From contig NZ_FZNZ01000022.1 of assembly GCF_900187995.1 (NCBI RefSeq), positions 1 through 64,000 of the forward strand: a stretch of 64,000 nucleotides of DNA. Direction: 5' to 3'. The notes under the pieces were generated by a model. That model made no database searches. It saw only the letters and a program-made list of their open reading frames with translations, and had not been told where the DNA came from. The translations under genes were made by a program, and so were the position numbers. Of this stretch, positions 1-64,000 are shown in pieces (the first letter of the stretch is position 1; each line of letters opens with the position of its first letter). This DNA is from Prevotella jejuni (GTDB lineage: Bacteria; Bacteroidota; Bacteroidia; Bacteroidales; Bacteroidaceae).

Positions 1-55
1 AATATTCTTTATGACTCTCATCGTTATTACGAGTTAATTTTATTTTAACTGGCCG

Positions 56-87
56 CAAAGGTAGTGAGAATATATGAAACAAACAAG
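56..87 (-). promoter_or_regulatory. Promoter for a leftward gene outside the window
   Basis: Read on the minus strand, a TACCTTTG box (56-63) lies 20 bases downstream of a CTTG box (84-87), matching the Bacteroidetes -7/-33 arrangement. It points off the left edge, so it probably drives a gene ending before base 1 of this window. The identity of that gene cannot be seen. Confidence 0.5.
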
Positions 88-225
88 AAATTAGCTAAAA
101 AACATGAAAACATTTATCTTTCCTTGCGTTACGTATTACTTTGATATAATAGCAAACATCTTTGCAGAAGGCTTTAATTATGAGGGTAAAGTCCTTTTAC
201 CTCTTCGCCTTTTCACCTTTAACTT

Positions 226-246
226 AAGACGATAATTCGTCTTTTT
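226..246 (+). terminator. Short hairpin with T-run in the 1-311 gap
   Basis: AAGACGA and TCGTCTT form a 7-bp stem with a 4-base loop, followed by a T-run on the + strand. It lies between the leftward promoter at 56-87 and the 3' end of the AlkD-like gene at 312. The T-run faces the wrong way for AlkD, so its role is uncertain. I see no gene in 1-311. Confidence 0.3.
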
Positions 247-311
247 ATGTCCCTCAGTCTTTGACACGCATTGGAATAAAGTTTTGAAGGTGGGCGAAAG
301 AGAAAAGAGGG

Positions 312-1022
312 TCAGCCACGTTTCATAAGTATAGAACGCTCTGCGGGTGAGAACTTCTCAATCGCATAACGCAACATGGTGCGGGGCATGTCTGCTCGAT
401 GGCTCATTACATAATTATAAAGACGATTAGCATCACGCTTCCCAGCCTCACGAAGCATCCAGCCAATAGCTTTGTGCATTAGGTCGTGTGGGTGGTGCAT
501 CATCAGGTCGCTTAGTGCGTATGTGTCTTCTAATTGTCCTTTACGAATGAAGGCGTATGTCGATACGATAGCGATACGATTGTCCCATAGTAGTGGACTG
601 TGAGCTAATTGATAGAGAATGTCACGTGATTTGTCGAGTAGGTATTCTCCTACAATGAAGCGGCAAGATAGATCAACAAGGTCCCAGTTGTTAATTCTAT
701 CGGTTTGAGAAAGGTAAAGATTGAATAGCTCTTTGCGTAAAGCTTCGTCTTTTTTCTTACTTTTCTCTACCATTATGATTAAGGCACAAAGGCGCACTTC
801 ATGCCATTCTGACTGTATCAGCTCCCGTATCTCCTCTATGGATATGTCTTTGTGTAACTTGGCAATAGCTCTGATATTGGGTACGGTAACACCTAAGAAA
901 CGGTCGCCTTCTCCATATTCTCCTTTGCCAGCCTTAAAGAACCTCGGGAAAATCTCTCGTTTCTCATCGTCGGACAGCGCTTGAAGTTTGCTTGTAATAA
1001 TCTTAGTAATCTTTTCCATCAT
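312..1022 (-). CDS. AlkD-like DNA alkylation repair protein
   Basis: This 236-residue protein is a predicted HEAT-like-repeat DNA glycosylase of the AlkC/AlkD family, which removes bulky or cationic alkylated bases such as 3-methyladenine and 7-methylguanine. The AlkD signature residues can be placed: W113 and D117 in the NNWDLVD segment, R149 in LWDNRI and W188 in the IGWMLREAGK helix. Their spacing matches the catalytic and base-contact residues known for Bacillus cereus AlkD (W109, D113, R148, W187). It is soluble, without signal peptide or membrane segment, and has the usual length. It is divergent from groES, with a TATCTTTG -7 box on its own strand at 1061-1068. The family is clear; the exact lesion range is inferred. 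Confidence 0.88.
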   Translation of the reverse strand: MMEKITKIITSKLQALSDDEKREIFPRFFKAGKGEYGEGDRFLGVTVPNIRAIAKLHKDISIEEIRELIQSEWHEVRLCALIIMVEKSKKKDEALRKELFNLYLSQTDRINNWDLVDLSCRFIVGEYLLDKSRDILYQLAHSPLLWDNRIAIVSTYAFIRKGQLEDTYALSDLMMHHPHDLMHKAIGWMLREAGKRDANRLYNYVMSHRADMPRTMLRYAIEKFSPAERSILMKRG

Positions 1023-1060
1023 AAATCTTTGATAGTTCTTACCATATTCTTTTTCTATTG

Positions 1061-1068
1061 CAAAGATA
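1061..1068 (-). promoter_or_regulatory. -7 box of the AlkD-like gene
   Basis: TATCTTTG on the minus strand, about 40 bases upstream of the start codon. The -33 partner is weak (TTTA at about 1090-1093, 21 bases away). Confidence 0.45.
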
Positions 1069-1107
1069 AAACTTTATTTTATTTTTTAGTAAACATGACA
1101 AGGAAAA

Positions 1108-1143
1108 CTGACAGGTTGTCAGATAAAATTCGTGAAGATGTCA
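1108..1143 (+). promoter_or_regulatory. Palindrome upstream of groES, candidate heat-shock site
   Basis: CTGACA and TGTCAG, separated by GGT, make a perfect interrupted palindrome at 1108-1122. A GATGTCA element follows at 1137-1143. No TAnnTTTG box is clear between here and the groES start at 1239. A near-identical pair of elements lies about the same distance upstream of htrA (8444-8501). No CIRCE element is present. A role as operator or alternative-sigma site is inference. Confidence 0.5.
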
Positions 1144-1238
1144 GTACGTCCTTTTGGCATACTTTTCGTATAAAGTAAGGCGAAACGATTTTTAGGAGTC
1201 GTAGAGTAATGATAAACAAAATCTTAAAATATACGATT

Positions 1239-1508
1239 ATGACAATTAAACCTTTAGCAGACAGAGTGCTTGTACTCCCAGCACAGGCAGAAGAGAAAGT
1301 TGGTGGTATTATAATTCCAGACACAGCCAAGGAGAAACCACAGCGTGGTAAGGTTGTAGCTGTTGGTAATGGTACTAAGGATGAAGAGATGGTTCTCAAA
1401 GTTGGCGACGAGGTACTCTATGGTAAGTATGCTGGTACAGAGCTTGAGAATGAAGGAGAGAAATATCTGATGATGCGTCAGAGTGATGTATTAGCAGTTG
1501 TTGAATAA
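1239..1508 (+). CDS. groS: Co-chaperonin GroES
   Basis: This is the 10-kDa co-chaperonin that caps the GroEL ring and closes the folding chamber in the cytoplasm. The product is 89 residues, the usual length for the family. The N-terminal [10 protein letters not shown] segment and the mobile-loop sequence GGIIIPDTA at residues 22-30, which docks onto GroEL, are both present. The reading frame is open from 1209, but the ATG at 1239 gives the canonical MTIKPL start, so I chose it. groEL follows 103 bases downstream in the same orientation, and the two should form one operon ending at the hairpin at 3257-3288. Upstream regulation is probably through the palindrome at 1108-1143. Confidence 0.97.
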
Positions 1509-1599
1509 AATAGCCTTTGCTTATTAAAGAATGTAATACTCTTACCTTATATATATTAAGGTGAACGATAAGCAAAGCATAACTAAACAATAATAATAA

Positions 1600-3237
<1,638 letters not shown>

Positions 3238-3256
3238 TGTAAGTTTTAGATATTAA

Positions 3257-3288
3257 ATAAAAAGAGGGTGGTGACACCCTCTTTTTTT
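3257..3288. terminator. Bidirectional terminator between groEL and the PqqD-like gene
   Basis: A stem of AAAGAGGGTG pairing with CACCCTCTTT, with loop GTGA, has T-rich flanks on both strands. It lies in the short gap between two convergent transcription units, so it probably serves both. Confidence 0.88.
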
Positions 3289-3349
3289 ATGCTCTATCTG
3301 AAAGCGAACGGTCTTATTACGTTCTTAATCCTATATTCCTCAATCTTTT

Positions 3350-3754
3350 TTATCCAAAAAGACGCTTGAAGAGACCTTTCTTCTTAGGTTTACTCTCTTG
3401 CTTAAGTACATCTTCTTTAATATCGTCTTTCGTTTCAGCAGTAAGTTCTTTTTCGTTAGTTGACTGGTCTTCAGGAATGTCATCACCCTCGATGATACCA
3501 GCAGTGCCCCATTGTGCAGCAAGTGCTACGGCATCCTTACGGGCTGTAGCCTCATCGATTTCATATTGATTACAGATGAGTTCAACGAGATTATCCACTG
3601 TAAAAGTGCCCATCTTTTGCACCTCTTCCCACAGGTATGCAGAACTTTCGTTCATTGAAATGATATTACTAAAGTCGATGTTCTCGTCTCCTTCAGCAAC
3701 GATGATATGCTCTCCGCATACTTCACGGAGGTTGAAACCATTTTTTACTTTCAT
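3350..3754 (-). CDS. PqqD-like protein with charged tail
   Basis: Residues 1 to about 95 match the PqqD / RiPP-recognition-element fold: an N-terminal beta segment ending in EHIIVAEGDENIDF, the MNESSAYLWEEV segment, then a helical part with DNLVELICNQYEIDEATARKD. Members of this family bind leader peptides of ribosomally made peptides. After residue 95 an acidic linker leads to a basic, hydrophobic tip (KKKGLFKRLFG) that could insert into a membrane surface. It is the last of a leftward cluster with an S24/S26-type peptidase 42 bases upstream and an HPr-kinase-like protein beyond that. No radical-SAM enzyme, transporter or precursor peptide is visible nearby, so the peptide it would bind, if any, is unknown. 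Confidence 0.75.
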   Translation of the reverse strand: MKVKNGFNLREVCGEHIIVAEGDENIDFSNIISMNESSAYLWEEVQKMGTFTVDNLVELICNQYEIDEATARKDAVALAAQWGTAGIIEGDDIPEDQSTNEKELTAETKDDIKEDVLKQESKPKKKGLFKRLFG

Positions 3755-3796
3755 TCTTATTGATAATTTATTTTGTTATCATTCGTTTTATATCGG

Positions 3797-4282
3797 TCAA
3801 ATTGTACCGAAGATAGGAATCCATATTCGTCTATATGCACCTAAGATATATCTCCGTAGCGGTAGGAGTCGGGTCCATATATAGCTATATGTCCTCCATT
3901 TCCATGCGTCGGTAGCGTCCATTTCTTTTCTTCCTTTGCGATAGAAACCGATGACGGCACCTACGATATTTTCTTTTTTGCAATGTTCGACACCAAGGTT
4001 CCCGTCGCCTCGTAAAGTCACGTTGTCTCCTTCTATACTATCAATGCGATGTAAGACAAAGTGAAGAGGATTTACTTCAGCCAAGACAGGGTCGCCAACT
4101 TTGATACTTGAAGGTTTTACCAATAACGCTTTGTCACGATCGTTCTCAAGGAAAGGACGCATAGAATAGCCTCGAAGGCGTAATGTAACCGTATGGCCTT
4201 CATTTAATATCTTTACAACTTCTGGCAGAAACTCTGCATTAGCAAACTGAATCTCAGAAGTAGTTAGTACAGTCTTTGACAT
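3797..4282 (-). CDS. S24/S26-family serine peptidase-like protein
   Basis: The 161-residue protein has the signal-peptidase-like core. A catalytic serine sits at S40 in RGYSMRPFL, an LHRI box (H78, R79) occupies the place of the general base seen in S26B signal peptidases, and an RGDGN box lies at residues 91-95. There is no N-terminal membrane anchor; the C-terminal part is rich in W, Y and R and could lie on the membrane. Family knowledge suggests cleavage of a leader or signal sequence; the substrate is unknown. It lies between an HPr-kinase-like gene and a PqqD-like gene, a set that recalls RiPP maturation clusters. Its first codons are part of an imperfect direct repeat with the end of the upstream gene. 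Confidence 0.72.
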   Translation of the reverse strand: MSKTVLTTSEIQFANAEFLPEVVKILNEGHTVTLRLRGYSMRPFLENDRDKALLVKPSSIKVGDPVLAEVNPLHFVLHRIDSIEGDNVTLRGDGNLGVEHCKKENIVGAVIGFYRKGRKEMDATDAWKWRTYSYIWTRLLPLRRYILGAYRRIWIPIFGTI

Positions 4283-4386
4283 AAGTCTTATCTATTGTTA
4301 CTGTTTGATAGTAAGCTGGGGCATAAAAGTAGTGGTAGTCATTCTTTGACGTAAGCCTTACCTTTTTGTTACCGTTTGATAGCAGA
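4259..4386. repeat. Imperfect tandem duplication, period about 70 bp
   Basis: About 58 bases starting at 4259 (including TCTTTGACATAAG at 4273 and GTTTGATAG at 4303) recur at about 4328-4386 (TCTTTGACGTAAG at 4343 and GTTTGATAG at 4373). One copy covers the start of the S24/S26-like gene, the other the end of the HPr-kinase-like gene. The sequence suggests a local duplication that created the intergenic spacer. Confidence 0.7.
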
Positions 4387-5245
4387 CCTCTGCTGCTTCC
4401 TGGTTTGGTAAACAGTGCAATGTGAAAACCCTTCCTGTTTCAACTATCTTTGTAATTGTATCGCAAACTCCATTATAGATGTCAGAGTCCCATTTCATAC
4501 TTGAACAAGAGGGGAGGAGTGAAGCAAAGGCCGCAATAGGATTAGGTTTCTCTACAGAGTTTATCTTTGCACGATCAATTCGTGTGATAGCACCTAAGCG
4601 TGCCTTGACATTCCGATAGCATGGAGTCTTTCCACTCCAAGGACTACCATATATCCACGTCTCACCATTAATAATTCTAACAATGGGATTATCGTCATTC
4701 ATAAGGTCGCTGCCAGGAATATAGCGTAGCCACATACTGACTTGTGTAGATTTACCTGTTCCGCTCTTAGCTATAAAAGCATATCCATAGTTGTTGTTAC
4801 GAACGAGGGAAGCATGAATCAACAATGTCTTCTTATGTGCACCAGCAAAAGCAAAGATAAGCATTAAGGCATTGTTCAGTCCAAATGTACGCATGTTCTT
4901 ATTACCATTGAGTGCACAACGGCAATCAGAGAAATCCTTATTGCTCTGTAGTAGACAGCAGTCAGCGCCATTAATGTCTTTGATAATATACTGATAACTA
5001 CCATCATCAACACGGTCGACAACAGTATCACCGTTTCCTGTATCAAAGGCACGAATACGTTGTCTTCTATCTTTTGGAATAGGACGAAGCGTATCGTCAA
5101 CAGTCAGTCGGAAAAAAACATCCTCCGATACTTCCTTAATCCTAAAAGGCTCAAAAGAACTTAGTAAGTGCATTCCATTGACACCCGTCTCACGGAAGAT
5201 AATCTGTATATCAAAGTCAGCTATTCTAAAGTTATTTATTTCCAT
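4358..5245 (-). CDS. HPr kinase / PEP carboxykinase-like ATPase
   Basis: The 295-residue protein resembles the C-terminal catalytic domain of HPr kinase/phosphorylase and related stand-alone kinases. A conserved histidine is in IHASLV (H144), a Walker A loop SGTGKST is at residues 161-167, an acidic segment LMNDDNPIV is at residues 181-189, and GSPWSGK follows at 200-206. The N-terminal HPr-kinase sensor domain and any HPr/PTS genes are absent, so phosphorylation of a small peptide or protein partner is more likely than carbon-catabolite control. Kinases of this type occur in some lasso-peptide clusters. Its start overlaps the end of the upstream secreted-protein gene by 14 bases, indicating co-transcription and perhaps coupled translation. 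Confidence 0.72.
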   Translation of the reverse strand: MEINNFRIADFDIQIIFRETGVNGMHLLSSFEPFRIKEVSEDVFFRLTVDDTLRPIPKDRRQRIRAFDTGNGDTVVDRVDDGSYQYIIKDINGADCCLLQSNKDFSDCRCALNGNKNMRTFGLNNALMLIFAFAGAHKKTLLIHASLVRNNNYGYAFIAKSGTGKSTQVSMWLRYIPGSDLMNDDNPIVRIINGETWIYGSPWSGKTPCYRNVKARLGAITRIDRAKINSVEKPNPIAAFASLLPSCSSMKWDSDIYNGVCDTITKIVETGRVFTLHCLPNQEAAEVCYQTVTKR

Positions 5246-5732
5246 TCTCTTGTGTTTGAGCTTCCTTTGACTGAACTGCAGGTGTCGTATTCACTTGAGG
5301 AGTTTCGTTTGGAGTATAGTTGTCTGGTGTTACAGCCTTATATCTGAACTCAGAGTCAGAAATCAACTTAACATCATACTTCTTCTTACCCTTTTCGTAT
5401 TTATTCTTTAAGGCTGTGAACTTCTTCATAGCCTTACTTTCATTTTCTGCATACATCGTTACGCAGGTTGGAAAGTTCTGTAAACCAGTACTCTGAAGGT
5501 AATAACGAAGCTGATAGGAGTAGTCTTCACGATTAGCAAGGAAATTCGTGCGGTCGTTGGCAAGGTAAGCATCTATCTTCTGTACGTTGGTCATGTAGAC
5601 CGTTGAATCATTAAAAGAAGCTGCGAAGCCAAACATATAGACTTTTGCAGGTTTATATCCTTTTGCATTACTACTATTTACCCATCCCAGTAGGAGTACT
5701 ACCGCTATGATTAATACCTGACGTACTTTCAT
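5232..5732 (-). CDS. Hypothetical secreted protein
   Basis: The 166-residue product starts with a clear signal peptide (MKVRQVLIIAVVLLLGW, likely cleavage after SSNA near residue 23). The mature part has a predicted alpha/beta region followed by a Pro/Thr/Gln-rich tail from about residue 135. I do not recognise a named family. The KAMKKFTALKNKYEKGKKKYD segment is strongly basic and helical. It lies 30 bases downstream of rpoD and overlaps the HPr-kinase-like gene by 14 bases, so it is probably read with the cluster. The export signal indicates periplasm or outer surface. Confidence 0.75.
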   Translation of the reverse strand: MKVRQVLIIAVVLLLGWVNSSNAKGYKPAKVYMFGFAASFNDSTVYMTNVQKIDAYLANDRTNFLANREDYSYQLRYYLQSTGLQNFPTCVTMYAENESKAMKKFTALKNKYEKGKKKYDVKLISDSEFRYKAVTPDNYTPNETPQVNTTPAVQSKEAQTQENGNK

Positions 5733-5762
5733 CTTAATTTATAAATATATTATAATGTTATG

Positions 5763-6626
5763 TTATTGCCCCAAATACGCCTTCAATATCTTACTATTGG
5801 TTTGCTGGCGTAGGCGTCGTATTGCTTTCTCCTTTATTTGTCTAACACGTTCACGTGTGAGATTATACTTACTGCCAATCTCTTCCAAGGTCATTTCTCG
5901 TTGGTTTATACCGAAATAAGCTTCAATAACCACCTTCTCTCTATCTTCGAGAATTTGTAAAGCTCTTCCGATCTCGTCACGTAAACTCTCCTCAACTAAT
6001 TCCTTATCAGTAGAAGGGGTGTTGTCGTTGGGGATAACGTCTAACAGACTGCTCTGTTCATCATCATAGAAAGGCGCATCAACCGATACATGACGGGAAT
6101 TAACCTTCATCGCATCAACAATCTTGTCTTCTGGTAAGTCTGTGTTCTGTGCTATCTCATCAATACTGGGTCGTCGCTCGTTCTCTTGTTCAAACTGAGT
6201 CAATATCTTATTGATTTTGTTGACGGAACTAACTTGATTTAGTGGTAGCCTAATGATACGACTTTGTTCGGCTATTGCCTGTAAGATACTTTGTCTTATC
6301 CACCATACAGCGTATGAGATAAACTTGAACCCACGGGTCTCGTCAAATTTCTCAGCTGCCTTAATGAGTCCTACATTCCCTTCATTGATGAGATCGGGCA
6401 GTGAGAGACCTTGGTTTTGATACTGCTTAGCAACAGAGACAACGAAACGCAGGTTGGCCTTTGTAAGACGTTCTAAAGCCTTTCGATCACCATTTCGGAT
6501 TTTTTGAGCAAGCTCAACTTCTTCTTCAATACTGATCATTTCTTCATGACCGATCTCCTGTAGATACTTGTCGAGAGAAGCGCTCTCTCGATTCGTAATC
6601 GATTTTGTGATTTTCAGCTGTCTCAT
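5763..6626 (-). CDS. rpoD: Primary sigma factor RpoD (sigma-ABfr type)
   Basis: This is the main housekeeping sigma factor, which in this phylum recognises the TTTG / TAnnTTTG promoters seen throughout the window. The 287-residue protein is short, as is typical: region 1.2 ([10 protein letters not shown]), region 2 ([46 protein letters not shown]), region 3 and region 4 with the helix-turn-helix [20 protein letters not shown]. The frame is open to 6704, but the [10 protein letters not shown] start at 6626 is the family start and is preceded by a full promoter at 6653-6684, which makes the longer form unlikely. The secreted-protein, HPr-kinase-like, peptidase and PqqD-like genes follow closely. 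Confidence 0.96.
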
Positions 6627-6652
6627 GTGCTTAGTATTATATAAAGTGATGG

Positions 6653-6684
6653 CAAATTTACACAAATTCAATGAGTTGAACAAA
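6653..6684 (-). promoter_or_regulatory. rpoD promoter
   Basis: On the minus strand TTTG (6681-6684) lies exactly 20 bases upstream of TAAATTTG (6653-6660). Transcription should start near 6646, about 20 bases ahead of the chosen ATG. This position also decides the rpoD start codon. Confidence 0.8.
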
Positions 6685-6825
6685 TAAAAAAGTAAAAAAC
6701 TCACCTAAGAAAGTTTAATGTTGTATGGTAAGTTTTATCCTCATGGTTTGTACATCTTTGTTGTTTCTTTGTTTAGGTAGGTTTTCTTTTTGCCTTTTTA
6801 TGCCTTTATCTTGAGCAGTTAGAGC

Positions 6826-6870
6826 ATAAAAAGTCCCCCATTCTTGATTATCTCACAAGGATGGGGGACC
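6826..6870 (-). terminator. htrA terminator
   Basis: A strong hairpin pairs GTCCCCCAT-type arms (6833-6846 with 6856-6869) and is followed on the minus strand by a T-run. It lies 40 bases downstream of the htrA stop codon. Confidence 0.88.
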
Positions 6871-6908
6871 TATCATTTATCGACATCTTCGTCGAAAGTT
6901 ATCTGTTA

Positions 6909-8375
6909 TTAGTCAGCAAGCGGAATTGCGAAGTATGCCTTCTTACCAGTTGGGTAGATGCCTTGTACATAGAGTACAGGGTCCTTGCTGGTTGATGCTT
7001 TCTTAACGATGTTCTGCAAGTCGTCGATACTCTTCACCATGTTCTCATTTACATTCTGAATGATGAACCCACGATTGATGCCAGCATTCTTCAGTGCACC
7101 ACTATTAACCTTCAATACCTCAAGACCATAGCTGATGTTAAGCTGTTTCTTAAGATTGTCTTGTACAGGACGGAACTGTCCACCGAGAACGTCAATGTCG
7201 GCTTGTTCAATAACCTTTGTCGTTCCTTGTGCATTCTTCAGTGTGATAGTCTTTGAAATCTCTTTCTTATGACGGATATAGGTTACAGTAGCCTTGTCGC
7301 CAGGACGCTTGCTGTTGAGTGCCTGCTGAAGCTCAGACATACGTGTTACCTTCTGTCCATCAAACTTAGTGATAACATCGCCCTTAGCCAAACCTAAGGC
7401 AGCGCCGTTGCCATCATCTGATACCTCGCTGACATATACACCTTCGTTTGTACCGAGGTCAACACTCTTGCCCTCTTCTTTCTGTGCATTGATATAATTC
7501 AAGACGTCGCCACCTTGGATACCGAGCATTACACGCTGTACGCTACCATACTTCTTAATATCCTCAACAACCTTATTCATTATTGATGTTGGGATGGCAA
7601 AACCGTAACCACTGTATGCACCTGTCTGTGAGTAGAGCATAGCATTGATACCAACCAACTCGCCCTGAGTGTTAACCAATGCACCACCAGAGTTACCTTG
7701 GTTGATGGCTGCGTCAGTCTGGATAAAGCTCTCGATACCATTGCGAGTAGCACCCAAGCCACGTGACTTAGCACTTACAATACCTGCAGTAACTGTAGAA
7801 TTGAGGTTGTAAGGGTTACCTACAGCAATTACCCATTCACCTACCTTCAATTTGTCAGAGTCACCGATAGGGAGGGTAGGGAGGTTCTTTGCGTTAACCT
7901 TCAGTAATGCAAGGTCTGTCTGTTTGTCAGTTCCTACGATGCGAGCAGAGAACTCACGGTTGTCATTCAGTGTGACTGTCAGTTCGTCAGCACCCTCAAC
8001 AACGTGATTATTCGTTACGATATAACCATCAGGAGAGATGATAACACCACTACCAGTAGCCTCTTTCTTAGGGGTCTGAACCTGCTGACGGCGTGAGCCA
8101 TTACCTTGGTTAGGATTTCCAAAGAAGCCAAATGGGTCGAAGAAACCACCGAATGGGTCGTCTTGAACGTCAACGGTTTGTGTCTTAGAGTTCTGTACAT
8201 ACTTAATGTGAACAACGGCGGGGAGAGCCTTCTCGGCAGCGTATGTCAAGTCGACTGGCTGTCCAGGAGCTACAACGGGTGCCTCAGCTGCATAAACTTT
8301 GATGAATGCGCCTGTAGAAAAAGCAAGGGCAGTAACACATGCTGCACCTACCAAATACTTTGATAAATTCTTCAT
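6909..8375 (-). CDS. htrA: HtrA/DegQ-family periplasmic serine protease
   Basis: This is a Do-type quality-control protease and chaperone of the periplasm. The 488-residue form starts with a signal peptide (residues 1 to about 30, ending VYAA). The trypsin-like domain carries the triad H124 (TNNHVV), D154 (TDLALL) and S229 (GNSGGA). A Gly/Phe/Asn-rich LA-loop-like insert (PFGGFFDPFGFFGNPN) precedes it. Two PDZ-like regions follow, at about 290-390 and 400-480. The frame extends to 8417, but the Met at 8375 begins a proper signal peptide. Upstream lie a -7 box and a palindrome like that of groES, fitting stress induction. It is a single-gene unit with its own terminator. Confidence 0.94.
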   Translation of the reverse strand: MKNLSKYLVGAACVTALAFSTGAFIKVYAAEAPVVAPGQPVDLTYAAEKALPAVVHIKYVQNSKTQTVDVQDDPFGGFFDPFGFFGNPNQGNGSRRQQVQTPKKEATGSGVIISPDGYIVTNNHVVEGADELTVTLNDNREFSARIVGTDKQTDLALLKVNAKNLPTLPIGDSDKLKVGEWVIAVGNPYNLNSTVTAGIVSAKSRGLGATRNGIESFIQTDAAINQGNSGGALVNTQGELVGINAMLYSQTGAYSGYGFAIPTSIMNKVVEDIKKYGSVQRVMLGIQGGDVLNYINAQKEEGKSVDLGTNEGVYVSEVSDDGNGAALGLAKGDVITKFDGQKVTRMSELQQALNSKRPGDKATVTYIRHKKEISKTITLKNAQGTTKVIEQADIDVLGGQFRPVQDNLKKQLNISYGLEVLKVNSGALKNAGINRGFIIQNVNENMVKSIDDLQNIVKKASTSKDPVLYVQGIYPTGKKAYFAIPLAD

Positions 8376-8443
8376 ATACTTAATTATTTGTACGTTAATT
8401 ACTTTTTTGTGTGTCAAGTAGTCATTATTTCTAAATGTCTTGT

Positions 8444-8501
8444 TGACATCTTTCGAGATGCAAATATAGATGCAAAAAGTGAGAAACCGACATTTTGTCA
8501 G
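8444..8501 (-). promoter_or_regulatory. htrA upstream region with stress-type palindrome
   Basis: On the minus strand CTGACA-AAA-TGTCGG (8501-8487) precedes TATATTTG (8468-8461), a good -7 box. Then comes GATGTCA (8450-8444), part of a palindrome with arms ATGTC and GACAT. The first palindrome and the GATGTCA element both recur upstream of groES. The palindrome overlaps the place where a -33 box would be, and no good TTTG is seen there. Confidence 0.5.
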
Positions 8502-9161
8502 TTATCTTTATCCGATTTTAACATTTCCCAAATGCGTCTTAACGGTTCTTAGTTAATGCCATGAAATAATTTACATTCATTCAGTTTGAGTGCCTTTTTG
8601 TTGTTATTTCAAACATTTTGCTCTCTATAACGATGCTTTGTAAAAAGAAAGGTATATGGAAATGTCGTCTCTATTGTCATCTCTGTTTAATGAGTTTGCA
8701 AAGTAGTTGTTTGTGTCTGATAGAACTTCTCCTTGTAATTTACGCATCTGTTGTAGCAATGTGTATTACGCTCTTCGAACAGTAGAAGCATAAAAGTCTA
8801 CTGAAATGAGTAAGGTTATTAGGTACATTATAGTGAGATTATTTTTAAAATTAGTTTGCTGTCATATTTAACAAATCAAGTAAGTTGCTGTGTGTTAGAA
8901 ACTTATTTATCATTGGTAGCTGACAGATGTGACAGGAAAATTTGTTTTGAAGAAATCATTTATCGATAGTTGACGATTCACGTAAGTAAAAAGTTGTATG
9001 TAAAAGAAGGTATTATCAGATGTAAACTCAGTTTCTTTTATCCCATGTATAGCATGGTTTGCGCATGCAAAACGAGACAAGGAAGAGCGATGATAAGCTG
9101 ATACGTATAATCAATTCCATTATGCCATTCTTTGTAATAAATATAGATAATCATTGAAATA
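8502..9161. other. Non-coding gap upstream of rnpB
   Basis: About 660 AT-rich bases carry stop codons in all frames. The only structure I see is the dispersed repeat copy at 8855-8950. Nothing else with coding character is visible. Confidence 0.6.
8855..8950 (+). repeat. Dispersed TGTCA repeat, copy 1 of 4
   Basis: This is a roughly 95-bp element starting TTTGCTGTCATATTTAACA and ending in a CTGACAGATGTGACAGGAAAA-type end. The two ends are partly inverted repeats of each other. Related copies are at 11855-11950, 18664-18757 and 55471-55560, in both orientations and always between genes. Confidence 0.75.
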
Positions 9162-9162
9162 T

Positions 9163-9193
9163 TTTGCCTTTTCCATGATTTCTACTATCTTTG
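9163..9193 (+). promoter_or_regulatory. rnpB promoter
   Basis: TTTG (9163-9166) lies 19 bases upstream of TATCTTTG (9186-9193). This places the RNA 5' end near 9200, just ahead of the first RNase P helix. Confidence 0.82.
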
Positions 9194-9199
9194 CACTCT

Positions 9200-9590
9200 G
9201 ATAAGGCAGTGTTCCGGCTCTGTCGCTGGCATCTGTAATGGGTGCGAGAGGAAAGTCCGGGCAGCATAGGGCATCCTGCTTCCGAAAATAGAAGCTATTG
9301 GTGACAGTAGATGTAGGCAGAAGAAAATAACCGCCATACACTCGTATGGTAAGGATGAGAAGGTGGTGTAAGAGACTACCAGCAGGCGGGTGATCGTCTG
9401 GCTGTGCCGTTCAGGAGCTGCAAGTTCATGTAAACCGTTGTTTGAGGGTAGCCCGCCCAAGCTATAAGCACAACGGAGGGTAGAATGCTTTAGTTGCAGG
9501 GCGACCTGTAATATAGATAAATGACAGGCATCTTCCTATTATCTAAAGATGAGGAAGAGACAGAACCCGGCTTATAGGAACACTGTTTTA
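9200..9590 (+). ncRNA. rnpB: RNase P RNA (class A-like)
   Basis: This is the catalytic RNA that removes tRNA 5' leaders. The P1 helix is visible: CAGTGTTCC at 9207-9215 pairs with GGAACACTG at 9577-9585. The conserved 5' core GAGGAAAGTCCGGGC (about 9248-9262) and the 3' core ACAGAACCCGGCTTATAGG (about 9560-9578) are both intact, as are internal elements such as the GTAAACC-containing segment near 9430. The promoter lies directly upstream. Ends are set from P1 and are uncertain by a few bases. Confidence 0.95.
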
Positions 9591-9684
9591 TTTTTCTTTC
9601 ATATAAGTTCTTTTTCTCTCATGTGGGTATAACGGAGAGATTAGAGGGAATGTAACAATACTAAAATTAATACTTTAAGATCTT

Positions 9685-10113
9685 ATGAAAGATTTAGAAG
9701 AAAAATATGTAACTGTGTTGGACGATTTTCAACGCACTGTAGAAAATAAAATCCGAAACCATAAAGACGAAGATGGGTTCCCTCAGTTGCCAGCAGAGCT
9801 TAGCGAAGAGGACCTTTCTAATTATCTCTTCGATTATCAAGCGGCTTTGGATAGCGAGGGAACGGAGCGTACACGCTATACGATAGCAGGGTTCCTAATG
9901 TGTCTGCCAATATTGATTTTATCGGCTTTTCGTGATGACTCTTTGCCTTTCAAAGGGGCATTGAATGTGTTGGCGGCGATTGGTGTAGGACTCATTCTCT
10001 TCCTTCTTTACAGAATCCTCATGAAGTTGATGGTACGTAGTAAGATTCGACGTGCAAACTTGGATTACCCAGAAGCAAAGGCTTATGTGGACCGTGTGAT
10101 GGCATTCGAGTAG
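9685..10113 (+). CDS. Hypothetical inner-membrane protein
   Basis: The 142-residue product has a soluble acidic N-terminal part (residues 1-62, helical) and two membrane helices at about residues 65-81 and 92-114. A basic cytoplasmic end (RSKIRRANLDYPEAKAYVDRV) follows. I do not recognise a family. It lies 26 bases before a DUF1232 gene and may be co-transcribed with it and the small Cys-rich gene after that. Confidence 0.8.
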   Translation: MKDLEEKYVTVLDDFQRTVENKIRNHKDEDGFPQLPAELSEEDLSNYLFDYQAALDSEGTERTRYTIAGFLMCLPILILSAFRDDSLPFKGALNVLAAIGVGLILFLLYRILMKLMVRSKIRRANLDYPEAKAYVDRVMAFE

Positions 10114-10139
10114 GTTTAATTAATGTTTTAACGATAAGT

Positions 10140-10547
10140 ATGGAGTTACCTGATTTACAGAAATATAAAGATAAGTTCACCCAGCAGGGGTTCTTTGATA
10201 AGATTCAGCGTATTGCAAAACGTGCAGGTGCTAAGTTGGTATATGTTGCTTTGCTACTATATTACTTATTGCAGAGTGATAAAGTGTCATTGAAGGATAA
10301 GGCGATTATCATTGGTGCGTTGGGATACCTTATCTCTCCGCTTGATATTGTACCAGATGCTATTCCTATAGCAGGACTCACCGACGACCTTACTGTCCTA
10401 CTTTATGCACTGAACAAAGTGTGGACTTCTATCGATGATGACATTAAGAAGCAGGCACAGGATAAACTGTCAAAGTGGTTTGATGATGACGAAATGAACG
10501 TTGCGGAGGACCTCTTCACAGAAGATTCTACTGACAACCCAGTATAA
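10140..10547 (+). CDS. DUF1232 (YkvA-like) membrane protein
   Basis: The 135-residue product contains the DUF1232 core: a helical start, then KDKAIIIGALGYLISPLDIV and PDAIPIAGLTDDLTVLL (residues 52-88) with the diagnostic YLxSPxDxxPD pattern. The family is membrane associated and of unknown function. The C-terminal part (EMNVAEDLFTEDSTDNPV) is acidic. It is the middle gene of a three-gene rightward set. Confidence 0.88.
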   Translation: MELPDLQKYKDKFTQQGFFDKIQRIAKRAGAKLVYVALLLYYLLQSDKVSLKDKAIIIGALGYLISPLDIVPDAIPIAGLTDDLTVLLYALNKVWTSIDDDIKKQAQDKLSKWFDDDEMNVAEDLFTEDSTDNPV

Positions 10548-10568
10548 AAAGAGTAGAAAGGAGGATTT

Positions 10569-10754
10569 ATGTGGCAGTATGTTGTCTTAGCCATAGTGAT
10601 TTTGTCGGCTATTGGCTATGTGGCTTATCGTACGTGGCAAACGTTTAGAGCGGCGAGTGATCCTTGTCATGGATGTGCTGGCTGTGCTATACATGACCAG
10701 TTGAAAGCAAAGCAGAAAAGGAAAGGGCGCAAGAAGCCTGTATGCTTCAAGTAG
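10569..10754 (+). CDS. FeoB-associated Cys-rich small membrane protein
   Basis: This 61-residue protein has one N-terminal membrane helix (about residues 3-22) followed by a cysteine cluster (CHGCAGCAIHDQ, residues 33-44), a basic linker and a final PVCFK. This layout matches the small FeoB-associated Cys-rich membrane proteins of Bacteroidetes. Those are usually next to a ferrous-iron transporter; no feo gene is present here, so its partner must lie elsewhere or its role differs. A strong AAAGGAGG ribosome site lies 6 bases before the ATG, unusual for this phylum. Confidence 0.75.
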   Translation: MWQYVVLAIVILSAIGYVAYRTWQTFRAASDPCHGCAGCAIHDQLKAKQKRKGRKKPVCFK

Positions 10755-10881
10755 TTCCTGAAGAGATATTTGTCATTAGTTTTGTTTATACCATCTCTTA
10801 CAAGATAGGCTATAGAGACTTGTTGAGTTTGTTCATAACATTGAGTTGATATCATGTTTATTGAAAAAAGTCTCTAAATTG

Positions 10882-10913
10882 TTTGGTTGAACCGAATTAA
10901 TTGATTATCTTTG
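10882..10913 (+). promoter_or_regulatory. tRNA-Cys promoter
   Basis: TTTG (10882-10885), a 20-base spacer and TATCTTTG (10906-10913) make a full consensus promoter 35 bases before the tRNA. Confidence 0.82.
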
Positions 10914-10948
10914 CACTCGCAAATCGCAATTATGATTTGTAATAGAAT

Positions 10949-11019
10949 GGTGCTTGGGCCGGGAGGTTAGGCAATGGTCTGCAAAACCATGTAGAGCGGT
11001 TCGATTCCGCTAGGCACCT
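10949..11019 (+). tRNA. tRNA-Cys (GCA)
   Basis: The acceptor GGTGCTT pairs with AGGCACC, the anticodon loop reads CTGCAAA with anticodon GCA, and the T-arm contains GGTTCGATTCC. CCA is not encoded. A hairpin with a T-run follows at 11023-11052. Confidence 0.95.
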
Positions 11020-11022
11020 CAA

Positions 11023-11052
11023 GAGACTCTCAGTAATGAGGGTCTTTTTTTA
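11023..11052 (+). terminator. Terminator of tRNA-Cys
   Basis: AGACTCTCA pairs with TGAGGGTCT (one G-U) and is followed by seven T residues. Confidence 0.85.
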
Positions 11053-11129
11053 TGTCGATATTTGACTGTAGTGTAGTCAATGCTTGTATCATTTAGCTTT
11101 TATATTCTTTCACTTCTTAAAACCTTGAT

Positions 11130-11330
11130 TATTTGTCAGTATTTTTGCTCCCCATTAAGGCTAATACAGGCTCTTTGGATTGATAGAAAAGGCCTAACTA
11201 TATTCGAGAACATGCTCTTCTTGCATGTTGAAGACGCTCTTCTTGAAGCAAGAAGGGCATGTTCTTTAATGCTCTTTGTAATGTATTGATTTCTTGTGAG
11301 TTATAAGCTCGTTAGTAGAAGATTTCATTC
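11130..11330 (+). repeat. Dispersed hairpin-rich repeat, copy 1 of 4
   Basis: The core is GAACATGCTCTTCTTGC ... GCAAGAAGGGCATGTTC (about 11208-11263), a long imperfect inverted repeat with an inner GAAGACGCTCTTCTTGAAG hairpin. The left flank contains GATAGAAAAGGCCTAA and the right flank contains GTTATAAGC. Related copies lie at 19075-19265, 30190-30345 (inverted) and 43765-43960. Confidence 0.78.
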
Positions 11331-11854
11331 CTCGGACTTGAGAATGTTGCTCTCTAATTATGTAATTATTTTTTACGATACAATTAGTGATCCCTAAAAG
11401 TGGTACAATTGGTGGAGTTGTCTTATGTATGGTATTGATAGAGGGAAGTGAAAGTTCTTCTTCTCACAACGTAACGCTTAATAATACATGCAAATAGTCC
11501 TTGAAGAAAGGTTATTTCATTCCTTCGTCTTCTCCGAATAGAGTGGGGAGTAATCATAGAACTCTCTTAAGGGGGTAAAGATATTGTTTGGTTGGGGTTG
11601 TTTTATTAATGTGTTAGCAGCCTGTCTGATAAGGGTGAGAGGTGTAGATTCACGAAGAAAGACGATATTATCAGACTTGAGAACCTTGTGCATTGGACCA
11701 TATATTGTTTTAATCTAATAAGCTGTATTCTCGGTATAATGATTGCTTCGGGGTAGTGGCTTAGCTGTAATTATGTCGTACAGATAAGAATATGGGTTGA
11801 ATAATCGTGCTTTAAGGTAAGAGATTATTCTGAAGTAATTTTATCAAAACGAAC

Positions 11855-11950
11855 TTTGCTGTCATATCTGTCATCCTTTAAGTGTATATAACTAATTAAT
11901 TTATATGTAGTTACACGAAATGTTAAATGTGACAGCAAACTAAAATAAAA
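11855..11950 (-). repeat. Dispersed TGTCA repeat, copy 2 of 4
   Basis: Ends TTTGCTGTCATATCTGTCAT and AAATGTTAAATGTGACAGCAAA enclose an AT-rich centre. The order of the two end types is reversed relative to the copy at 8855. Confidence 0.75.
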
Positions 11951-12245
11951 AATAATTGGTATAATTGTGTGGTTGTTTTACGTATTTGTATTGGGCAAAT
12001 TCATAGATTTTACTGCACATAGAAATAATATTGTCCCGTGACATTCGGTAGGCTGTTCTTAAATCATCACGGAGAAAGCTAAAGGAGGCAAAGGCGAGTT
12101 GAAGGGTAGTGCTATAACGAATGATTTCAATGGTTACAAGGCTACCAGTTAAAGATTATAAGTCCATGATTACCTCTATATACTTATCTCTTAATCATAG
12201 TGGAGTAGGGTATAGGTCGGTAGTATCTCAATAGATATATAAAGC

Positions 12246-12279
12246 AAAAGAGTTGTAATCAGATGATTACAACTCTTTT
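12246..12279. terminator. Terminator of the tRNA-Val/tRNA-Tyr unit
   Basis: A perfect 15-bp stem (AAAAGAGTTGTAATC and its complement) with loop AGAT abuts the 3' end of tRNA-Tyr. Confidence 0.85.
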
Positions 12280-12280
12280 G

Positions 12281-12362
12281 TGGGTAGTGATGGATTCGAA
12301 CCACCGAAGCTAGAAGCAGCAGATTTACAGTCTGCCCCATTTGGCCACTCTGGAAACTACCC
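12281..12362 (-). tRNA. tRNA-Tyr (GTA)
   Basis: On the minus strand the acceptor GGGTAGT pairs with ACTACCC, the anticodon loop CTGTAAA gives GTA, and a long variable arm typical of bacterial tRNA-Tyr is present. CCA is not encoded. Confidence 0.95.
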
Positions 12363-12369
12363 AAGGTGG

Positions 12370-12444
12370 TGGGCGTTGACGGATTCGAACCGCCGACCCT
12401 CTGCTTGTAAGGCAGATGCTCTAAACCAGCTGAGCTAAACGCCC
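12370..12444 (-). tRNA. tRNA-Val (TAC)
   Basis: The acceptor GGGCGTT pairs with AACGCCC, the anticodon loop CTTACAA gives TAC, and the T-arm has GGTTCGAATCC. It lies 7 bases upstream of tRNA-Tyr and shares its promoter. Confidence 0.95.
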
Positions 12445-12464
12445 TTACTTTTCGTAAGCGGTTG

Positions 12465-12496
12465 CAAAAGTAGTCATTTTATTTTAATTGTGCAAA
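12465..12496 (-). promoter_or_regulatory. Promoter of the tRNA-Val/tRNA-Tyr unit
   Basis: On the minus strand TTTG (12493-12496), a 20-base spacer and TACTTTTG (12465-12472). Confidence 0.82.
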
Positions 12497-12574
12497 CTTT
12501 ATCATGGTTTTTTCTTCTTTTTCTATTATATGACAAAGAAATGTTCTTTTAGAGTAGGTGTGGTATGGTGATAT

Positions 12575-12619
12575 AAATAAAAACTCCCTATGAGTAGCTT
12601 TATGACTCATAGGGAGTTG
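12575..12619 (-). terminator. Terminator of the purine permease operon
   Basis: AACTCCCTATGAGT (12582-12595) pairs with ACTCATAGGGAGTT (12605-12618). On the minus strand a T-rich tract follows. Confidence 0.88.
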
Positions 12620-12637
12620 CTTATTTAAAAGTCGTTG

Positions 12638-13942
12638 TTAGCTTCTCACAAAGTTCAGGATAAAGAGAACTGCTAATACAACGAGTGTCCAGTTCAGATC
12701 CTTCCACTGACGTGTAAAAGTCTTCATGAATACATATGCAATGATTCCTAAGCAAATACCATCAGCGATAGAATAGCAAAGCACCATTGTAATCATTGTG
12801 ATGAAGGCTGGGAATGATTCTGTAATATCCTGAAGATTGATTTTCTTTACAGAGTCAATCATCAGTACACCTACCATAACCAAAGCTCCACTTGTTGCTG
12901 CACTTGGGATGAGTAAGAAGATAGGGGAGAGGAAGAGTGATACGATGAAGAAAATACCTACTGTAAATGCTGTTACACCAGATCGACCACCTTCTGCAAT
13001 ACCGCTTGCGCTCTCAACGTATGTAGTTAGCGTAGAACTACCCAACATAGCACCGCAAGTTGTACCAATGGCATCACTCATCATTGCTTCCTTTACATGC
13101 GGGATGTTGCCATTTGGTTCAACTATACCTGTTTTATCAGCTAAGCCCATCAGGGTGCCGATAGTGTCAAAGATGTTTATTAAGAGTAGAGAGAATATTA
13201 CCAATACAGTCTTAAGATTCAGAAGACCTGAAAAGTCAAACTTACAGAAGATAGGAGTTATGTCCTGTGGTGCAGAAACTGGTAGCCATCCATTAGGAAA
13301 GACTGTTACGCCCATTGGTATACCTATAATTGTTGTGATGATGATACCCCAGAACAAAGAGCCTTTGACGTTTCTTGCCATGAGCGCACCACTGAGTAAG
13401 ATAGCAATGATACCAAGAATACAGGTAGGTGTGAAGGCTCCTAAGCCAACGAGGGTTGCATCGTTATTAACGATAATATTTGCATTCTTCAGACCGATAA
13501 AAGCAATGAACATACCAATACCAGCTGATATGGCATAGCGTAAATTTGTCGGGATAGCATTGAGAATCATCTCTCGCACGTTGAAGAAGGTAATTACGAC
13601 GAAGAGAATACCCTCAATGAGCATGATAGCAAGCGACTGCTGCCATGTAAACTTTAATGATACGCAGAGTGTATAGGCAAAGAAGGCGTTAAGACCCATA
13701 GATGGAGCTTGTGCAAAAGGAAGCTTTGCCATAAATGCTAACAACAATGTAGCTATAGCTGCTGCCAGTGCTGTACCAGTGAAGAGTGCTCCCTTGTCCA
13801 TACCAGTACTTGCAAGAATACTTGGATTGACAGCTAAGATATAGCTCATAGTTAAGAATGTTGTTGCTCCTGCAATAATCTCAGTGCGGAGCTTCATAGA
13901 TTTGGAATCAAATCCGAGGGCTTTTTCTAAGAAAGTCATCAT
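12638..13942 (-). CDS. NCS2-family purine permease (AzgA/PbuG type)
   Basis: The 434-residue protein is a multi-pass inner-membrane transporter of the AzgA-like NCS2 group, which imports guanine, hypoxanthine or adenine with protons. The family start FLEKALGF, the EIIAGATTFLTMSYILAVNP segment (residues 21-40), the APSMGLNAFFAYT segment near residue 80 and the NIFDTIGTLMGLADK segment near residue 257 are all seen. It lies 27 bases downstream of nudC and closes a three-gene salvage set with the 5'-nucleotidase. The substrate within the purines cannot be told from sequence alone. Confidence 0.9.
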   Translation of the reverse strand: MMTFLEKALGFDSKSMKLRTEIIAGATTFLTMSYILAVNPSILASTGMDKGALFTGTALAAAIATLLLAFMAKLPFAQAPSMGLNAFFAYTLCVSLKFTWQQSLAIMLIEGILFVVITFFNVREMILNAIPTNLRYAISAGIGMFIAFIGLKNANIIVNNDATLVGLGAFTPTCILGIIAILLSGALMARNVKGSLFWGIIITTIIGIPMGVTVFPNGWLPVSAPQDITPIFCKFDFSGLLNLKTVLVIFSLLLINIFDTIGTLMGLADKTGIVEPNGNIPHVKEAMMSDAIGTTCGAMLGSSTLTTYVESASGIAEGGRSGVTAFTVGIFFIVSLFLSPIFLLIPSAATSGALVMVGVLMIDSVKKINLQDITESFPAFITMITMVLCYSIADGICLGIIAYVFMKTFTRQWKDLNWTLVVLAVLFILNFVRS

Positions 13943-13969
13943 TGTTTTAAGGTTTAAATACTCTTTAGT

Positions 13970-14746
13970 TTATATTGATGTTTTATTTATCCAATCATCA
14001 AGAATCATTCGTGCTATTGATAAAGGCTCAGGAATGGTTGGTAGATTGTCTTTAGTAAACCAGGCTCCTTTTGATAGTTCGCTTTGTTGTAGATGAATGT
14101 CCCCACCGTCATAATCGGCATTAAAACCTACCATCAGACCACAAGGATAGGGCCAAGGTTGTGAACCAAAATAACGGATGTTCTTTATCTTGATTCCTGT
14201 TTCTTCTTTTACCTCACGATGTACAGCCTCTTCGAGTGTTTCACCAGTCTCAACAAACCCCGCTACAAGTCCATAGAAATCGGTCTTGAAGTTACGAGCA
14301 TGTACCAAAAGGACTTCGTTGCCTCGGTGTACAAGAACGATGACTGCTGTTGCCAATTGTGGCCATACTTCTTTTCCACAATTCGTACAACGCTTTGATA
14401 TATCAGTGTGCATCTTCATTGGTGCACCACAAACGCCACAGAACTTAGTGTTATTATCCCAGTAAAGTAGTTCATGACACTTGCCAGCCTTAAGATAAAG
14501 TTCCTTGGAAAGGTGGTAGAAAGATGGACGTAAGCCACACATCTCATACAGAGGATTGTCTGTAATTGGTTGGTCTATCATGACCGCCTTCACTTCTGTA
14601 CCATCCTCCATAGGAGTGACATTCAGCACATGTGTCCAAGGATGTAGTGTTACTGGAGCTTCTTCAGAAAGTGGAATGGTATAGTCTTTACCCACTTTCT
14701 CAAGCATGATATCTGTCTTACAGAAAACAAACCAGTATTTTTTCAT
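13970..14746 (-). CDS. nudC: NADH pyrophosphatase NudC
   Basis: This enzyme hydrolyses NAD(H) to NMN(H) and AMP, and in other bacteria also removes NAD caps from RNA. The 258-residue protein has the full family layout: a variable N-terminal domain, a zinc ribbon (C103, C106, C120, C123), a Nudix box starting GFVETGE at 163 with REVKEETG at 177-184, and the NADH-specific SQPWPYP motif at 195-201. It is cytoplasmic. The 5'-nucleotidase gene ends 97 bases upstream and the purine permease follows 27 bases downstream. Confidence 0.94.
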   Translation of the reverse strand: MKKYWFVFCKTDIMLEKVGKDYTIPLSEEAPVTLHPWTHVLNVTPMEDGTEVKAVMIDQPITDNPLYEMCGLRPSFYHLSKELYLKAGKCHELLYWDNNTKFCGVCGAPMKMHTDISKRCTNCGKEVWPQLATAVIVLVHRGNEVLLVHARNFKTDFYGLVAGFVETGETLEEAVHREVKEETGIKIKNIRYFGSQPWPYPCGLMVGFNADYDGGDIHLQQSELSKGAWFTKDNLPTIPEPLSIARMILDDWINKTSI

Positions 14747-14843
14747 TGGCCTCAGTATTAATCTTTTGCCTAATTCTATTAACCTTAAACTCTAAACTAT
14801 CATTATGTTTATTGCTCTTTGGTTACTTTCCCTTCTTATTTGT

Positions 14844-16592
14844 TTATTCGCCAAAAAGAAGTTTACGGTCACGTGCAGCAGCAGGAACGGTCCATGTCTC
14901 TGGAATAAACTTCCAGTTATGGTTTGGCTGTGGATTCATCACACCAGCTTTCTTTATCTCTTCCATTAAATAATGGCGTTGGTCTTTTGGACTTTCCCAA
15001 ATGATTCGACTCTTCAAAGAGTCACGTGGAATACCAGCACCCTTGGTTAATAACTCGCCACCACCATTAGCACGATAGCTATTAACTGCTACTGTGTACC
15101 ACTTATTCTCATCAAATGGTTCTCCATTACTCATGCGAAGTATACGTACCTTTTGTCCATCAGGTTTTGTAACATCGACTTCATAATCAATGCCAGCTGC
15201 TGAATCAAAGTTGAATGAGAAGTTCTTGAAGCCAAGACGTTGTGCATCATTCTGTGTATTTGAGAGCAAAAGTAGATGATCTTCAGGGCTCTTCATCGTG
15301 TTACACCACAAATCATAACTCATTTCAAGATGCTTACGAATCTCTTTACCAGTCAAACGCATGGTGCAGAGGTTGTTCTCATACTTATAAAGATTGAACA
15401 TATCAGCAACAGTGATAGGACCAGCCTTGATAGATGCGTTGAATAATAAAGGTGCATTGAAAGCAATATCTGCCTTAGTAATCTCCAACTCCAAGTTGAG
15501 GATAAGGTCGTTGAAAGCAGAGTTGCCGAAGTAACTATCTTTTGTATAGATAGTATTTTCAAATCTTCCAATTACCTGATCGCTCCATGCTTTTACGGCA
15601 TCAATCTCTGGTTGGAAGTGTTGAATGAAAGCATCATCAGCTTTGAGTTCCTTTACATCAACCAATTCACCCGTAGCTTTTGTTACGGTATATTGACGCT
15701 TACCTTTGACTGTCTTAGGTCTAAGGGTTAATGTTGCTATCGCTACACGTTGTGCATTGTTAGCAGGGTCAAGACAGATTACGTCTTTACCAACAATATT
15801 CTTTTCAATAGAACTATGTGGGGTATGGTCATGACCGAAGAAAACAATATCAAAACCAGGCACTTCCTTTGCTACTTTCTTCGAAGCATCTTCATCGTAT
15901 TCAGGTGTCTTGATACCACCATCCCAACCAGAATGGAATAAACCAACAATAACGTCTGGCTTTTCTTTCGTCTTCACTTCTGCCATTGTTCGCTTGGCAC
16001 AAGAGACCATTTCTTCAAAACGTAGACCACTCCAAATGCTCTCTTTCAACCAGTTAGGTATAGCAGGGGTGAGCATACCGATAACACAAACCTTAATACC
16101 ATTCTTTTTCTTGATAGTATAATAAGGTAAGATATAAGGCTTATTAGTCTTTGTGTCGATAATATTTGCACCAAGGATAGGGAACTTCAACTCCTTAAAC
16201 CATTTGTCATAAACCATGTGTCCTGTTTCAATATCGTGGTTTCCTACCGTTGCTACGTCATATCCCATATAGTTAAGTACGCTTGCTGCGATGTTAGTCT
16301 TCTCTGGTGCAACGTAATTATAATAGTAGGAGATAGGCTGACCTTGTAGGATATCACCATTATCCAATAAATAGACATTGTCTTTTCCATCCTTCTTACG
16401 CAGTTCTTCTACTAATGTATAGACTCTTGCCATTGAACCGCTCTTAGGCTTTCGAGTGATGAAGTCGTATGGAAAGAAAGAACCATGCACGTCAGTTGTT
16501 TCGATAAGTTTGATGGTAACATCCTTCTGTTGTGCCATAGTTGAAGAACTGAGTCCTAACATGATGGAAAGTAATATTGTTGAAAGTTTCAT
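14844..16592 (-). CDS. Exported 5'-nucleotidase / 2',3'-cyclic phosphodiesterase (UshA-like)
   Basis: The 582-residue exported metallophosphoesterase starts with a signal peptide (MKLSTILLSIMLGLSSSTMA). Metal ligands are visible in ETTDVHGSF (residues 31-39), NGDILQG, the GNHDIE motif, and FFGHDHT. The C-terminal 5'-nucleotidase domain has the substrate-binding NSYRANGGGELL segment. Such enzymes strip phosphate from nucleotides outside the cytoplasm, feeding nucleosides and bases to uptake systems, which fits the nudC and purine permease genes downstream. A -7 box (TACTTTTG) lies 22 bases upstream on the minus strand. Confidence 0.9.
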   Translation of the reverse strand: MKLSTILLSIMLGLSSSTMAQQKDVTIKLIETTDVHGSFFPYDFITRKPKSGSMARVYTLVEELRKKDGKDNVYLLDNGDILQGQPISYYYNYVAPEKTNIAASVLNYMGYDVATVGNHDIETGHMVYDKWFKELKFPILGANIIDTKTNKPYILPYYTIKKKNGIKVCVIGMLTPAIPNWLKESIWSGLRFEEMVSCAKRTMAEVKTKEKPDVIVGLFHSGWDGGIKTPEYDEDASKKVAKEVPGFDIVFFGHDHTPHSSIEKNIVGKDVICLDPANNAQRVAIATLTLRPKTVKGKRQYTVTKATGELVDVKELKADDAFIQHFQPEIDAVKAWSDQVIGRFENTIYTKDSYFGNSAFNDLILNLELEITKADIAFNAPLLFNASIKAGPITVADMFNLYKYENNLCTMRLTGKEIRKHLEMSYDLWCNTMKSPEDHLLLLSNTQNDAQRLGFKNFSFNFDSAAGIDYEVDVTKPDGQKVRILRMSNGEPFDENKWYTVAVNSYRANGGGELLTKGAGIPRDSLKSRIIWESPKDQRHYLMEEIKKAGVMNPQPNHNWKFIPETWTVPAAARDRKLLFGE

Positions 16593-16920
16593 AATCTTAA
16601 TTTTAATTCAGCTACAAAAGTACTAAATTCTACGGAAATAAACGAACTTGTCTTGTTATGTTTCAAAGTATGTTTGTAGCTTGGGGGAGTTGAGTAGGGG
16701 TGTTTTCAAGGTCAACAGGGAATTGTTTAATAATCTTTTGTGTCGTATAAGAATTATGCTGGTGATAGTACGAAATATGTCAGAAGCACACAGGCTAAAC
16801 CCTTTGAACGTCCTTTTAAGTATTCTATCTTATATCATTTTGAATAAATACTATGAACCTTCTCTATGGTTAAAGCTGTGTGCTCCTGTTTTTTAGTTGC
16901 GTTTGATAAGCGTAGAAAAC
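16593..16920. other. Gap between the 5'-nucleotidase and gdhA
   Basis: About 330 bases contain only the -7 box TACTTTTG (minus strand, 16615-16622) of the 5'-nucleotidase gene and no clear -33 partner. I see no gene. No strong terminator of gdhA is obvious. Confidence 0.5.
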
Positions 16921-18255
16921 CTAAATAACGCCTTGCGCCATCATTGCCTTAGCAACCTTGATAAAGCCTGCAACGTTAGCACCCTTTACATAGTTGATAT
17001 ATCCATCGGCTTCTGTACCATACTTGACACAGTTTGCGTGGATATCATCCATAATCTGATGGAGTTTTTGGTCAACCTCTTCACGACTCCATTTCAGTCG
17101 TCCTGAGTTCTGACTCATCTCAAGTCCTGATACAGCTACACCGCCGGCATTACTTGCTTTACCTGGGCAATAAAGCACTTTTGCTTCTTGGAAGACCCTT
17201 ACAGCCTCTGGTGTAGAAGGCATGTTTGCACCTTCTGTCACAGCGATAACACCATTCTTTACGAGTTCAGCAGCTGCTTCTCCGTTGATTTCATTCTGTG
17301 TCGCACATGGAGTTGCGATGTCAGCTTTCTCAGACCAAGGTCTTCCTCCTGGGACATACTTCACATTATACTTCTCAGCATACTCACGAATACGCCCACG
17401 TTCAATGTTCTTGAGTTCCATGATATAAGCGAGTTTTTCCTCGTCAATACCATCTGGGTCGTAGATATAGCCATCAGAGTCAGAACAAGTCAAAGGTTTT
17501 GCACCTAATTCTAAAAGCTTTTCTATTGTGTATTGTGCTACATTACCCGAACCAGAGACGAGGACAGTCTTACCTTTAAGGTCAATATTACGAGTCTTGA
17601 GCATGTTCTGCAAGAAGTATACATTACCATATCCTGTTGCTTCAGGACGGATAAGGGAACCACCGAACTCCTGACCTTTACCCGTAAGGATACCAACGAA
17701 CTGATTAGTCAGTTTCTTATATTGTCCAAACATATAGCCAACTTCGCGTCCACCAACACCGATGTCACCGGCTGGAACGTCACAGTCTGGACCAATGTAA
17801 TTCCACAATTCTCTCATGAAAGCCTGGCAGAAACGCATTACCTCTGCATTTGACTTACCTCGAGGAGAAAAGTCTGAACCACCCTTAGCGCCACCCATAG
17901 GGAGTGTTGTCAGTGAGTTCTTGAATGTCTGTTCAAAGGCAAGGAATTTCAAGATGGACTCATTAACCGATGCATGGAAACGTAATCCACCTTTGTAAGG
18001 TCCAATAGTGTTGTTATGCTGTACACGAAAACCCATATTAGTTTGTACATTTCCCCTGTCATCAACCCAGTTTACACGAAACTTTATGATTCTGTCTGGC
18101 ACACAGAGTCGCTCGATAAGATTGGCTTGCTCAAAACCTGGATGTTTATTATATTCATCTTCGATCGTATCTAATACCTGTGAAACAGCCTGAATATACT
18201 CTGGCTCATTTGGAAAACGCTGTTTTAATCTCTCTACGACTTCTGTTGCTTTCAT
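16921..18255 (-). CDS. gdhA: NADP-type glutamate dehydrogenase
   Basis: This enzyme makes glutamate from 2-oxoglutarate and ammonia and is the main ammonia-assimilation route in Bacteroidales. The 444-residue length and hexameric class I (GDH-S50) features match: GPYKGGLRFH at 85-94, the catalytic lysine K124 in GGAKGGSDF, PAGDIGVGGREVGYMFGQY at 161-179, and a Rossmann GSGNVAQ. Cofactor choice (NADPH) is inferred from family similarity. It is a single-gene unit, with a TACCTTTG -7 box on its strand at 18322-18329. Confidence 0.95.
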   Translation of the reverse strand: MKATEVVERLKQRFPNEPEYIQAVSQVLDTIEDEYNKHPGFEQANLIERLCVPDRIIKFRVNWVDDRGNVQTNMGFRVQHNNTIGPYKGGLRFHASVNESILKFLAFEQTFKNSLTTLPMGGAKGGSDFSPRGKSNAEVMRFCQAFMRELWNYIGPDCDVPAGDIGVGGREVGYMFGQYKKLTNQFVGILTGKGQEFGGSLIRPEATGYGNVYFLQNMLKTRNIDLKGKTVLVSGSGNVAQYTIEKLLELGAKPLTCSDSDGYIYDPDGIDEEKLAYIMELKNIERGRIREYAEKYNVKYVPGGRPWSEKADIATPCATQNEINGEAAAELVKNGVIAVTEGANMPSTPEAVRVFQEAKVLYCPGKASNAGGVAVSGLEMSQNSGRLKWSREEVDQKLHQIMDDIHANCVKYGTEADGYINYVKGANVAGFIKVAKAMMAQGVI

Positions 18256-18321
18256 AAATAGTTGTTTTTATTATTATACCCTGAAATGTTTTATTTCATA
18301 TATTTACGCTTGTTTACCTTG

Positions 18322-18329
18322 CAAAGGTA
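18322..18329 (-). promoter_or_regulatory. -7 box of gdhA
   Basis: TACCTTTG on the minus strand, about 70 bases upstream of the start codon. No clear TTTG partner is found at the expected distance. Confidence 0.45.
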
Positions 18330-18663
18330 ATATTTTTTGTTAAATTACTTGTCATTTTGTCGTTAAATATTTGATTACAGTGTTAATTAGTTATCCTTAG
18401 TTTCTATTATAAAGTATCTTTTTGTAACGCCATTAAATCTCTTTTTTCTCTGTTTTTCAGTGTCGTTACGTGTCAACAAATCCCTTGTTGTTTGTATTCT
18501 TTCATTGATTTAATAGACAAACAGAAATCCTTTTCGCAACAGATTGGATGTGTGGATACTCCCTTTTCTTACCGTTCATTCCGAAGGTCAGATTGCTCTT
18601 CAATTTTACAACATATATATGTAAATCAAATACCATATTATACTGAACTTTTTTTTATTTAAG

Positions 18664-18757
18664 TTTGCTGTCATATTTAACATTTCGTATAAAATATTGT
18701 AAGCTAATTAGTTACATACAACAAGGTGATGACAGTAATGACAGGAAATTTATTTTA
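18664..18757 (+). repeat. Dispersed TGTCA repeat, copy 3 of 4
   Basis: Starts TTTGCTGTCATATTTAACAT and ends GATGACAGTAATGACAGGAA, the best preserved copy, with CTAATTAG at its centre. Confidence 0.78.
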
Positions 18758-19074
18758 TACGAAAAAGCTCTGTTTTATTTTCGATATAATTCTTTGCTCT
18801 TTAGTCACATAAATTACCTTGCACCTAAAATATATTTCTATTTTGTTAGTGTATGGGTATATACTCTGTTCATGTCAGCCGAGGAACGCAGCCTCCTCCA
18901 AGTGCTCACTCCCATCAATAACTATAAACTCACTTTTCATCTACTGATTTTGGCATGTCTTTAAGTCTATATCTTTGTTATGAAAATCATTTAATGACCC
19001 ATATAATCATAGTGAACTTTATATCGTTAGGCGCATCCTTTTCTTTTTGAGCGGGGCTGGGGAAGGAGGTTTCT

Positions 19075-19265
19075 CGACCTTTCTGTCAACTATTTTCGCT
19101 CCTCTCATGTCTAATATATGCTCGTCATAGTTTAAGAAGACGCTCTTCAATGTTTAAGAACATGCCCTTCTTGCGTGTTGAAGACGCCTTTCTATGGTCA
19201 AGAGAAGCATCTTCTTTGAGGTTATATGTAATATCTTGATTTGTTGTATGTTACAAAGTCGTATT
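19075..19265 (+). repeat. Dispersed hairpin-rich repeat, copy 2 of 4
   Basis: The segments AAGAACATGCCCTTCTTGC and GTGTTGAAGACGCC match copy 1, and the right part (ATGTAATATCTTGATTTGTT) is also related. The second hairpin arm is eroded here. Confidence 0.68.
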
Positions 19266-19510
19266 TAAGAGATAATATACTTCTACTTAGAGAGAGTTCA
19301 GTTTGATGCAATGTAGTGATTTTTTACGAATACATAGGGCGCTTAGAAGCGTCGAGTGATAGTTTTCTTGTAAGTAGGAGAAGGTGGTTTTTCTTCCTTT
19401 CCCTTCCTTGCAATGAGGAGTTTGATTACAGAGTTACCCCCATAGAAGATGTTGATGAGGCTAAAAAAGGTGCTGTTATGCGTATCATTCATTAATGGGC
19501 AGGTGGGAAT

Positions 19511-19551
19511 AAAACAATGCCCATAACCCTTGTTCTTGGGTTATGGGCATT
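19511..19551 (-). terminator. Terminator of the helicase gene
   Basis: AATGCCCATAACCC (19516-19529) pairs with GGGTTATGGGCATT (19538-19551) around an 8-base loop, with a short T-tract on the minus strand. Confidence 0.8.
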
Positions 19552-19578
19552 ATATAATAATGTGTAAGCACACTTGTT

Positions 19579-21300
19579 TTACTTCTTACCAAGTCCACGA
19601 AGCCACTTCAGAGGCTTTTTAATAAGCGCCTTCAAGCCTGATTCTTTGTTGGATGTTGATGGTAAATCCTCACGAATATCATATTTCGTACTCCTTCTTA
19701 CAGACTTGTCTTCTGGTGTACGCTGGCGGTTGTTACGTTTCTTACGCTTATTGTTAGGCTTCTTATTCTGCTGATTGGTAGTGTTTTCAGCATTGCCTTT
19801 ATTATTAGCAGGTTTTCTGTCATTGCGCTTCTCGTTCTCAGCTTTTGGCTGACGCTCCTGCTGCTTACCCTTATTCTGACGGTTTTTCTTCTTGTTTACT
19901 GGTTTACCCTCAGTTGCTGCAGGCTTGTTATCTTGCTGCTTTTGAGTTTTATTATTCTGTTTGTTACCAGCCTTACGCTCCTGTTGGTTCGCGTTGTTCT
20001 CGTCAACGTTGTTCTGTGTTTGTGGTGCAGGACGTCTGTTGCGCTGCTTGTTGTTTCCCTGTTTCTTGTCCTTGTGACTCTGATGGTCGCGGTCCTTACG
20101 GCGGCGGTTCTTGGCACTATTGCCACCCTTTTTAGGCTTTCCGTTGCTCTTATATTCTGGTCCTTCACCAAGGTCAGCTGGTAGTTGTCCCTTCTCAATC
20201 TCCTTCTCTAAGAATGATTCAATCTGTTGGAAGAAATAGATATCATCTTCGTTCACAAAGGTAATCGCCTTTCCGTCACGGTCAGCACGTGCTGTACGAC
20301 CGATGCGGTGTACGTAATCCTCTGCATCATGAGGTACATCATAGTTGATGACCATTGCTATGTCATCGATATCAATACCACGTGCAACGATGTCTGTAGC
20401 AACCAGTACATCTATTTGTCCGCTCTTGAACTTAAACATAACGTCATTGCGCTGTTCTTGATCGAGGTCGGAATGCATCTCACCACAGTTGATGTGCATA
20501 CGATTAAGCGATCCTGCAATCTGCTTTACCTTCTGTTTTGAACCCGAGAAGATAATGACACGCTTGAGATCGCCAGCCTTGAAGATATCCTTAATGATAC
20601 CCATCTTCTGTGTCTCATAGCATACGTAAGCTGTCTGCTGAATCTTCTCTGCAGGTTTACTAACAGCGAGTTTAATCTCAACAGGATTCTTTAGCAGTGT
20701 CTTAGCAAGTTCTTCTATCTTCTTAGGCATGGTAGCAGAGAACATAATTGTCTGACATGTAGCAGGTAATTTCTTAGCAATAGTCATAATGTCATCCGCA
20801 AAACCCATGTCGAGCATGCGGTCAGCTTCGTCCAGGATGAAGAAGCTCACCTTAGATAAGTCTACATTTCCAAGAGAGATATGAGAGATGAAACGGCCCG
20901 GTGTAGCAATCACTACGTCTGCTCCCAATGCGAGACTCTTCAACTCCTGGTCGTATCTATTACCATCATTACCGCCATAGACAGCAACACAAGATACACC
21001 ATTAAGATAGTAGGCAAAGCCCTGCATACCTTGATCAATCTGCTGTGCTAACTCGCGTGTAGGCGACATGATGACACAATTAATTGCTGACTCAGGGTAG
21101 CCACCATCAGCCAGTTTAGAGAGAACTGGGAGTAGGTAAGCCGCTGTTTTACCTGTTCCAGTCTGGGCAACACCCAATACGTCGTGTCCTCTTAATATCT
21201 CGGGAATGCACTTCTCCTGAACTGGAGTACATTCATCAAAACGCATGTCATATAGTGCGTCAAGTACGTTATCGTTTAAATCTAAATCTTCAAAATACAT
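19579..21300 (-). CDS. DEAD-box RNA helicase (RhlE-like) with long basic tail
   Basis: The 573-residue protein has a complete DEAD-box core: Q motif CTPVQEKCIP (24-33), Walker A AQTGTGKT (45-52), PTRELAQQ, LDEADRMLDMG, FSATMP and HRIGRTARADRDG. From about residue 375 to the end comes a low-complexity tail very rich in Asn, Gln, Lys and Arg, ending with a hydrophobic-basic tip (LIKKPLKWLRGLGKK). Such helicases remodel structured RNA in ribosome assembly, cold adaptation or decay; the tail probably binds RNA and may drive condensation (inference). It lies 60 bases downstream of the LptF/LptG-type gene and may be the last gene of the lon operon. Confidence 0.93.
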   Translation of the reverse strand: MYFEDLDLNDNVLDALYDMRFDECTPVQEKCIPEILRGHDVLGVAQTGTGKTAAYLLPVLSKLADGGYPESAINCVIMSPTRELAQQIDQGMQGFAYYLNGVSCVAVYGGNDGNRYDQELKSLALGADVVIATPGRFISHISLGNVDLSKVSFFILDEADRMLDMGFADDIMTIAKKLPATCQTIMFSATMPKKIEELAKTLLKNPVEIKLAVSKPAEKIQQTAYVCYETQKMGIIKDIFKAGDLKRVIIFSGSKQKVKQIAGSLNRMHINCGEMHSDLDQEQRNDVMFKFKSGQIDVLVATDIVARGIDIDDIAMVINYDVPHDAEDYVHRIGRTARADRDGKAITFVNEDDIYFFQQIESFLEKEIEKGQLPADLGEGPEYKSNGKPKKGGNSAKNRRRKDRDHQSHKDKKQGNNKQRNRRPAPQTQNNVDENNANQQERKAGNKQNNKTQKQQDNKPAATEGKPVNKKKNRQNKGKQQERQPKAENEKRNDRKPANNKGNAENTTNQQNKKPNNKRKKRNNRQRTPEDKSVRRSTKYDIREDLPSTSNKESGLKALIKKPLKWLRGLGKK

Positions 21301-21360
21301 ATTCTACTGTTTTGCCCTTCTTCAATGAGGGTAGTTTTTACTTTTGTTTTGTCCGCCTTA

Positions 21361-22578
21361 TTAACTTGGTGCATGCCTATAGCAGAAGTAGGCGATGATA
21401 GCAAAGATAATATTTGGTATCCACGCTGCCAATATAGGCGGTGTGTCATCCTTAATAGCAAAGGTTGCTGAAACGGTTTGGAGCATGATATAGCCGAAAC
21501 TCAAAGCCAAACCGATTCCAAGATAGAGTCCCATTCCACCTTTCCTCTTACGTGAAGAGAGGGAGAGACCGATGATAGTTAGGATGAAGGAGGAGAACGA
21601 CATTGCTATTCGCTTGTGGAACTCAACTTCATACTGTACCACATTACCAGAACCACGGCTGGTCTGCTTGGAGATATAGTTTAGTAGTTCTGGGGAGGTA
21701 AAGGTCTCCTGTTGACCTTTAGAATAGACAAGGTCGGTCGGTTCCATGAGTAGAACGGTGTCCTTTGAGGCTCCGCTTTGGATATGCTCCTTTAGTCCTT
21801 TCAGTGTACGTATCTTCCAATTGCTAACCTTCCAATGATACTTTGTGTCAGCAACGGTATCATACTGAATCTCCATTGCAGTCATGTGGCTAACAATCTT
21901 CTTGTTTTTAGTCTTTACAAGTGAGAACCCATAGCCCCGTTTATACTGGTCGTCGTAATGCTGAATATAAGCGGTAGTATTCTTTGCAACAAACAGTTGT
22001 ACGTTCTCTGCCGATGTGTTCTTTTTAGAATTACGATAGAGAGACTCAAAGTTTTGGCGAATAACAGTCCCATGAGGTATCACAAAGCTGTTAAGATAGA
22101 ATGTTAAGCCTGCGATGAGCACACATGATATCATGTAGGGACGCATCAGTCGTCTGATGGAAACGCCAGCTGCCATCATTGAAATAATCTCAGAGTTACC
22201 TGCCAGTTTAGAAGTAAAGAAGATAACTGCAATGAATACGAATAGTGGAGAGAAGAGATTGGAATAGTAAGGGACGAAGTTGGCGTAGTAATCAAAGATG
22301 ATTGCTCGCCATGGAGCATGATATTGCGTGAACTTAGAGAGGTTCTCGTTGAAGTCGAACACAATAGCAATGGAGATAATCAATAAGATAGCATAGATGT
22401 ATGTACCTATGAATTTCTTAATGATATACCAGTCCAGAATACCAATATAACGAGAAGGGGAGAGCATCTGAAGTAGATGTCCTACCTTCTTCAAGACAGG
22501 AAAGCGTGCAATAACACGTTGCCCGAAATGATTAATCAGTTTCTTAACTTTATCAACAATCTCTTTAACCTTACTCAT
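21361..22578 (-). CDS. LptF/LptG-family permease (YjgP/YjgQ)
   Basis: The 405-residue inner-membrane protein is one of the paired subunits that, with LptB, extract lipopolysaccharide from the inner membrane. The family features are seen: an N-terminal pair of membrane helices (LDWYIIKKFIGTYIYAILLI), the FVPYYSNLFSPLFVFIAVIF segment, a periplasmic beta-jellyroll middle and three C-terminal membrane helices. Whether it is LptF or LptG cannot be decided here. The first 40 residues are an extra basic segment. It follows tgt by 11 bases, so the two are co-transcribed. Confidence 0.9.
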   Translation of the reverse strand: MSKVKEIVDKVKKLINHFGQRVIARFPVLKKVGHLLQMLSPSRYIGILDWYIIKKFIGTYIYAILLIISIAIVFDFNENLSKFTQYHAPWRAIIFDYYANFVPYYSNLFSPLFVFIAVIFFTSKLAGNSEIISMMAAGVSIRRLMRPYMISCVLIAGLTFYLNSFVIPHGTVIRQNFESLYRNSKKNTSAENVQLFVAKNTTAYIQHYDDQYKRGYGFSLVKTKNKKIVSHMTAMEIQYDTVADTKYHWKVSNWKIRTLKGLKEHIQSGASKDTVLLMEPTDLVYSKGQQETFTSPELLNYISKQTSRGSGNVVQYEVEFHKRIAMSFSSFILTIIGLSLSSRKRKGGMGLYLGIGLALSFGYIMLQTVSATFAIKDDTPPILAAWIPNIIFAIIAYFCYRHAPS

Positions 22579-22589
22579 TTGGTTTCTTC

Positions 22590-23717
22590 TTAAATTCTTC
22601 TTCCTAACTGTTCAATGACAGAAGCTTTCCACTGTACGAAGTCACCTTGCTCAATATGTGTACGTGCATCCGTTACGAGACGGAGATAGAATGCAAGGTT
22701 ATGGATGCTGGCAATCTGCATTGCGAGCAATTCTCCTGCCTTGAAGAGATGATGGAGATAGGCTTTACTTGTGATAATATCAATATCACAGCCATCAGGA
22801 TCAATCGGTGAGAAATCATTTTCCCACTTCTTATTCTTCATGTTCATCGTACCATTGTAGGTGAAGAGCATTGCATTACGGCCGTTACGGGTAGGCATAA
22901 CACAATCAAACATATCCACACCGCGTTCAATAGCTTCAAGAATGTTCTGTGGTGTACCAACTCCCATCAGGTAACGAGGCTTGTCCTTTGGAAGAATCTC
23001 ATTGACAACTTCAATCATCTCATACATTACCTCTGTTGGTTCACCAACTGCCAAGCCACCGATAGCATTACCATCTGCACCCTTATCAGCCACAAACTTC
23101 GCCGCTTCACGGCGTAAGTCCTTGTAAGTACAGCCTTGAACGATAGGGAAGAGACTCTGGTTATGACCGTAGAGCGGCTCCGTCTCGTTGAAACGTTTAA
23201 TACATCTGTCAAGCCAACGTTGCGTTAGTTGCAAACTCTTCTTGGCATATTGGTAGTCACTCTGCCCTGGAGGGCACTCGTCGAAAGCCATCATGATATC
23301 GGCACCAATGATTCGTTCGGTGTCCATCACGTTCTCTGGTGTGAAGATATGCTTAGAACCATCGATGTGACTTCTGAACTCACAGCCCTCTTCTGACAGT
23401 TTGCGAATACCTGTCAATGAGAAAACTTGGAAGCCACCAGAGTCTGTCAGGATTGGACGATCCCAACCATTGAAACCATGCAGACCACCTGCAGCCTTGA
23501 TGATATCAAGTCCTGGACGCAGGTAAAGGTGATAGGTATTACCTAAGATAATCTGTGCCTTAACTTGTTTTCGCAACTCCTCAAAGTGTACACCCTTAAC
23601 AGAACCGACGGTACCAACAGGCATAAAGATAGGAGTCTTTATCTGTCCGTGGTCGGTTGTGATGATACCTGTGCGGGCATCACTGGCATTATCTGTATGC
23701 TGAAGCTCAAATGTCAT
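22590..23717 (-). CDS. tgt: tRNA-guanine transglycosylase (Tgt)
   Basis: This enzyme exchanges guanine-34 for a queuine precursor in tRNAs with GUN anticodons. The 375-residue product has DSGGFQVF (D92), the FDECPPG segment (D146) and the nucleophile region MFDCVMPTRNGRNA (D271). The usual zinc motif CxCxxC is not present: the segment reads GCDIDIITSKAYLHH, with C310 kept but isoleucines at 312 and 315. The His of the site (H339, SIHN) remains. The zinc site may thus be lost or altered. The ATG overlaps the lon stop by one base (TAATG), showing tight coupling. Confidence 0.94.
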   Translation of the reverse strand: MTFELQHTDNASDARTGIITTDHGQIKTPIFMPVGTVGSVKGVHFEELRKQVKAQIILGNTYHLYLRPGLDIIKAAGGLHGFNGWDRPILTDSGGFQVFSLTGIRKLSEEGCEFRSHIDGSKHIFTPENVMDTERIIGADIMMAFDECPPGQSDYQYAKKSLQLTQRWLDRCIKRFNETEPLYGHNQSLFPIVQGCTYKDLRREAAKFVADKGADGNAIGGLAVGEPTEVMYEMIEVVNEILPKDKPRYLMGVGTPQNILEAIERGVDMFDCVMPTRNGRNAMLFTYNGTMNMKNKKWENDFSPIDPDGCDIDIITSKAYLHHLFKAGELLAMQIASIHNLAFYLRLVTDARTHIEQGDFVQWKASVIEQLGRRI

Positions 23718-26182
23718 TATTTTGTTTCCTCCTTCTTTTCTTCAACAATCGTAAAGTCTACAGGGCGTTCTACCTTTTCATCGGTCAAAGCAAAGTCCCA
23801 TACCTGCTGAATGTTCTCAACAAAGTGGAATTGAAGTCCCTTACGATAAACCTCAGGAATCTCCTCAACATCCTTCTTATTCTCTGAACACATCACGATA
23901 TCAGTAATTCCTGCACGTTTAGCAGCAAGTATCTTCTCCTTGATACCACCCACTGGAAGAACCTTACCACGTAGGGTTATCTCACCCGTCATAGCTGTGT
24001 TCTTACGCACCTTGCGCTGTGTGAGTGCTGAAGCAATACTTGTTGCAATGGTGATACCAGCTGAAGGACCATCCTTCGGAGTTGCTCCTTCTGGTACGTG
24101 GATATGGATATTCCACTGTTCAAAGATGCGATAATCAACGTTCAATGCGCTGATATGTGCCTTGACATACTCCAATGCAATGACAGCAGACTCTTTCATG
24201 ACATCACCAAGGTTACCAGTCAGGGTTAACTTACCCGCTTTACCCTTAGAAAGTGAGGTTTCAATAAAGAGAATCTCACCGCCAACACTGGTCCATGCAA
24301 GACCTGTTACCACACCAGCATATTTGTTGCCCTGGTAGATATCACGTGTGAAAGGTGGCTTACCTAATAGATCTTCCAACTTATCTGGTGTAATCTTCGT
24401 ATAAGGAAGTTGCTTGTCCATTGCCTGCTTGAAAGCCAACTTGCGCATAGCTTTGTTGATTTGCTTCTCAAGTTGACGCACACCACTTTCGCGAGTATAG
24501 CTTTCGATAATCTTCTCCAGCGTTGCCTTGGCAAACTTTGGCTTCTCTTCTAACTGGTCTAAACCTGTGTTTTCGAGTTCTTTTGGTACGAGGTGGCGCT
24601 TTGCTATCTCTACCTTTTCTTCCGTGATATAGCCTGAAACCTCGATAAGTTCCATACGATCGAGTAGTGGACGTGGGATTGTATTGATGTCATTGGCCGT
24701 TGCAATGAATAAGACCTTTGATAAATCGTAGTCCATATCCAAGTAATTATCGTGGAAAGCATTGTTCTGCTCAGGGTCGAGAACCTCCAATAAGGCTGAT
24801 GAAGGGTCGCCGTTAACAGTGTTCTGAGTAACTTTGTCAATCTCGTCAAGAATGAAAACAGGATTTGATGAGCCTGCCTTTTGAATATTCTTGATGATAC
24901 GTCCAGGCATAGCACCAATGTAAGTCTTACGATGTCCTCGGATTTCTGACTCATCATGGAGGCCACCTAATGACACACGAACATACTTACGTTTCATAGC
25001 TTCGGCTATACTCTTGCCCAAACTGGTCTTACCAACACCCGGAGGACCGTAAAGACAGAGGATTGGTGACTTTAGATTGCCACGCAACTGAAGGACGGCA
25101 ATGTATTCAAGGATACGTTCCTTCACCTTGTCCATGCCATAGTGATCTTTGTCAAGAATACGTTTCGCACGCTTCAAATCAAGGTCGTCTTTGGTATATT
25201 CATCCCAAGGCAGACTAACCATTGTGCGCAAGTAGTTTACTTGTACACTATAGTCAGGACTTTGTGGATTTAATGTTTCGAGTTTGTCTAATTCCTTTTG
25301 GAAAACTTTAGCAACCTCTTCTGGCCACTTTTTGTTCTTTGCCTTCTCAAGCAACTCCTTCTTGTCAGGTGCAGAATCGCCATCCCCTAACTCCTCCTTA
25401 ATATTCTTAATCTGCTGATGCAGGAAGTATTCGCGCTGCTGCTCATCGAGATCTTCACGTGTCTTAGAGCGTATGTCTTGGCGAAGATGCTGGAATTGTA
25501 TTTCACGATTTAGCACCTTCATCAATGAGAATAAGCGATCCTTGATAGAGTTTTCTTCCAACATTTGAATCTTGTCAGTCACAGGGAATGGCATTGTTGA
25601 GCAAATATAATTCACTGCAATGACAGGATTATTAATGTTGTCAAGTGCGAATTGTGAATCGTCTGGAATGTCGTCACTACCATGGATATATTCCTTTACG
25701 ACCACCTTCATGTCTTCTACTGCTGTAGAAAACTCTTTGTCCTTTTCAGGCTCAGCCTCTTCTGGTATAGCCACAGTGTATCCCTTCATGTAAGGTGTTG
25801 TTGTTGTAATCTTCTTTATCTTACACTTGCCAAGACCTTGCAATATCACTGTGCGGTTATTACCTTCGTAATTACCAGGCATATCAAAGGCACGAACGAA
25901 GCGTGCATAGATACCTGTCGTATAGATGTCGTCCTCTTGAGGCTCGTTAATGTTGCTATCTTTCTGACTGACAATCGCTATGATTGTGTTTGGATTCTCT
26001 TCCAAGTGTCTAACAAGTTCTAATGTTGGCTTCCTTCCAACGAGGATAGGGGAGAGAATCCCAGGGAACATAACGAGGTTACGGGTTACGAAAACGGGTA
26101 TCTCGCCGTCGACCTGTATGTCTAACTTTGGCATATCACCCTCGTAATCAGTAATCATTTGAATAGAGCTATTTTGTTTCAT
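23717..26182 (-). CDS. lon: ATP-dependent protease Lon
   Basis: This is a cytoplasmic AAA+ protease that degrades misfolded and short-lived proteins. The 821-residue protein has the N-terminal LON substrate domain (about 25-230), a coiled-coil middle, Walker A GPPGVGKT at 379-386, Walker [10 protein letters not shown] at 442-450, and the proteolytic dyad S707 (DGPSAGIT) and K750 (GGIKEK), spaced 43 residues apart as in E. coli Lon. It is the first gene of a lon-tgt-lptF/G operon. A TACCTTTG -7 box lies at 26212-26219; no groES-type palindrome is seen here. Confidence 0.97.
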
Positions 26183-26211
26183 AAAGTTCTTTTATACCTA
26201 CTTTTAGCTTG

Positions 26212-26219
26212 CAAAGGTA
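26212..26219 (-). promoter_or_regulatory. -7 box of the lon operon
   Basis: TACCTTTG on the minus strand, 30 bases before the lon ATG. The -33 region holds only a weak match (CTTTC). Confidence 0.5.
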
Positions 26220-26456
26220 CAAAATAAAACCGAAAGACTGAAAGAATAATTGTGCTTTAATTGGCTCTCTCGTAAAAAGACTGGTTTATATGCGTGAAGA
26301 GATGGTGGTTAGGATGAGTTGCAATGTAAATAAGAAAAACTGTTTTTCGGGGCTTTAAGCTTGCTGTTTGATATGGTTAAACAGCATATATAACAACGCA
26401 TAAGCTCTTTGAGATAGATGGTAATGTTTTTACCTTATTGTCTATCTACTTCATGC

Positions 26457-27167
26457 CTACTTGATGTAGAATTCTTGTGTAATATTTTGATACCATTCTG
26501 TGCGTGTCCCCTTATCGGTGGTCAGCACTTGTTCTTCCGTCTCACATTGTTTAGTAGCGTCCTTCCCAAATTCTATTAAGCAGCGTTTAGCTGGTTTTGA
26601 AGATTTAGTCTTAATGTTTACAAGCTTCAATACTGATAATCCGTTAAATATAGCTTCTGCTTCAAGTATATCTTTGTTGTCGTAGGGAATGATAATGGAG
26701 AGCGTTCCCTTTGTTTTAAGGAGCCTCTTAGCATGATAAATAAGTTCTTGAGGAGAGAGGGAATCAGCATGCCTTGCAGTCGTTCTTGACTGTAAAGGAT
26801 TTTTTAATGAGTTGATGAAATATGGCGGATTACAGACGATTGCATCATAAACGCCCTCAGTACAGGTTTCATGACATAGCTGATAGTCTTGTAGACAACA
26901 ATTGATGATGTTTATTCTATCGTTGAACGGAGATTGTGAAACGTTAAGCTGAGCATCCTCGAAAGCTCCTTTGTCTATCTCTATAGCGTCAATGTCGGCT
27001 AAAGGAAAACGTTGAGCCATCATGAGAGCGATGAGTCCTGTCCCTGTTCCGATGTCAAGAATCTTCTTACCTCCTTGTGCCCAAGCTCCAAGCAATACCC
27101 CATCTGTCCCGACCTTCATGGCCGTGTGGTTGTCAACGATATGGAATTGCTTAAAAGTAAAGCCCAT
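26457..27167 (-). CDS. trmN6: tRNA1(Val) adenine-37 N6-methyltransferase (TrmN6/YfiC-like)
   Basis: The 236-residue Rossmann-fold methyltransferase has an S-adenosylmethionine loop DIGTGTGL (38-45), an acidic EIDKGA strand end near 63 and the catalytic NPPYF motif (113-117) of N6-adenine methyltransferases. The start FTFKQFHI matches the YfiC/TrmN6 group, which modifies A37 of tRNA1(Val). It lies 19 bases downstream of the lipid-kinase gene. Length is as expected. A related methyltransferase specificity is possible but less likely. Confidence 0.88.
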   Translation of the reverse strand: MGFTFKQFHIVDNHTAMKVGTDGVLLGAWAQGGKKILDIGTGTGLIALMMAQRFPLADIDAIEIDKGAFEDAQLNVSQSPFNDRINIINCCLQDYQLCHETCTEGVYDAIVCNPPYFINSLKNPLQSRTTARHADSLSPQELIYHAKRLLKTKGTLSIIIPYDNKDILEAEAIFNGLSVLKLVNIKTKSSKPAKRCLIEFGKDATKQCETEEQVLTTDKGTRTEWYQNITQEFYIK

Positions 27168-27186
27168 GCGCCTTGTTATGGAGTTT

Positions 27187-28218
27187 CTATATATTCAGTT
27201 TGCGAAGCAGATTCTTATTGATTGCCTGTACTTTTCTACTTTGTTTGGTAAGGTCTTGTCTCATCAAGTCAAAGTTGTAGAATATCTCAGAAAAGGCTGT
27301 TTGTAACATATTTGGTTGTCTACAGTCCTTCCCACCCTTAGGGTTAACAATGATGTTTATGCCTTTAGGAACAATAGAAATATCCACATCTGCACTTGAT
27401 GTAATAGGGTCGCCATCATAGTGAATGATACCTTCGCTCTTACGATGTATGTGTATATGCTTGGACCTGAAGGTCTTTATCTTCAGATTCTTATCTAATG
27501 TCTTATTGAAAAGTTCTATGGCAACTTGTGGCGCATCGATGAGGTCGAATGGTTCCATTATGATAACATCTAACAGTCCGTCGCTCATTGATGCCTGAGG
27601 AGCGATGTATGCATTGTTACCATACTGTGAGGCATTGGCTACAGAGACGAGGAAGGCCTTATAGCTATGCGTTCCGTCTTCATCTTCAATGACGTAAGTT
27701 TCAGGCTCATAACGCAATCCCTCCTCAAGAACCTTCTGCATATAAGTGATAGGACCACGTTTCCCAGCTTCTGCAAACTTCATAGAAATAAATGCATCGA
27801 AGCCCATTCCGCAGGTGCAAAAGAATGGATGTTCGTTAATGATACCGTAGTCAAGTTTCTTAATATCGCAGTAGTTTAGAATGTCAATACACTTCTTAAG
27901 GTTCATGGGTAGGTTTAGGTGTCTGGCAAGTCCATTGCCAGAGCCACACGGAAGAATGCCCATTGCCGTGTCTGTTTGGGTCAATGCTCTTCCAACTTCG
28001 TTGACTGTACCATCTCCGCCTACAGCAACAACAATATCAACACCATCTTTTGCCGCTTCCTTTGCGAGCTCAGTTGCATGGCTAGCATAACTTGTTTCTG
28101 CTATGCAATAGTCAAACCTATCTTTATCGAGCCGTTCTTCAATAAGGCCAGGAATGCCTGCTTTACTGACTGTACCCGATATTGGGTTTAGGATAAAAGT
28201 TATTTTTTTCTTATTCAT
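27187..28218 (-). CDS. YegS/DagK-type lipid kinase
   Basis: The 343-residue protein belongs to the diacylglycerol/sphingosine kinase catalytic family: NPISG at 11-15, GGDGTVNEV at 67-75, LPCGSGNGLARH at 89-100 and a C-terminal beta-rich lid ending in IIVNPKGGKD. It phosphorylates a lipid hydroxyl. Its divergent neighbour is a serine palmitoyltransferase, so a sphingoid base, ceramide or diacylglycerol are all plausible substrates; the first two are inference from context. trmN6 follows 19 bases downstream. A TATCTTTG -7 box lies at 28252-28259. Confidence 0.88.
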   Translation of the reverse strand: MNKKKITFILNPISGTVSKAGIPGLIEERLDKDRFDYCIAETSYASHATELAKEAAKDGVDIVVAVGGDGTVNEVGRALTQTDTAMGILPCGSGNGLARHLNLPMNLKKCIDILNYCDIKKLDYGIINEHPFFCTCGMGFDAFISMKFAEAGKRGPITYMQKVLEEGLRYEPETYVIEDEDGTHSYKAFLVSVANASQYGNNAYIAPQASMSDGLLDVIIMEPFDLIDAPQVAIELFNKTLDKNLKIKTFRSKHIHIHRKSEGIIHYDGDPITSSADVDISIVPKGINIIVNPKGGKDCRQPNMLQTAFSEIFYNFDLMRQDLTKQSRKVQAINKNLLRKLNI

Positions 28219-28251
28219 TGTGCCAAATAATCAGCGCATAGTTTATTTGTA

Positions 28252-28361
28252 CAAAGATACATATTTGTTGGTTATATCGAGGAGATTAAGAGAGTAAAAA
28301 TGTTTAAAAACCACTTTTCTAATCAAAAAGACTTTTTTGTCATTCTAAATTAGTATCTTTG
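28252..28361. promoter_or_regulatory. Divergent -7 boxes for the lipid kinase and spt
   Basis: TATCTTTG occurs on the minus strand at 28252-28259 and on the plus strand at 28354-28361. Neither has a good TTTG at 19-21 bases; the nearest on the + strand (28336-28339) is only 14 bases away. The two genes may thus need an activator, or the -33 boxes are degenerate. Confidence 0.5.
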
Positions 28362-28413
28362 CAGCCTGAAAATAATATTTAAGTAGTCATTGACTACACC
28401 ATATTAAAAAATA

Positions 28414-29604
28414 ATGGGACAATTACAAGACAAGTACAAAAGCTACCGCGAGCCGCAAAAGTTTATGGAGGCAGGTGTCTATCCATACTTTCGTGAGATT
28501 ACAAGTAAGCAAGGAACAGAAGTAACAGATATTGATGGCAACAAGATTCTTATGTTTGGTTCTAACGCCTATACGGGTTTACCAAACGATCAGCGTGTGA
28601 TTGATGCTGCTCATCGTGCTCTTGATAAGTATGGTTCGGGGTGTGCTGGAAGTCGATTCTTAAATGGAACGCTCGATCTTCATGTACAGTTAGAGAAAGA
28701 ACTTGCTGCTTTTGAGGGTAAAGATGAGGCGCTTGTTTTCTCAACAGGCTTTTCAGTGAATGCTGGTGTTCTCGCTGTGGTTGTGGGACGAGGTGATTAT
28801 ATCATCTGTGACGACCGCGATCATGCGAGTATTGTTGATGGACGTCGTTTGAGTTTTGCAACTCAACTGCGTTACAAGCATAACGATATGGAGGATTTGG
28901 AGCGTATTCTCCAGCGTCTTCCTAAAGAGGCTGTTAAGTTGATCGTCGTTGATGGCGTCTTCTCTATGGAGGGAGACCTTGCTAATCTCCCTGCAATTAT
29001 AGAGTTAAAGCATAAGTATAATTGCTCTGTTATGGTCGACGAGGCACACGGATTAGGTGTCTTTGGTCGTCAGGGTAGAGGTGTTTGCGACCATTTTGGG
29101 CTGACTGATGAGGTTGATCTTATTATGGGTACCTTCTCAAAGAGCTTGGCTTCTATCGGTGGTTTTATAGCAGGTGATAAGGATACCATTAACTATCTTC
29201 GTCATACTTGCCGTACCTATATCTTCTCTGCAAGTAATACTCCATCTGCAACAGCTGCTGCGTTGGAAGCTCTTCATATCTTAGAGCAGGAGCCAGAGCG
29301 TCTGGAGCAGTTATGGAAGGTTACAAATTATGCTCTAAAACGTTTCAGAGAAGAAGGCTTTGAGATTGGTGATACTGAGAGTCCGATAATTCCGCTCTAT
29401 GTACGTGATATCGAAAAGACTTTCATTGTTACGCGATTGGCTTACGAGGCTGGCGTATTTATCAACCCTGTTATTCCTCCTGCTTGTGCTCCACAAGATA
29501 CGTTGGTACGCTTTGCGTTGATGGCTACTCATACCGAAGAGCAGGTTGAACGTGGCGTTCAGGCGCTGACAAAGATTTTTAAGGAACAAGGTATTATAAA
29601 ATAA
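28414..29604 (+). CDS. spt: Serine palmitoyltransferase (PLP enzyme)
   Basis: This enzyme condenses serine with a long-chain acyl-CoA to start sphingolipid synthesis, a hallmark of Bacteroidales. The 396-residue alpha-oxoamine synthase has H137 (DRDHASI), which stacks on pyridoxal phosphate, VDEAHGLG at 208-215 and the PLP lysine K243 in TFSKSLASIGG. It could instead be the close relative 8-amino-7-oxononanoate synthase. The N-terminal YREPQKFMEAGVYPYFREI segment, the absence of biotin genes and the adjacent lipid kinase favour serine palmitoyltransferase. A hairpin terminator follows at 29640. Confidence 0.86.
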   Translation: MGQLQDKYKSYREPQKFMEAGVYPYFREITSKQGTEVTDIDGNKILMFGSNAYTGLPNDQRVIDAAHRALDKYGSGCAGSRFLNGTLDLHVQLEKELAAFEGKDEALVFSTGFSVNAGVLAVVVGRGDYIICDDRDHASIVDGRRLSFATQLRYKHNDMEDLERILQRLPKEAVKLIVVDGVFSMEGDLANLPAIIELKHKYNCSVMVDEAHGLGVFGRQGRGVCDHFGLTDEVDLIMGTFSKSLASIGGFIAGDKDTINYLRHTCRTYIFSASNTPSATAAALEALHILEQEPERLEQLWKVTNYALKRFREEGFEIGDTESPIIPLYVRDIEKTFIVTRLAYEAGVFINPVIPPACAPQDTLVRFALMATHTEEQVERGVQALTKIFKEQGIIK

Positions 29605-29639
29605 GATACTAATAGATTCTGATAAAGGAACTATAATTT

Positions 29640-29688
29640 AAGAACGAAGAGGTTATTCTTATTGAGTAAGCTCTTCGTTCTTTTTTTA
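29640..29688 (+). terminator. Terminator of spt
   Basis: AAGAACGAAGAG (29640-29651) pairs with CTCTTCGTTCTT (29671-29682), followed by a T-run. Confidence 0.9.
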
Positions 29689-29689
29689 T

Positions 29690-31007
29690 ATACTATATAT
29701 ATAAGGTGTAAATGCTTCGATAGGATTACGTCTTATTGTTATCTCTCAGTGGCATGTACGATAGGAGTTACGCCTATATTATGTGTAGGACGTCAAGATG
29801 CAGATTATGAACTTTATGTTTTGTTAGTTTTCATATCTGTTTGTTGTTATGATAGAAACGATTCTATTTACTCGCTATTTACCAACGTTGTGAACTTCTT
29901 CTGTATTTGTGTTGAGTCTTGATAAAGCTGGAGTAGAAGGCGAAATATAACGTGTGAGTACTGTTTGTAGTTGTTATCTCTTCGCTGGATTGACAGTCAT
30001 TTGTAGCCTATGATGAGCTGAGAAGACAAACTACGAATTGCACGAATTATGTTAATAAGAGGGTGATAGACTTGAATAATGCTATTTGTGTAAGATGGAA
30101 TGTTGTCGTGAAAAGGTGAGGGTGCTGTAAAGAAGATAAAAACTGATATATTGAAAAACCATTACATAGAACCAAGTTAAATACCCTCAAAAGAGGACTA
30201 TAATGTCTATTAACAATATGCTTATAACTTGCAATAAATCAATTGATTACGAATAATGTTTGAGAATATGCTCTTCTTGCCTCAAGAAGGGCGTCTTCAA
30301 CATGCAAGAAGAGCATGTTCTCGAACGAAGAAGGGCCTTTTCTTATATCACCTCAGAACCTTGTTTGAAAGAATAGGGGAGTGGTTTGTAAAACATCTCT
30401 ACAATTCCTGCTATCATGTATTGTGCTTGTTCTTACGTTTTCAATATTTCTGTTGGGGTAGCTTGGAGAGTTTTCTTCAAAGAGCAATAAGAGGTTTTAC
30501 ATATAAGTAGCGGTTGCAAATCGTTGGACTTACTTCCTCCTCGAGCCAACATGTGTTTATTAAAGAGAACAGGAGAAGAGGAAAGTAGTCACAATGAAGC
30601 TCTTGTTGGAGGATAATAAAAGGTCAATGTTAATCGTATAGTTCCACTTGTATGGGTAATATCAATCATTATTTCCCTCTCAGCAAGGATGGTTGACGGG
30701 AGAAAAATTAGTAGCCGAGGTGGGGGAGGGGTAGCTTCTTCTGACTTTATAAGCTCTATTACGCTACATATCTGAAGCGTAAAACTAATCATTATACTCT
30801 AATTTTATTTGGAAAGAAGGGCGGTCTGTTCGTTAGATCTTAGTAGAGATAGGTTAGGAAAGGACATTTTTTTTTAGTTTATATGGATATAGAGTGATGC
30901 CTTTATTATAGTTTGATAATCAATAGTTTATTTAATATTAGAGCAGAGAAAAGTTAACAGAATAATGCAAAAGCATTAATTTTTTCTTGAAAAAAAACGT
31001 AGAAAAG
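29690..31007. other. Non-coding gap with one dispersed repeat
   Basis: About 1.3 kb upstream of the tRNA cluster has no gene that I can support on either strand. It holds the inverted copy of the hairpin-rich repeat at 30190-30345. Short open frames on the minus strand near 30589-30792 lack family features or a start context. Confidence 0.6.
30190..30345 (-). repeat. Dispersed hairpin-rich repeat, copy 3 of 4 (inverted)
   Basis: On the minus strand it reads GAACATGCTCTTCTTGC, ATGTTGAAGACGCCC and GAGGCAAGAAGAGCAT, then AATCAATTGATTTATTGCAA and GTTATAAGC, matching copy 1 over most of its length. Confidence 0.75.
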
Positions 31008-31039
31008 TTTGGCAGTAAAGAAAATATATAGTACCTTTG
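31008..31039 (+). promoter_or_regulatory. Promoter of the five-tRNA cluster
   Basis: TTTG (31008-31011), a 20-base spacer and TACCTTTG (31032-31039), 43 bases upstream of tRNA-Pro. Confidence 0.85.
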
Positions 31040-31081
31040 CACTCGCAATTCGGAAATGAGTTAATCATTAAAGAAAAGCAA

Positions 31082-31155
31082 CGGGGCGTAGCGCAGCTCG
31101 GTAGCGCATCTGGTTTGGGACCAGGCGGTCGCAGGTTCGAATCCTGTCGCCCCGA
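31082..31155 (+). tRNA. tRNA-Pro (TGG)
   Basis: The acceptor CGGGGCG pairs with CGCCCCG, and the anticodon loop TTTGGGA gives TGG. It is the first of five tRNAs in one unit. Confidence 0.95.
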
Positions 31156-31194
31156 CTTCTTGTCTAACTCTTTAGAGAAAGAGAGACGTTAAAT

Positions 31195-31267
<73 letters not shown>

Positions 31268-31311
31268 CTTTGATATTCTGAAAGATATATAAGCTCTTGC
31301 TTTTAGTATAT

Positions 31312-31393
31312 GCCCAGGTGGCGGAATTGGTAGACGCGCACGTTTCAGGTGCGTGTGTTTCACGACGTGCAGGTTCGAGTCCTGTTCTGGGCA
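31312..31393 (+). tRNA. tRNA-Leu (CAG)
   Basis: A class II tRNA with a long variable arm. The acceptor GCCCAGG pairs with TCTGGGC, the anticodon stem is CACGT/GCGTG, and the loop TTCAGGT gives CAG. Confidence 0.93.
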
Positions 31394-31423
31394 CTTTTTT
31401 ATTCAGAATGTCACGGACATGTT

Positions 31424-31507
31424 GGAGAGGTGGCGGAATTGGTAGACGCGCTACTTTGAGGGGGTAGTGAAAATTGTTTCGTGGGAGTTCGAGTCTCCTC
31501 CTCTTCA
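31424..31507 (+). tRNA. tRNA-Leu (GAG)
   Basis: A class II tRNA. The acceptor GGAGAGG pairs with CCTCTTC, and the loop TTGAGGG gives anticodon GAG. Confidence 0.93.
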
Positions 31508-31548
31508 CATAGAATAGTTTAGTAAGTTGTTATTACTTACCTTTTAAT

Positions 31549-31621
<73 letters not shown>

Positions 31622-31654
31622 CTTTTAAAGAGAAACATACATAGCATTATCTTT

Positions 31655-32194
31655 ATGAATTTATACTTACGATATTTCGATAATGAAGTATTAGTGCATA
31701 GCGTCGATGAAGCGTTAGATTTTCTAAGCTCAATTCCAGATATTCAGCTTACTCCAGAGTTGGAAGATGATATTAGAAATTATGCTTCTAATGATGTTTT
31801 CTATCCTAAGCGTTATAAGGTGCGCCCACGTGTTTATTTTATTGTGATTAAGACAGAAGCGGCTACGATGATGGACTTCAAGCAAAAGAAGGCGCTTCGC
31901 CCAGCTGTTGATGGTATGGCCCGCAAGGATAGTCCTGCTATCATGCATCTTAATGAAGAACGTGAAGGTTGGTATGAAGGTGAACTTGATTTCAAGCGTG
32001 TTGTTCTAATCCCTACTTCTGGTAAGCACGAATATCGCGATACACATTTTGTTGCACAGTGTAAGGCTGTTTCTGGATGGGATTGCTATAATCGCATTGT
32101 AGAGTACTTAAAAGACAGAGTTGACAATAGAAGTCAATTCCCATCAGCCAAAGGTAAGAATTTTAAGTTTAGATATTTAGGTATGTGGAAGTAA
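31655..32194 (+). CDS. Conserved hypothetical protein
   Basis: The 179-residue product has no signal peptide or membrane helix. It is a predicted mixed alpha/beta protein with a DFKQKKALRPAVDGMARKD segment and a basic C-terminus (SAKGKNFKFRYLGMWK). I do not recognise a named family. The open frame continues upstream to 31580 through the tRNA-Gly gene, so the ATG at 31655 is the sensible start. It begins 34 bases after that tRNA and lies 30 bases before ssb. Confidence 0.78.
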   Translation: MNLYLRYFDNEVLVHSVDEALDFLSSIPDIQLTPELEDDIRNYASNDVFYPKRYKVRPRVYFIVIKTEAATMMDFKQKKALRPAVDGMARKDSPAIMHLNEEREGWYEGELDFKRVVLIPTSGKHEYRDTHFVAQCKAVSGWDCYNRIVEYLKDRVDNRSQFPSAKGKNFKFRYLGMWK

Positions 32195-32224
32195 TTCCAC
32201 ATTCCTTTTTGTTATTATGCTTTT

Positions 32225-32632
32225 ATGAATAAAGTAATGTTGATTGGCAATGTCGGTCGTGAACCAGAAGTGAAGTACTATGATACCGACCAGTGTGTAG
32301 CTTCTTTTACGTTGGCTACAACGGAACGTGGATATACACTTCCTAATGGTACTGTTGTGCCTGATCATACGGATTGGCATAATATTGTTCTATTCAAGGC
32401 ATTGGCTAAGTATGCAGAGAAATATATTCATAAAGGTGATAAACTCTATATTGAGGGGCGAGTACGTTATCGTTCTTATGATGATAAGAAGGGGATACGA
32501 CGACATGTAACTGAGATTTATGGTGACAATCTTGAATGGCTTGCTGCGCCTCGCAAAGCGGAAAATGTGTCTGGTGATAAGACTGACGATAGGTCTGCTG
32601 ATACCATAGATGAAACTAATTTACCGTTTTAA
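32225..32632 (+). CDS. ssb: Single-stranded DNA-binding protein
   Basis: The 135-residue protein has the OB-fold start MNKVMLIGNVGREPEV, the aromatic DNA-contact region (DWHNIVLF, residues 44-51) and the acidic interaction tip ending ETNLPF. It coats single-stranded DNA in replication and repair. Its stop codon overlaps the gldE start (TAATG), a coupling that is common in Bacteroidetes. Confidence 0.95.
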   Translation: MNKVMLIGNVGREPEVKYYDTDQCVASFTLATTERGYTLPNGTVVPDHTDWHNIVLFKALAKYAEKYIHKGDKLYIEGRVRYRSYDDKKGIRRHVTEIYGDNLEWLAAPRKAENVSGDKTDDRSADTIDETNLPF

Positions 32633-33951
32633 TGGATAGCTTTTTAGTAGATTTTTCTTCTTATATAAGTGTTAATCCAATAGATATCAATGTTGTTGTT
32701 GCTATTCTGTTGGTAATTTTACTTCTTCTTTTGTCAGGTTTTGCAAGTGCATCGGAGATAGCTTTTTTTAGTCTTTCGCCTACTGATGTTGAATCACTTG
32801 ACCCGGATAAAAGTTCTTCGGATAAGCTTATTGAACTGTTAAGGGATGATAGTGAACGTACATTGGCAACGGTGCTTATCACAAACAACCTTGTTAATGT
32901 GGCGGTCATCATGCTGTGTAATTACATCTTTGGCAGCTTATTTACATTTGGTGCTGAATGGTTGCAATTCCTTTGTGTAACCATTTTGTTGACTTTCCTT
33001 CTTCTTCTTTTTGGTGAAATTATTCCGAAGGTTTATAGTAGACGTAGACCATTGGCTTTCTGTAGAAAAGCTGTTAAAGGTATTATGTTCTTCCGTCGAT
33101 TGTTCTGGCCTATAGAGACGATACTTTTGAAGAGTGGTGCTTTTGCTGAGAAGGTTATCCAAAAAGAAAATAGACAATTGTCGGTTGATGAACTTGAACA
33201 AGCCTTAGAACTAACAGATAAAGAGGAGATTAAGGACGAGCAGAGTATGCTTCAAGGTATTATTCGTTTTGGTGATGAGACGGCTAAAGAGATTATGACT
33301 TCTCGTCAGGATATTGTTGATTTGGATATTCGCTGCTCGTATGATACTGTATTGAAGGGTATTGTTGAGAATAACTATTCTCGTATTCCTGTTTATCAAG
33401 ATAACCAGGATAATATACGTGGCGTACTTTATATTAAGGATCTCTTACCTCATCTTTCTAAAGGGTCAAACTTTAGATGGCAAAGTTTAATACGACCACC
33501 TTATTTCGTGCCAGAAACAAAGAAGATTGATGATCTCTTACGTGATTTCCAAGAGAATAAGGTTCATATAGCTATTGTGGTAGATGAATTTGGTGGTACA
33601 AGTGGTATTGTGACACTGGAAGATATCCTCGAGGAAATAGTTGGGGAGATTAATGATGAATTTGATGAAGACGAACGTAATTATACTAAGTTGGCCTCAA
33701 ATACATATCTCTTTGAGGGGAAGACACTCTTGAAGGATTTCCTTAAGATTCTTAATCTCCCTGATGATGAATTTGATGATATTGAAGGTGATGCTGATTC
33801 GTTAGCAGGATTACTTTTAGAGATAAAAGGTGACTTCCCTGCAGTACATGAAGTCTTAATTTATAAAGATTATAAGTTTGAGGTCTTAGAAATAGAAGAG
33901 CGACGTATTAGTAAAGTAAAGGTTATAGTCTGTGGTGCGAATAACGAATGA
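32632..33951 (+). CDS. gldE: GldE-type CNNM/CBS membrane protein
   Basis: The 439-residue protein has an N-terminal CNNM (DUF21) membrane domain with about three to four helices (LLVILLLLLSGFASASEIAF near residues 22-45), a CBS pair (about 205-330, including SRIPVYQDNQDNIRGVLYIK and VVDEFGGTSGIVTLEDILEE) and a CorC/HlyC-type C-terminal domain. Position directly after ssb is the conserved site of gldE. GldE is named for gliding in Flavobacteria, but non-gliding Prevotella keep it, so a role in ion transport or envelope assembly is likely. It overlaps the phosphopantetheinyl transferase gene by 20 bases. Confidence 0.88.
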   Translation: MDSFLVDFSSYISVNPIDINVVVAILLVILLLLLSGFASASEIAFFSLSPTDVESLDPDKSSSDKLIELLRDDSERTLATVLITNNLVNVAVIMLCNYIFGSLFTFGAEWLQFLCVTILLTFLLLLFGEIIPKVYSRRRPLAFCRKAVKGIMFFRRLFWPIETILLKSGAFAEKVIQKENRQLSVDELEQALELTDKEEIKDEQSMLQGIIRFGDETAKEIMTSRQDIVDLDIRCSYDTVLKGIVENNYSRIPVYQDNQDNIRGVLYIKDLLPHLSKGSNFRWQSLIRPPYFVPETKKIDDLLRDFQENKVHIAIVVDEFGGTSGIVTLEDILEEIVGEINDEFDEDERNYTKLASNTYLFEGKTLLKDFLKILNLPDDEFDDIEGDADSLAGLLLEIKGDFPAVHEVLIYKDYKFEVLEIEERRISKVKVIVCGANNE

Positions 33952-34438
33952 TGCTGAGGGCAAGGTAACTATCGGTTTGCTGGAGATTGATAAAGGGAAG
34001 CAGGCTGAGAAAGAAGGAGTACGTCGTATCCTAAAAGAAATCTTAGGCTTTGAAACACCTGTCTTACATAATGAGGATGGGAAGCCAATGGTCGAGGGAT
34101 ATCATATTAGTATCACTCATACTATTGGTTATGTCGCTGTAATTCTCTCTCGAAATTATGAGGTTGGCATTGATATAGAATACTTTTCTAATCGAGTTAA
34201 TCGTATAGCATCTCGCTTTCTTAGGTGTGATGAAATATTTACAAATACTTTGGATACACTTACTGCTTGGTGTGCTAAAGAAACAATCTATAAACTCTTC
34301 TCTTCTGAACATTTGGCTTTGCAAGAGATTAAAGTGAATCCACAATTAAGAACTGTCACTAATCTTAGGCAGTGTCTTACTTTTGAGTTCAAATGTGAAT
34401 GTACACCCAAGTATATCTTAACCTATACTTGGTATTAG
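33932..34438 (+). CDS. 4'-phosphopantetheinyl transferase (Sfp/AcpT-like)
   Basis: This enzyme transfers phosphopantetheine from CoA to carrier proteins. The 168-residue protein has the family motifs: ISITHTIGYVAVI (the S-H segment, about 54-66), VGIDIE (magnesium site, about 75-80) and WCAKETIYKL (about 111-120). It is shorter than Sfp and may serve as the holo-ACP synthase of fatty acid synthesis. The start is a GTG inside the end of gldE; no ATG lies nearby in frame, so the exact start is uncertain. Confidence 0.86.
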   Translation: MVRITNDAEGKVTIGLLEIDKGKQAEKEGVRRILKEILGFETPVLHNEDGKPMVEGYHISITHTIGYVAVILSRNYEVGIDIEYFSNRVNRIASRFLRCDEIFTNTLDTLTAWCAKETIYKLFSSEHLALQEIKVNPQLRTVTNLRQCLTFEFKCECTPKYILTYTWY

Positions 34439-34539
34439 TTTTATTTGTATTCTTTATTCCTTCGAAGCGTGAATGTAATGCTACAAAGAGCATTGTTTTA
34501 TTACGAAATAACGCCTTTGTTGGTAAAAAATGTTTAAAT

Positions 34540-34644
34540 AATTAGTATAATTAGACTAAATACTTGACTTTCGTTTCCTTTTTACTTACATTTGTACCAG
34601 CCATTTAGTGGATAACATAATATATTTACCAATTAGTCTAATTA
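34540..34644 (+). promoter_or_regulatory. Promoter of the 37-codon gene, flanked by two palindromes
   Basis: CTTG (34563-34566), a 20-base spacer and TACATTTG (34587-34594) form a promoter with an expected start near 34601. A perfect palindrome AATTAGTCTAATT (34631-34643) lies in the 5' leader. A near-perfect sister (TAATTAGACTAA at 34548-34559) lies just upstream of the -33 box. The two share 12 bases in inverted order. Two operator sites for one dimeric regulator are likely. Confidence 0.55.
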
Positions 34645-34660
34645 ATAGGAGGTATTTAAC

Positions 34661-34774
34661 ATGAAAGAAAACAAAACACATGAATTCTTCGAAGACTATG
34701 ACTTCGAGAATCAGAATAGTCGGGAACACACCAACACAGACCAAACGCTTGGTGGAGAGATTTGGTACAACTAA
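34661..34774 (+). CDS. 37-residue peptide gene ending LGG-EIWYN
   Basis: This short gene has an AGGAGG ribosome site 8 bases before the ATG, its own promoter at 34563-34594 and a hairpin terminator at 34812-34852, so I consider it real. The product starts MKENKTHEFFEDYDFE (acidic, aromatic), has a polar Asn/Gln/Thr/His middle and ends DQTLGGEIWYN. A double glycine at residues 31-32 followed by an aromatic pentapeptide recalls leader-processed signalling or RiPP peptides, but the core would be only five residues. No export or maturation gene is adjacent. A regulatory leader peptide is an alternative. I do not know a named family for it. Confidence 0.7.
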   Translation: MKENKTHEFFEDYDFENQNSREHTNTDQTLGGEIWYN

Positions 34775-34811
34775 GTTGTATACATATTAGGTTATATATG
34801 ATATAATAAAT

Positions 34812-34852
34812 AAGAGCGCACTTATCCTATTAGTTTAAGTGTGTTCTTTTTA
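34812..34852 (+). terminator. Terminator of the 37-codon gene
   Basis: AAGAGCGCACTTA pairs with TAAGTGTGTTCTT (with G-U pairs) and is followed by a T-run, about 38 bases after the stop codon. Confidence 0.8.
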
Positions 34853-35035
34853 ATATGTTCATTATTCGTTTACTATAAAAAGAGGTAGTGCCTTAAAATG
34901 ATACCTCCTCTCTTTTGAAGAAACTGTCAAAGTTCTCTTTGTTCGAATTATTTATCCTTTTTGCAACAGCAGTCGAGTTTTTTTGAAGAAGGCGGTAAGC
35001 CTTTTATGATGGACTTTTACTCCTCTTAGAAAAAC

Positions 35036-35562
35036 GATTAACCTTTTCCATGCATACAGTCAAATCTATGTTTAATAAGTGGTGTAGCCTTTTATGGTGG
35101 TTTAAATCTCTCTTTGAAAAACGATTAACCCCTTTCTATGGAAATGGAGAAATCTATGTTTAGGAAATGGTCAAGCCTTTTATGGTGTGTCATCACCACG
35201 CTTAAATAATGATTAATCCTTTGCAAGCATACAGGCAAATCAATGATTAAGGAATGGTCATGCTTTTTATAGTGAACCGTCACCACGTTTAGAATAATGA
35301 TTAACCCTTTCTTTGCAAACGGTCAAATCTATGTTTAAGAAAAGGTCAAGCCTTTTATGGTGAGTCATCACCACGCTTAGAATAATGATTAATCCTTTGC
35401 AAGCATACAGGCAAATCAATGATTAAGGAATGGTCATGCTTTTTATAGTGAATCATCACCACGCTTTGAATAAGGATTAACCCTTTCTTTGCAAACGGTC
35501 AAATCTATGTTTAAGAAATGGCCAAGCCTTTTGTGGTGGGTCATCACCACGCTTTGAACTAT
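35036..35562. repeat. 88-bp tandem array with 176-bp higher-order unit
   Basis: Units begin at GATTAA: 35036, 35123, 35211, 35299, 35387 and 35475 (periods 87 then 88). Units 3 and 5 form one subtype (GCAAGCATACAGGCAAATCA) and units 4 and 6 another (TTTGCAAACGGTCAAATC), so 35211-35386 and 35387-35562 are two copies of a 176-bp dimer, about 94 percent identical by eye. Outer units and both flanks (about 34944-35035 and 35563-35830) are progressively diverged. The period is not a multiple of three and no long frame crosses it, so it is not coding. It sits between the 37-codon gene and the SusC/SusD locus. Confidence 0.92.
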
Positions 35563-35843
35563 GATTTACCCTCTCAACGAAAATACTCAACGATTTTGAA
35601 GAAAGAAGTCAATCTTTTTTTAAGAAAGAGCAGACCTTTTGGTAAAATCTATCACCCTTTTTTGTGAAAAGGGCTTACTTTATTTTGCAAAAATAGTTGT
35701 TGCTTTATGACAAAACTATCGTACTTATTTTTTACAAAGATAATCGAGTTTTTATGAAAGAGCTGGCAATGCTTTTGTAAAGACATTCATCAGTTTTAAA
35801 AAGTTAGTGTTTTTTTTACGGAAAGTGTATTGGGGGGTAGGAA

Positions 35844-35888
35844 TAAAAAGAGGGAATGTGTTTATTTTGACACATCCCCTTTTTTATT
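35844..35888 (-). terminator. Terminator of the SusC/SusD operon
   Basis: An imperfect hairpin pairs AGGGAATGTGT with ACACATCCCCT, with A- and T-rich flanks on both sides. It abuts the stop codon of the last operon gene. Confidence 0.8.
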
Positions 35889-37166
35889 TTAGAAATCAAC
35901 ACGCCAAACCCCTCTATCGAATACGAATGATTTGTTAGAATCATCGTTACTTGTCATTCGTAAAGACGTTGGATGCTTTGAATCATTGATAGTTAATGTA
36001 TAAGTCGTAGGATTACCATTGGTGAGGAAGGTGTTAGCTATATCCTTCAGTCTAAAATTATTATAGAAGTTAGTGCCATTCTTCTCATCAGCTGTTTTAG
36101 TTCTCGTTATAAAACCAGAGATGGTTAGCTGATCATTTCCACTTACACTATAATTTACTTTGACATCTCCCCAGCCATTCCCAACGTAAGATGAGAAGCT
36201 AAGATAACCTGGCTTGTTACTAAAGAAGAGAGTTACAATAGCATTATTCTGACTTGTTGCGTATGTGGCTACATCACGCCAAATATTCACTTCTGTCGTA
36301 CTACTATAAGTAGTATTAAATGACCAATCGTCGAGGAAAAGAGCTTCCAATGGAGTTGCTGCACGTGGACAAAGTTGTATTGTTTTGTCATTAACATCAA
36401 GCCATTTATCATCAGCAGAATAAGTAAAGCGAGTCATCTTCTTTCCATACAAAGGACTCTCTCGAAGAATCTCCATACCTTCTTTTGTATAAATGAAAGG
36501 AATCTCTATAGTCTTGCCTTCTTTGCCGACGAAAGTTAACGTGTGATATTTCATTTCAACAGGATATGTCTCATTATCGATGATTAGATTATAACGCTCT
36601 GAGTACATTGCTGAAATTGTATTCTTAACATCTGCGAAGAAGTTAGCCCACGTTAGGTTTTCAGGCATTGGAGTTAGAACAACACGATCTCCATGTTTAC
36701 GACCTTCGAGGACTACACTATCTTTTGAACAAGACATCACACGGAACTCAAAATCGCCTTCAAAACCTTTACCATTTTGTCCGATAGCCTTACCATTCAG
36801 TACTCCAACAGGATCAGAATACTTATGTAAAGCGCTATTAAAAGAGTCGAACGAAAGCAAGACACCTTGTCCCTGTTGAATCTTATAATGCGATGTTGCC
36901 TTCACATTCTCTGTTTCTTCTTCACAGAAAACATTGTTATCTGTTCCGAACTTGCAGAGAATATTGTATCCACCGAAGCCGCCAGAACCTTGATAAGCCA
37001 TTCGCCAGCCGTTAGGTGCTGCAGTCAAGATATCTTTTGTATTTTTGATAGACTCAGCAATACGTGCAGCTGAAGGCTTATTAAATGCATCTTCCACTTC
37101 TGGTGTGCAAGAAGCTACAAGTATAAATGCAGTTGTAGCTATTAATAACCTATATACATTTTTCAT
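35889..37166 (-). CDS. DUF4302 lipoprotein
   Basis: The 425-residue product has a lipoprotein signal (MKNVYRLLIATTAFILVASC, lipidated Cys at 20). The mature part is beta-rich and matches the DUF4302 family seen downstream of SusC/SusD pairs: a start with APNGWRMAYQGSGGFGGYNI and a Gly-poor beta C-terminus. Its function is unknown; surface capture or processing of the imported substrate is inferred from position. It is the last gene of a four-gene operon. Confidence 0.82.
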   Translation of the reverse strand: MKNVYRLLIATTAFILVASCTPEVEDAFNKPSAARIAESIKNTKDILTAAPNGWRMAYQGSGGFGGYNILCKFGTDNNVFCEEETENVKATSHYKIQQGQGVLLSFDSFNSALHKYSDPVGVLNGKAIGQNGKGFEGDFEFRVMSCSKDSVVLEGRKHGDRVVLTPMPENLTWANFFADVKNTISAMYSERYNLIIDNETYPVEMKYHTLTFVGKEGKTIEIPFIYTKEGMEILRESPLYGKKMTRFTYSADDKWLDVNDKTIQLCPRAATPLEALFLDDWSFNTTYSSTTEVNIWRDVATYATSQNNAIVTLFFSNKPGYLSFSSYVGNGWGDVKVNYSVSGNDQLTISGFITRTKTADEKNGTNFYNNFRLKDIANTFLTNGNPTTYTLTINDSKHPTSLRMTSNDDSNKSFVFDRGVWRVDF

Positions 37167-37175
37167 ACTTAAATC

Positions 37176-38105
37176 TTAATTTAAAGTTTCCAGATCCAGA
37201 CTATTTACTTCGCTTGCACGTCGCAAAACAATGGTACGTAGCTTATCGATATCTACACCCCAAGAGTCCTTTAGATAACTACGAATGATACTCAACTTAG
37301 CGAGAATTGCCTTCTTACCAGTTTCGTCACCATTAGCAGCCACTGCCTGAGCAAGTCTTTTCTGCCACATTACATCAGTATCCGTTACATAACATGAGAA
37401 CACTTCAGCGAAGTCCTCGTTGTATTCGCTACTTGCATAACCTGTTACATAACCTTCTTTACCTGCATCTTCATCTTTTACGTTTACCCAATCAGCAGAG
37501 TGATACTCCTTAGTGATTGTACGAAAATCAGTAGAGTAATCCTTCAACTGCGTAAGGATATGTGCGAACTCATGATGCATTGTATGGAAATAAGCACGAT
37601 TTAAATCGAAATTACTACCCGAAGCAAATGGATTTGTTTGTTCAATATATAGATGTGCAGGGTCTAAGTAATTTACTTGGAAGAGATTCACACGAATACC
37701 ACCTTCAGCAAAACCAAGTACAATAGAGCCGTCATTCTTATGTTGAGCTGAACCAATCAGCTGAAACTCTCTAAAGCAATGTTGTTTAAGGAAGTCTGGT
37801 CCCATCAACTCGGTATATGCATCAAGCCACACGTGTTTGATAATCTTAGCCAAGGCAATAGACTTCTTAATGTCTGCAGGGCTAACATTATAGCCCATGT
37901 CACTATTCTGGTCAATATAAAGATAATTGAACCGAATGTTGTAAGGTTCAGTATAATTTTTATTTAACCACTTATCAAATGCTGTTGAGTCTGTATTCTC
38001 CTCTCGTGTAGGGAATATAGAGTTGTTTGCATCAACATCATCATTCGAACAAGCAATAGTCAAAGCAGCTACAGCTGCGAAAAGAAATATTTTTATAGTA
38101 TTCAT
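37176..38105 (-). CDS. Substrate import-associated zinc metallohydrolase lipoprotein
   Basis: The 309-residue lipoprotein (signal ending TIACSN) contains a zincin motif, HHEFAHILTQ, near residue 178, with a downstream glutamate-rich segment (SSEYNEDFAEVFSCY) that can supply a third ligand. It matches the metallohydrolase lipoproteins that occur next to SusC/SusD and DUF4302 genes. A surface peptidase that prepares the substrate for import is the likely role, so this locus may take up peptides or protein-derived material rather than glycans (inference). Confidence 0.82.
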   Translation of the reverse strand: MNTIKIFLFAAVAALTIACSNDDVDANNSIFPTREENTDSTAFDKWLNKNYTEPYNIRFNYLYIDQNSDMGYNVSPADIKKSIALAKIIKHVWLDAYTELMGPDFLKQHCFREFQLIGSAQHKNDGSIVLGFAEGGIRVNLFQVNYLDPAHLYIEQTNPFASGSNFDLNRAYFHTMHHEFAHILTQLKDYSTDFRTITKEYHSADWVNVKDEDAGKEGYVTGYASSEYNEDFAEVFSCYVTDTDVMWQKRLAQAVAANGDETGKKAILAKLSIIRSYLKDSWGVDIDKLRTIVLRRASEVNSLDLETLN

Positions 38106-38122
38106 ACATTGTCCTCCCTTTT

Positions 38123-39700
38123 TTAATTCTCACGTGGATTAGGTTCCAGTCCAGCTTCGATTACATCAGAAGGTAACTGTAAAGCACCTCTGAGGTCACC
38201 CGATTTGAAGTAGACAGGATCTTCACCATCGATGAGGTGAGTTATTCTAATACCATAACGTTTGATATCCATAAATCGCATTCCCAGTTGGCAAGTCTCT
38301 ATACGTCGCATCTGTAGCAAGATATAAAGTAAGTTCGTCTGCGTCTCGTCAATTGAGAAGCCTTGTGGGTGCAATGCTTTCTTAAAGCCAAAGTCCGATT
38401 TATTCGTGATCTCTTCTGGCACCAAAGGTACTGTTGCTAAGAAATCATTCACAGATTGTAGAGTCAGTGTAGGACGAGTTGCTGTTACCACGCCATTTTT
38501 CTCTACATTAGGAGCACAGTGTGCGTTAATCCATAGATTCATATCATTCAGTGCTTCCGTGTACTTCTTCAAGTGGATTTCCGCTTCAGCGCGAACAAGC
38601 AGAGTTTCGTCAGCTGTGAGCACAGCATCAACAGTACGAATAAATCCTCTACTTCTTGCAGCATCAGTATATTCAAACTCATTAGACAAACGGGGGTAAG
38701 CAATCTGCTGGCTATTACCATAGAGTAAGTGCGACTCATAAAGCGTGTTATCAACAGAGCCTGCTCCCCATGGCATCTTTGTCCAGTAGAGTTCATTAAG
38801 AATAACATCGTAACCTGAATTAAAACGCTTATATCCTCCATAGAAAGTGGCAGCACCAGCAGAAGACACCGCCGTCTGTAGCATAAAGTTAGCATTCTCA
38901 CTTGAGTTAATGTAAGCATCGTGAATAGCCCATCTTCCTCCGAGAGTCTTATAGCGATAGACTGTGCGTAAGAGAGAAGCAGGCTGAGAGCCTAATGCTT
39001 TAGAAGCATATTCAGCAGCTTTATCCCACTTCTGGTAATAGAGATTGAAGCGTGCTGCGAATGCGTATGCTGCTTTCAGATTAAAGTGATATTTAGGTAC
39101 TGTCATATAAGATTCGCTTACATGAGGTAAAGCAGCTTCAATATCAGCATTAATATTCTCATAGAGTTCACGAAGTGTGCCACGTTTATCTATTGAACGG
39201 TTAGGCTCTTTTGGATAAGGCAATCCAAGATACTTATCAGCCTTTGAGTCGTCATACGCCATACAGAAAGCAGTTGCAAGTCGGAACATTGACCATGCTC
39301 GACAGAGTAAAGCCTCAGCTTTCACAGCCTCAACATCTCCATCTTTCACCTTGCTAAGGTCAGCAATAGCCTGATTAGCATTACCTATAGCATAATACAT
39401 CTTTCCCCAGACATGTCGTGGGTCATCATTTCCTGTAGTATTCACGTCTTTCCAACGAAATAGTTGGTCTTGATTTGTTTGATAATTGAAAGTTTTTCCA
39501 TTATCCATTACGTTATCACTACAATACTCCATCATATAATCAGTGGACCCATCAGGATAAGCTGACGACACCAACTGTGTAGCCTTTTCAAAGTTGTCTA
39601 CCTCAGCTCGATCATCAGGCAACTTATCCAAGAAGTCATTACAGGACGAGAATGTAAACAGTAATCCCACTCCTGCCAATAGAATATTTATCTTTTTCAT
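38123..39700 (-). CDS. SusD/RagB-family outer-membrane lipoprotein
   Basis: The 525-residue surface lipoprotein (signal MKKINILLAGVGLLFTFSSC, lipidated Cys at about 20) is the substrate-binding lid of the SusC transporter. It starts NDFLDKLPDDRAEVDN, as expected for the family, and has TPR-like helices (ALLCRAWSMFRLATAF, AAYAFAARFNLYYQKWDKA) and the C-terminal SusD domain with LLYILLQMRRIETCQLGMRF. It follows the susC-like gene by 31 bases. No glycoside hydrolase is next to it, so the substrate is not shown by context. Confidence 0.94.
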   Translation of the reverse strand: MKKINILLAGVGLLFTFSSCNDFLDKLPDDRAEVDNFEKATQLVSSAYPDGSTDYMMEYCSDNVMDNGKTFNYQTNQDQLFRWKDVNTTGNDDPRHVWGKMYYAIGNANQAIADLSKVKDGDVEAVKAEALLCRAWSMFRLATAFCMAYDDSKADKYLGLPYPKEPNRSIDKRGTLRELYENINADIEAALPHVSESYMTVPKYHFNLKAAYAFAARFNLYYQKWDKAAEYASKALGSQPASLLRTVYRYKTLGGRWAIHDAYINSSENANFMLQTAVSSAGAATFYGGYKRFNSGYDVILNELYWTKMPWGAGSVDNTLYESHLLYGNSQQIAYPRLSNEFEYTDAARSRGFIRTVDAVLTADETLLVRAEAEIHLKKYTEALNDMNLWINAHCAPNVEKNGVVTATRPTLTLQSVNDFLATVPLVPEEITNKSDFGFKKALHPQGFSIDETQTNLLYILLQMRRIETCQLGMRFMDIKRYGIRITHLIDGEDPVYFKSGDLRGALQLPSDVIEAGLEPNPREN

Positions 39701-39731
39701 TTTGTAGTTCTCCTAATTATATATGTTAGTA

Positions 39732-42700
39732 TCAGATTCCGAGACGCAATGTCAGTGTGAGCTGACGAGGAACAGGTAGAGCCACACCACCCGCATTATA
39801 GAATTCAGGGTCCTGACCATTGAGTTTCTTATCAGAATAAATCAAGAAGAGGTTAGTAGCCTGAAGCTTTAAGCTCAATGAACTTAATGAAAGATGTCTT
39901 ATCATCTGTACAGGGAAATCATAACTCAGTGATATTTCCTTCATGCGAATAAAGTCTCCTTTGGCAATACGCTCCGTTGAGTAGTTGTATGCGTTATAAG
40001 CACGATACAAATAGCCATCTTGCTGCAGTGATCTAAGGTCAGCTATAGCAGGGATATTCGTATGCTTCTCATCACCAGCCTCAGTCCATCGATTACGGAA
40101 CTCCTTAGGCATCGCAGACATATCAGAATAGCTTGTGCTAAAGAATGGGTCAAGGCGTACCTTATTACCAAAAGCGTAAGTGGTAAAGATACTTAAGTGC
40201 CAACCTTTATAAGAGAATGTGTTACCAAATGAGCCTGTAATCGTTGGATCTGTTGGACCCTCATAGACTAAGTGGTCGAGATTATAGCTCTGGAAATCCA
40301 CACCACTTGTTGTAAGGTTGCCATTCTGGTTGATAACCTGTGGTATTCCATGCTCGTTAAGTCCCTTGAAGTCCCAAGAGAAAAGTGCACGATAAGGATA
40401 ACCTACCATTGTGAAACCGCCTCCACTCACCATTGACATGATACGTGAACGGCTATCGAGGTCGGTTACACGTGTATTAACATGAGAGAAGATAAAGTCA
40501 GTAGTCCATTGGAAATTCTTCGTCATGATGTTCTTACTTGAGATAGACAGTTCCTCACCATGCGACTTCATACTTGCAACGTTAGCATATTCAGTAATTG
40601 TACCCTTCGTACCATTTGTTGTACGTGGACCAATAAGGTCGTAGTTATTACGTGTGTACCAGTCGAATACAACATTCAAGCGGTTATTTAAGAATCCTAA
40701 GTCTACACCAATGTTAAACTCATGTTTCTTCTCATAAGTAAGATCAGGGTTAGCAAAGTTCCAAATCTCTAATCCAGACTCTTTATCAATAGCAAATGGA
40801 CGCCAGAAATTTGTACTTGTAATCATCACCTGTGAATTGGTAACAGCAGGTTTATCACCCGTCAGAGAGTATGACATACGTAAGGTAGCGTGTGTCATTG
40901 CACTCTTAAATGTCTTTTGGAACCATGGCTCCTCATGTGCATTCCACACACCTGACACGTTCCATGTAGGTAGCCATCGAGCCGTGCGAGCTTTACCGAG
41001 TCGGTTACTTCCTTCATAACGAGTTGTAAAGTTGGCAGCATAACGTCCCTTCCATGAATAGTTTGCTGTACCGAAGAAAGACACGTCACGGTTGTAGCTA
41101 TTAGAGAGACTATAATACAACATATTCTCTTCTACAGCATGCTTGAAGTAATGATAGTCGTAATTAGCTAAGAAACCTAATCCGTACTGCATACCCACAC
41201 CTTCAAAGAAACTACGGTTACGCTTTGTATTGTTAATCTCCATACCTCCATAGAGGTTCAAGATATGTTTCTCGTTGAATACATCATTATAGCTTGCCGT
41301 TGCACGGAAATCCCAGCTATTCATGCGATACTTTGTTTCGTCATAGAAACCTCCCTTAGGTAATACAGAGTATTTCAAAGAGTTAGGCTGGTCTGGATCA
41401 AGATACAACCAAGGGTTCGCATTGCGAATAGTAGCGTCGTCCATAGCACGATAAGCCATTGCCATGTTAGAGCCTTCACGAATCTGGTAAGCTTGAGAAG
41501 TGATAGAATACTTATATGCACCAAGGAGAGCGATTTGTACCTTACTGATAGGCTTATACTTCAATTCTGCTTGCATCTTCAAATCGAGAACATCAAAGTC
41601 AATGAAATTATTTGCTAACTCATGATGTATATTAAAAGGTGCATAGTTGCGAACATAGAAAGTATTTGGATCTAAGGCACGTGAGGTGTTAATAGCATAA
41701 GAATAAGGATTGATGTCAAAACCACGATTTACCTCACCCGTTACCACGTTTACATCTTGATTAACTGAACCAGGGGCACGTTGCTTACGATATGAAGTGT
41801 TACCAATAAGATTTAAGGAAACTTTCTTACTTAGGTTATAGTTTGCATTAACAGAGTAAGTCATACGACGAACCTTGCTCTGCTCGGTCCATCCTGGGTC
41901 ATCCATGAATGAGAATGATGTATAATATTGAGCTTTCTCCGTACCAGATGACATAGAGATAGAATGGTTCATAGAGACAGAATTGCTGAAAAGCTCTTTG
42001 AACCAGTTGGTATTACGCATCTCTGCTTCACGAAGATAATCATTAATAGCAGTTGGGTTATTTGCAATACCAAATCGTCCGTTAGTCTCATCGTAAGTAT
42101 TCAGCAGCGTGTACATCTTACCGTAGATACCACTTGTGGCTGCACGCATCGTGCGTGAAAAGGAGAATAAGCCATCAGCAGCCATCTCTTTATAAATACC
42201 CATTTGTTCCTGTGAGTTCATGATATTAAATTGTGAGTAGCTTGGACGCATACGCATCGTGAACTCACCAGTATAGCTAATACGGTTATTACCAGCTTTA
42301 CCTTTCTTTGTTGTCACAACAATCACACCACCCATGGCACGTGCACCATAGATAGATGTTGCAGAACCGTCCTTCAGAATCTGGAAACTTTCGATGTCGT
42401 CAGCATTTAGTCCTGCAATAGCAGAAGAGATAAGTGTTGCAGCATCTCCTGATGACAAGTTGTCTGCATTGACCTCTGTTACATCTTCCATGATGACACC
42501 ATCAACTACCCAGAGTGGTTTTGAGGAACCATAGATAGAGGTAGCACCACGCACACGAATCTTCGGTGCCGTACCGAATGTTCCTGACACGTTTTGAACA
42601 CTCACACCTGCCGCACGACCTTCGAGCGAACGACTCACGTCTGCCATACCATCAAGTTTTGCTTTTGAAGCATCAATCTTGGTGGCTGCACCAGAGAAGA

Positions 42701-43040
42701 GTCGTTTGTCTTGTTGGGTCATACCCGTTACGACAACCTCCGTAAGCTGATGATCGTCATTGCTTAGGGCAACCTTCATGCCGTCTTTAGGCGTAAGGGT
42801 CTGTGTGACCATACCAATGTAACTGACTACGAGTTTCTTTCCTGCAGGGACATCGATTGAGAAACGGCCGTCTATATCAGTGACAGTACCCGTCGTAGTA
42901 CCTTGTACCATGACAGACGCACCGATGATGGCTTCTCCATCTCCCTGAGAAACTACGGTTCCATTAATCTTTGTCTGTCCGAATGCTGTGCCTAACGACA
43001 GAATCAGACCAAACAAGAATAGAGCAATTCTTTTTTCCAT
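39732..43040 (-). CDS. SusC/RagA-family TonB-dependent transporter
   Basis: The 1102-residue outer-membrane transporter has a signal peptide (ending GTAFG), a carboxypeptidase-D-like N-terminal domain (INGTVVSQGDGEAIIGASV), a SusC-type TonB box region (EVVVTGMTQQDKRLFSGA), a plug with RVRGATSIYGSS and PLWVVDGV, and a beta barrel ending LTLTLRLGI. It forms the channel for the SusD-bound substrate. It is first in the operon with SusD-like, metallohydrolase and DUF4302 genes, driven by a consensus promoter at 43197-43228 with a leader of about 150 bases. Confidence 0.95.
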   Translation of the reverse strand: MEKRIALFLFGLILSLGTAFGQTKINGTVVSQGDGEAIIGASVMVQGTTTGTVTDIDGRFSIDVPAGKKLVVSYIGMVTQTLTPKDGMKVALSNDDHQLTEVVVTGMTQQDKRLFSGAATKIDASKAKLDGMADVSRSLEGRAAGVSVQNVSGTFGTAPKIRVRGATSIYGSSKPLWVVDGVIMEDVTEVNADNLSSGDAATLISSAIAGLNADDIESFQILKDGSATSIYGARAMGGVIVVTTKKGKAGNNRISYTGEFTMRMRPSYSQFNIMNSQEQMGIYKEMAADGLFSFSRTMRAATSGIYGKMYTLLNTYDETNGRFGIANNPTAINDYLREAEMRNTNWFKELFSNSVSMNHSISMSSGTEKAQYYTSFSFMDDPGWTEQSKVRRMTYSVNANYNLSKKVSLNLIGNTSYRKQRAPGSVNQDVNVVTGEVNRGFDINPYSYAINTSRALDPNTFYVRNYAPFNIHHELANNFIDFDVLDLKMQAELKYKPISKVQIALLGAYKYSITSQAYQIREGSNMAMAYRAMDDATIRNANPWLYLDPDQPNSLKYSVLPKGGFYDETKYRMNSWDFRATASYNDVFNEKHILNLYGGMEINNTKRNRSFFEGVGMQYGLGFLANYDYHYFKHAVEENMLYYSLSNSYNRDVSFFGTANYSWKGRYAANFTTRYEGSNRLGKARTARWLPTWNVSGVWNAHEEPWFQKTFKSAMTHATLRMSYSLTGDKPAVTNSQVMITSTNFWRPFAIDKESGLEIWNFANPDLTYEKKHEFNIGVDLGFLNNRLNVVFDWYTRNNYDLIGPRTTNGTKGTITEYANVASMKSHGEELSISSKNIMTKNFQWTTDFIFSHVNTRVTDLDSRSRIMSMVSGGGFTMVGYPYRALFSWDFKGLNEHGIPQVINQNGNLTTSGVDFQSYNLDHLVYEGPTDPTITGSFGNTFSYKGWHLSIFTTYAFGNKVRLDPFFSTSYSDMSAMPKEFRNRWTEAGDEKHTNIPAIADLRSLQQDGYLYRAYNAYNYSTERIAKGDFIRMKEISLSYDFPVQMIRHLSLSSLSLKLQATNLFLIYSDKKLNGQDPEFYNAGGVALPVPRQLTLTLRLGI

Positions 43041-43196
43041 AGATCTCTTGTGATTATTAAAACATTTTTGAATAACTGTCTTGTTAAACTATACGTATTT
43101 TATTCTTCGCTGAAATCTTATATTAGAATAGGTATATAAACTTTAAAAGATTGTTTAGGTTCTACAATAGATAAAGAGTATTACGTCTATTGGCCA

Positions 43197-43228
43197 CAAA
43201 GATAATTATTATTTATTGAGATTGCAAA
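43197..43228 (-). promoter_or_regulatory. Promoter of the SusC/SusD operon
   Basis: On the minus strand TTTG (43225-43228), a 20-base spacer and TATCTTTG (43197-43204). The start near 43190 leaves a leader of about 150 bases before the susC-like ATG. No sigma/anti-sigma or hybrid two-component regulator gene is adjacent. Confidence 0.82.
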
Positions 43229-44045
43229 CTTTTTTTGTCCTATATTGCATTTTATATTAAAATTTCCTTTAATTCCATAACGGCATACTTCGTTTCTCCT
43301 TAATAAAAGACATGTTTTTTTGAGTGAAAGCCCTTTTGTTCCATTCAAGAATTAAAAATGTAGTTGACTCTTGCTTTTGTTATTCTACGTTTAACACCTA
43401 TCATTAAAATTTCTTGCAGTCAGTGTACTCTTTGCTGTGTTTTAGCTGTGAATTTTGTGTCCTACAAATCTTAGTCCTTCTAAATGGTTTTTACTTTTAA
43501 AAAGATCTTCATATATAATGAATGGTGGAGCATACAAAAGTAAGAAGGGTTATGTTTCAAGCTCTTTCCCTTCTCCATTATTTCCCTTCAGTTGGTAATA
43601 GTAGGCGTGGAGAAGAGTAGGAGCAGAGTCCTGTAGATTGTAGGGGTGAGTCTAATAGGAGACGAGGTGAAACTAATTCTTTTGCTCTATACATACAAAG
43701 TCATGTCGTGCTTAACCCTGTCCGACATCTCCTTTCATTCAGAAAAGGGTAGGGGAGAGAGTGACTATTTTATCTTGTTGTCAATATTTTTGTTCCTTCA
43801 AATCATACACATGCCCTTTGAGCAAATAGAAAAGGCTTAATTAGATTGCAGAATATACCTTTCTTGTGTGTTGAATACGCCCTTCTTGGAGCAAGAAGGG
43901 CATTTTCTTTAATGCCTTTCTTAACCTGTTGATTCTATGTGTGTTATAAGCGTTGATTTAATAACTATTATACCCAATCTTAAGGATTTATCATACGTCC
44001 TTTTATAATATCTTTTTATTCTTCTTAGCGATATCTTTGGCATAT
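43229..44045. other. Non-coding gap with one dispersed repeat
   Basis: AT-rich DNA without a supportable gene. It contains the fourth copy of the hairpin-rich repeat at 43765-43960. Confidence 0.6.
43765..43960 (+). repeat. Dispersed hairpin-rich repeat, copy 4 of 4
   Basis: It contains ATAGAAAAGGCTTAATTAGA, TGTGTTGAATACGCCCTTC, GGAGCAAGAAGGGCAT and GTTATAAGCG in the same order as copy 1, including the left flank (GTCAATATTTTTGTTCC against GTCAGTATTTTTGCTCC). Confidence 0.78.
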
Positions 44046-45001
44046 AGAACAATTATTTTGATACGCTTATAGAGATGTAAGTAAATGTAGTAAGAGAAAT
44101 TCCTCCCGTAGAATAAAACAAAGCCTCGGGTGTAAAATCATTCCTACTACTGAACTCTATGCGAAGGTTTACAGAAGCAAGATAGTACGGAATTTCTTTA
44201 CTTTCTTGCAAGGTCAAGTCCTGCTGATGAAGCGGAAAATCTCCACCGCAGGACTTTTCTCTTGTCTGCCGAGAACGTTTTTTATTCAAGACCAATTTAT
44301 TGTACGGTTGTATTTTTCGCTCCAACCTTGCGAAAGTAGGCTGACCGCCAAAGAGAAATGCCCGAACGAATACGGCATACCCAGGCTCTTTGGACGCAAG
44401 CGCATAAAATAAACATTCTACCTGTCAATCGTACGGACGATTTATCTATCTAACTACAGAGAGATAGATAAATCTTACCTTCGTCCAAACGGTCTATCGT
44501 TCGAACTATCTATTTATCGAACAATCGGACGATCGATATGTCGAATTGTCGAACTCTCGCGAGTTACCTGCTTTCATTTTCGTTGATATGAAACGAACCG
44601 GCACCTCTTCTCATTACCGCAATCATACCATTCTTATACAGAACATAAGAGTTTTTCAGCGACAGCTCCAAATCTGATAGGGAAAGCTAACAGCCTTTGC
44701 GCTTAAAGTTTATAAGCTTTCTATGAAAAGCTTATAAGTAATCTGACAAAAGCTTATAAGTAATTCACAAAAAAACTTATAAGCTTTTTGCTAAAAGCTT
44801 AAGAGCTTTTTGGTGAAAGCTTAGGAGCTTTTCAGACTAACAAACTAACTTCTCTTCTTTTCCTTCTATTTCCTTGCTTTTCTGCGTTGCTTAGTTCAAT
44901 GCAGTTCTACGCTTACCTTTGCACACAACTATAGTGGCAACAGACTGTATATGAGTTTGTTTGCCAAGTAACATTAACGTAATCAAAACAAAAAGAATGC
45001 A
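44046..45001. mobile_element. End region of an eroded integrative or mobilizable element
   Basis: The composition changes here. A GC-richer stretch (about 44195-44410) includes a degenerate minus-strand frame with SRQTREKSCGGDFPLHQQDL, of a kind I associate with Bacteroidetes conjugative elements (recalled, not checked). Next comes a run of short palindromes (TCGTACGG, CGGACGATCGATATGTCGA, 44430-44570). After that are iterated AAGCTTATAAG-type palindromes (44700-44840). The two helix-turn-helix genes at 45002-45570 follow. No integrase or intact mobilization gene is seen, so the element is a remnant. Confidence 0.5.
44700..44840. repeat. Iterated AAGCTTATAAG palindromes
   Basis: Six to seven copies of CTTATAAG or AAGCTTAxxAGCTTTT-like sites, in both orientations and spaced about 20-27 bases, can each form a small hairpin. 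They lie upstream of the helix-turn-helix genes and could be protein-binding iterons. Confidence 0.65.
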
Positions 45002-45259
45002 ATGAAACTTATCATTATTGACCGCAAGGCATGGGAGCAGCACTGCTCCGACTTTGCAGACTTTGTCCATCGTATCGAACAACTCATCGGCAACCCACCC
45101 GTAAAGGACGAATGGCTCGACAACGAAGCCGTATGTCGCAGACTCGGCATCAGCAAGCGATACAGAGATATGGGTAAAATTTCTTATTCAATGATTGGGC
45201 ATAAGTGTTATTATAAGGAGAGTGACATCACGGAATTACTGAACGCAAAAAGTGAATGA
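45002..45259 (+). CDS. Helix-turn-helix (excisionase-like) protein with an internal deletion
   Basis: The 85-residue product resembles the small MerR/Xis-like DNA-binding proteins near the ends of Bacteroidetes mobile elements (AVCRRLGISKRYRDMGKISY followed by KCYYKESDITELL). Its paralogue downstream reads LRLSTRTLQDYRDSG at the same place, whereas this one reads LGISKR-YRDMG, lacking four residues of the recognition helix. The frame is kept, so a protein is made, but DNA binding is doubtful. The stop overlaps the next frame by ATGA. Confidence 0.75.
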   Translation: MKLIIIDRKAWEQHCSDFADFVHRIEQLIGNPPVKDEWLDNEAVCRRLGISKRYRDMGKISYSMIGHKCYYKESDITELLNAKSE

Positions 45260-45262
45260 ACT

Positions 45263-45570
45263 ATGACAGAGAACGAAATCGTTACACAGCAAGACCCTCA
45301 AATGCAGTGTTTGCACAGTTGATGGAGGGTACTTTGAAGAAACTGGAGTGTTATTGTTCTACAGCCCGTCCGATGTTAGGCGGAGAGGTTTACCTCACGG
45401 GCGAGGAAGTTTGCAGTCTGTTACGTCTGAGTACCCGTACACTTCAAGACTATCGGGACAGCGGAACGATTGCCTATTGCAAAATCTGAGGCAAGATACT
45501 CTACAGGCAAAGCGACATACAAGCCATGCTCGAAAGGCACTATTATCCAATACGCAAGAAGGAAGGCTAA
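45263..45570 (+). pseudogene. Second helix-turn-helix gene, frameshifted and interrupted
   Basis: The natural start appears to be at 45263 (MTENEIVTQQDPQMQ). That frame stops at 45320, while the rest of the protein continues in another frame from about 45307 (VFAQLMEGTLKKLE, GEEVCSLLRLSTRTLQDYRD). It is cut again by TGA at 45487-45489, after which the same frame resumes as GKILYRQSDIQAMLERHYYP and ends at 45570. One frameshift and one nonsense change thus inactivate a protein of about 102 residues that is otherwise intact. Confidence 0.8.
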
Positions 45571-46050
45571 CAAAACGTGTCGCAAGAAGTCATAACTTAA
45601 GTCAAGGGTATGGTCAAGAATAAAGTAAATCAATAAGCAGCTGGTCAGTAAGTTAGTTTTAACTCATGTCAAAATTGACTCACTGACCAAACTACAGACT
45701 TAACTCAGTCGACAAGTCGATAAATCGATAAGTCAAGAAGTTGACAAGTCGATAAGTCTGAACTTTGGTCAAGAAATATCGGGAGGTAATATCAACAGCA
45801 CAAGTATCATTTCTTTATACTGGCAAGGTGTGTCTTTATACCACAAACTGCCGTTTGTACCACAAAGACCCTTGCCCCAAATGGGGGTTAAATCACTCCA
45901 AAGTCGTGATTAAAGAGCAATGAAAAAGCAGAAACAAAAGAAGCCAGACGGCAGATGTTCCACCTGCCCACGATGGGATAGATGGCACATCAGAATACCT
46001 AATTCCGAAGACCAGCAGAAGCTTATCAGACTCTACCGCAAGTAGGGAGA
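45571..46050. other. Gap with a possible oriT-like segment and a small frame
   Basis: Two notable parts are seen. A set of short GTCGATAAGTC-type repeats lies at 45710-45765. A segment with GGCAAGGTGTGTCTTTATAC and ACAAAGACCCTTGCC arms (45824-45878) resembles what precedes mobilization genes in Bacteroides elements. A 41-codon frame at 45920-46045 (MKKQKQKKPDGRCSTCPRWD start) may be a mobilization-region remnant. None of this is more than suggestive. Confidence 0.4.
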
Positions 46051-46205
46051 AGTGCCGAAGCGTTCTCATAAATTCATTTTTCTTTGTTTTGGGTTACAAA
46101 TATAGCAAAGGCAGAGATTCTTATCCCTACCTTTATACCTAATTATTTAGAACCAAATTGATTATCGAGTAGTTATTCTGACAACTCCCAATATGGAGCA
46201 TTACT
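46051..46205 (-). mobile_element. IS-end-like segment (variant L), copy 1
   Basis: About 155 bases from AGTGCCGAAGCG to GAGCATTAC are homologous to 50933-51088. On the minus strand it starts AGTAATGCTCCATATTGGGA and leads to a degenerate transposase start (MNL-stop, then ERFGT). It abuts the stop codon of the immunity gene at 46209. Confidence 0.65.
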
Positions 46206-46208
46206 GGG

Positions 46209-46556
46209 TTATAATACTAGGGTCCCTTTTTCCCACTCATCTATAGTCATTTTAGCTGTTAGCGAGTGAATATTATTACTACTTGCAATACTTTGCAATA
46301 TTTGCATAGCATTGCGTTCAAAAATAGGCAAAAGATATGTTGCAGCCCACATGCGAGCACCAACAGATTCGCTATATAGAAGTTTAGACAATTGCTTTAG
46401 GCTATTTGTCTCTTTTAAATAACGAGCACTTTTAGCTATTACCTGATAGCTTTTGTTTGCTTGTGCGTAATTACCTGTTTCTGTTGCTTCAGCATGCTTT
46501 ATCGCAGCTTCTTCAAACTTCCTATAAGCCGTTTCTATTTTTTTTAAGGTTTCCAT
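46209..46556 (-). CDS. DUF2019-like immunity protein
   Basis: The 115-residue, all-helical product (KFEEAAIKHAEATETGNY, MWAATYLLPIFERNAMQIL) resembles DUF2019 HEAT-like proteins, which commonly act as immunity proteins to polymorphic nuclease toxins. It overlaps the end of the Rhs toxin gene by 13 bases in the same direction, the classical toxin-immunity layout. It has no signal peptide, as expected if the toxin acts in the cytoplasm. Confidence 0.8.
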   Translation of the reverse strand: METLKKIETAYRKFEEAAIKHAEATETGNYAQANKSYQVIAKSARYLKETNSLKQLSKLLYSESVGARMWAATYLLPIFERNAMQILQSIASSNNIHSLTAKMTIDEWEKGTLVL

Positions 46557-47749
46557 CCAAATTTCTTTAATGTTTCAATTCCAAATTTATATTGAGCATC
46601 ATAACTTTGAGTACTTAGCCATTGGTGTACCGTTTTACCACCAGTAAATGGCTGGATAGAAGAATAATACCCTGAAACTTTTGCATGAATGCTGCCTGCA
46701 CCATATGGAAGTTTTATTAAGTTATTGGTATTATGTATCTTATACGCACCAAATTTTGAGACATTACCTGATGTTTGTTCAACTATATGATGCCAGGCTT
46801 TTCCTGGCCCAGCAGATCCCTTAGCCTGTTTAAAGGAATTAAAAGTAGCATATCCCATTCCGGCAGATATTTTTGAAGTGCTAACTGAAGCCTTATACGC
46901 CGAGCCTGCACCTGCTGACAGGATAATACCAATACCACCGTCAACCAACTCTGCGTTATCTTTTGACATGCCAGCAGCTTGAAGTCCTTGACTTGTAAAA
47001 GAACTAGTCTCATTTCCTGTTATCATTTGCGTAAAACCAGAAACAGCGACGTCACTACCATGAACAACCGCAAGACCTCCAACAACTCCACCTGCACCAG
47101 TCCATGACGTAGCAACTCCTCCAACAGCTCCTATACCAGCTTCCACGACTCCTCCGACACCTTTGATAAATCCCAAAGTTCTCGTAGTCATCTGATTTCT
47201 CATCCACCATTCTTTTATAGCTTTGACCTGCTTTCCATTGGGATCAACAAGAATTACTGGAGATTGGTAACAATAAACATACGGATTTAAATTAAATGAA
47301 TAATAAACACCCTCATTATGCTCCCCGTCAAGATAGTTTTCACTATTTCGAGGGACATAATTAGAAATAGGGTCCACACTCATCCAAAGACTAATCCTCT
47401 GTTCATAGTATCTCGCACCATAGTAGTACATACCTGTCTCCTCATCAAACTCCTTGGCATTGAAAAGATAAGGTGTGTTCCACGTATTGTTGCGCTCTTC
47501 TATGAACACTTCGCCAAACGGCACATACTCAATGTGCTGTGACACTTCTCCGTCTAAGTTGGTGATGTAACTACTGCTACCCAAGTGGTCGGGATGGTAG
47601 TAGAACTGCATCTTTTCGTAGTCGTCATTTGGCTTGAAGTTGCCGTTTGCAGCCCTTGTGCGTGCCATAGCCCTTGCCTGTGTTGCCTCCGGCGTGCCAT
47701 CGTTACAGCAGAATTGTCGTGCAAACGAGAGGAAAGTGAGCTTGCTCAA
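46544..47749 (-). CDS. Rhs core fragment with HNH-like nuclease tip
   Basis: The 401-codon frame holds the end of an Rhs repeat protein: PDHLGSSSYITNLDGEV (53-69), EYVPFGEVF, YYYGARYYEQRISLW and the autocleavage-type end NPYVYCYQSPVILVDPNGK (155-173). A Gly-rich pre-toxin linker (about 195-305) and a tip with KAWHHIVEQ (H320, H321), IHNTNNL (H339), H355 and H375 follow. The tip resembles an HNH-type nuclease. The first codon is a TTG and the same frame continues upstream to a TAG at 47789-47791, so the true gene was longer and was broken there. Its delivery system is not in the window. Confidence 0.85.
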   Translation of the reverse strand: MSKLTFLSFARQFCCNDGTPEATQARAMARTRAANGNFKPNDDYEKMQFYYHPDHLGSSSYITNLDGEVSQHIEYVPFGEVFIEERNNTWNTPYLFNAKEFDEETGMYYYGARYYEQRISLWMSVDPISNYVPRNSENYLDGEHNEGVYYSFNLNPYVYCYQSPVILVDPNGKQVKAIKEWWMRNQMTTRTLGFIKGVGGVVEAGIGAVGGVATSWTGAGGVVGGLAVVHGSDVAVSGFTQMITGNETSSFTSQGLQAAGMSKDNAELVDGGIGIILSAGAGSAYKASVSTSKISAGMGYATFNSFKQAKGSAGPGKAWHHIVEQTSGNVSKFGAYKIHNTNNLIKLPYGAGSIHAKVSGYYSSIQPFTGGKTVHQWLSTQSYDAQYKFGIETLKKFGWKP

Positions 47750-47788
47750 GCTTTCCCGAGTGCAGCCGACAATGTCTTTTAGACAAAC

Positions 47789-48000
47789 CTAACCATTCAC
47801 ATAGTCGTCATTGTCCTTACCGTTATAAGGTTGGTCAAATGCCTTGTAATTGTCTTTAATGGATTGTAACTGCTGGTTGTACTTATCCTTGTAGTTAATG
47901 GTAATACCATCAGCTTCTTTGCCTGCATACGGTATTCGTCTTGGGTCTGTCTCTTATGTTCACCGATATATGCTGCTTTTTTGATTTTACTTCAAATTCA
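47789..48000 (-). pseudogene. Upstream Rhs remnant, frameshifted and interrupted
   Basis: In frame with the Rhs gene but separated by one TAG stop, 47792-47953 encodes PYAGKEADGITINYKDKYNQ and FDQPYNGKDNDDYVNG. Further upstream the neighbouring frame reads KKAAYIGEHKRQTQDEYRMQ, so a frameshift near 47925 is likely. A longer Rhs protein has decayed here. Confidence 0.7.
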
Positions 48001-48014
48001 ATCATAACTTCTTA

Positions 48015-48307
48015 TTGTTTTTGGTTATCAATTATTTAACGTCGTTCTTTCCTGTTTATTGCTTACGGCTTTTAATACCCATATAAGGGTAATGATGAAC
48101 ACCCTTATAAGGGTATTGCCTGTTACCCTTATATGGGTGTTGGGGCATACCCTTGTATGGATAAGTTCAAACAATCTATATGTGGTTTACCATAGACTTG
48201 CAGTTTTAATGCTATACATTCTGTTATTTATCACTGCTGTGACTCGCCATATGTGTGCCACATTTGTTACTCTTTTTATTTTGACAACTTCTAATTTTGA
48301 GCATTAC
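48015..48307 (-). mobile_element. MITE-like element (variant R) with ACCCTTATAAGGGT palindromes
   Basis: The segment carries four palindromes of the ACCC-TATA-GGGT type (48075-48165), then a conserved stretch (TTCAAACAATCTATATG, TAATGCTATACATTCTG, TGTGTGCCAC). It ends at a terminal-repeat-like sequence, on the minus strand GGTAATGCTCAAAATTAGAA. A truncated copy lies at 53345-53560 and its outer end recurs at 52395-52471. The terminal repeat encodes the last residues (GNAQN) of the gene at 48291. Confidence 0.65.
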
Positions 48308-48896
48308 CTTTAATGTCTATTTCTTTAGTATCTAATCTCTTATTTATATCTATTTTATACTTGCACAATATCTTTTTAAATCTTTCTTTGTTACTATTAG
48401 TAATTCCTTCAAATATAATATCGCCTTTATAATTATATATTCCTATAAATTCCAGACAATCGGGTCCATTGCAATAATCAGATCCCCAAATAGCATAGTA
48501 AATGCTTTTTTTTGAATTTACAATTCCTATCTCATAAATAGGCGTTTGTAATACATTTAAAAATATGCCATTTACTGTTCTTTTCTTTGTATTTGCTATT
48601 GGGAGTTTATACTCTTTTAAAATTGTATCATTAGCTGTAAATACAAGTACCTGTTTTAGAATGATAGGAGTTGAATATGGATCTTCATGATAATCTAAGA
48701 TATCTAAAGTATCCTTGCTATATTCACTCTTTACAATTAAAGCATACTTTCCTGTTTTGTTTATAAAAATGCTATCAGACTCCGAATAGTACGGTTGTTT
48801 TTTATTTGTACCTCTAGTATTATCTGTAAGGGTAATTATACCCTTATTACAGGTAATACATGTAAATACTAATAACAAGCAAATAATAATTTTCAT
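48291..48896 (-). CDS. Lipoprotein, probable orphan immunity protein
   Basis: From the Met at 48896 the 201-residue product has a lipoprotein signal (MKIIICLLLVFTCITC). The mature part is beta-rich, with SIYYAIWGSDYCNGPDC and IGIYNYKGDIIFEG. I know no named family. The frame is open further to 49121, with 75 extra codons ending GHSKIATPIGNLLRKK that look like a separate helical piece, perhaps the tail of a lost toxin fused in frame. The base composition is AT-rich. Its last codons lie inside the terminal repeat. Immunity is inferred only from the Rhs setting. Confidence 0.6.
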   Translation of the reverse strand: MKIIICLLLVFTCITCNKGIITLTDNTRGTNKKQPYYSESDSIFINKTGKYALIVKSEYSKDTLDILDYHEDPYSTPIILKQVLVFTANDTILKEYKLPIANTKKRTVNGIFLNVLQTPIYEIGIVNSKKSIYYAIWGSDYCNGPDCLEFIGIYNYKGDIIFEGITNSNKERFKKILCKYKIDINKRLDTKEIDIKGNAQN

Positions 48897-49123
48897 CATT
48901 TTTTTTCTTAATAAATTTCCAATAGGAGTAGCTATTTTAGAATGTCCCGATAATTCCATTGCTCTATATTTTAGAAAAACATTATTTAATTGACCGACTG
49001 TCCAATGTTCTAAAGAAACCCATCTTGCTTTTGTCGTTTCTTTAAAATCTTTCATATTGCCAGATAATGCTGCTGAATAACTCGAAGATATTTCAAAACT
49101 TTCTGTATCTTCAATTATCATAC

Positions 49124-49801
49124 TTACATAATATAATAGTCGTAATAGCTTATTATACGTTTCTTTTGTAATAAGAGACGTAGTCTTGGATATAAATTGT
49201 GTGTTTTTACATACTTTAATAATCTTTTTTCTTCTATTATATTACCGTTGTTATGATTAATTATTACTAGCATTACTATTATCTCTTGTTGTCGTTTTTC
49301 ACAACACCATTTTACAAATTGGCGATATGCAGGCAATTTTGATACTCTACAATTATTCCAAATCCCAAGTAGACCTAATACATTTTTTTTTAATAATAAA
49401 TCATTTGCTATTGAATATAAAATTGTTGTATCTGTACAATTATATAATAGGTTTATTTTATAATCATCCCATGTTTCATGCGATTCTGGATAAAAAATAT
49501 TTAAGTCTTCACGATCTTTTATGAGCATGAATTTCACTAGTTCTTTAAAAGAAGGTCGTGAAAACAGTATAGAGAGTGAATCTTTATTTAGAGTATCAGT
49601 AGATTCATTAGTCATAGAAAGGTGTAAATACCTACCTAATAAAGTATTAAAACTCTTGTTGGATTCCATATCATTAGATATGACAAAAGGATTCTGAGTC
49701 CAAATGTCCATTTTATGATAATCTCTTTTTATGGAAACCTGAGCATAACAACAAATTATGCTACAGATTTCCATTAGAAGCACAGTTAAGTTTCTTTTCA
49801 T
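49124..49801 (-). CDS. Hypothetical secreted protein in the Rhs island
   Basis: The 225-residue product has a probable signal peptide (MKRNLTVLLMEICSIICCYA) and a helical mature part (SFKELVKFMLIKDREDLNIF, PAYRQFVKWCCEKRQQEIIV). No family is recognised. It lies 2 bases upstream of the open frame that contains the next lipoprotein and downstream of an Rhs fragment, so an immunity or effector-associated role is possible but unproven. It is AT-rich like its neighbours. Confidence 0.6.
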   Translation of the reverse strand: MKRNLTVLLMEICSIICCYAQVSIKRDYHKMDIWTQNPFVISNDMESNKSFNTLLGRYLHLSMTNESTDTLNKDSLSILFSRPSFKELVKFMLIKDREDLNIFYPESHETWDDYKINLLYNCTDTTILYSIANDLLLKKNVLGLLGIWNNCRVSKLPAYRQFVKWCCEKRQQEIIVMLVIINHNNGNIIEEKRLLKYVKTHNLYPRLRLLLQKKRIISYYDYYIM

Positions 49802-50043
49802 TTTGTATATATTTGCTTAAAAGATACTTTTATATCTGTTCCTTTTCTATTTCCCTTATCTTCTTTTTGGAAACGCATAATATCATTCATAAAAGAAACT
49901 TGAGCCGATATATAATATGTTGTAATCTCGTATTCGCATTTCCTCGCTCAAGGAATAGGATTTTGCCAGCAGAATTCTCGCCTACACCTACTATCTGATT
50001 ATCGGAATGCTTAATTCCATGTAAGGCAAGTTGTTTAACCAGC

Positions 50044-50100
50044 CTATTCTTTACCGTCCAAGTTGGTGATGTAACTACTGCTACCCAAGTGGTCACCGTG
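50044..50100 (-). pseudogene. Rhs core fragment (DHLGSSSYITNLDG)
   Basis: The codons for DHLGSSSYITNLDGKE are followed by a stop. The sequence is the same as the Rhs core at 47749 but is cut off on both sides, and a stop lies a few codons upstream. Confidence 0.75.
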
Positions 50101-50173
50101 CGCTCGCTATCGGTATCGTACCAATGCGAGAATAAATGCTTTTGTCGTCCACTGTAAGCTGATGATTCCCACA

Positions 50174-50590
50174 TTGGCAAATGTATATAACATTCTTGAG
50201 AAATCCAAAGAAATCGGAATTTATTTTTGAGGTTTTTGTTTTATTGTATCAAATTGCATCCCATGGGTATTTGATAAGGCGTTGTTTTTCCTAATTGCGA
50301 CACTCAATTAGAACATATTCCCAAGAAAGCATGTTCTGGTTATCAACCTCTTGGCGATATTAATATCTCATTGAAAAGTGGCTTTGAAGTGATTTACTAA
50401 CGAGAATGTAAGAAACTCAATGTTTATAATCCGAGCAAGGCTCTTGGGCGAAGACTTTAAGCTCATCACGGAAGACCCTTCAAAAGAAACTTACTTAGAG
50501 AACTAACAGAAATCGCTGCCTTTACTCATAAGAGAGGAGTTCTGTACAACGAAGTCGTGAAAGTCATCAATAATTAATCATTCTGTCGCC
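50174..50590. repeat. Diverged repeat upstream of an Rhs fragment, copy 1
   Basis: About 260 bases starting GGCAAATGTATATAACATTC recur at 54650-54910, including CTTGAGAAATCCAAA and ATGTAAGAAACTCAA. Both copies lie just upstream (minus strand) of an Rhs fragment, so they may be leader or boundary sequence. I see no gene in 50181-50773 apart from this. Confidence 0.7.
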
Positions 50591-50773
50591 ACTGCTCAAC
50601 GACTGCTTGGAAAACTCGAAACCTATTACCAAACTCTCATCAGACTGCAACAGTAAGCAGTGCTGCTGACAAAATCTCTTGAGAGAAGTCAAGAATGAAT
50701 GCTGATAAATCATAATGCCCAACGTTAGTATCGTGCTGTGATTGCCCAATCGCTCTTTGGTCAGTTATCCATG

Positions 50774-50959
50774 TTAGGAAGATAGGCTTTGCATGTTGTA
50801 GACGGTAATAAAACAGTTCTGGCAATTCTTACATCGGTAGCGTTGTTTACCTATTACTACTTTTACCACTTTAATAATATTGTTTGAGTGGCAATGCGGA
50901 CATTGAATCTCAATTCCCAATCTGGAGCATAAAGTGCCGAAGCGTTCTTGTATATTCAC
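50774..50959 (-). pseudogene. Transposase N-terminal fragment with zinc ribbon
   Basis: The 61-codon frame starts at a GTG (MNIQERFGTLCSRLG) and holds a zinc ribbon (CPHCHSNN, 15 residues, then YRCKNCQNCF) typical of IS1-like InsA or IS1595-type transposases. It stops soon after, and no catalytic part follows in any frame I could see. The upstream 50933-51088 segment provides the end of this element. Confidence 0.7.
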
Positions 50960-51088
50960 TTTTCTTTGTTTGGGGTTACAAATATAGCAAAAAGCAGAGA
51001 ATCTTTCCCTGCCTTTACGCCTAATCTTTTAAAAATAACATTGATAATCAGATGGTTATTCTGATATTTCCCAAATTAAAGCATTACC
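50933..51088 (-). mobile_element. IS-end-like segment (variant L), copy 2
   Basis: It is homologous to 46051-46205. On the minus strand the outer tip reads GGTAATGCTTTAATTTGGGA and leads into the transposase fragment. The tip is 33 bases from the stop codon of the lipoprotein gene at 51122. Confidence 0.68.
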
Positions 51089-51121
51089 GTGTTGTATGTG
51101 TTTTATAAGATACAACCACTA

Positions 51122-52147
51122 CTATAATACTATTTTTTGCATTCTAGCACCACCACTGTATATATAAACAATATTATTAATTAGACAGTTGGGGCGTACA
51201 TAGTTTGGCTCTTCTAACTTTTTGATTTGCCAAGTTTTGCCTTTATCTAAACTATAAAGCAAATCGTATTCTGTAAAAGCACCTTTTATATTACCAATAA
51301 AACCTATTATTGCTTTGTCATTAGATTGTAAGTTTTTAATAATAGAATAATTTTTGATTTTTTTTATAACCCTCGATTGCCGTGCATTGGGTTTATAGCT
51401 TATTAAAGAAATTTCATTTTTATCTGTTAGCGTATTCCCAGCAATTATTATAGTATTATTACCTTGTCTTACTATACTTTGGGGCGTTATAGAAAGTCTT
51501 ATTTCTTTATTTTCTTTTTCTGTACTTCCAAAATACGAGGTTTCACCACTACTAAATATTGCATATGACTTTTCGTTCATACCTAAACCTTGCAAGGCAT
51601 AATTTTCAATATCAATACTATCTATATTTTGATTTTTATCTAATGAGTATAGCTTTATTGGACCTCTGTTATTCGTATAAAATATTTTACTATTATTAGT
51701 CCAAATTGCAGATATCGGTTTTATATTTGTATAATTTTTAATATTTTCTTTTTTTATATTAAAAGCTACAATGCTAAAATTATAATTTTCTCTCACATCA
51801 TTTCGTAAAATATAAATATAGTCATTTAGTTGAGTACCTATATTAAAATAACTATAATTTAAACTTGAATTTATTTTAACCCAATTTTTTCCTCCATCGA
51901 TAGTTTTATAAATATTTGCCTCGTCTGTTGATTTGGGAATATTATTTGGATTTTCTAATTCTTTTTCTGATAATTCTTCATATTCTGTATAGGTTCCAAA
52001 CAAATATCCTTCATATTCTGTTTTGAAATACATATAAGCAAACGCTTGATTTACATCGGGAATTCCTTTACATTTAATCATATTCGTATCGTCTTTACAA
52101 CCAAACAAGAATAACAACAAAAAATTAAATAATACAAACTTTTTCAT
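51122..52147 (-). CDS. Beta-propeller-like lipoprotein in the Rhs island
   Basis: The 341-residue lipoprotein (signal MKKFVLFNFLLLFLFGC) carries Asp-box-like motifs (IDGGKNWVKI near residue 85, LDKGKTWQIK near residue 305) and repeated beta strands, which fits a sialidase-like or YCF48-like beta propeller. No catalytic residues can be assigned. The gene is very AT-rich. It starts 3 bases after a toxin-like fragment and ends 33 bases from a terminal-repeat-like sequence, so an immunity role is plausible. Confidence 0.65.
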   Translation of the reverse strand: MKKFVLFNFLLLFLFGCKDDTNMIKCKGIPDVNQAFAYMYFKTEYEGYLFGTYTEYEELSEKELENPNNIPKSTDEANIYKTIDGGKNWVKINSSLNYSYFNIGTQLNDYIYILRNDVRENYNFSIVAFNIKKENIKNYTNIKPISAIWTNNSKIFYTNNRGPIKLYSLDKNQNIDSIDIENYALQGLGMNEKSYAIFSSGETSYFGSTEKENKEIRLSITPQSIVRQGNNTIIIAGNTLTDKNEISLISYKPNARQSRVIKKIKNYSIIKNLQSNDKAIIGFIGNIKGAFTEYDLLYSLDKGKTWQIKKLEEPNYVRPNCLINNIVYIYSGGARMQKIVL

Positions 52148-52150
52148 AAG

Positions 52151-52390
52151 TCAATTTCTATGGTTGGAATATTTTTTTTTTCTGTCAAGTATTGGCATTG
52201 CCTTATCTGGATCTACATCTTTATCGATTTCAAACCTAAATTCCTTTCCTTTGTTTTTAAGGTTTTTAATCCAATTATTATATGCCTTCATAGAGTCTTT
52301 TAGAATACCATATATATTTCCCTGCTCTACTTTTCCTGTGCGCGATTTACCCTTTTTTGAAATTTCTCTTAATGCTATACATTCTTTCAT
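52151..52390 (-). pseudogene. Toxin-tip-like fragment fused to an element end
   Basis: In this 79-codon frame the first eight codons (MKECIALR) derive from the repeated element, because TAATGCTATACATTCT recurs at 48210 and 53520. The rest is strongly basic (SKKGKSRTGKVEQG, KAYNNWIKNLKNKGKEF). A lipoprotein gene begins 3 bases later. It is probably the C-terminal tip of a displaced toxin. Confidence 0.5.
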
Positions 52391-52394
52391 TTAT

Positions 52395-52471
52395 TGCTGC
52401 GATGGCTTGGCGTTTGTGTGCCACGTTTATTGTTCTTTTTATTTTGACAAGTCCCAATTTGGAACATTACC
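52395..52471 (-). mobile_element. Element end (variant R), copy 2
   Basis: On the minus strand it reads GGTAATGTTCCAAATTGGGA, then CTTGTCAAAATAAAAAGAAC and GTGGCACACA, matching 48246-48307. It lies 12 bases from the stop of the gene at 52484. Confidence 0.68.
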
Positions 52472-52483
52472 AAAAATCGTGTG

Positions 52484-53095
52484 TTATTTGTTTTCATATA
52501 TGATTTCTTTTGTTTCATAGTGTCGTCTATATATTTTTTCTAATTTTACTATTCGGTTATTTTTATCATAAGTAAATACACATGTATATGAAATAAGGAC
52601 GTCAGACATATTGGGCTTGTAAGTATATCTATATTGGGTAATAAGACTATCCTTGACTATAATGTTAATACTAAATACATAGTCTACACTGGCATCAAGA
52701 TGTGTGTAATACTTATTGATATCTTGTATAGAAATCTTTTTTCGCTCCCCTATAGGCTTTGTAAACGATAAGATTTCGCTTGGGTCATAACTTGACAAAA
52801 TATCAGCAATAATACACGCATCTTTATATATGACCTCGGGATATTTTAGAATTATTCCATAATCAATCAGGCTATAAGATTGATCTAAAAATATCTTTTG
52901 ATATTTGATATCATCTGCGGACAATTTAACCAATCTACCTCGTTTATTATACACCCCGATTTTTTTTTCGTTTAGAAATAAACTTCTCTCTACCTTACAA
53001 CCATTGCTTAAAATTTTTACAACAGTTTGTGATTTCAATTCTAAACTATTTAGAATTGAAATCACAGAAAGTATCAATATAGCACAAAATCTCAT
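52484..53095 (-). CDS. Hypothetical secreted protein, probable orphan immunity protein
   Basis: The 203-residue product has a signal peptide (MRFCAILILSVISILNSLEL). The mature part has a Tyr-rich beta C-terminus (DSLITQYRYTYKPNMSDVLI, FTYDKNNRIVKLEKIYRRHY). No family is recognised. It lies 24 bases downstream of a small toxin-like fragment and just inside a terminal-repeat-like sequence, the same arrangement as its neighbours. Confidence 0.62.
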   Translation of the reverse strand: MRFCAILILSVISILNSLELKSQTVVKILSNGCKVERSLFLNEKKIGVYNKRGRLVKLSADDIKYQKIFLDQSYSLIDYGIILKYPEVIYKDACIIADILSSYDPSEILSFTKPIGERKKISIQDINKYYTHLDASVDYVFSINIIVKDSLITQYRYTYKPNMSDVLISYTCVFTYDKNNRIVKLEKIYRRHYETKEIIYENK

Positions 53096-53119
53096 TATTA
53101 ATCTTTTATTTAGTTTTTT

Positions 53120-53341
53120 TCAAAAAATAATTCTTCTGTATACAGCTGTTGATTCTAATCTTGTTTTTCCAGCATTCATATTACGTTTTTTCTCACCACC
53201 AAGATACATTGGAGCAACGCGAGTTTGAGGTGCTTTAAAAGATTTTCCAACATTTTTCTTCCATTTCGCATAATGTTCATTGGAGATTTTCCATCCCATA
53301 GTGTTCATATGAATTTCGAAACGTCCAGTACTTCTGCGCAT
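53120..53341 (-). pseudogene. Small toxin-tip-like fragment
   Basis: The 73-codon frame has TGRFEIHMNTMGWKISNEHY and GKSFKAPQTRVAPMYLGGEK. It is basic, lacks a signal or family match and starts at the edge of a repeated element, so it looks like the end of a longer toxin whose core has been lost. The next gene probably encoded its immunity protein. Confidence 0.45.
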
Positions 53342-53344
53342 GTT

Positions 53345-53560
53345 CTTAATTGTTTATGGTTATCAACTATATAAAACACTATTCTTTCCTGTTTATTGCT
53401 TACGGCTTTTAATACCCATACAAGGGTATTGCCCGTTATCCTTATATGGGTGTTGAGGCATACCCTTGTATGGGTAAGTTCAAACAATCGATATATGGTT
53501 TACCATAGTCTTGCTGTTTTAATGTTATACATTCTGTTCTCTATTGCTATTGTGGCTTGT
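53345..53560 (-). repeat. Truncated copy of the ACCC-TATA-GGGT palindrome element
   Basis: It has three palindromes of the ACCCTTATATGGGTG type (53409-53480) and the conserved flank (TTCCTGTTTATTGCTTACGG, TAAGTTCAAACAATCGATAT) also seen at 48045-48240. The outer terminal repeat is missing here. The palindromes are spaced about 20-25 bases. Confidence 0.72.
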
Positions 53561-54047
53561 AAAAAGATATTTCCTTTATAACTTTTTTCTTAGGTAAATC
53601 ACGAATGTCATAGATTGTAACCACAATGGTATCGGGTGGAACTTGCCTTTCAAAATAATAATTAAGCGTGTACGGTGCTTCAAATGCAGGAATGTTATCT
53701 ATTTCCCAAGTTTCTCCATAACCTTTGCTTTGCAAGTTATCACTATCTGATAAGATAATTATAAATTGGTAGCTATCTCTATCAACTATTAATGCTTCAC
53801 TATTGTAATCTCTGTAATTATACGGATGTTCTACAAATGATCCTTTTATGTGAATACATATACTATCAAATACTATTGCAGTTCTATCTGTTTTATATAT
53901 AGACACAAGCGCACCTCGCTCTTGAGATTCTGCTGCAGATATACTATTTGCAATTCTTAAAGTCTTTCGTTTATAAAAACAGTTACATGAAGACAAAGTA
54001 TTTATAATTAATATTATCAAAGTAGTCGATAAAAAAATCTTCCTCAT
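53547..54047 (-). CDS. Small lipoprotein, probable orphan immunity protein
   Basis: From the Met at 54047 the 166-residue product has a lipoprotein signal (MRKIFLSTTLIILIINTLSSC). The mature part is beta-rich with NYYFERQVPPDTIVVTIYDI and a basic end. The frame is open to 54107, but the shorter form has the clean signal. No family is recognised. It lies between an Rhs fragment and a copy of the repeated element. Confidence 0.6.
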   Translation of the reverse strand: MRKIFLSTTLIILIINTLSSCNCFYKRKTLRIANSISAAESQERGALVSIYKTDRTAIVFDSICIHIKGSFVEHPYNYRDYNSEALIVDRDSYQFIIILSDSDNLQSKGYGETWEIDNIPAFEAPYTLNYYFERQVPPDTIVVTIYDIRDLPKKKVIKEISFYKPQ

Positions 54048-54121
54048 AGTATACAAATTGAATAACACTGCCATAACTGATTTTTGTACATAAATAGAAT
54101 AATTCAAGTATTAAAATAAGC

Positions 54122-54451
54122 CTAGTAACCACGGACGTGGTCTACCTGCCCACCGAGGTTGCAGCCATAGGTTACTTTCTCCTCATCGGGGTAAATCATT
54201 TCCAATAGGCGGTTATGACTGTCATATTTCCACTGTGTGATGTAGGTTGCCACTGCCTGATTAGGCATAATCAGCGTACGTACCGTCTTAAAGACCTCAC
54301 CCATTTTACCATAGTAATACTCGATAGCACCACTTCCGTCCTCACGAAGCATCAATCTGCCGATACGATTGTAAGAAGAGTTGATACCACCGTAATGGTA
54401 CTTCACGTTGTTTTCTGGATGGTCGGGCAATGAGTTTAAATATCGTCTCAT
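54122..54451 (-). pseudogene. Rhs YD-repeat fragment
   Basis: The 109-codon frame carries YD-repeat units: NSSYNRIGRLMLREDGSGAI, EYYYGKMGEV, ITQWKYDSHNRLLEMIYPDE and YGCNLGGQVDHVRGY, and then stops. It is an internal piece of an Rhs protein without core or toxin, and lies upstream (minus strand) of the orphan immunity genes. Another copy of the diverged repeat lies beyond it at 54650. Confidence 0.82.
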
Positions 54452-54649
54452 GGGCCTGTAAAATTAATAAGCATTAAAAAGTGGATAACTCAAAATGTAT
54501 ATAAAATTTTATGGCTGAAATTATGTTGTCCTAATTTCAGCCAGCTCTCAAACGTCACGAGAAAGAAGGATATATTCCGTAGACGGAGAGTGAAATCCAT
54601 TCAAAGAATGAGTTACGACCATAAGCCTGTTATTAGTTATACCCTCGTT

Positions 54650-54910
54650 GGCAAATGTATATAACATTCTTGAGAAATCCAAAAAAATCGGGATTTATTT
54701 TTGAAGATTATTTGTTATATGGCACATATTGCATCTTATGGCTATTTGAGAAGCTTTAATTTCATAGTTACAACACTCCATTAAAATTGATTTATCCTAC
54801 AGAAAGGCATTGATTACCAGAATTTTGTCGGCAGTAACATCTCAACGAAAAATAGCCTTGAAGAGATTTTCTAACGAAGATGTAAGAAACTCAAAGTTTA
54901 TAGTCTGGAT
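54650..54910. repeat. Diverged repeat upstream of an Rhs fragment, copy 2
   Basis: Matches 50174-50440, strongest in the first 55 bases (GGCAAATGTATATAACATTC and following) and in ATGTAAGAAACTCAAAGTTT. Confidence 0.7.
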
Positions 54911-55470
54911 TTCTTCTCGTCTACTTCGTTTTCTACGAGAAAATTGTTATCGTAGAAGGTTCTTTGAGGCATTGCAGAATAAAGAAAGGGAAAGAAACTT
55001 ACTCGTTTCTTATTCATTCACCCTTTGACATATAACCAACTCTGACTTCTAATAATCATTTTTTTGATCTTTTGAGATATGAAATGATAAACTAAAACTC
55101 TTATATAATAGGTGCACAGAGTTACGGAGAGATTGGAGGCAAAGGTTATATTACGGAGGTGCCGATGGCATAAAGAGAGACGGAAGTGTAGTGTACAGAT
55201 TCCTAATTAGTCTTTTGGGAGAAACGCTTTGTGTATAAATTGCTAATGGAATAGGCAAAATATCTCCGTTGTTCCACGCATCGATGGCGTCTCCGTGACT
55301 ATCAGTGCTTTGATTTGATAACTCTTCATACTCTCCTTTTCTCTGTGTGACATTCCGTCAGAAACCTAAGCTTAGGCGAATTATTATCACTTCAAAATTC
55401 AAAAGACCCACTTTTATCATATAAGTTATTTTTAAATAGCATTGACAGTAATTTATTCTTTAAAAATATT

Positions 55471-55560
55471 TTTCCTGTCATTCCTGTCATCCGAATTGTC
55501 TATCTAACTTGTTGGTTTATAGTGTCATTGTATGAAATGTTAAATATGACAGGAAAATGA
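55471..55560 (-). repeat. Dispersed TGTCA repeat, copy 4 of 4
   Basis: Starts TTTCCTGTCATTCCTGTCAT and ends GAAATGTTAAATATGACAGG, the reverse orientation of copy 3. Confidence 0.76.
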
Positions 55561-55739
55561 AATTTAAAATGTTATAGGAATTGTGCATAATAAATCCTTT
55601 ACTTTTTGTAATCTTAATCGTACTATAATTTTGAAGATTCTTAGTTCAGAGAATCAACATTCTATATAGGGAATAAGGCACTAATTTCTTTATTTATTAG
55701 ATCGTAGATGTGTTATACAAAAGTAAAAGGTGTGCTAAT

Positions 55740-55771
55740 CTTGTTCATTTCATATAAAATGAGTACTTTTG
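55740..55771 (+). promoter_or_regulatory. serB promoter
   Basis: CTTG (55740-55743), a 20-base spacer and TACTTTTG (55764-55771), 19 bases before the ATG. Confidence 0.75.
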
Positions 55772-55790
55772 TATTTACAAACTATTATTT

Positions 55791-57038
55791 ATGAAAGAAA
55801 CAAAGGCAGAACAAGAAGAACTAATCCTTATCCGTATTACAGGACAAGATAGGCCAGGACTGACAACAGCAGTAATGGCTATCCTCGCACATTATAATGC
55901 ACATGTCTTAGATATTGGTCAAGCAGATATCCATTCCACATTGTCACTCGGTATTCTTATTCGTATTGATGAAAAAGGAGCTGGGCAAGTAATGAAAGAG
56001 CTATTATTTAAAGCTACGGAGCTTGGTGTAAATATTGGCTTCTCCCCAGTTGCAGACAATGAATACGAAGATTGGGTTAACGAGCAAGGTAAAAATAGAT
56101 ATATTCTAACCATTATCGGTAGATCTCTCTCTGCACGCAATATCGAAGGGGCAACACGTGTGATTACAGGGCAGGGAGTGAATATTGATTCTATTCTACG
56201 TTTGACGGGTCGTCAAAGTATACGTAAAAGTAATCAAAGTGTGAGAGCTTGCATTGAATTCTCGTTGCGTGGTACTCCAAAAGATTACAGACAGATGCAA
56301 GCAGACCTCATGCAGATGAGTCATGAACAAGGTATTGATTTCTCTTTACAGAAGGATACCATGTATAGGCGAATGCGTCGACTTATATGTTTTGATATGG
56401 ATTCTACGCTCATACAAACAGAATGTATAGATGAATTAGCAAAGCGTGCTGGAGTAGGGAAAGAGGTTTCTGAAATTACAGAACAAGCTATGCGTGGTGA
56501 GATAGATTTCAAAGAAAGTTTCACACGACGTGTTGCTTTATTGAAAGGTCTTGATGCTAGTGTCATGGAGGATATAGCAAGGACAATGCCTATCACGGAA
56601 GGTGTAGATCGCTTGATGACCGTGTTAAAGCAGTGTGGATATAAGATAGCAATATTAAGTGGAGGGTTTACTTATTTTGGTGAATATCTTCAGCGGAAAT
56701 ATGGGATTGACTATGTTTACGCAAATGAGCTTGAGATAGATGAGAATAATAAGTTAACTGGACGTTACGTAGGTGAGATTGTTGATGGCAAACGGAAAGC
56801 AGAGCTACTAAAATTAATTGCTCAAGTAGAAAAGGTTAATCTTGCACAAACTATCGCTGTTGGTGATGGAGCTAATGACCTTCCTATGTTATCTGACGCA
56901 GGATTAGGTATAGCATTTCATGCAAAGCCTCGTGTGCAGGCAACAGCAGAACAGAATATTACCACTATAGGGCTGGATGGTGTCTTGTATTTCCTTGGTT
57001 TTAAGGATAGTTATTTGGGTGAGGCTGGAAGACTCTAA
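55791..57038 (+). CDS. serB: Phosphoserine phosphatase with two ACT-like domains
   Basis: This enzyme performs the last step of serine synthesis. The 415-residue protein begins with ACT-type regulatory domains (ILIRITGQDRPGLTTAVMAI; second part near RYILTIIGRSLSARNIEGAT), followed by the HAD phosphatase: FDMDSTLIQTECIDELA (nucleophile D of DMDST near residue 203), SGGFTYF, and VGDGANDLPML. Bacteroidales SerB proteins share this long form, and ACT domains suggest feedback control by serine (inference). It is a single-gene unit with a consensus promoter and a strong hairpin at 57230. Serine also feeds the sphingolipid enzyme encoded at 28414. Confidence 0.94.
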   Translation: MKETKAEQEELILIRITGQDRPGLTTAVMAILAHYNAHVLDIGQADIHSTLSLGILIRIDEKGAGQVMKELLFKATELGVNIGFSPVADNEYEDWVNEQGKNRYILTIIGRSLSARNIEGATRVITGQGVNIDSILRLTGRQSIRKSNQSVRACIEFSLRGTPKDYRQMQADLMQMSHEQGIDFSLQKDTMYRRMRRLICFDMDSTLIQTECIDELAKRAGVGKEVSEITEQAMRGEIDFKESFTRRVALLKGLDASVMEDIARTMPITEGVDRLMTVLKQCGYKIAILSGGFTYFGEYLQRKYGIDYVYANELEIDENNKLTGRYVGEIVDGKRKAELLKLIAQVEKVNLAQTIAVGDGANDLPMLSDAGLGIAFHAKPRVQATAEQNITTIGLDGVLYFLGFKDSYLGEAGRL

Positions 57039-57229
57039 GCCAGAAATCAAGTTTAGATAAAATAGATTCAAGTGAACAACTATAGACTGTTACTAATATA
57101 TCAGAATTTGGTAAATAAGTCATTAAAGTTTGATAGATGCAGTTAGATTTTTATTTGTTAACAACCATTGTTGTTGATCATTATTATAGAAACCTACTTG
57201 GAATAAAGAAAAGGTGTAGTTGCTTAATA

Positions 57230-57270
57230 TAAAATAGGAGATAATCAACTGTGATTATCTCCTATTTCAT
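57230..57270. terminator. Bidirectional terminator between serB and the HAD gene
   Basis: A perfect 16-bp stem, AAATAGGAGATAATCA and its complement, with loop ACTG (57232-57267). It lies between two convergent genes. The remainder of 57039-57337 shows no gene. Confidence 0.88.
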
Positions 57271-57337
57271 ATTAAGTAATCTCAATCTTTGAGACTCTTA
57301 AACCGATCTGTGCGTCTTGGGGAAGTAAGTCCTATTA

Positions 57338-57763
57338 TCAAAAATTCCACCAGTGTTTCTTTTTTGGAGGTTGATGATCTTCAAAAGAGCGATGAGCATA
57401 GTTGCGGCTCTCCCATGTCTCATGGTTGGTTATCATTTGATAGATAGTCCCCCAATCAGGTAATCCTCCAAGATTACGGTCGTCAATAAACATCTCAACC
57501 TTTAGTTTTCTGGAGAAATGATTGTTCTTTTCCTTCTCTTCTTCAGGGTAGTCCTTGTTAACAGCCCAGAAATCGACACCACGTTCATGACACCAGTCAA
57601 CAGCTTCTTGGAGTAAATCACCTTCCCTAACACTCCATAAGATAAGTTGATGGCCGTCTTTAATCAGCATTTTAAGAGTATCGGTAGCGAAGGGAAGTTC
57701 GCTACCGATTTTAGGATATTTATGTTCTACGATGGTGCCATCGAAGTCAACTGCAATTATCAT
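57338..57763 (-). CDS. HAD-family hydrolase (BT0820-like)
   Basis: The 141-residue protein is a small cap-less HAD enzyme: nucleophile motif VDFDGTIVEH at residues 5-14, LILWSVREGD (motif II) and MFIDDRNLGG (motif IV). It resembles small Bacteroides hydrolases of unknown substrate. Its end is rich in His, Lys and Trp (HQPPKKKHWWNF). It follows the Wzc-type kinase gene by 33 bases and may be part of the exopolysaccharide operon, though a phosphatase of this kind is not the classical Wzb. Confidence 0.83.
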   Translation of the reverse strand: MIIAVDFDGTIVEHKYPKIGSELPFATDTLKMLIKDGHQLILWSVREGDLLQEAVDWCHERGVDFWAVNKDYPEEEKEKNNHFSRKLKVEMFIDDRNLGGLPDWGTIYQMITNHETWESRNYAHRSFEDHQPPKKKHWWNF

Positions 57764-57796
57764 TGTCTTTTTAGAATTATTCTCTTGTTTTAGAGT

Positions 57797-60310
57797 TTAT
57801 CTCTTTACAGAATTATCATTCTTATTTCCATAGTGACTATTTGTGTAGTTACCATAGTTGCCATAGTTACCATACTGTCCGTAGCTTGTACCATAACTTG
57901 CTCTACCATATCTACCATATTTTCCATAGCCACCATAACCATAGTAATAGCTATACTTTCTCTTAGACATATCGATGCCATTAAGGACGATAGCCATATT
58001 TGGGAACTTGTTTTCGTTTGCAAGTGCGTTAATCAAGTTGAAACTTGATTTTGGTGTGTAGTCTGCACGACACATATAGATTGAAGCGTCTACAACACGT
58101 GCAATCTGGAGCGTATCAGTAACCAAGCCAACAGGAGCAGTATCAATCATGATATAATCATACTTTTCTTTCAAGAGATTTATGATGATATCTAATGAGT
58201 TGCGCGCAATAAGCTCCGCTGGGTTAGGAGGAATAGGACCGGCCATAAGTAAATCCAAATTCTTATTAACACCAGAAGGTAAGATTTGTTCTTGTAGTTC
58301 CTCTGCTGTTGGATTATCCTTTACAAGGAGGTTTGTAATACCATGCTTATGATCATTGATACCAAACAATTCAGCCAAACGTGGGCGACGAATATCAAGA
58401 CCAACCAAAATAACCTTTTTGCCTAAGAGACCAAAACTAACAGAAAGGTTAGCAGCGTTGAAGGTTTTACCCTCACCTGAAGTAGATGAGGTGAAGAGTA
58501 CAACCTTTTGACCTTCTTTCAGCATAAACTGAAGATTGGTTCGCATAGATCGGAAAATCTCCTCCATCTGGTTGTTCTGATTTTCGTGTACAACGATATC
58601 AGCTTTACCCTTAGCTTTGTTACTTGCAACTGCAACATCAGCGATGATAGGTAGCTTAGTAAGGCGTGCAACATCATCGTGACCTTCAATCTTATATCGG
58701 AAGAATTGTAGTACAAGTATTACTAAAACAGGGATTACTAATCCGATTAAAAGTGCAACCATCATAATAGAAGTTGACTTAGGACTAATCTTTCCTACTA
58801 ACTGTGGGTCATCGATAAGTTTACCCTTGTCAGCGGTAGCAGCCAAAGAAATGCTATTTTCCTCACGTTTTTGCAATAACATAAGGTAAAGTCCAGACTT
58901 AACCTCCTGCTGACGATCAATCTGTGTCAGCATACGCTCCTGTTGTGGAGTCTCTGCTACCTGACCGTTATACTTATTTACTTGTGCAGAAACAGCATCA
59001 CGCTGAATAAGTAGGTTTTGACGGGCCGCTGCTATTGCACGGCGAATGTTACCATTTAGTTCGCGAATCTGAGCTGTAAGTGGTTCTACTACAGGTGAGC
59101 TCTCAGATGCGCTACGTAACAAACGGTTACGTTCAAGTACTAACTCATTGTACTTATTAATTAAGGATGTTGAACTCTGGTCATCCAATCCAACATTAGA
59201 AGGGATTACCTGAGTGAGGTTACGAGATGAGCTTTCAACTTCTCTTGCAATGGTGTTGAACAACTCTATCTGTGTTTCAACGTCAGCAAGTTTAAGTTCA
59301 GAATTATTCTGATTAGCAACAGAGTTGCCTGCATTCATTTGTAGTTCAACAATGCCATTCTTCTGTTTGTAGTTCTGTAGCTCGCCTTCAGTCTTGCCAA
59401 GTTCTGTATTAATCTTAGACAGACGATCATTAATGAACTTATCTGTGCGAAGTGCAATTGTATTCTTGTCTTCATTTGCTTGACGATTATATACAATGGC
59501 TAATTGTTTCAAATAGTCAAGAGAACGTTGTGGTACCTCATCAGTCAGTTGTAACTGTGCAATAGAGGTTGATTTTGCTGTTTGAGAAACTTGCAACTCA
59601 CTTGTATACTTGTTAGCTGCCATTCGTGGTGAAAGGATACTAACGTTCAGAACATCTGAATTCTTTAATGTATGTCCGTAATTAGAGCTAATCGTAATAA
59701 TACCAGCACGAGTTGCTATAGTAGCAGGAAGATTTGTTATCTTTCTGTTGATAGAATAAGGTCCCTCGTTTGAGTTGTCATTTGTGGGTACATAGTATGT
59801 TCCACTGACGATGTAGAAGATACTGTCCTTAGTAATTGTTAAGTCAATAGGCGCATTTAGTTTCTCGAGATGCTCCGGGTCAACATCAACATTAAGTGGT
59901 TGGTTACGATATAAGATAACGTCTTTAACTCTTCCTTTTGTTGAGTAGTTAACATATAACTTTAAGTCTCTAATAGCGTCTTCTGCAAGAGAGTGTGATG
60001 TAAGAATCTCCATCTCATTGTCAATACCAGTTGAGTTTGAGATGATACCAAGGTTTGACATGTTTTGTAAAGACTGTCCACGTCTGTTACTACCGCTTTC
60101 ATCTTTAATCAATAATTTAGCAGTAGACTGATACATTGGTGTTGTGTATCGAAGATAAATCGCTCCTAAGCTGCCAAAGATTATTAATGACAGTACAAAC
60201 CAATACCAATTGAGAACGATCGTTCGATAAAGGGTGGCAAAATCAAAGGAAGAAAGACCTTCACGGACTTCTTGTTCCTTCCCTTGTTCTAATTTAGTTG
60301 TTTCTTCCAT
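57797..60310 (-). CDS. Wzc-type polysaccharide tyrosine autokinase / chain-length protein
   Basis: The 837-residue inner-membrane protein controls export and chain length of surface polysaccharide. Two membrane helices (about 31-52 and 510-535, SIMMVALLIGLVIPVLVILV) enclose a Wzz-type periplasmic domain with long coiled coils. The cytoplasmic kinase has Walker A SGEGKT at 611-616, Walker A' GLDIRRPRL and Walker B DYIMIDTAPVG. The tail contains 15 tyrosines in about 45 residues, with GYG and NYG spacing, the expected autophosphorylation cluster. No wza or glycosyltransferase gene is adjacent, only rfbA 33 bases upstream. Such isolated kinases may serve loci elsewhere. Confidence 0.93.
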   Translation of the reverse strand: MEETTKLEQGKEQEVREGLSSFDFATLYRTIVLNWYWFVLSLIIFGSLGAIYLRYTTPMYQSTAKLLIKDESGSNRRGQSLQNMSNLGIISNSTGIDNEMEILTSHSLAEDAIRDLKLYVNYSTKGRVKDVILYRNQPLNVDVDPEHLEKLNAPIDLTITKDSIFYIVSGTYYVPTNDNSNEGPYSINRKITNLPATIATRAGIITISSNYGHTLKNSDVLNVSILSPRMAANKYTSELQVSQTAKSTSIAQLQLTDEVPQRSLDYLKQLAIVYNRQANEDKNTIALRTDKFINDRLSKINTELGKTEGELQNYKQKNGIVELQMNAGNSVANQNNSELKLADVETQIELFNTIAREVESSSRNLTQVIPSNVGLDDQSSTSLINKYNELVLERNRLLRSASESSPVVEPLTAQIRELNGNIRRAIAAARQNLLIQRDAVSAQVNKYNGQVAETPQQERMLTQIDRQQEVKSGLYLMLLQKREENSISLAATADKGKLIDDPQLVGKISPKSTSIMMVALLIGLVIPVLVILVLQFFRYKIEGHDDVARLTKLPIIADVAVASNKAKGKADIVVHENQNNQMEEIFRSMRTNLQFMLKEGQKVVLFTSSTSGEGKTFNAANLSVSFGLLGKKVILVGLDIRRPRLAELFGINDHKHGITNLLVKDNPTAEELQEQILPSGVNKNLDLLMAGPIPPNPAELIARNSLDIIINLLKEKYDYIMIDTAPVGLVTDTLQIARVVDASIYMCRADYTPKSSFNLINALANENKFPNMAIVLNGIDMSKRKYSYYYGYGGYGKYGRYGRASYGTSYGQYGNYGNYGNYTNSHYGNKNDNSVKR

Positions 60311-60343
60311 ATTTATTATTTTTCTTATTATTCTGTAAAGGAT

Positions 60344-61234
60344 TTATTTTGTATTCTTATTTTCTTCTGCAAGTTGAAGAAGATATTTACCATAATTATT
60401 CTTTATCATTGGCTGTGCCTCTTCTTTTAATTTTTCTGTCGTTATCCAGCCTTTTTTGTATGCAATCTCTTCTAAACAAGCAACCTTAAGTCCTTGTCGT
60501 TTCTCTATACACTCTATGAATGTACTTGCCTCAGATAAACTATCATGTGTTCCTGTGTCAAGCCATGCAAAGCCACGTTGGAGTGTCTGTACCATTAAAT
60601 TTTCTTGTTTAAGATAGCGTTGATTGACAGTCGTAATCTCTAACTCTCCTCTTGGTGATGGCTTTATGTTCTTAGCAATCTCAACAACACTGTTCGGATA
60701 GAAATATAGTCCCACTACAGCATAGTTACTCTTAGGATGTTCAGGTTTTTCTTCTATACTAAGACATTTCCCATTATGGTCAAATTCTGCAACTCCATAT
60801 CTTTCAGGATCATTTACATAATAACCAAAGACAGTTGCTTTGTTGTCTTCTTCCGCCCTCTTCACACTATTCCGTAATAGTGTGCTAAATCCGGCTCCAT
60901 AAAAGATATTGTCTCCTAAAACTAAACACACAGAATCATTACCTATGAACTCTTCTCCAATAATAAAAGCTTGTGCAAGACCATCAGGAGAAGGCTGTTC
61001 GGCATATTCGAAGCGTACTCCAAAACTACTTCCATCTCCTAAAAGACGTTTGAAACCTGGTAAGTCAAATGGAGTTGAAATAATAAGAATCTCTTTAATT
61101 CCAGCCAGCATCAAAACGGATACTGGATAGTAAATCATGGGCTTATCATAAATTGGTATAAGCTGCTTACTTATTCCTTTTGTGATAGGGTAGAGGCGTG
61201 TGCCAGAGCCACCTGCAAGAACAATTCCTTTCAT
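60344..61234 (-). CDS. rfbA: Glucose-1-phosphate thymidylyltransferase
   Basis: This enzyme makes dTDP-glucose for dTDP-rhamnose and related sugars. The 296-residue length and the motifs [13 protein letters not shown] (6-18), [30 protein letters not shown] and [13 protein letters not shown] are those of RfbA/RmlA. The rest of the rml pathway is not in the window. It is first in an operon with the tyrosine kinase, with a -7 box at 61462-61469 and a leader of about 220 bases. Confidence 0.96.
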
Positions 61235-61608
61235 AATAGTATGGTTTGATATCTGTTTTTTAATTAGTAGTTGTTGACTCTCTATATGTTTAATGTTTAA
61301 GCATTAATTCCATAAAAACTTTCAGCGCTTTTCGCTGTCAGTACGTGTATAGATAGCACTGAGGTTATACTCAAAGGGACTATGTCGTAGAGAATAACCA
61401 ATATGCTCGTTAAGTATTTGCTGTTACACGCTTTCATTTATAATATAGTATATCTTGATTGCAAAGGTAATAAATTTAATTTGATTAAAAGCTGTGAAAA
61501 TGAGAAATCATTTGCTTAATAGGCGTTTTTCATGTTTTTTTATTAACTTTGCAATCGAGTAAAATCAAAAGATTTATCTTAATAACTTTAAAACTTTAAA
61601 CAAAAGAT
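61235..61608. promoter_or_regulatory. Divergent promoter region with long rfbA leader
   Basis: On the minus strand TACCTTTG (61462-61469) predicts an rfbA transcript with about 220 untranslated bases, which include several short inverted stretches. On the plus strand TAACTTTG (61544-61551) serves the gene at 61609. Neither has a good TTTG at 20 bases. No gene is seen. Confidence 0.5.
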
Positions 61609-62241
61609 ATGGGATTCTTATCAAAACTCTTTGGAAAAAAAGATGCTGAACAGGCTAAGACTGGTGGTATGGAAGATTACATGACACTTGTTCGAGTTTA
61701 CTTTCAAGCAGTGTTGGCAGCTCGTTTGGGTATCAATAACTTAGCTATGTTACCAGACCTTCGTACATACAAGCAAACATTCCGTGTACCAACACTCAAT
61801 AACAAGTTGGGAGTTGGAGAAAAAGCCAGTGTGCGTAAGACTATGAAAAGTATTTATAATGTAGATGATAATTTCTTTGATGAGATAGATGCAAGCATCA
61901 AGAAGAATTGTAAGAAGATGCAAGATATTCAGCCTTATCTTTATCAGTTCCAAGGCTACACACAAGATTTGATGATGCTGATTGGTAATTTGATGAAATT
62001 CAAATTGCGTGTTCCTGGTTTCTTTAAGAAAGCAATCTATACGATGACAGAAAAGACGGTAAACGATATTTTTGATAAAAACAGCTTTTCTGATCCGGGA
62101 GTTATCAAGTCTGTTATGGCTGTTCGTCAGTATAATCAGCGTCTTGGGTTTAGCCGTAAGTGGACATCAGATTTTGTTTATCAGATAGTGATGCTTGCAA
62201 AGAAAGAACCAAAGCCTGCGGATGATTCATCGTCAAAATAA
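61609..62241 (+). CDS. Conserved hypothetical protein
   Basis: The 210-residue soluble, mostly helical protein starts MGFLSKLFGKKDAEQ, an amphipathic basic start that could touch the membrane. Its body is rich in Met, Lys and Tyr (FDEIDASIKKNCKKMQDIQP, DLMMLIGNLMKFKLRVPGFF). The end is polar (EPKPADDSSSK). I do not recognise a named family; the length and clean promoter support a real gene. Confidence 0.78.
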   Translation: MGFLSKLFGKKDAEQAKTGGMEDYMTLVRVYFQAVLAARLGINNLAMLPDLRTYKQTFRVPTLNNKLGVGEKASVRKTMKSIYNVDDNFFDEIDASIKKNCKKMQDIQPYLYQFQGYTQDLMMLIGNLMKFKLRVPGFFKKAIYTMTEKTVNDIFDKNSFSDPGVIKSVMAVRQYNQRLGFSRKWTSDFVYQIVMLAKKEPKPADDSSSK

Positions 62242-62252
62242 TTAGGTATATA

Positions 62253-62284
62253 TTTGCTTAAATAGAAACTTTAATGTAATTTTG
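62253..62284 (+). promoter_or_regulatory. Promoter of the zapA-rny operon
   Basis: TTTG (62253-62256), a 20-base spacer and TAATTTTG (62277-62284), 23 bases before the first ATG. Confidence 0.8.
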
Positions 62285-62307
62285 TAGCCAAAACGAATAT
62301 ATTAGCT

Positions 62308-62601
62308 ATGAATGCAAATGAGAAGATTCTGAATACGTTTGCGACGCGTGTACGCCAGATGATTCTTCAGTACGAAACACTGAAGAAAGAGAATGACGAG
62401 TTGTACACACTTGTTGATCAGCGTGAGCAGGAGATAAAGCAGCTACAAGAGGAGTTGTCTCAAGCACAAGCTGATTATAATTCGTTGAAAATGGCCAAGA
62501 TGCTTGAAGTTACGGATGGAGACATGGAAACCGCACAGAAGCGCGTTGCCAAACTTATCCGGGATGTAAATAAGTGTATCACACTTCTAAGTGAGAAATA
62601 A
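62308..62601 (+). CDS. Small coiled-coil protein upstream of zapA
   Basis: The 97-residue product is a continuous coiled coil in its first 60 residues (LQYETLKKENDELYTLVDQR, EIKQLQEELSQAQADYN), then a short helical end (KRVAKLIRDVNKCITLL). The family name is not known to me, but a small coiled-coil gene directly before zapA could be a ZapB-like divisome partner (inference). It lies 11 bases before zapA and is driven by the promoter at 62253-62284. Confidence 0.78.
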   Translation: MNANEKILNTFATRVRQMILQYETLKKENDELYTLVDQREQEIKQLQEELSQAQADYNSLKMAKMLEVTDGDMETAQKRVAKLIRDVNKCITLLSEK

Positions 62602-62612
62602 ATTAGAATACA

Positions 62613-62903
62613 ATGGCAGACGATAAGCTACATATAAGATTGCATGTTTATGATGCAGAACTTTCCGTAAATGTTCCACGAGAAGATGAGGAGTATTATC
62701 GTTCGGCAGCCAAACTTATTACCGACACAATTAATACTTATTCTACTCTTTTTAAAGGGAAAAAGGGTGATAAGGATATTATATATATGGCTATGCTTGA
62801 TATTGCATTGCGATATAAGAAAGAAGGTGTACGTAATGATACAGCTCCATTCAATGATATTCTTAGTAAACTCACTTCAGAAATAGAAGATGCACTGAAG
62901 TGA
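62613..62903 (+). CDS. zapA: Cell division protein ZapA
   Basis: ZapA bundles FtsZ filaments at the division site. The 96-residue protein has the family core: a beta hairpin (LHIRLHVYDAELSVNVPRED), the EEYYRSAAKLITDTINTYS helix and a C-terminal helix with IYMAMLDIALRYKKE. Length is as expected. It lies between the coiled-coil gene and rny in one operon. Confidence 0.88.
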   Translation: MADDKLHIRLHVYDAELSVNVPREDEEYYRSAAKLITDTINTYSTLFKGKKGDKDIIYMAMLDIALRYKKEGVRNDTAPFNDILSKLTSEIEDALK

Positions 62904-62940
62904 TAATAAGAATATTTAATTTAATTCATATAAATAATCA

Positions 62941-64000
62941 ATGAGTCCAATTGTAACAGTTATAATAGCTGTGGTATGTCTTTCAGCAGGATGTGCTGGA
63001 GGGTTTGCTTTTTTTCGTTATATCTTAACTGGAAAGTATAAGGATACAATGGATAAAGCGGAAAAGGCTGCAGAAGTTATTAAAGAAAAGAAGCTGCTTG
63101 AAGTTAAAGAGAAATTCCTTAATAAGAAAAGTGAACTTGAAAAAGAAGTTCAGCAGCGTACGCTGAAAATTCAGCAAGGTGAAAACCGCTTAAAGCAGCG
63201 TGAGGTAACGTTGAATCAGCGTCAAGAGGAAATAAATCGCCGTAAGCAAGATGTTGAGCAACAACAGCAGCGCGTTGATAATGAAAAGAAGTTGCTACAA
63301 ATTAAGCAACAGGATCTTGAGAAGATGCAGGAGCAAGAGAGAATGAAGCTTGAGGAACTCTCAGGACTTAGTTCAGAAGAAGCAAAAAAGCGTTTGATAG
63401 AGAGTCTGAAAGATCAAGCTAAACTTGATGCTGCTTCTTATATTAATGAAATTGTTGACGAAGCAAAACTTAATGCTAATCAACAAGCAAAGAAGATTGT
63501 CATTCAAACTATTCAGCGCGTTGCAACTGAAACAGCTATAGAAAATTCTGTTAGTGTTTTCCATATTGATAGTGATGAAGTTAAAGGACGTATCATTGGG
63601 CGTGAAGGTCGAAATATTCGTGCCTTGGAGGCAGCAACAGGTGTTGAGATAGTTGTTGATGATACGCCTGAAGCAATTGTCATTTCTGCATTTGATCCTG
63701 TTCGTCGTGAGATTTGTCGTTTGGCACTTCATCAGCTTGTTGCAGATGGTCGTATTCATCCTGCACGTATTGAGGAAGTTGTAGCAAAGGTGAAGAAGCA
63801 GCTTGATAATGAAATTATAGAGACAGGCAAGCGTACAGCTATCGATTTAGGCATTCATGGCCTTCATCCAGAGTTGATTCGAATTATTGGTAAGATGAAA
63901 TATCGTTCTTCATACGGGCAGAACCTTCTACAGCATGCTCGTGAAACAGCCAATCTCTGTGCGGTTATGGCAAGTGAGTTAGGCTTGAATCCGAAGAAAG
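62941..64000 (+). CDS. rny: Ribonuclease Y (5' part, runs off the window)
   Basis: This is a membrane-bound endoribonuclease that starts mRNA decay. The visible 353 codons hold an N-terminal membrane helix ([20 protein letters not shown]), a long coiled coil rich in Gln, Glu and Lys (about 40-190), a KH RNA-binding domain ([20 protein letters not shown] near 216-235) and the beginning of the HD domain ([20 protein letters not shown]). The catalytic HD residues further on lie beyond base 64000. It starts 38 bases after zapA. Confidence 0.95.

Follow-up and report, generated by a model that had tools for sequence, protein, structure and literature searches.

Described systems and the Prevotella tail gene

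C-terminal docking tails are known from the SSB tail and from CP12, in which a short conserved motif at the end of a disordered acidic stretch is the functional part. PqqA and MftA, the precursors of RiPP-derived redox cofactors, are short, with a variable N-terminal part and their highest conservation near the C-terminus, and they are encoded alongside a dedicated radical-SAM SPASM enzyme. Double-glycine leaders carry conserved hydrophobic positions at -4, -7 and -12. In 2019 Sberro et al. reportedly described conserved small-protein families of human microbiomes, that is, lineage-restricted small ORFs conserved as proteins and having no domain assignment. Among the Gly-Gly motif peptides of Bacteroidales, the leader preceding the glycines spans about 15-27 residues, the mature part after them is long (42 aa in bacteroidetocins A and B), and most of the peptide clusters carry a C39 transporter (PMC6671954, PMC10352776). 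The translation of small ORFs has been treated elsewhere (PMC7324362).

Here we describe a short gene (the tail gene) in a stretch of 64,000 nucleotides from Prevotella jejuni, referred to as the window, whose features are collected in Table 1. The tail protein resembles the SSB tail and CP12 in that a short conserved C-terminal motif ends an acidic stretch predicted to be disordered, but it bears no sequence relation to them and has a putative partner only. It also shares the general layout of PqqA and MftA, whereas its gene lacks an adjacent maturase and is tracked by no SPASM enzyme. Like the bacteroidetocins and other GG-motif RiPPs, it is a short Bacteroidales peptide with Gly-Gly; it differs from them in having five residues after the glycines, no cluster, and carrier genomes that in part lack C39. 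It also resembles the small-protein families of human microbiomes, as a lineage-restricted small ORF conserved as a protein and without a domain assignment.

Table 1. Features of the tail gene locus (window coordinates).
Feature	Position	Strand	Basis
Conserved upstream box GTAAAAAATGTTTAAATAATT	34523..34543	+	TAAAAAATRTTTAAA in 11 of 14 close relatives (alignment)
Upstream dyad TTAGACTAA, first of two proposed operators	34551..34559	.	Found in 1 of 14 relatives, the window species
-33 element TTG of Bacteroidetes-type promoter	34564..34566	+	Sequence, alignment
-7 element TACATTTG (TAnnTTTG)	34587..34594	+	20 nt after TTG
5'-UTR dyad AATTAGTCTAATT, second proposed operator	34631..34643	.	Alignment of 14 relatives
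Shine-Dalgarno AGGAGG	34647..34652	+	8 nt before ATG
ORF, 37 codons + TAA, product MKENKTHEFFEDYDFENQNSREHTNTDQTLGGEIWYN	34661..34774	+	Sequence, conservation in relatives, purifying selection; ATG at 34661, stop at 34772-34774 (sequence, translation)
N-terminal motif FFEDY	34685..34699	+	Family form hydrophobic-[YFI]-x-[DE], 44 of 50 members
C-terminal tail LGGEIWYN, near-invariant	34748..34771	+	Alignments, tail codon table, genome scans
Intrinsic terminator hairpin + U-tract	about 34812..34851	+	Folding; about 37 nt after stop

Conservation and distribution of the family

The ORF is a genuine gene under purifying selection. Relatives of the close clade gave pN/pS values of 0.12-0.32 when compared with the window gene, and in that clade differences over all pairs numbered 410, 432 and 1230 at codon positions 1, 2 and 3, respectively. 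A protein search of 299 genomes of the genus identified five full-length relatives with 65-78% identity, and a profile built from these returned more relatives, together with short frames alike in little but the C-terminal end. Two of the outcomes that the sequence-only reading had named as telling against it, a lack of homologous frames in related strains and frame-disrupting substitutions between strains, did not occur. The shortness of the frame and the lack of a Pfam or NCBIfam model are what a spurious ORF would also present, but the reading frame conserved in relatives, the purifying selection and the members found by genome scans leave that explanation with hardly any credibility. The family is undescribed in the libraries searched and is found in Prevotella and Segatella only; no Pfam, NCBIfam or PHROGs model matched the tail protein, the one match of a PDB profile search was an artefact of repeats in a lectin, and the tail letters were not found in a literature search.

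Members are as a rule 33-49 aa long and mostly acidic. The near-invariant C-terminal consensus is [LMVI]GG[ED][IVLF]WYx-stop, its last residue being variable (N, E, Q, T, D), and a 32-member profile identified the tail variants GGEYWYN, GGELWFN/D, SGEFWYN, DGEIWYN and GGEAWHL. This invariance is partly built in, since the patterns that listed most members fixed part of the tail; the residue before the glycines and the hydrophobic residue after the glutamate were unfixed in those patterns and are still constrained, and profile searches without a fixed tail also return it. The tail is kept with free use of synonymous codons and the remainder of the protein diverges. The double glycine does begin a short conserved C-terminal segment, as had been proposed. 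A second motif, hydrophobic-[YFI]-x-[DE], lies near the N-terminus in 44 of 50 members, against a rate of 22.5% when their residues are shuffled, and the linker joining it to the tail varies in length.

The distribution of the gene was surveyed with a strict degenerate pattern, GG[D/E]IWYN followed by a stop, in one genome per species for 84,980 species, which yielded 20 places. Sixteen of these are true members, all short ORFs of Prevotella or Segatella, and derive from P. vespertina, P. multiformis, P. veroralis, P. dentasini, P. histicola, P. brunnea, P. corporis and P. denticola, from S. buccae, S. copri, S. albensis and S. baroniae, and from uncultured rumen Prevotella. Rejected places comprised three inside a Cellulophaga protein that continues past the match, and one 8-residue frame in a Cyclobacteriaceae MAG. 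When loosened to GG[D/E]xWYx-stop, the pattern matched 52 of 276 Prevotella genomes at one place each (the reversed control pattern gave four matches), and the 32-member profile matched 61 of the same genomes, a few by chance; by pattern and profile alike, there is essentially one place per genome. Only about 20% of the sampled Prevotella genomes score, which leaves two readings, a dispensable gene or one that is under-detected. Across 247 genomes of the order, short frames gave a single match, the one in the window itself; all other matches fell in long frames at E > 0.01. No homologues were identified on mobile elements, the plasmid and viral-contig searches giving no match and the phage search only one at E=5, and the gene is thus not classed as phage or plasmid cargo.

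One genome (G703) possesses two copies 1.3 kb apart (locus L152, 5294-5416 and 6573-6704 in reverse-complement coordinates). The second retains the tail frame (LDGEIWYN) with a broken start region and N-terminal frame, and therefore looks like a decaying duplicate.

Transcription unit and gene neighbourhood

The sequence-only reading had presented the locus as an independent transcription unit, and its own promoter, strong ribosome site, terminator and conservation bear this out. The Bacteroidetes-type promoter is kept: all 14 close relatives have TAnnTTTG at a distance of 73-75 nt from the ATG on its upstream side. The ribosome site is as rare as had been stated, AGGAGG occurring within 20 nt upstream of one of the 36 long ORFs in the window; AGGAG or GGAGG precedes 17 of 49 family members. 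Folding of positions 34800-34860 gave -20.4 kcal/mol, and the hairpin lies within the 40 bases of the stop originally claimed. A terminator was scored for 26 of 50 members, compared to 3.2% of shuffles. The conserved box GTAAAAAATGTTTAAATAATT, which precedes the -33 element by about 20-40 nt, may be an activator site or a UP-like A-tract; no second good copy was identified in the genome above control level. In one subgroup of members, a conserved CGCAGTTCCACAACC was also observed after the stop and before the terminator (L086, L092, L096, L102, L104 and L107).

Two dyads flanking the promoter had been read as paired operators. Both are present in the sequence, but the pairing is not supported, as the upstream dyad is confined to the window species and 'paired operators' is consequently a feature of one sequence. 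In the downstream dyad, which contains TTAGTCTAA at 34633-34641, TTAG-N-CTAA is kept in 9 of 14 relatives; its right half (CTAATT) and the adjacent ribosome site are near-invariant, and its left half is not. This element is single-copy, with no further site in the genome above control level, and loose matches to AATTAGNCTAATT occur at chance across the whole window (10 found versus 7.9 expected), the three best being at this locus. The 5' region could hold one site, or form a translation-enhancing leader. A short free-standing unit with a terminator and a 5' UTR conserved in the close clade would also suit a dual-function transcript, in which a roughly 250-nt RNA acts as a base-pairing sRNA and encodes the peptide as well. 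Conservation between clades, however, lies at the protein level with third positions varying freely, and Rfam gave no match at the locus; we consider a dual-function transcript improbable.

The surroundings of the gene change from clade to clade. In the melaninogenica-like clade, together with P. multiformis, P. denticola and P. histicola, it comes after gldE and a gene resembling 4'-phosphopantetheinyl transferases; S. copri, S. baroniae and P. corporis have another gene next to it; and in a rumen group it is located between yet other genes of housekeeping type. The clades share no neighbour, and the gene thus has no operon partner and is monocistronic in layout. The next downstream gene is on the opposite strand in 33 of 49 loci, and a same-strand ORF within 150 nt downstream was found in only two of the 49.

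These arrangements bear on the earlier suggestion of a regulatory leader peptide, in which the conserved C-terminus would stall the ribosome and control a downstream gene. A C-terminus that is invariant right up to the stop codon is what such an arrest peptide would show, as is a perfect inverted repeat, TACAAC-TAA-GTTGTA (34766-34780), that spans the stop codon in the window. However, this repeat is kept in only part of the close clade and has been lost in others, including P. veroralis and P. vespertina, and the gene is followed by a terminator and then usually by a gene on the opposite strand. With clade-varying, mostly opposite-strand neighbours and terminators, a cis-acting leader is largely refuted by synteny and practically ruled out.

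Two further features adjoin the gene in the window. Downstream, positions 35025-35572 hold a tandem array of about six copies of an 88-bp unit, with a 176-bp higher-order period (90% match) and no evident coding function. Beyond it lies a SusC/SusD/TIGR04549 zinc-metallohydrolase/lipoprotein operon (35889-43040, minus strand). A similar operon is found near the tail gene in P. vespertina (L015 33-6732), its proteins being 26-57% identical, and is absent in the other relatives examined; such operons are common, and this proximity is probably a coincidence.

Export, modification and docking of the tail

By inspection, the N-termini of family members are polar and charged with no hydrophobic stretch; no Sec signal is visible, which would place the protein outside the Sec-secreted class. 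Secretion through double-glycine processing, as the sequence-only reading had envisaged, is not supported by the distribution of the C39 peptidase, which is present in 23 of 30 carrier and 14 of 22 non-carrier genomes. The domain is absent from seven carriers (G156, G507, G542, G069, G482, G583 and G255), several of them closed or nearly so, and cleavage at LGG by a C39 transporter therefore cannot be a general mechanism; C39 is not needed. No NCBIfam GG-leader model matched the 32 members at E<=1, bar one chance hit to a lasso model (E=0.15), and with neither a consistent peptidase nor a leader model the protein does not belong to the C39/PCAT-processed class. A secreted pheromone, freed as EIWYN by a cut after LGG, would account for a conserved extreme C-terminus following a double glycine and for a last residue that can vary. 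It is nevertheless improbable given the missing Sec signal and the C39 distribution, and because the hydrophobic position that is conserved here is -3 rather than the -4/-7/-12 of GG leaders and no receptor gene travels with the tail gene.

The possibility that the protein is a RiPP precursor, also raised from the sequence, fares somewhat better. The C-terminal GGE(I)WY(N) would be modified and released by enzymes encoded elsewhere, with the N-terminal motif as a possible leader recognition site, a variable linker, and the invariant aromatic C-terminus as a 'core'; conservation that peaks in this core, as it does in PqqA and MftA, would make a cofactor-like or signalling product most likely. 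However, the flanks of about 50 loci contain no shared biosynthetic gene. One carrier (G568) lacks the SPASM radical-SAM domain, and in many others there is a single SPASM protein, whose size also occurs in non-carriers, as does the size of that in G000. SPASM proteins show no association with the tail gene, non-carriers having as many, and with no adjacent or co-occurring maturase the protein falls outside the radical-SAM (SPASM) precursor class. Matches to LanB (PF04738) were found in none of 10 carriers, the control genomes being without a match too. A RiPP precursor thus stays conceivable, without a nearby maturase or a matching SPASM enzyme, and we regard it as unlikely; it is less likely still that the tail GG-[E/D]-[I/V/L/F]-W-Y forms the core of a Prevotella cofactor or signal, derived from a peptide and so far unrecognised, that is made by a non-SPASM enzyme encoded away from its precursor. 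Were the tail modified, a dominant genus associated with humans would have a peptide-derived product that is new.

Across oral, gut and rumen Prevotella and Segatella, one gene per genome retains eight fixed C-terminal residues as the rest drifts, a pattern suggestive of a single conserved event, either an interaction or a processing step, that is specific to the group. A synthetic peptide could serve directly as bait, the conserved part being so short, and this makes the question easy to address by experiment. As the best explanation, we tentatively favour a cytoplasmic microprotein that docks through its tail on a conserved partner. The gene, lineage-specific, single-copy and monocistronic, would yield a small, acidic, disordered protein that stays in the cytoplasm, where its tail, hydrophobic-GG-[E/D]-hydrophobic-W-Y-x-COOH, might serve as a short linear docking motif for a conserved Prevotella protein. 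A second contact may come from the N-terminal hydrophobic-[Y/F]-x-[D/E] motif, leaving the linker between them free to vary in sequence and length, and the protein, made under its own promoter, could act as an adaptor or competitive inhibitor. We infer the cytoplasmic location, binding partner and regulatory role, and docking appears to be the most economical mechanism.

Docking is supported by the coding conservation, tail constraint, lineage restriction, single copy, own promoter and terminators, as well as by the clade-varying neighbours, the charged N-terminus, the lack of a mobile context and structural modelling. Against it count the partly built-in invariance of the tail and the small share of sampled Prevotella genomes that score. 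An AlphaFold prediction with 17 sequences gave no fold (mean pLDDT 62, pTM 0.13), with the tail as the best-confidence block, which suggests a disordered protein carrying two linear motifs.
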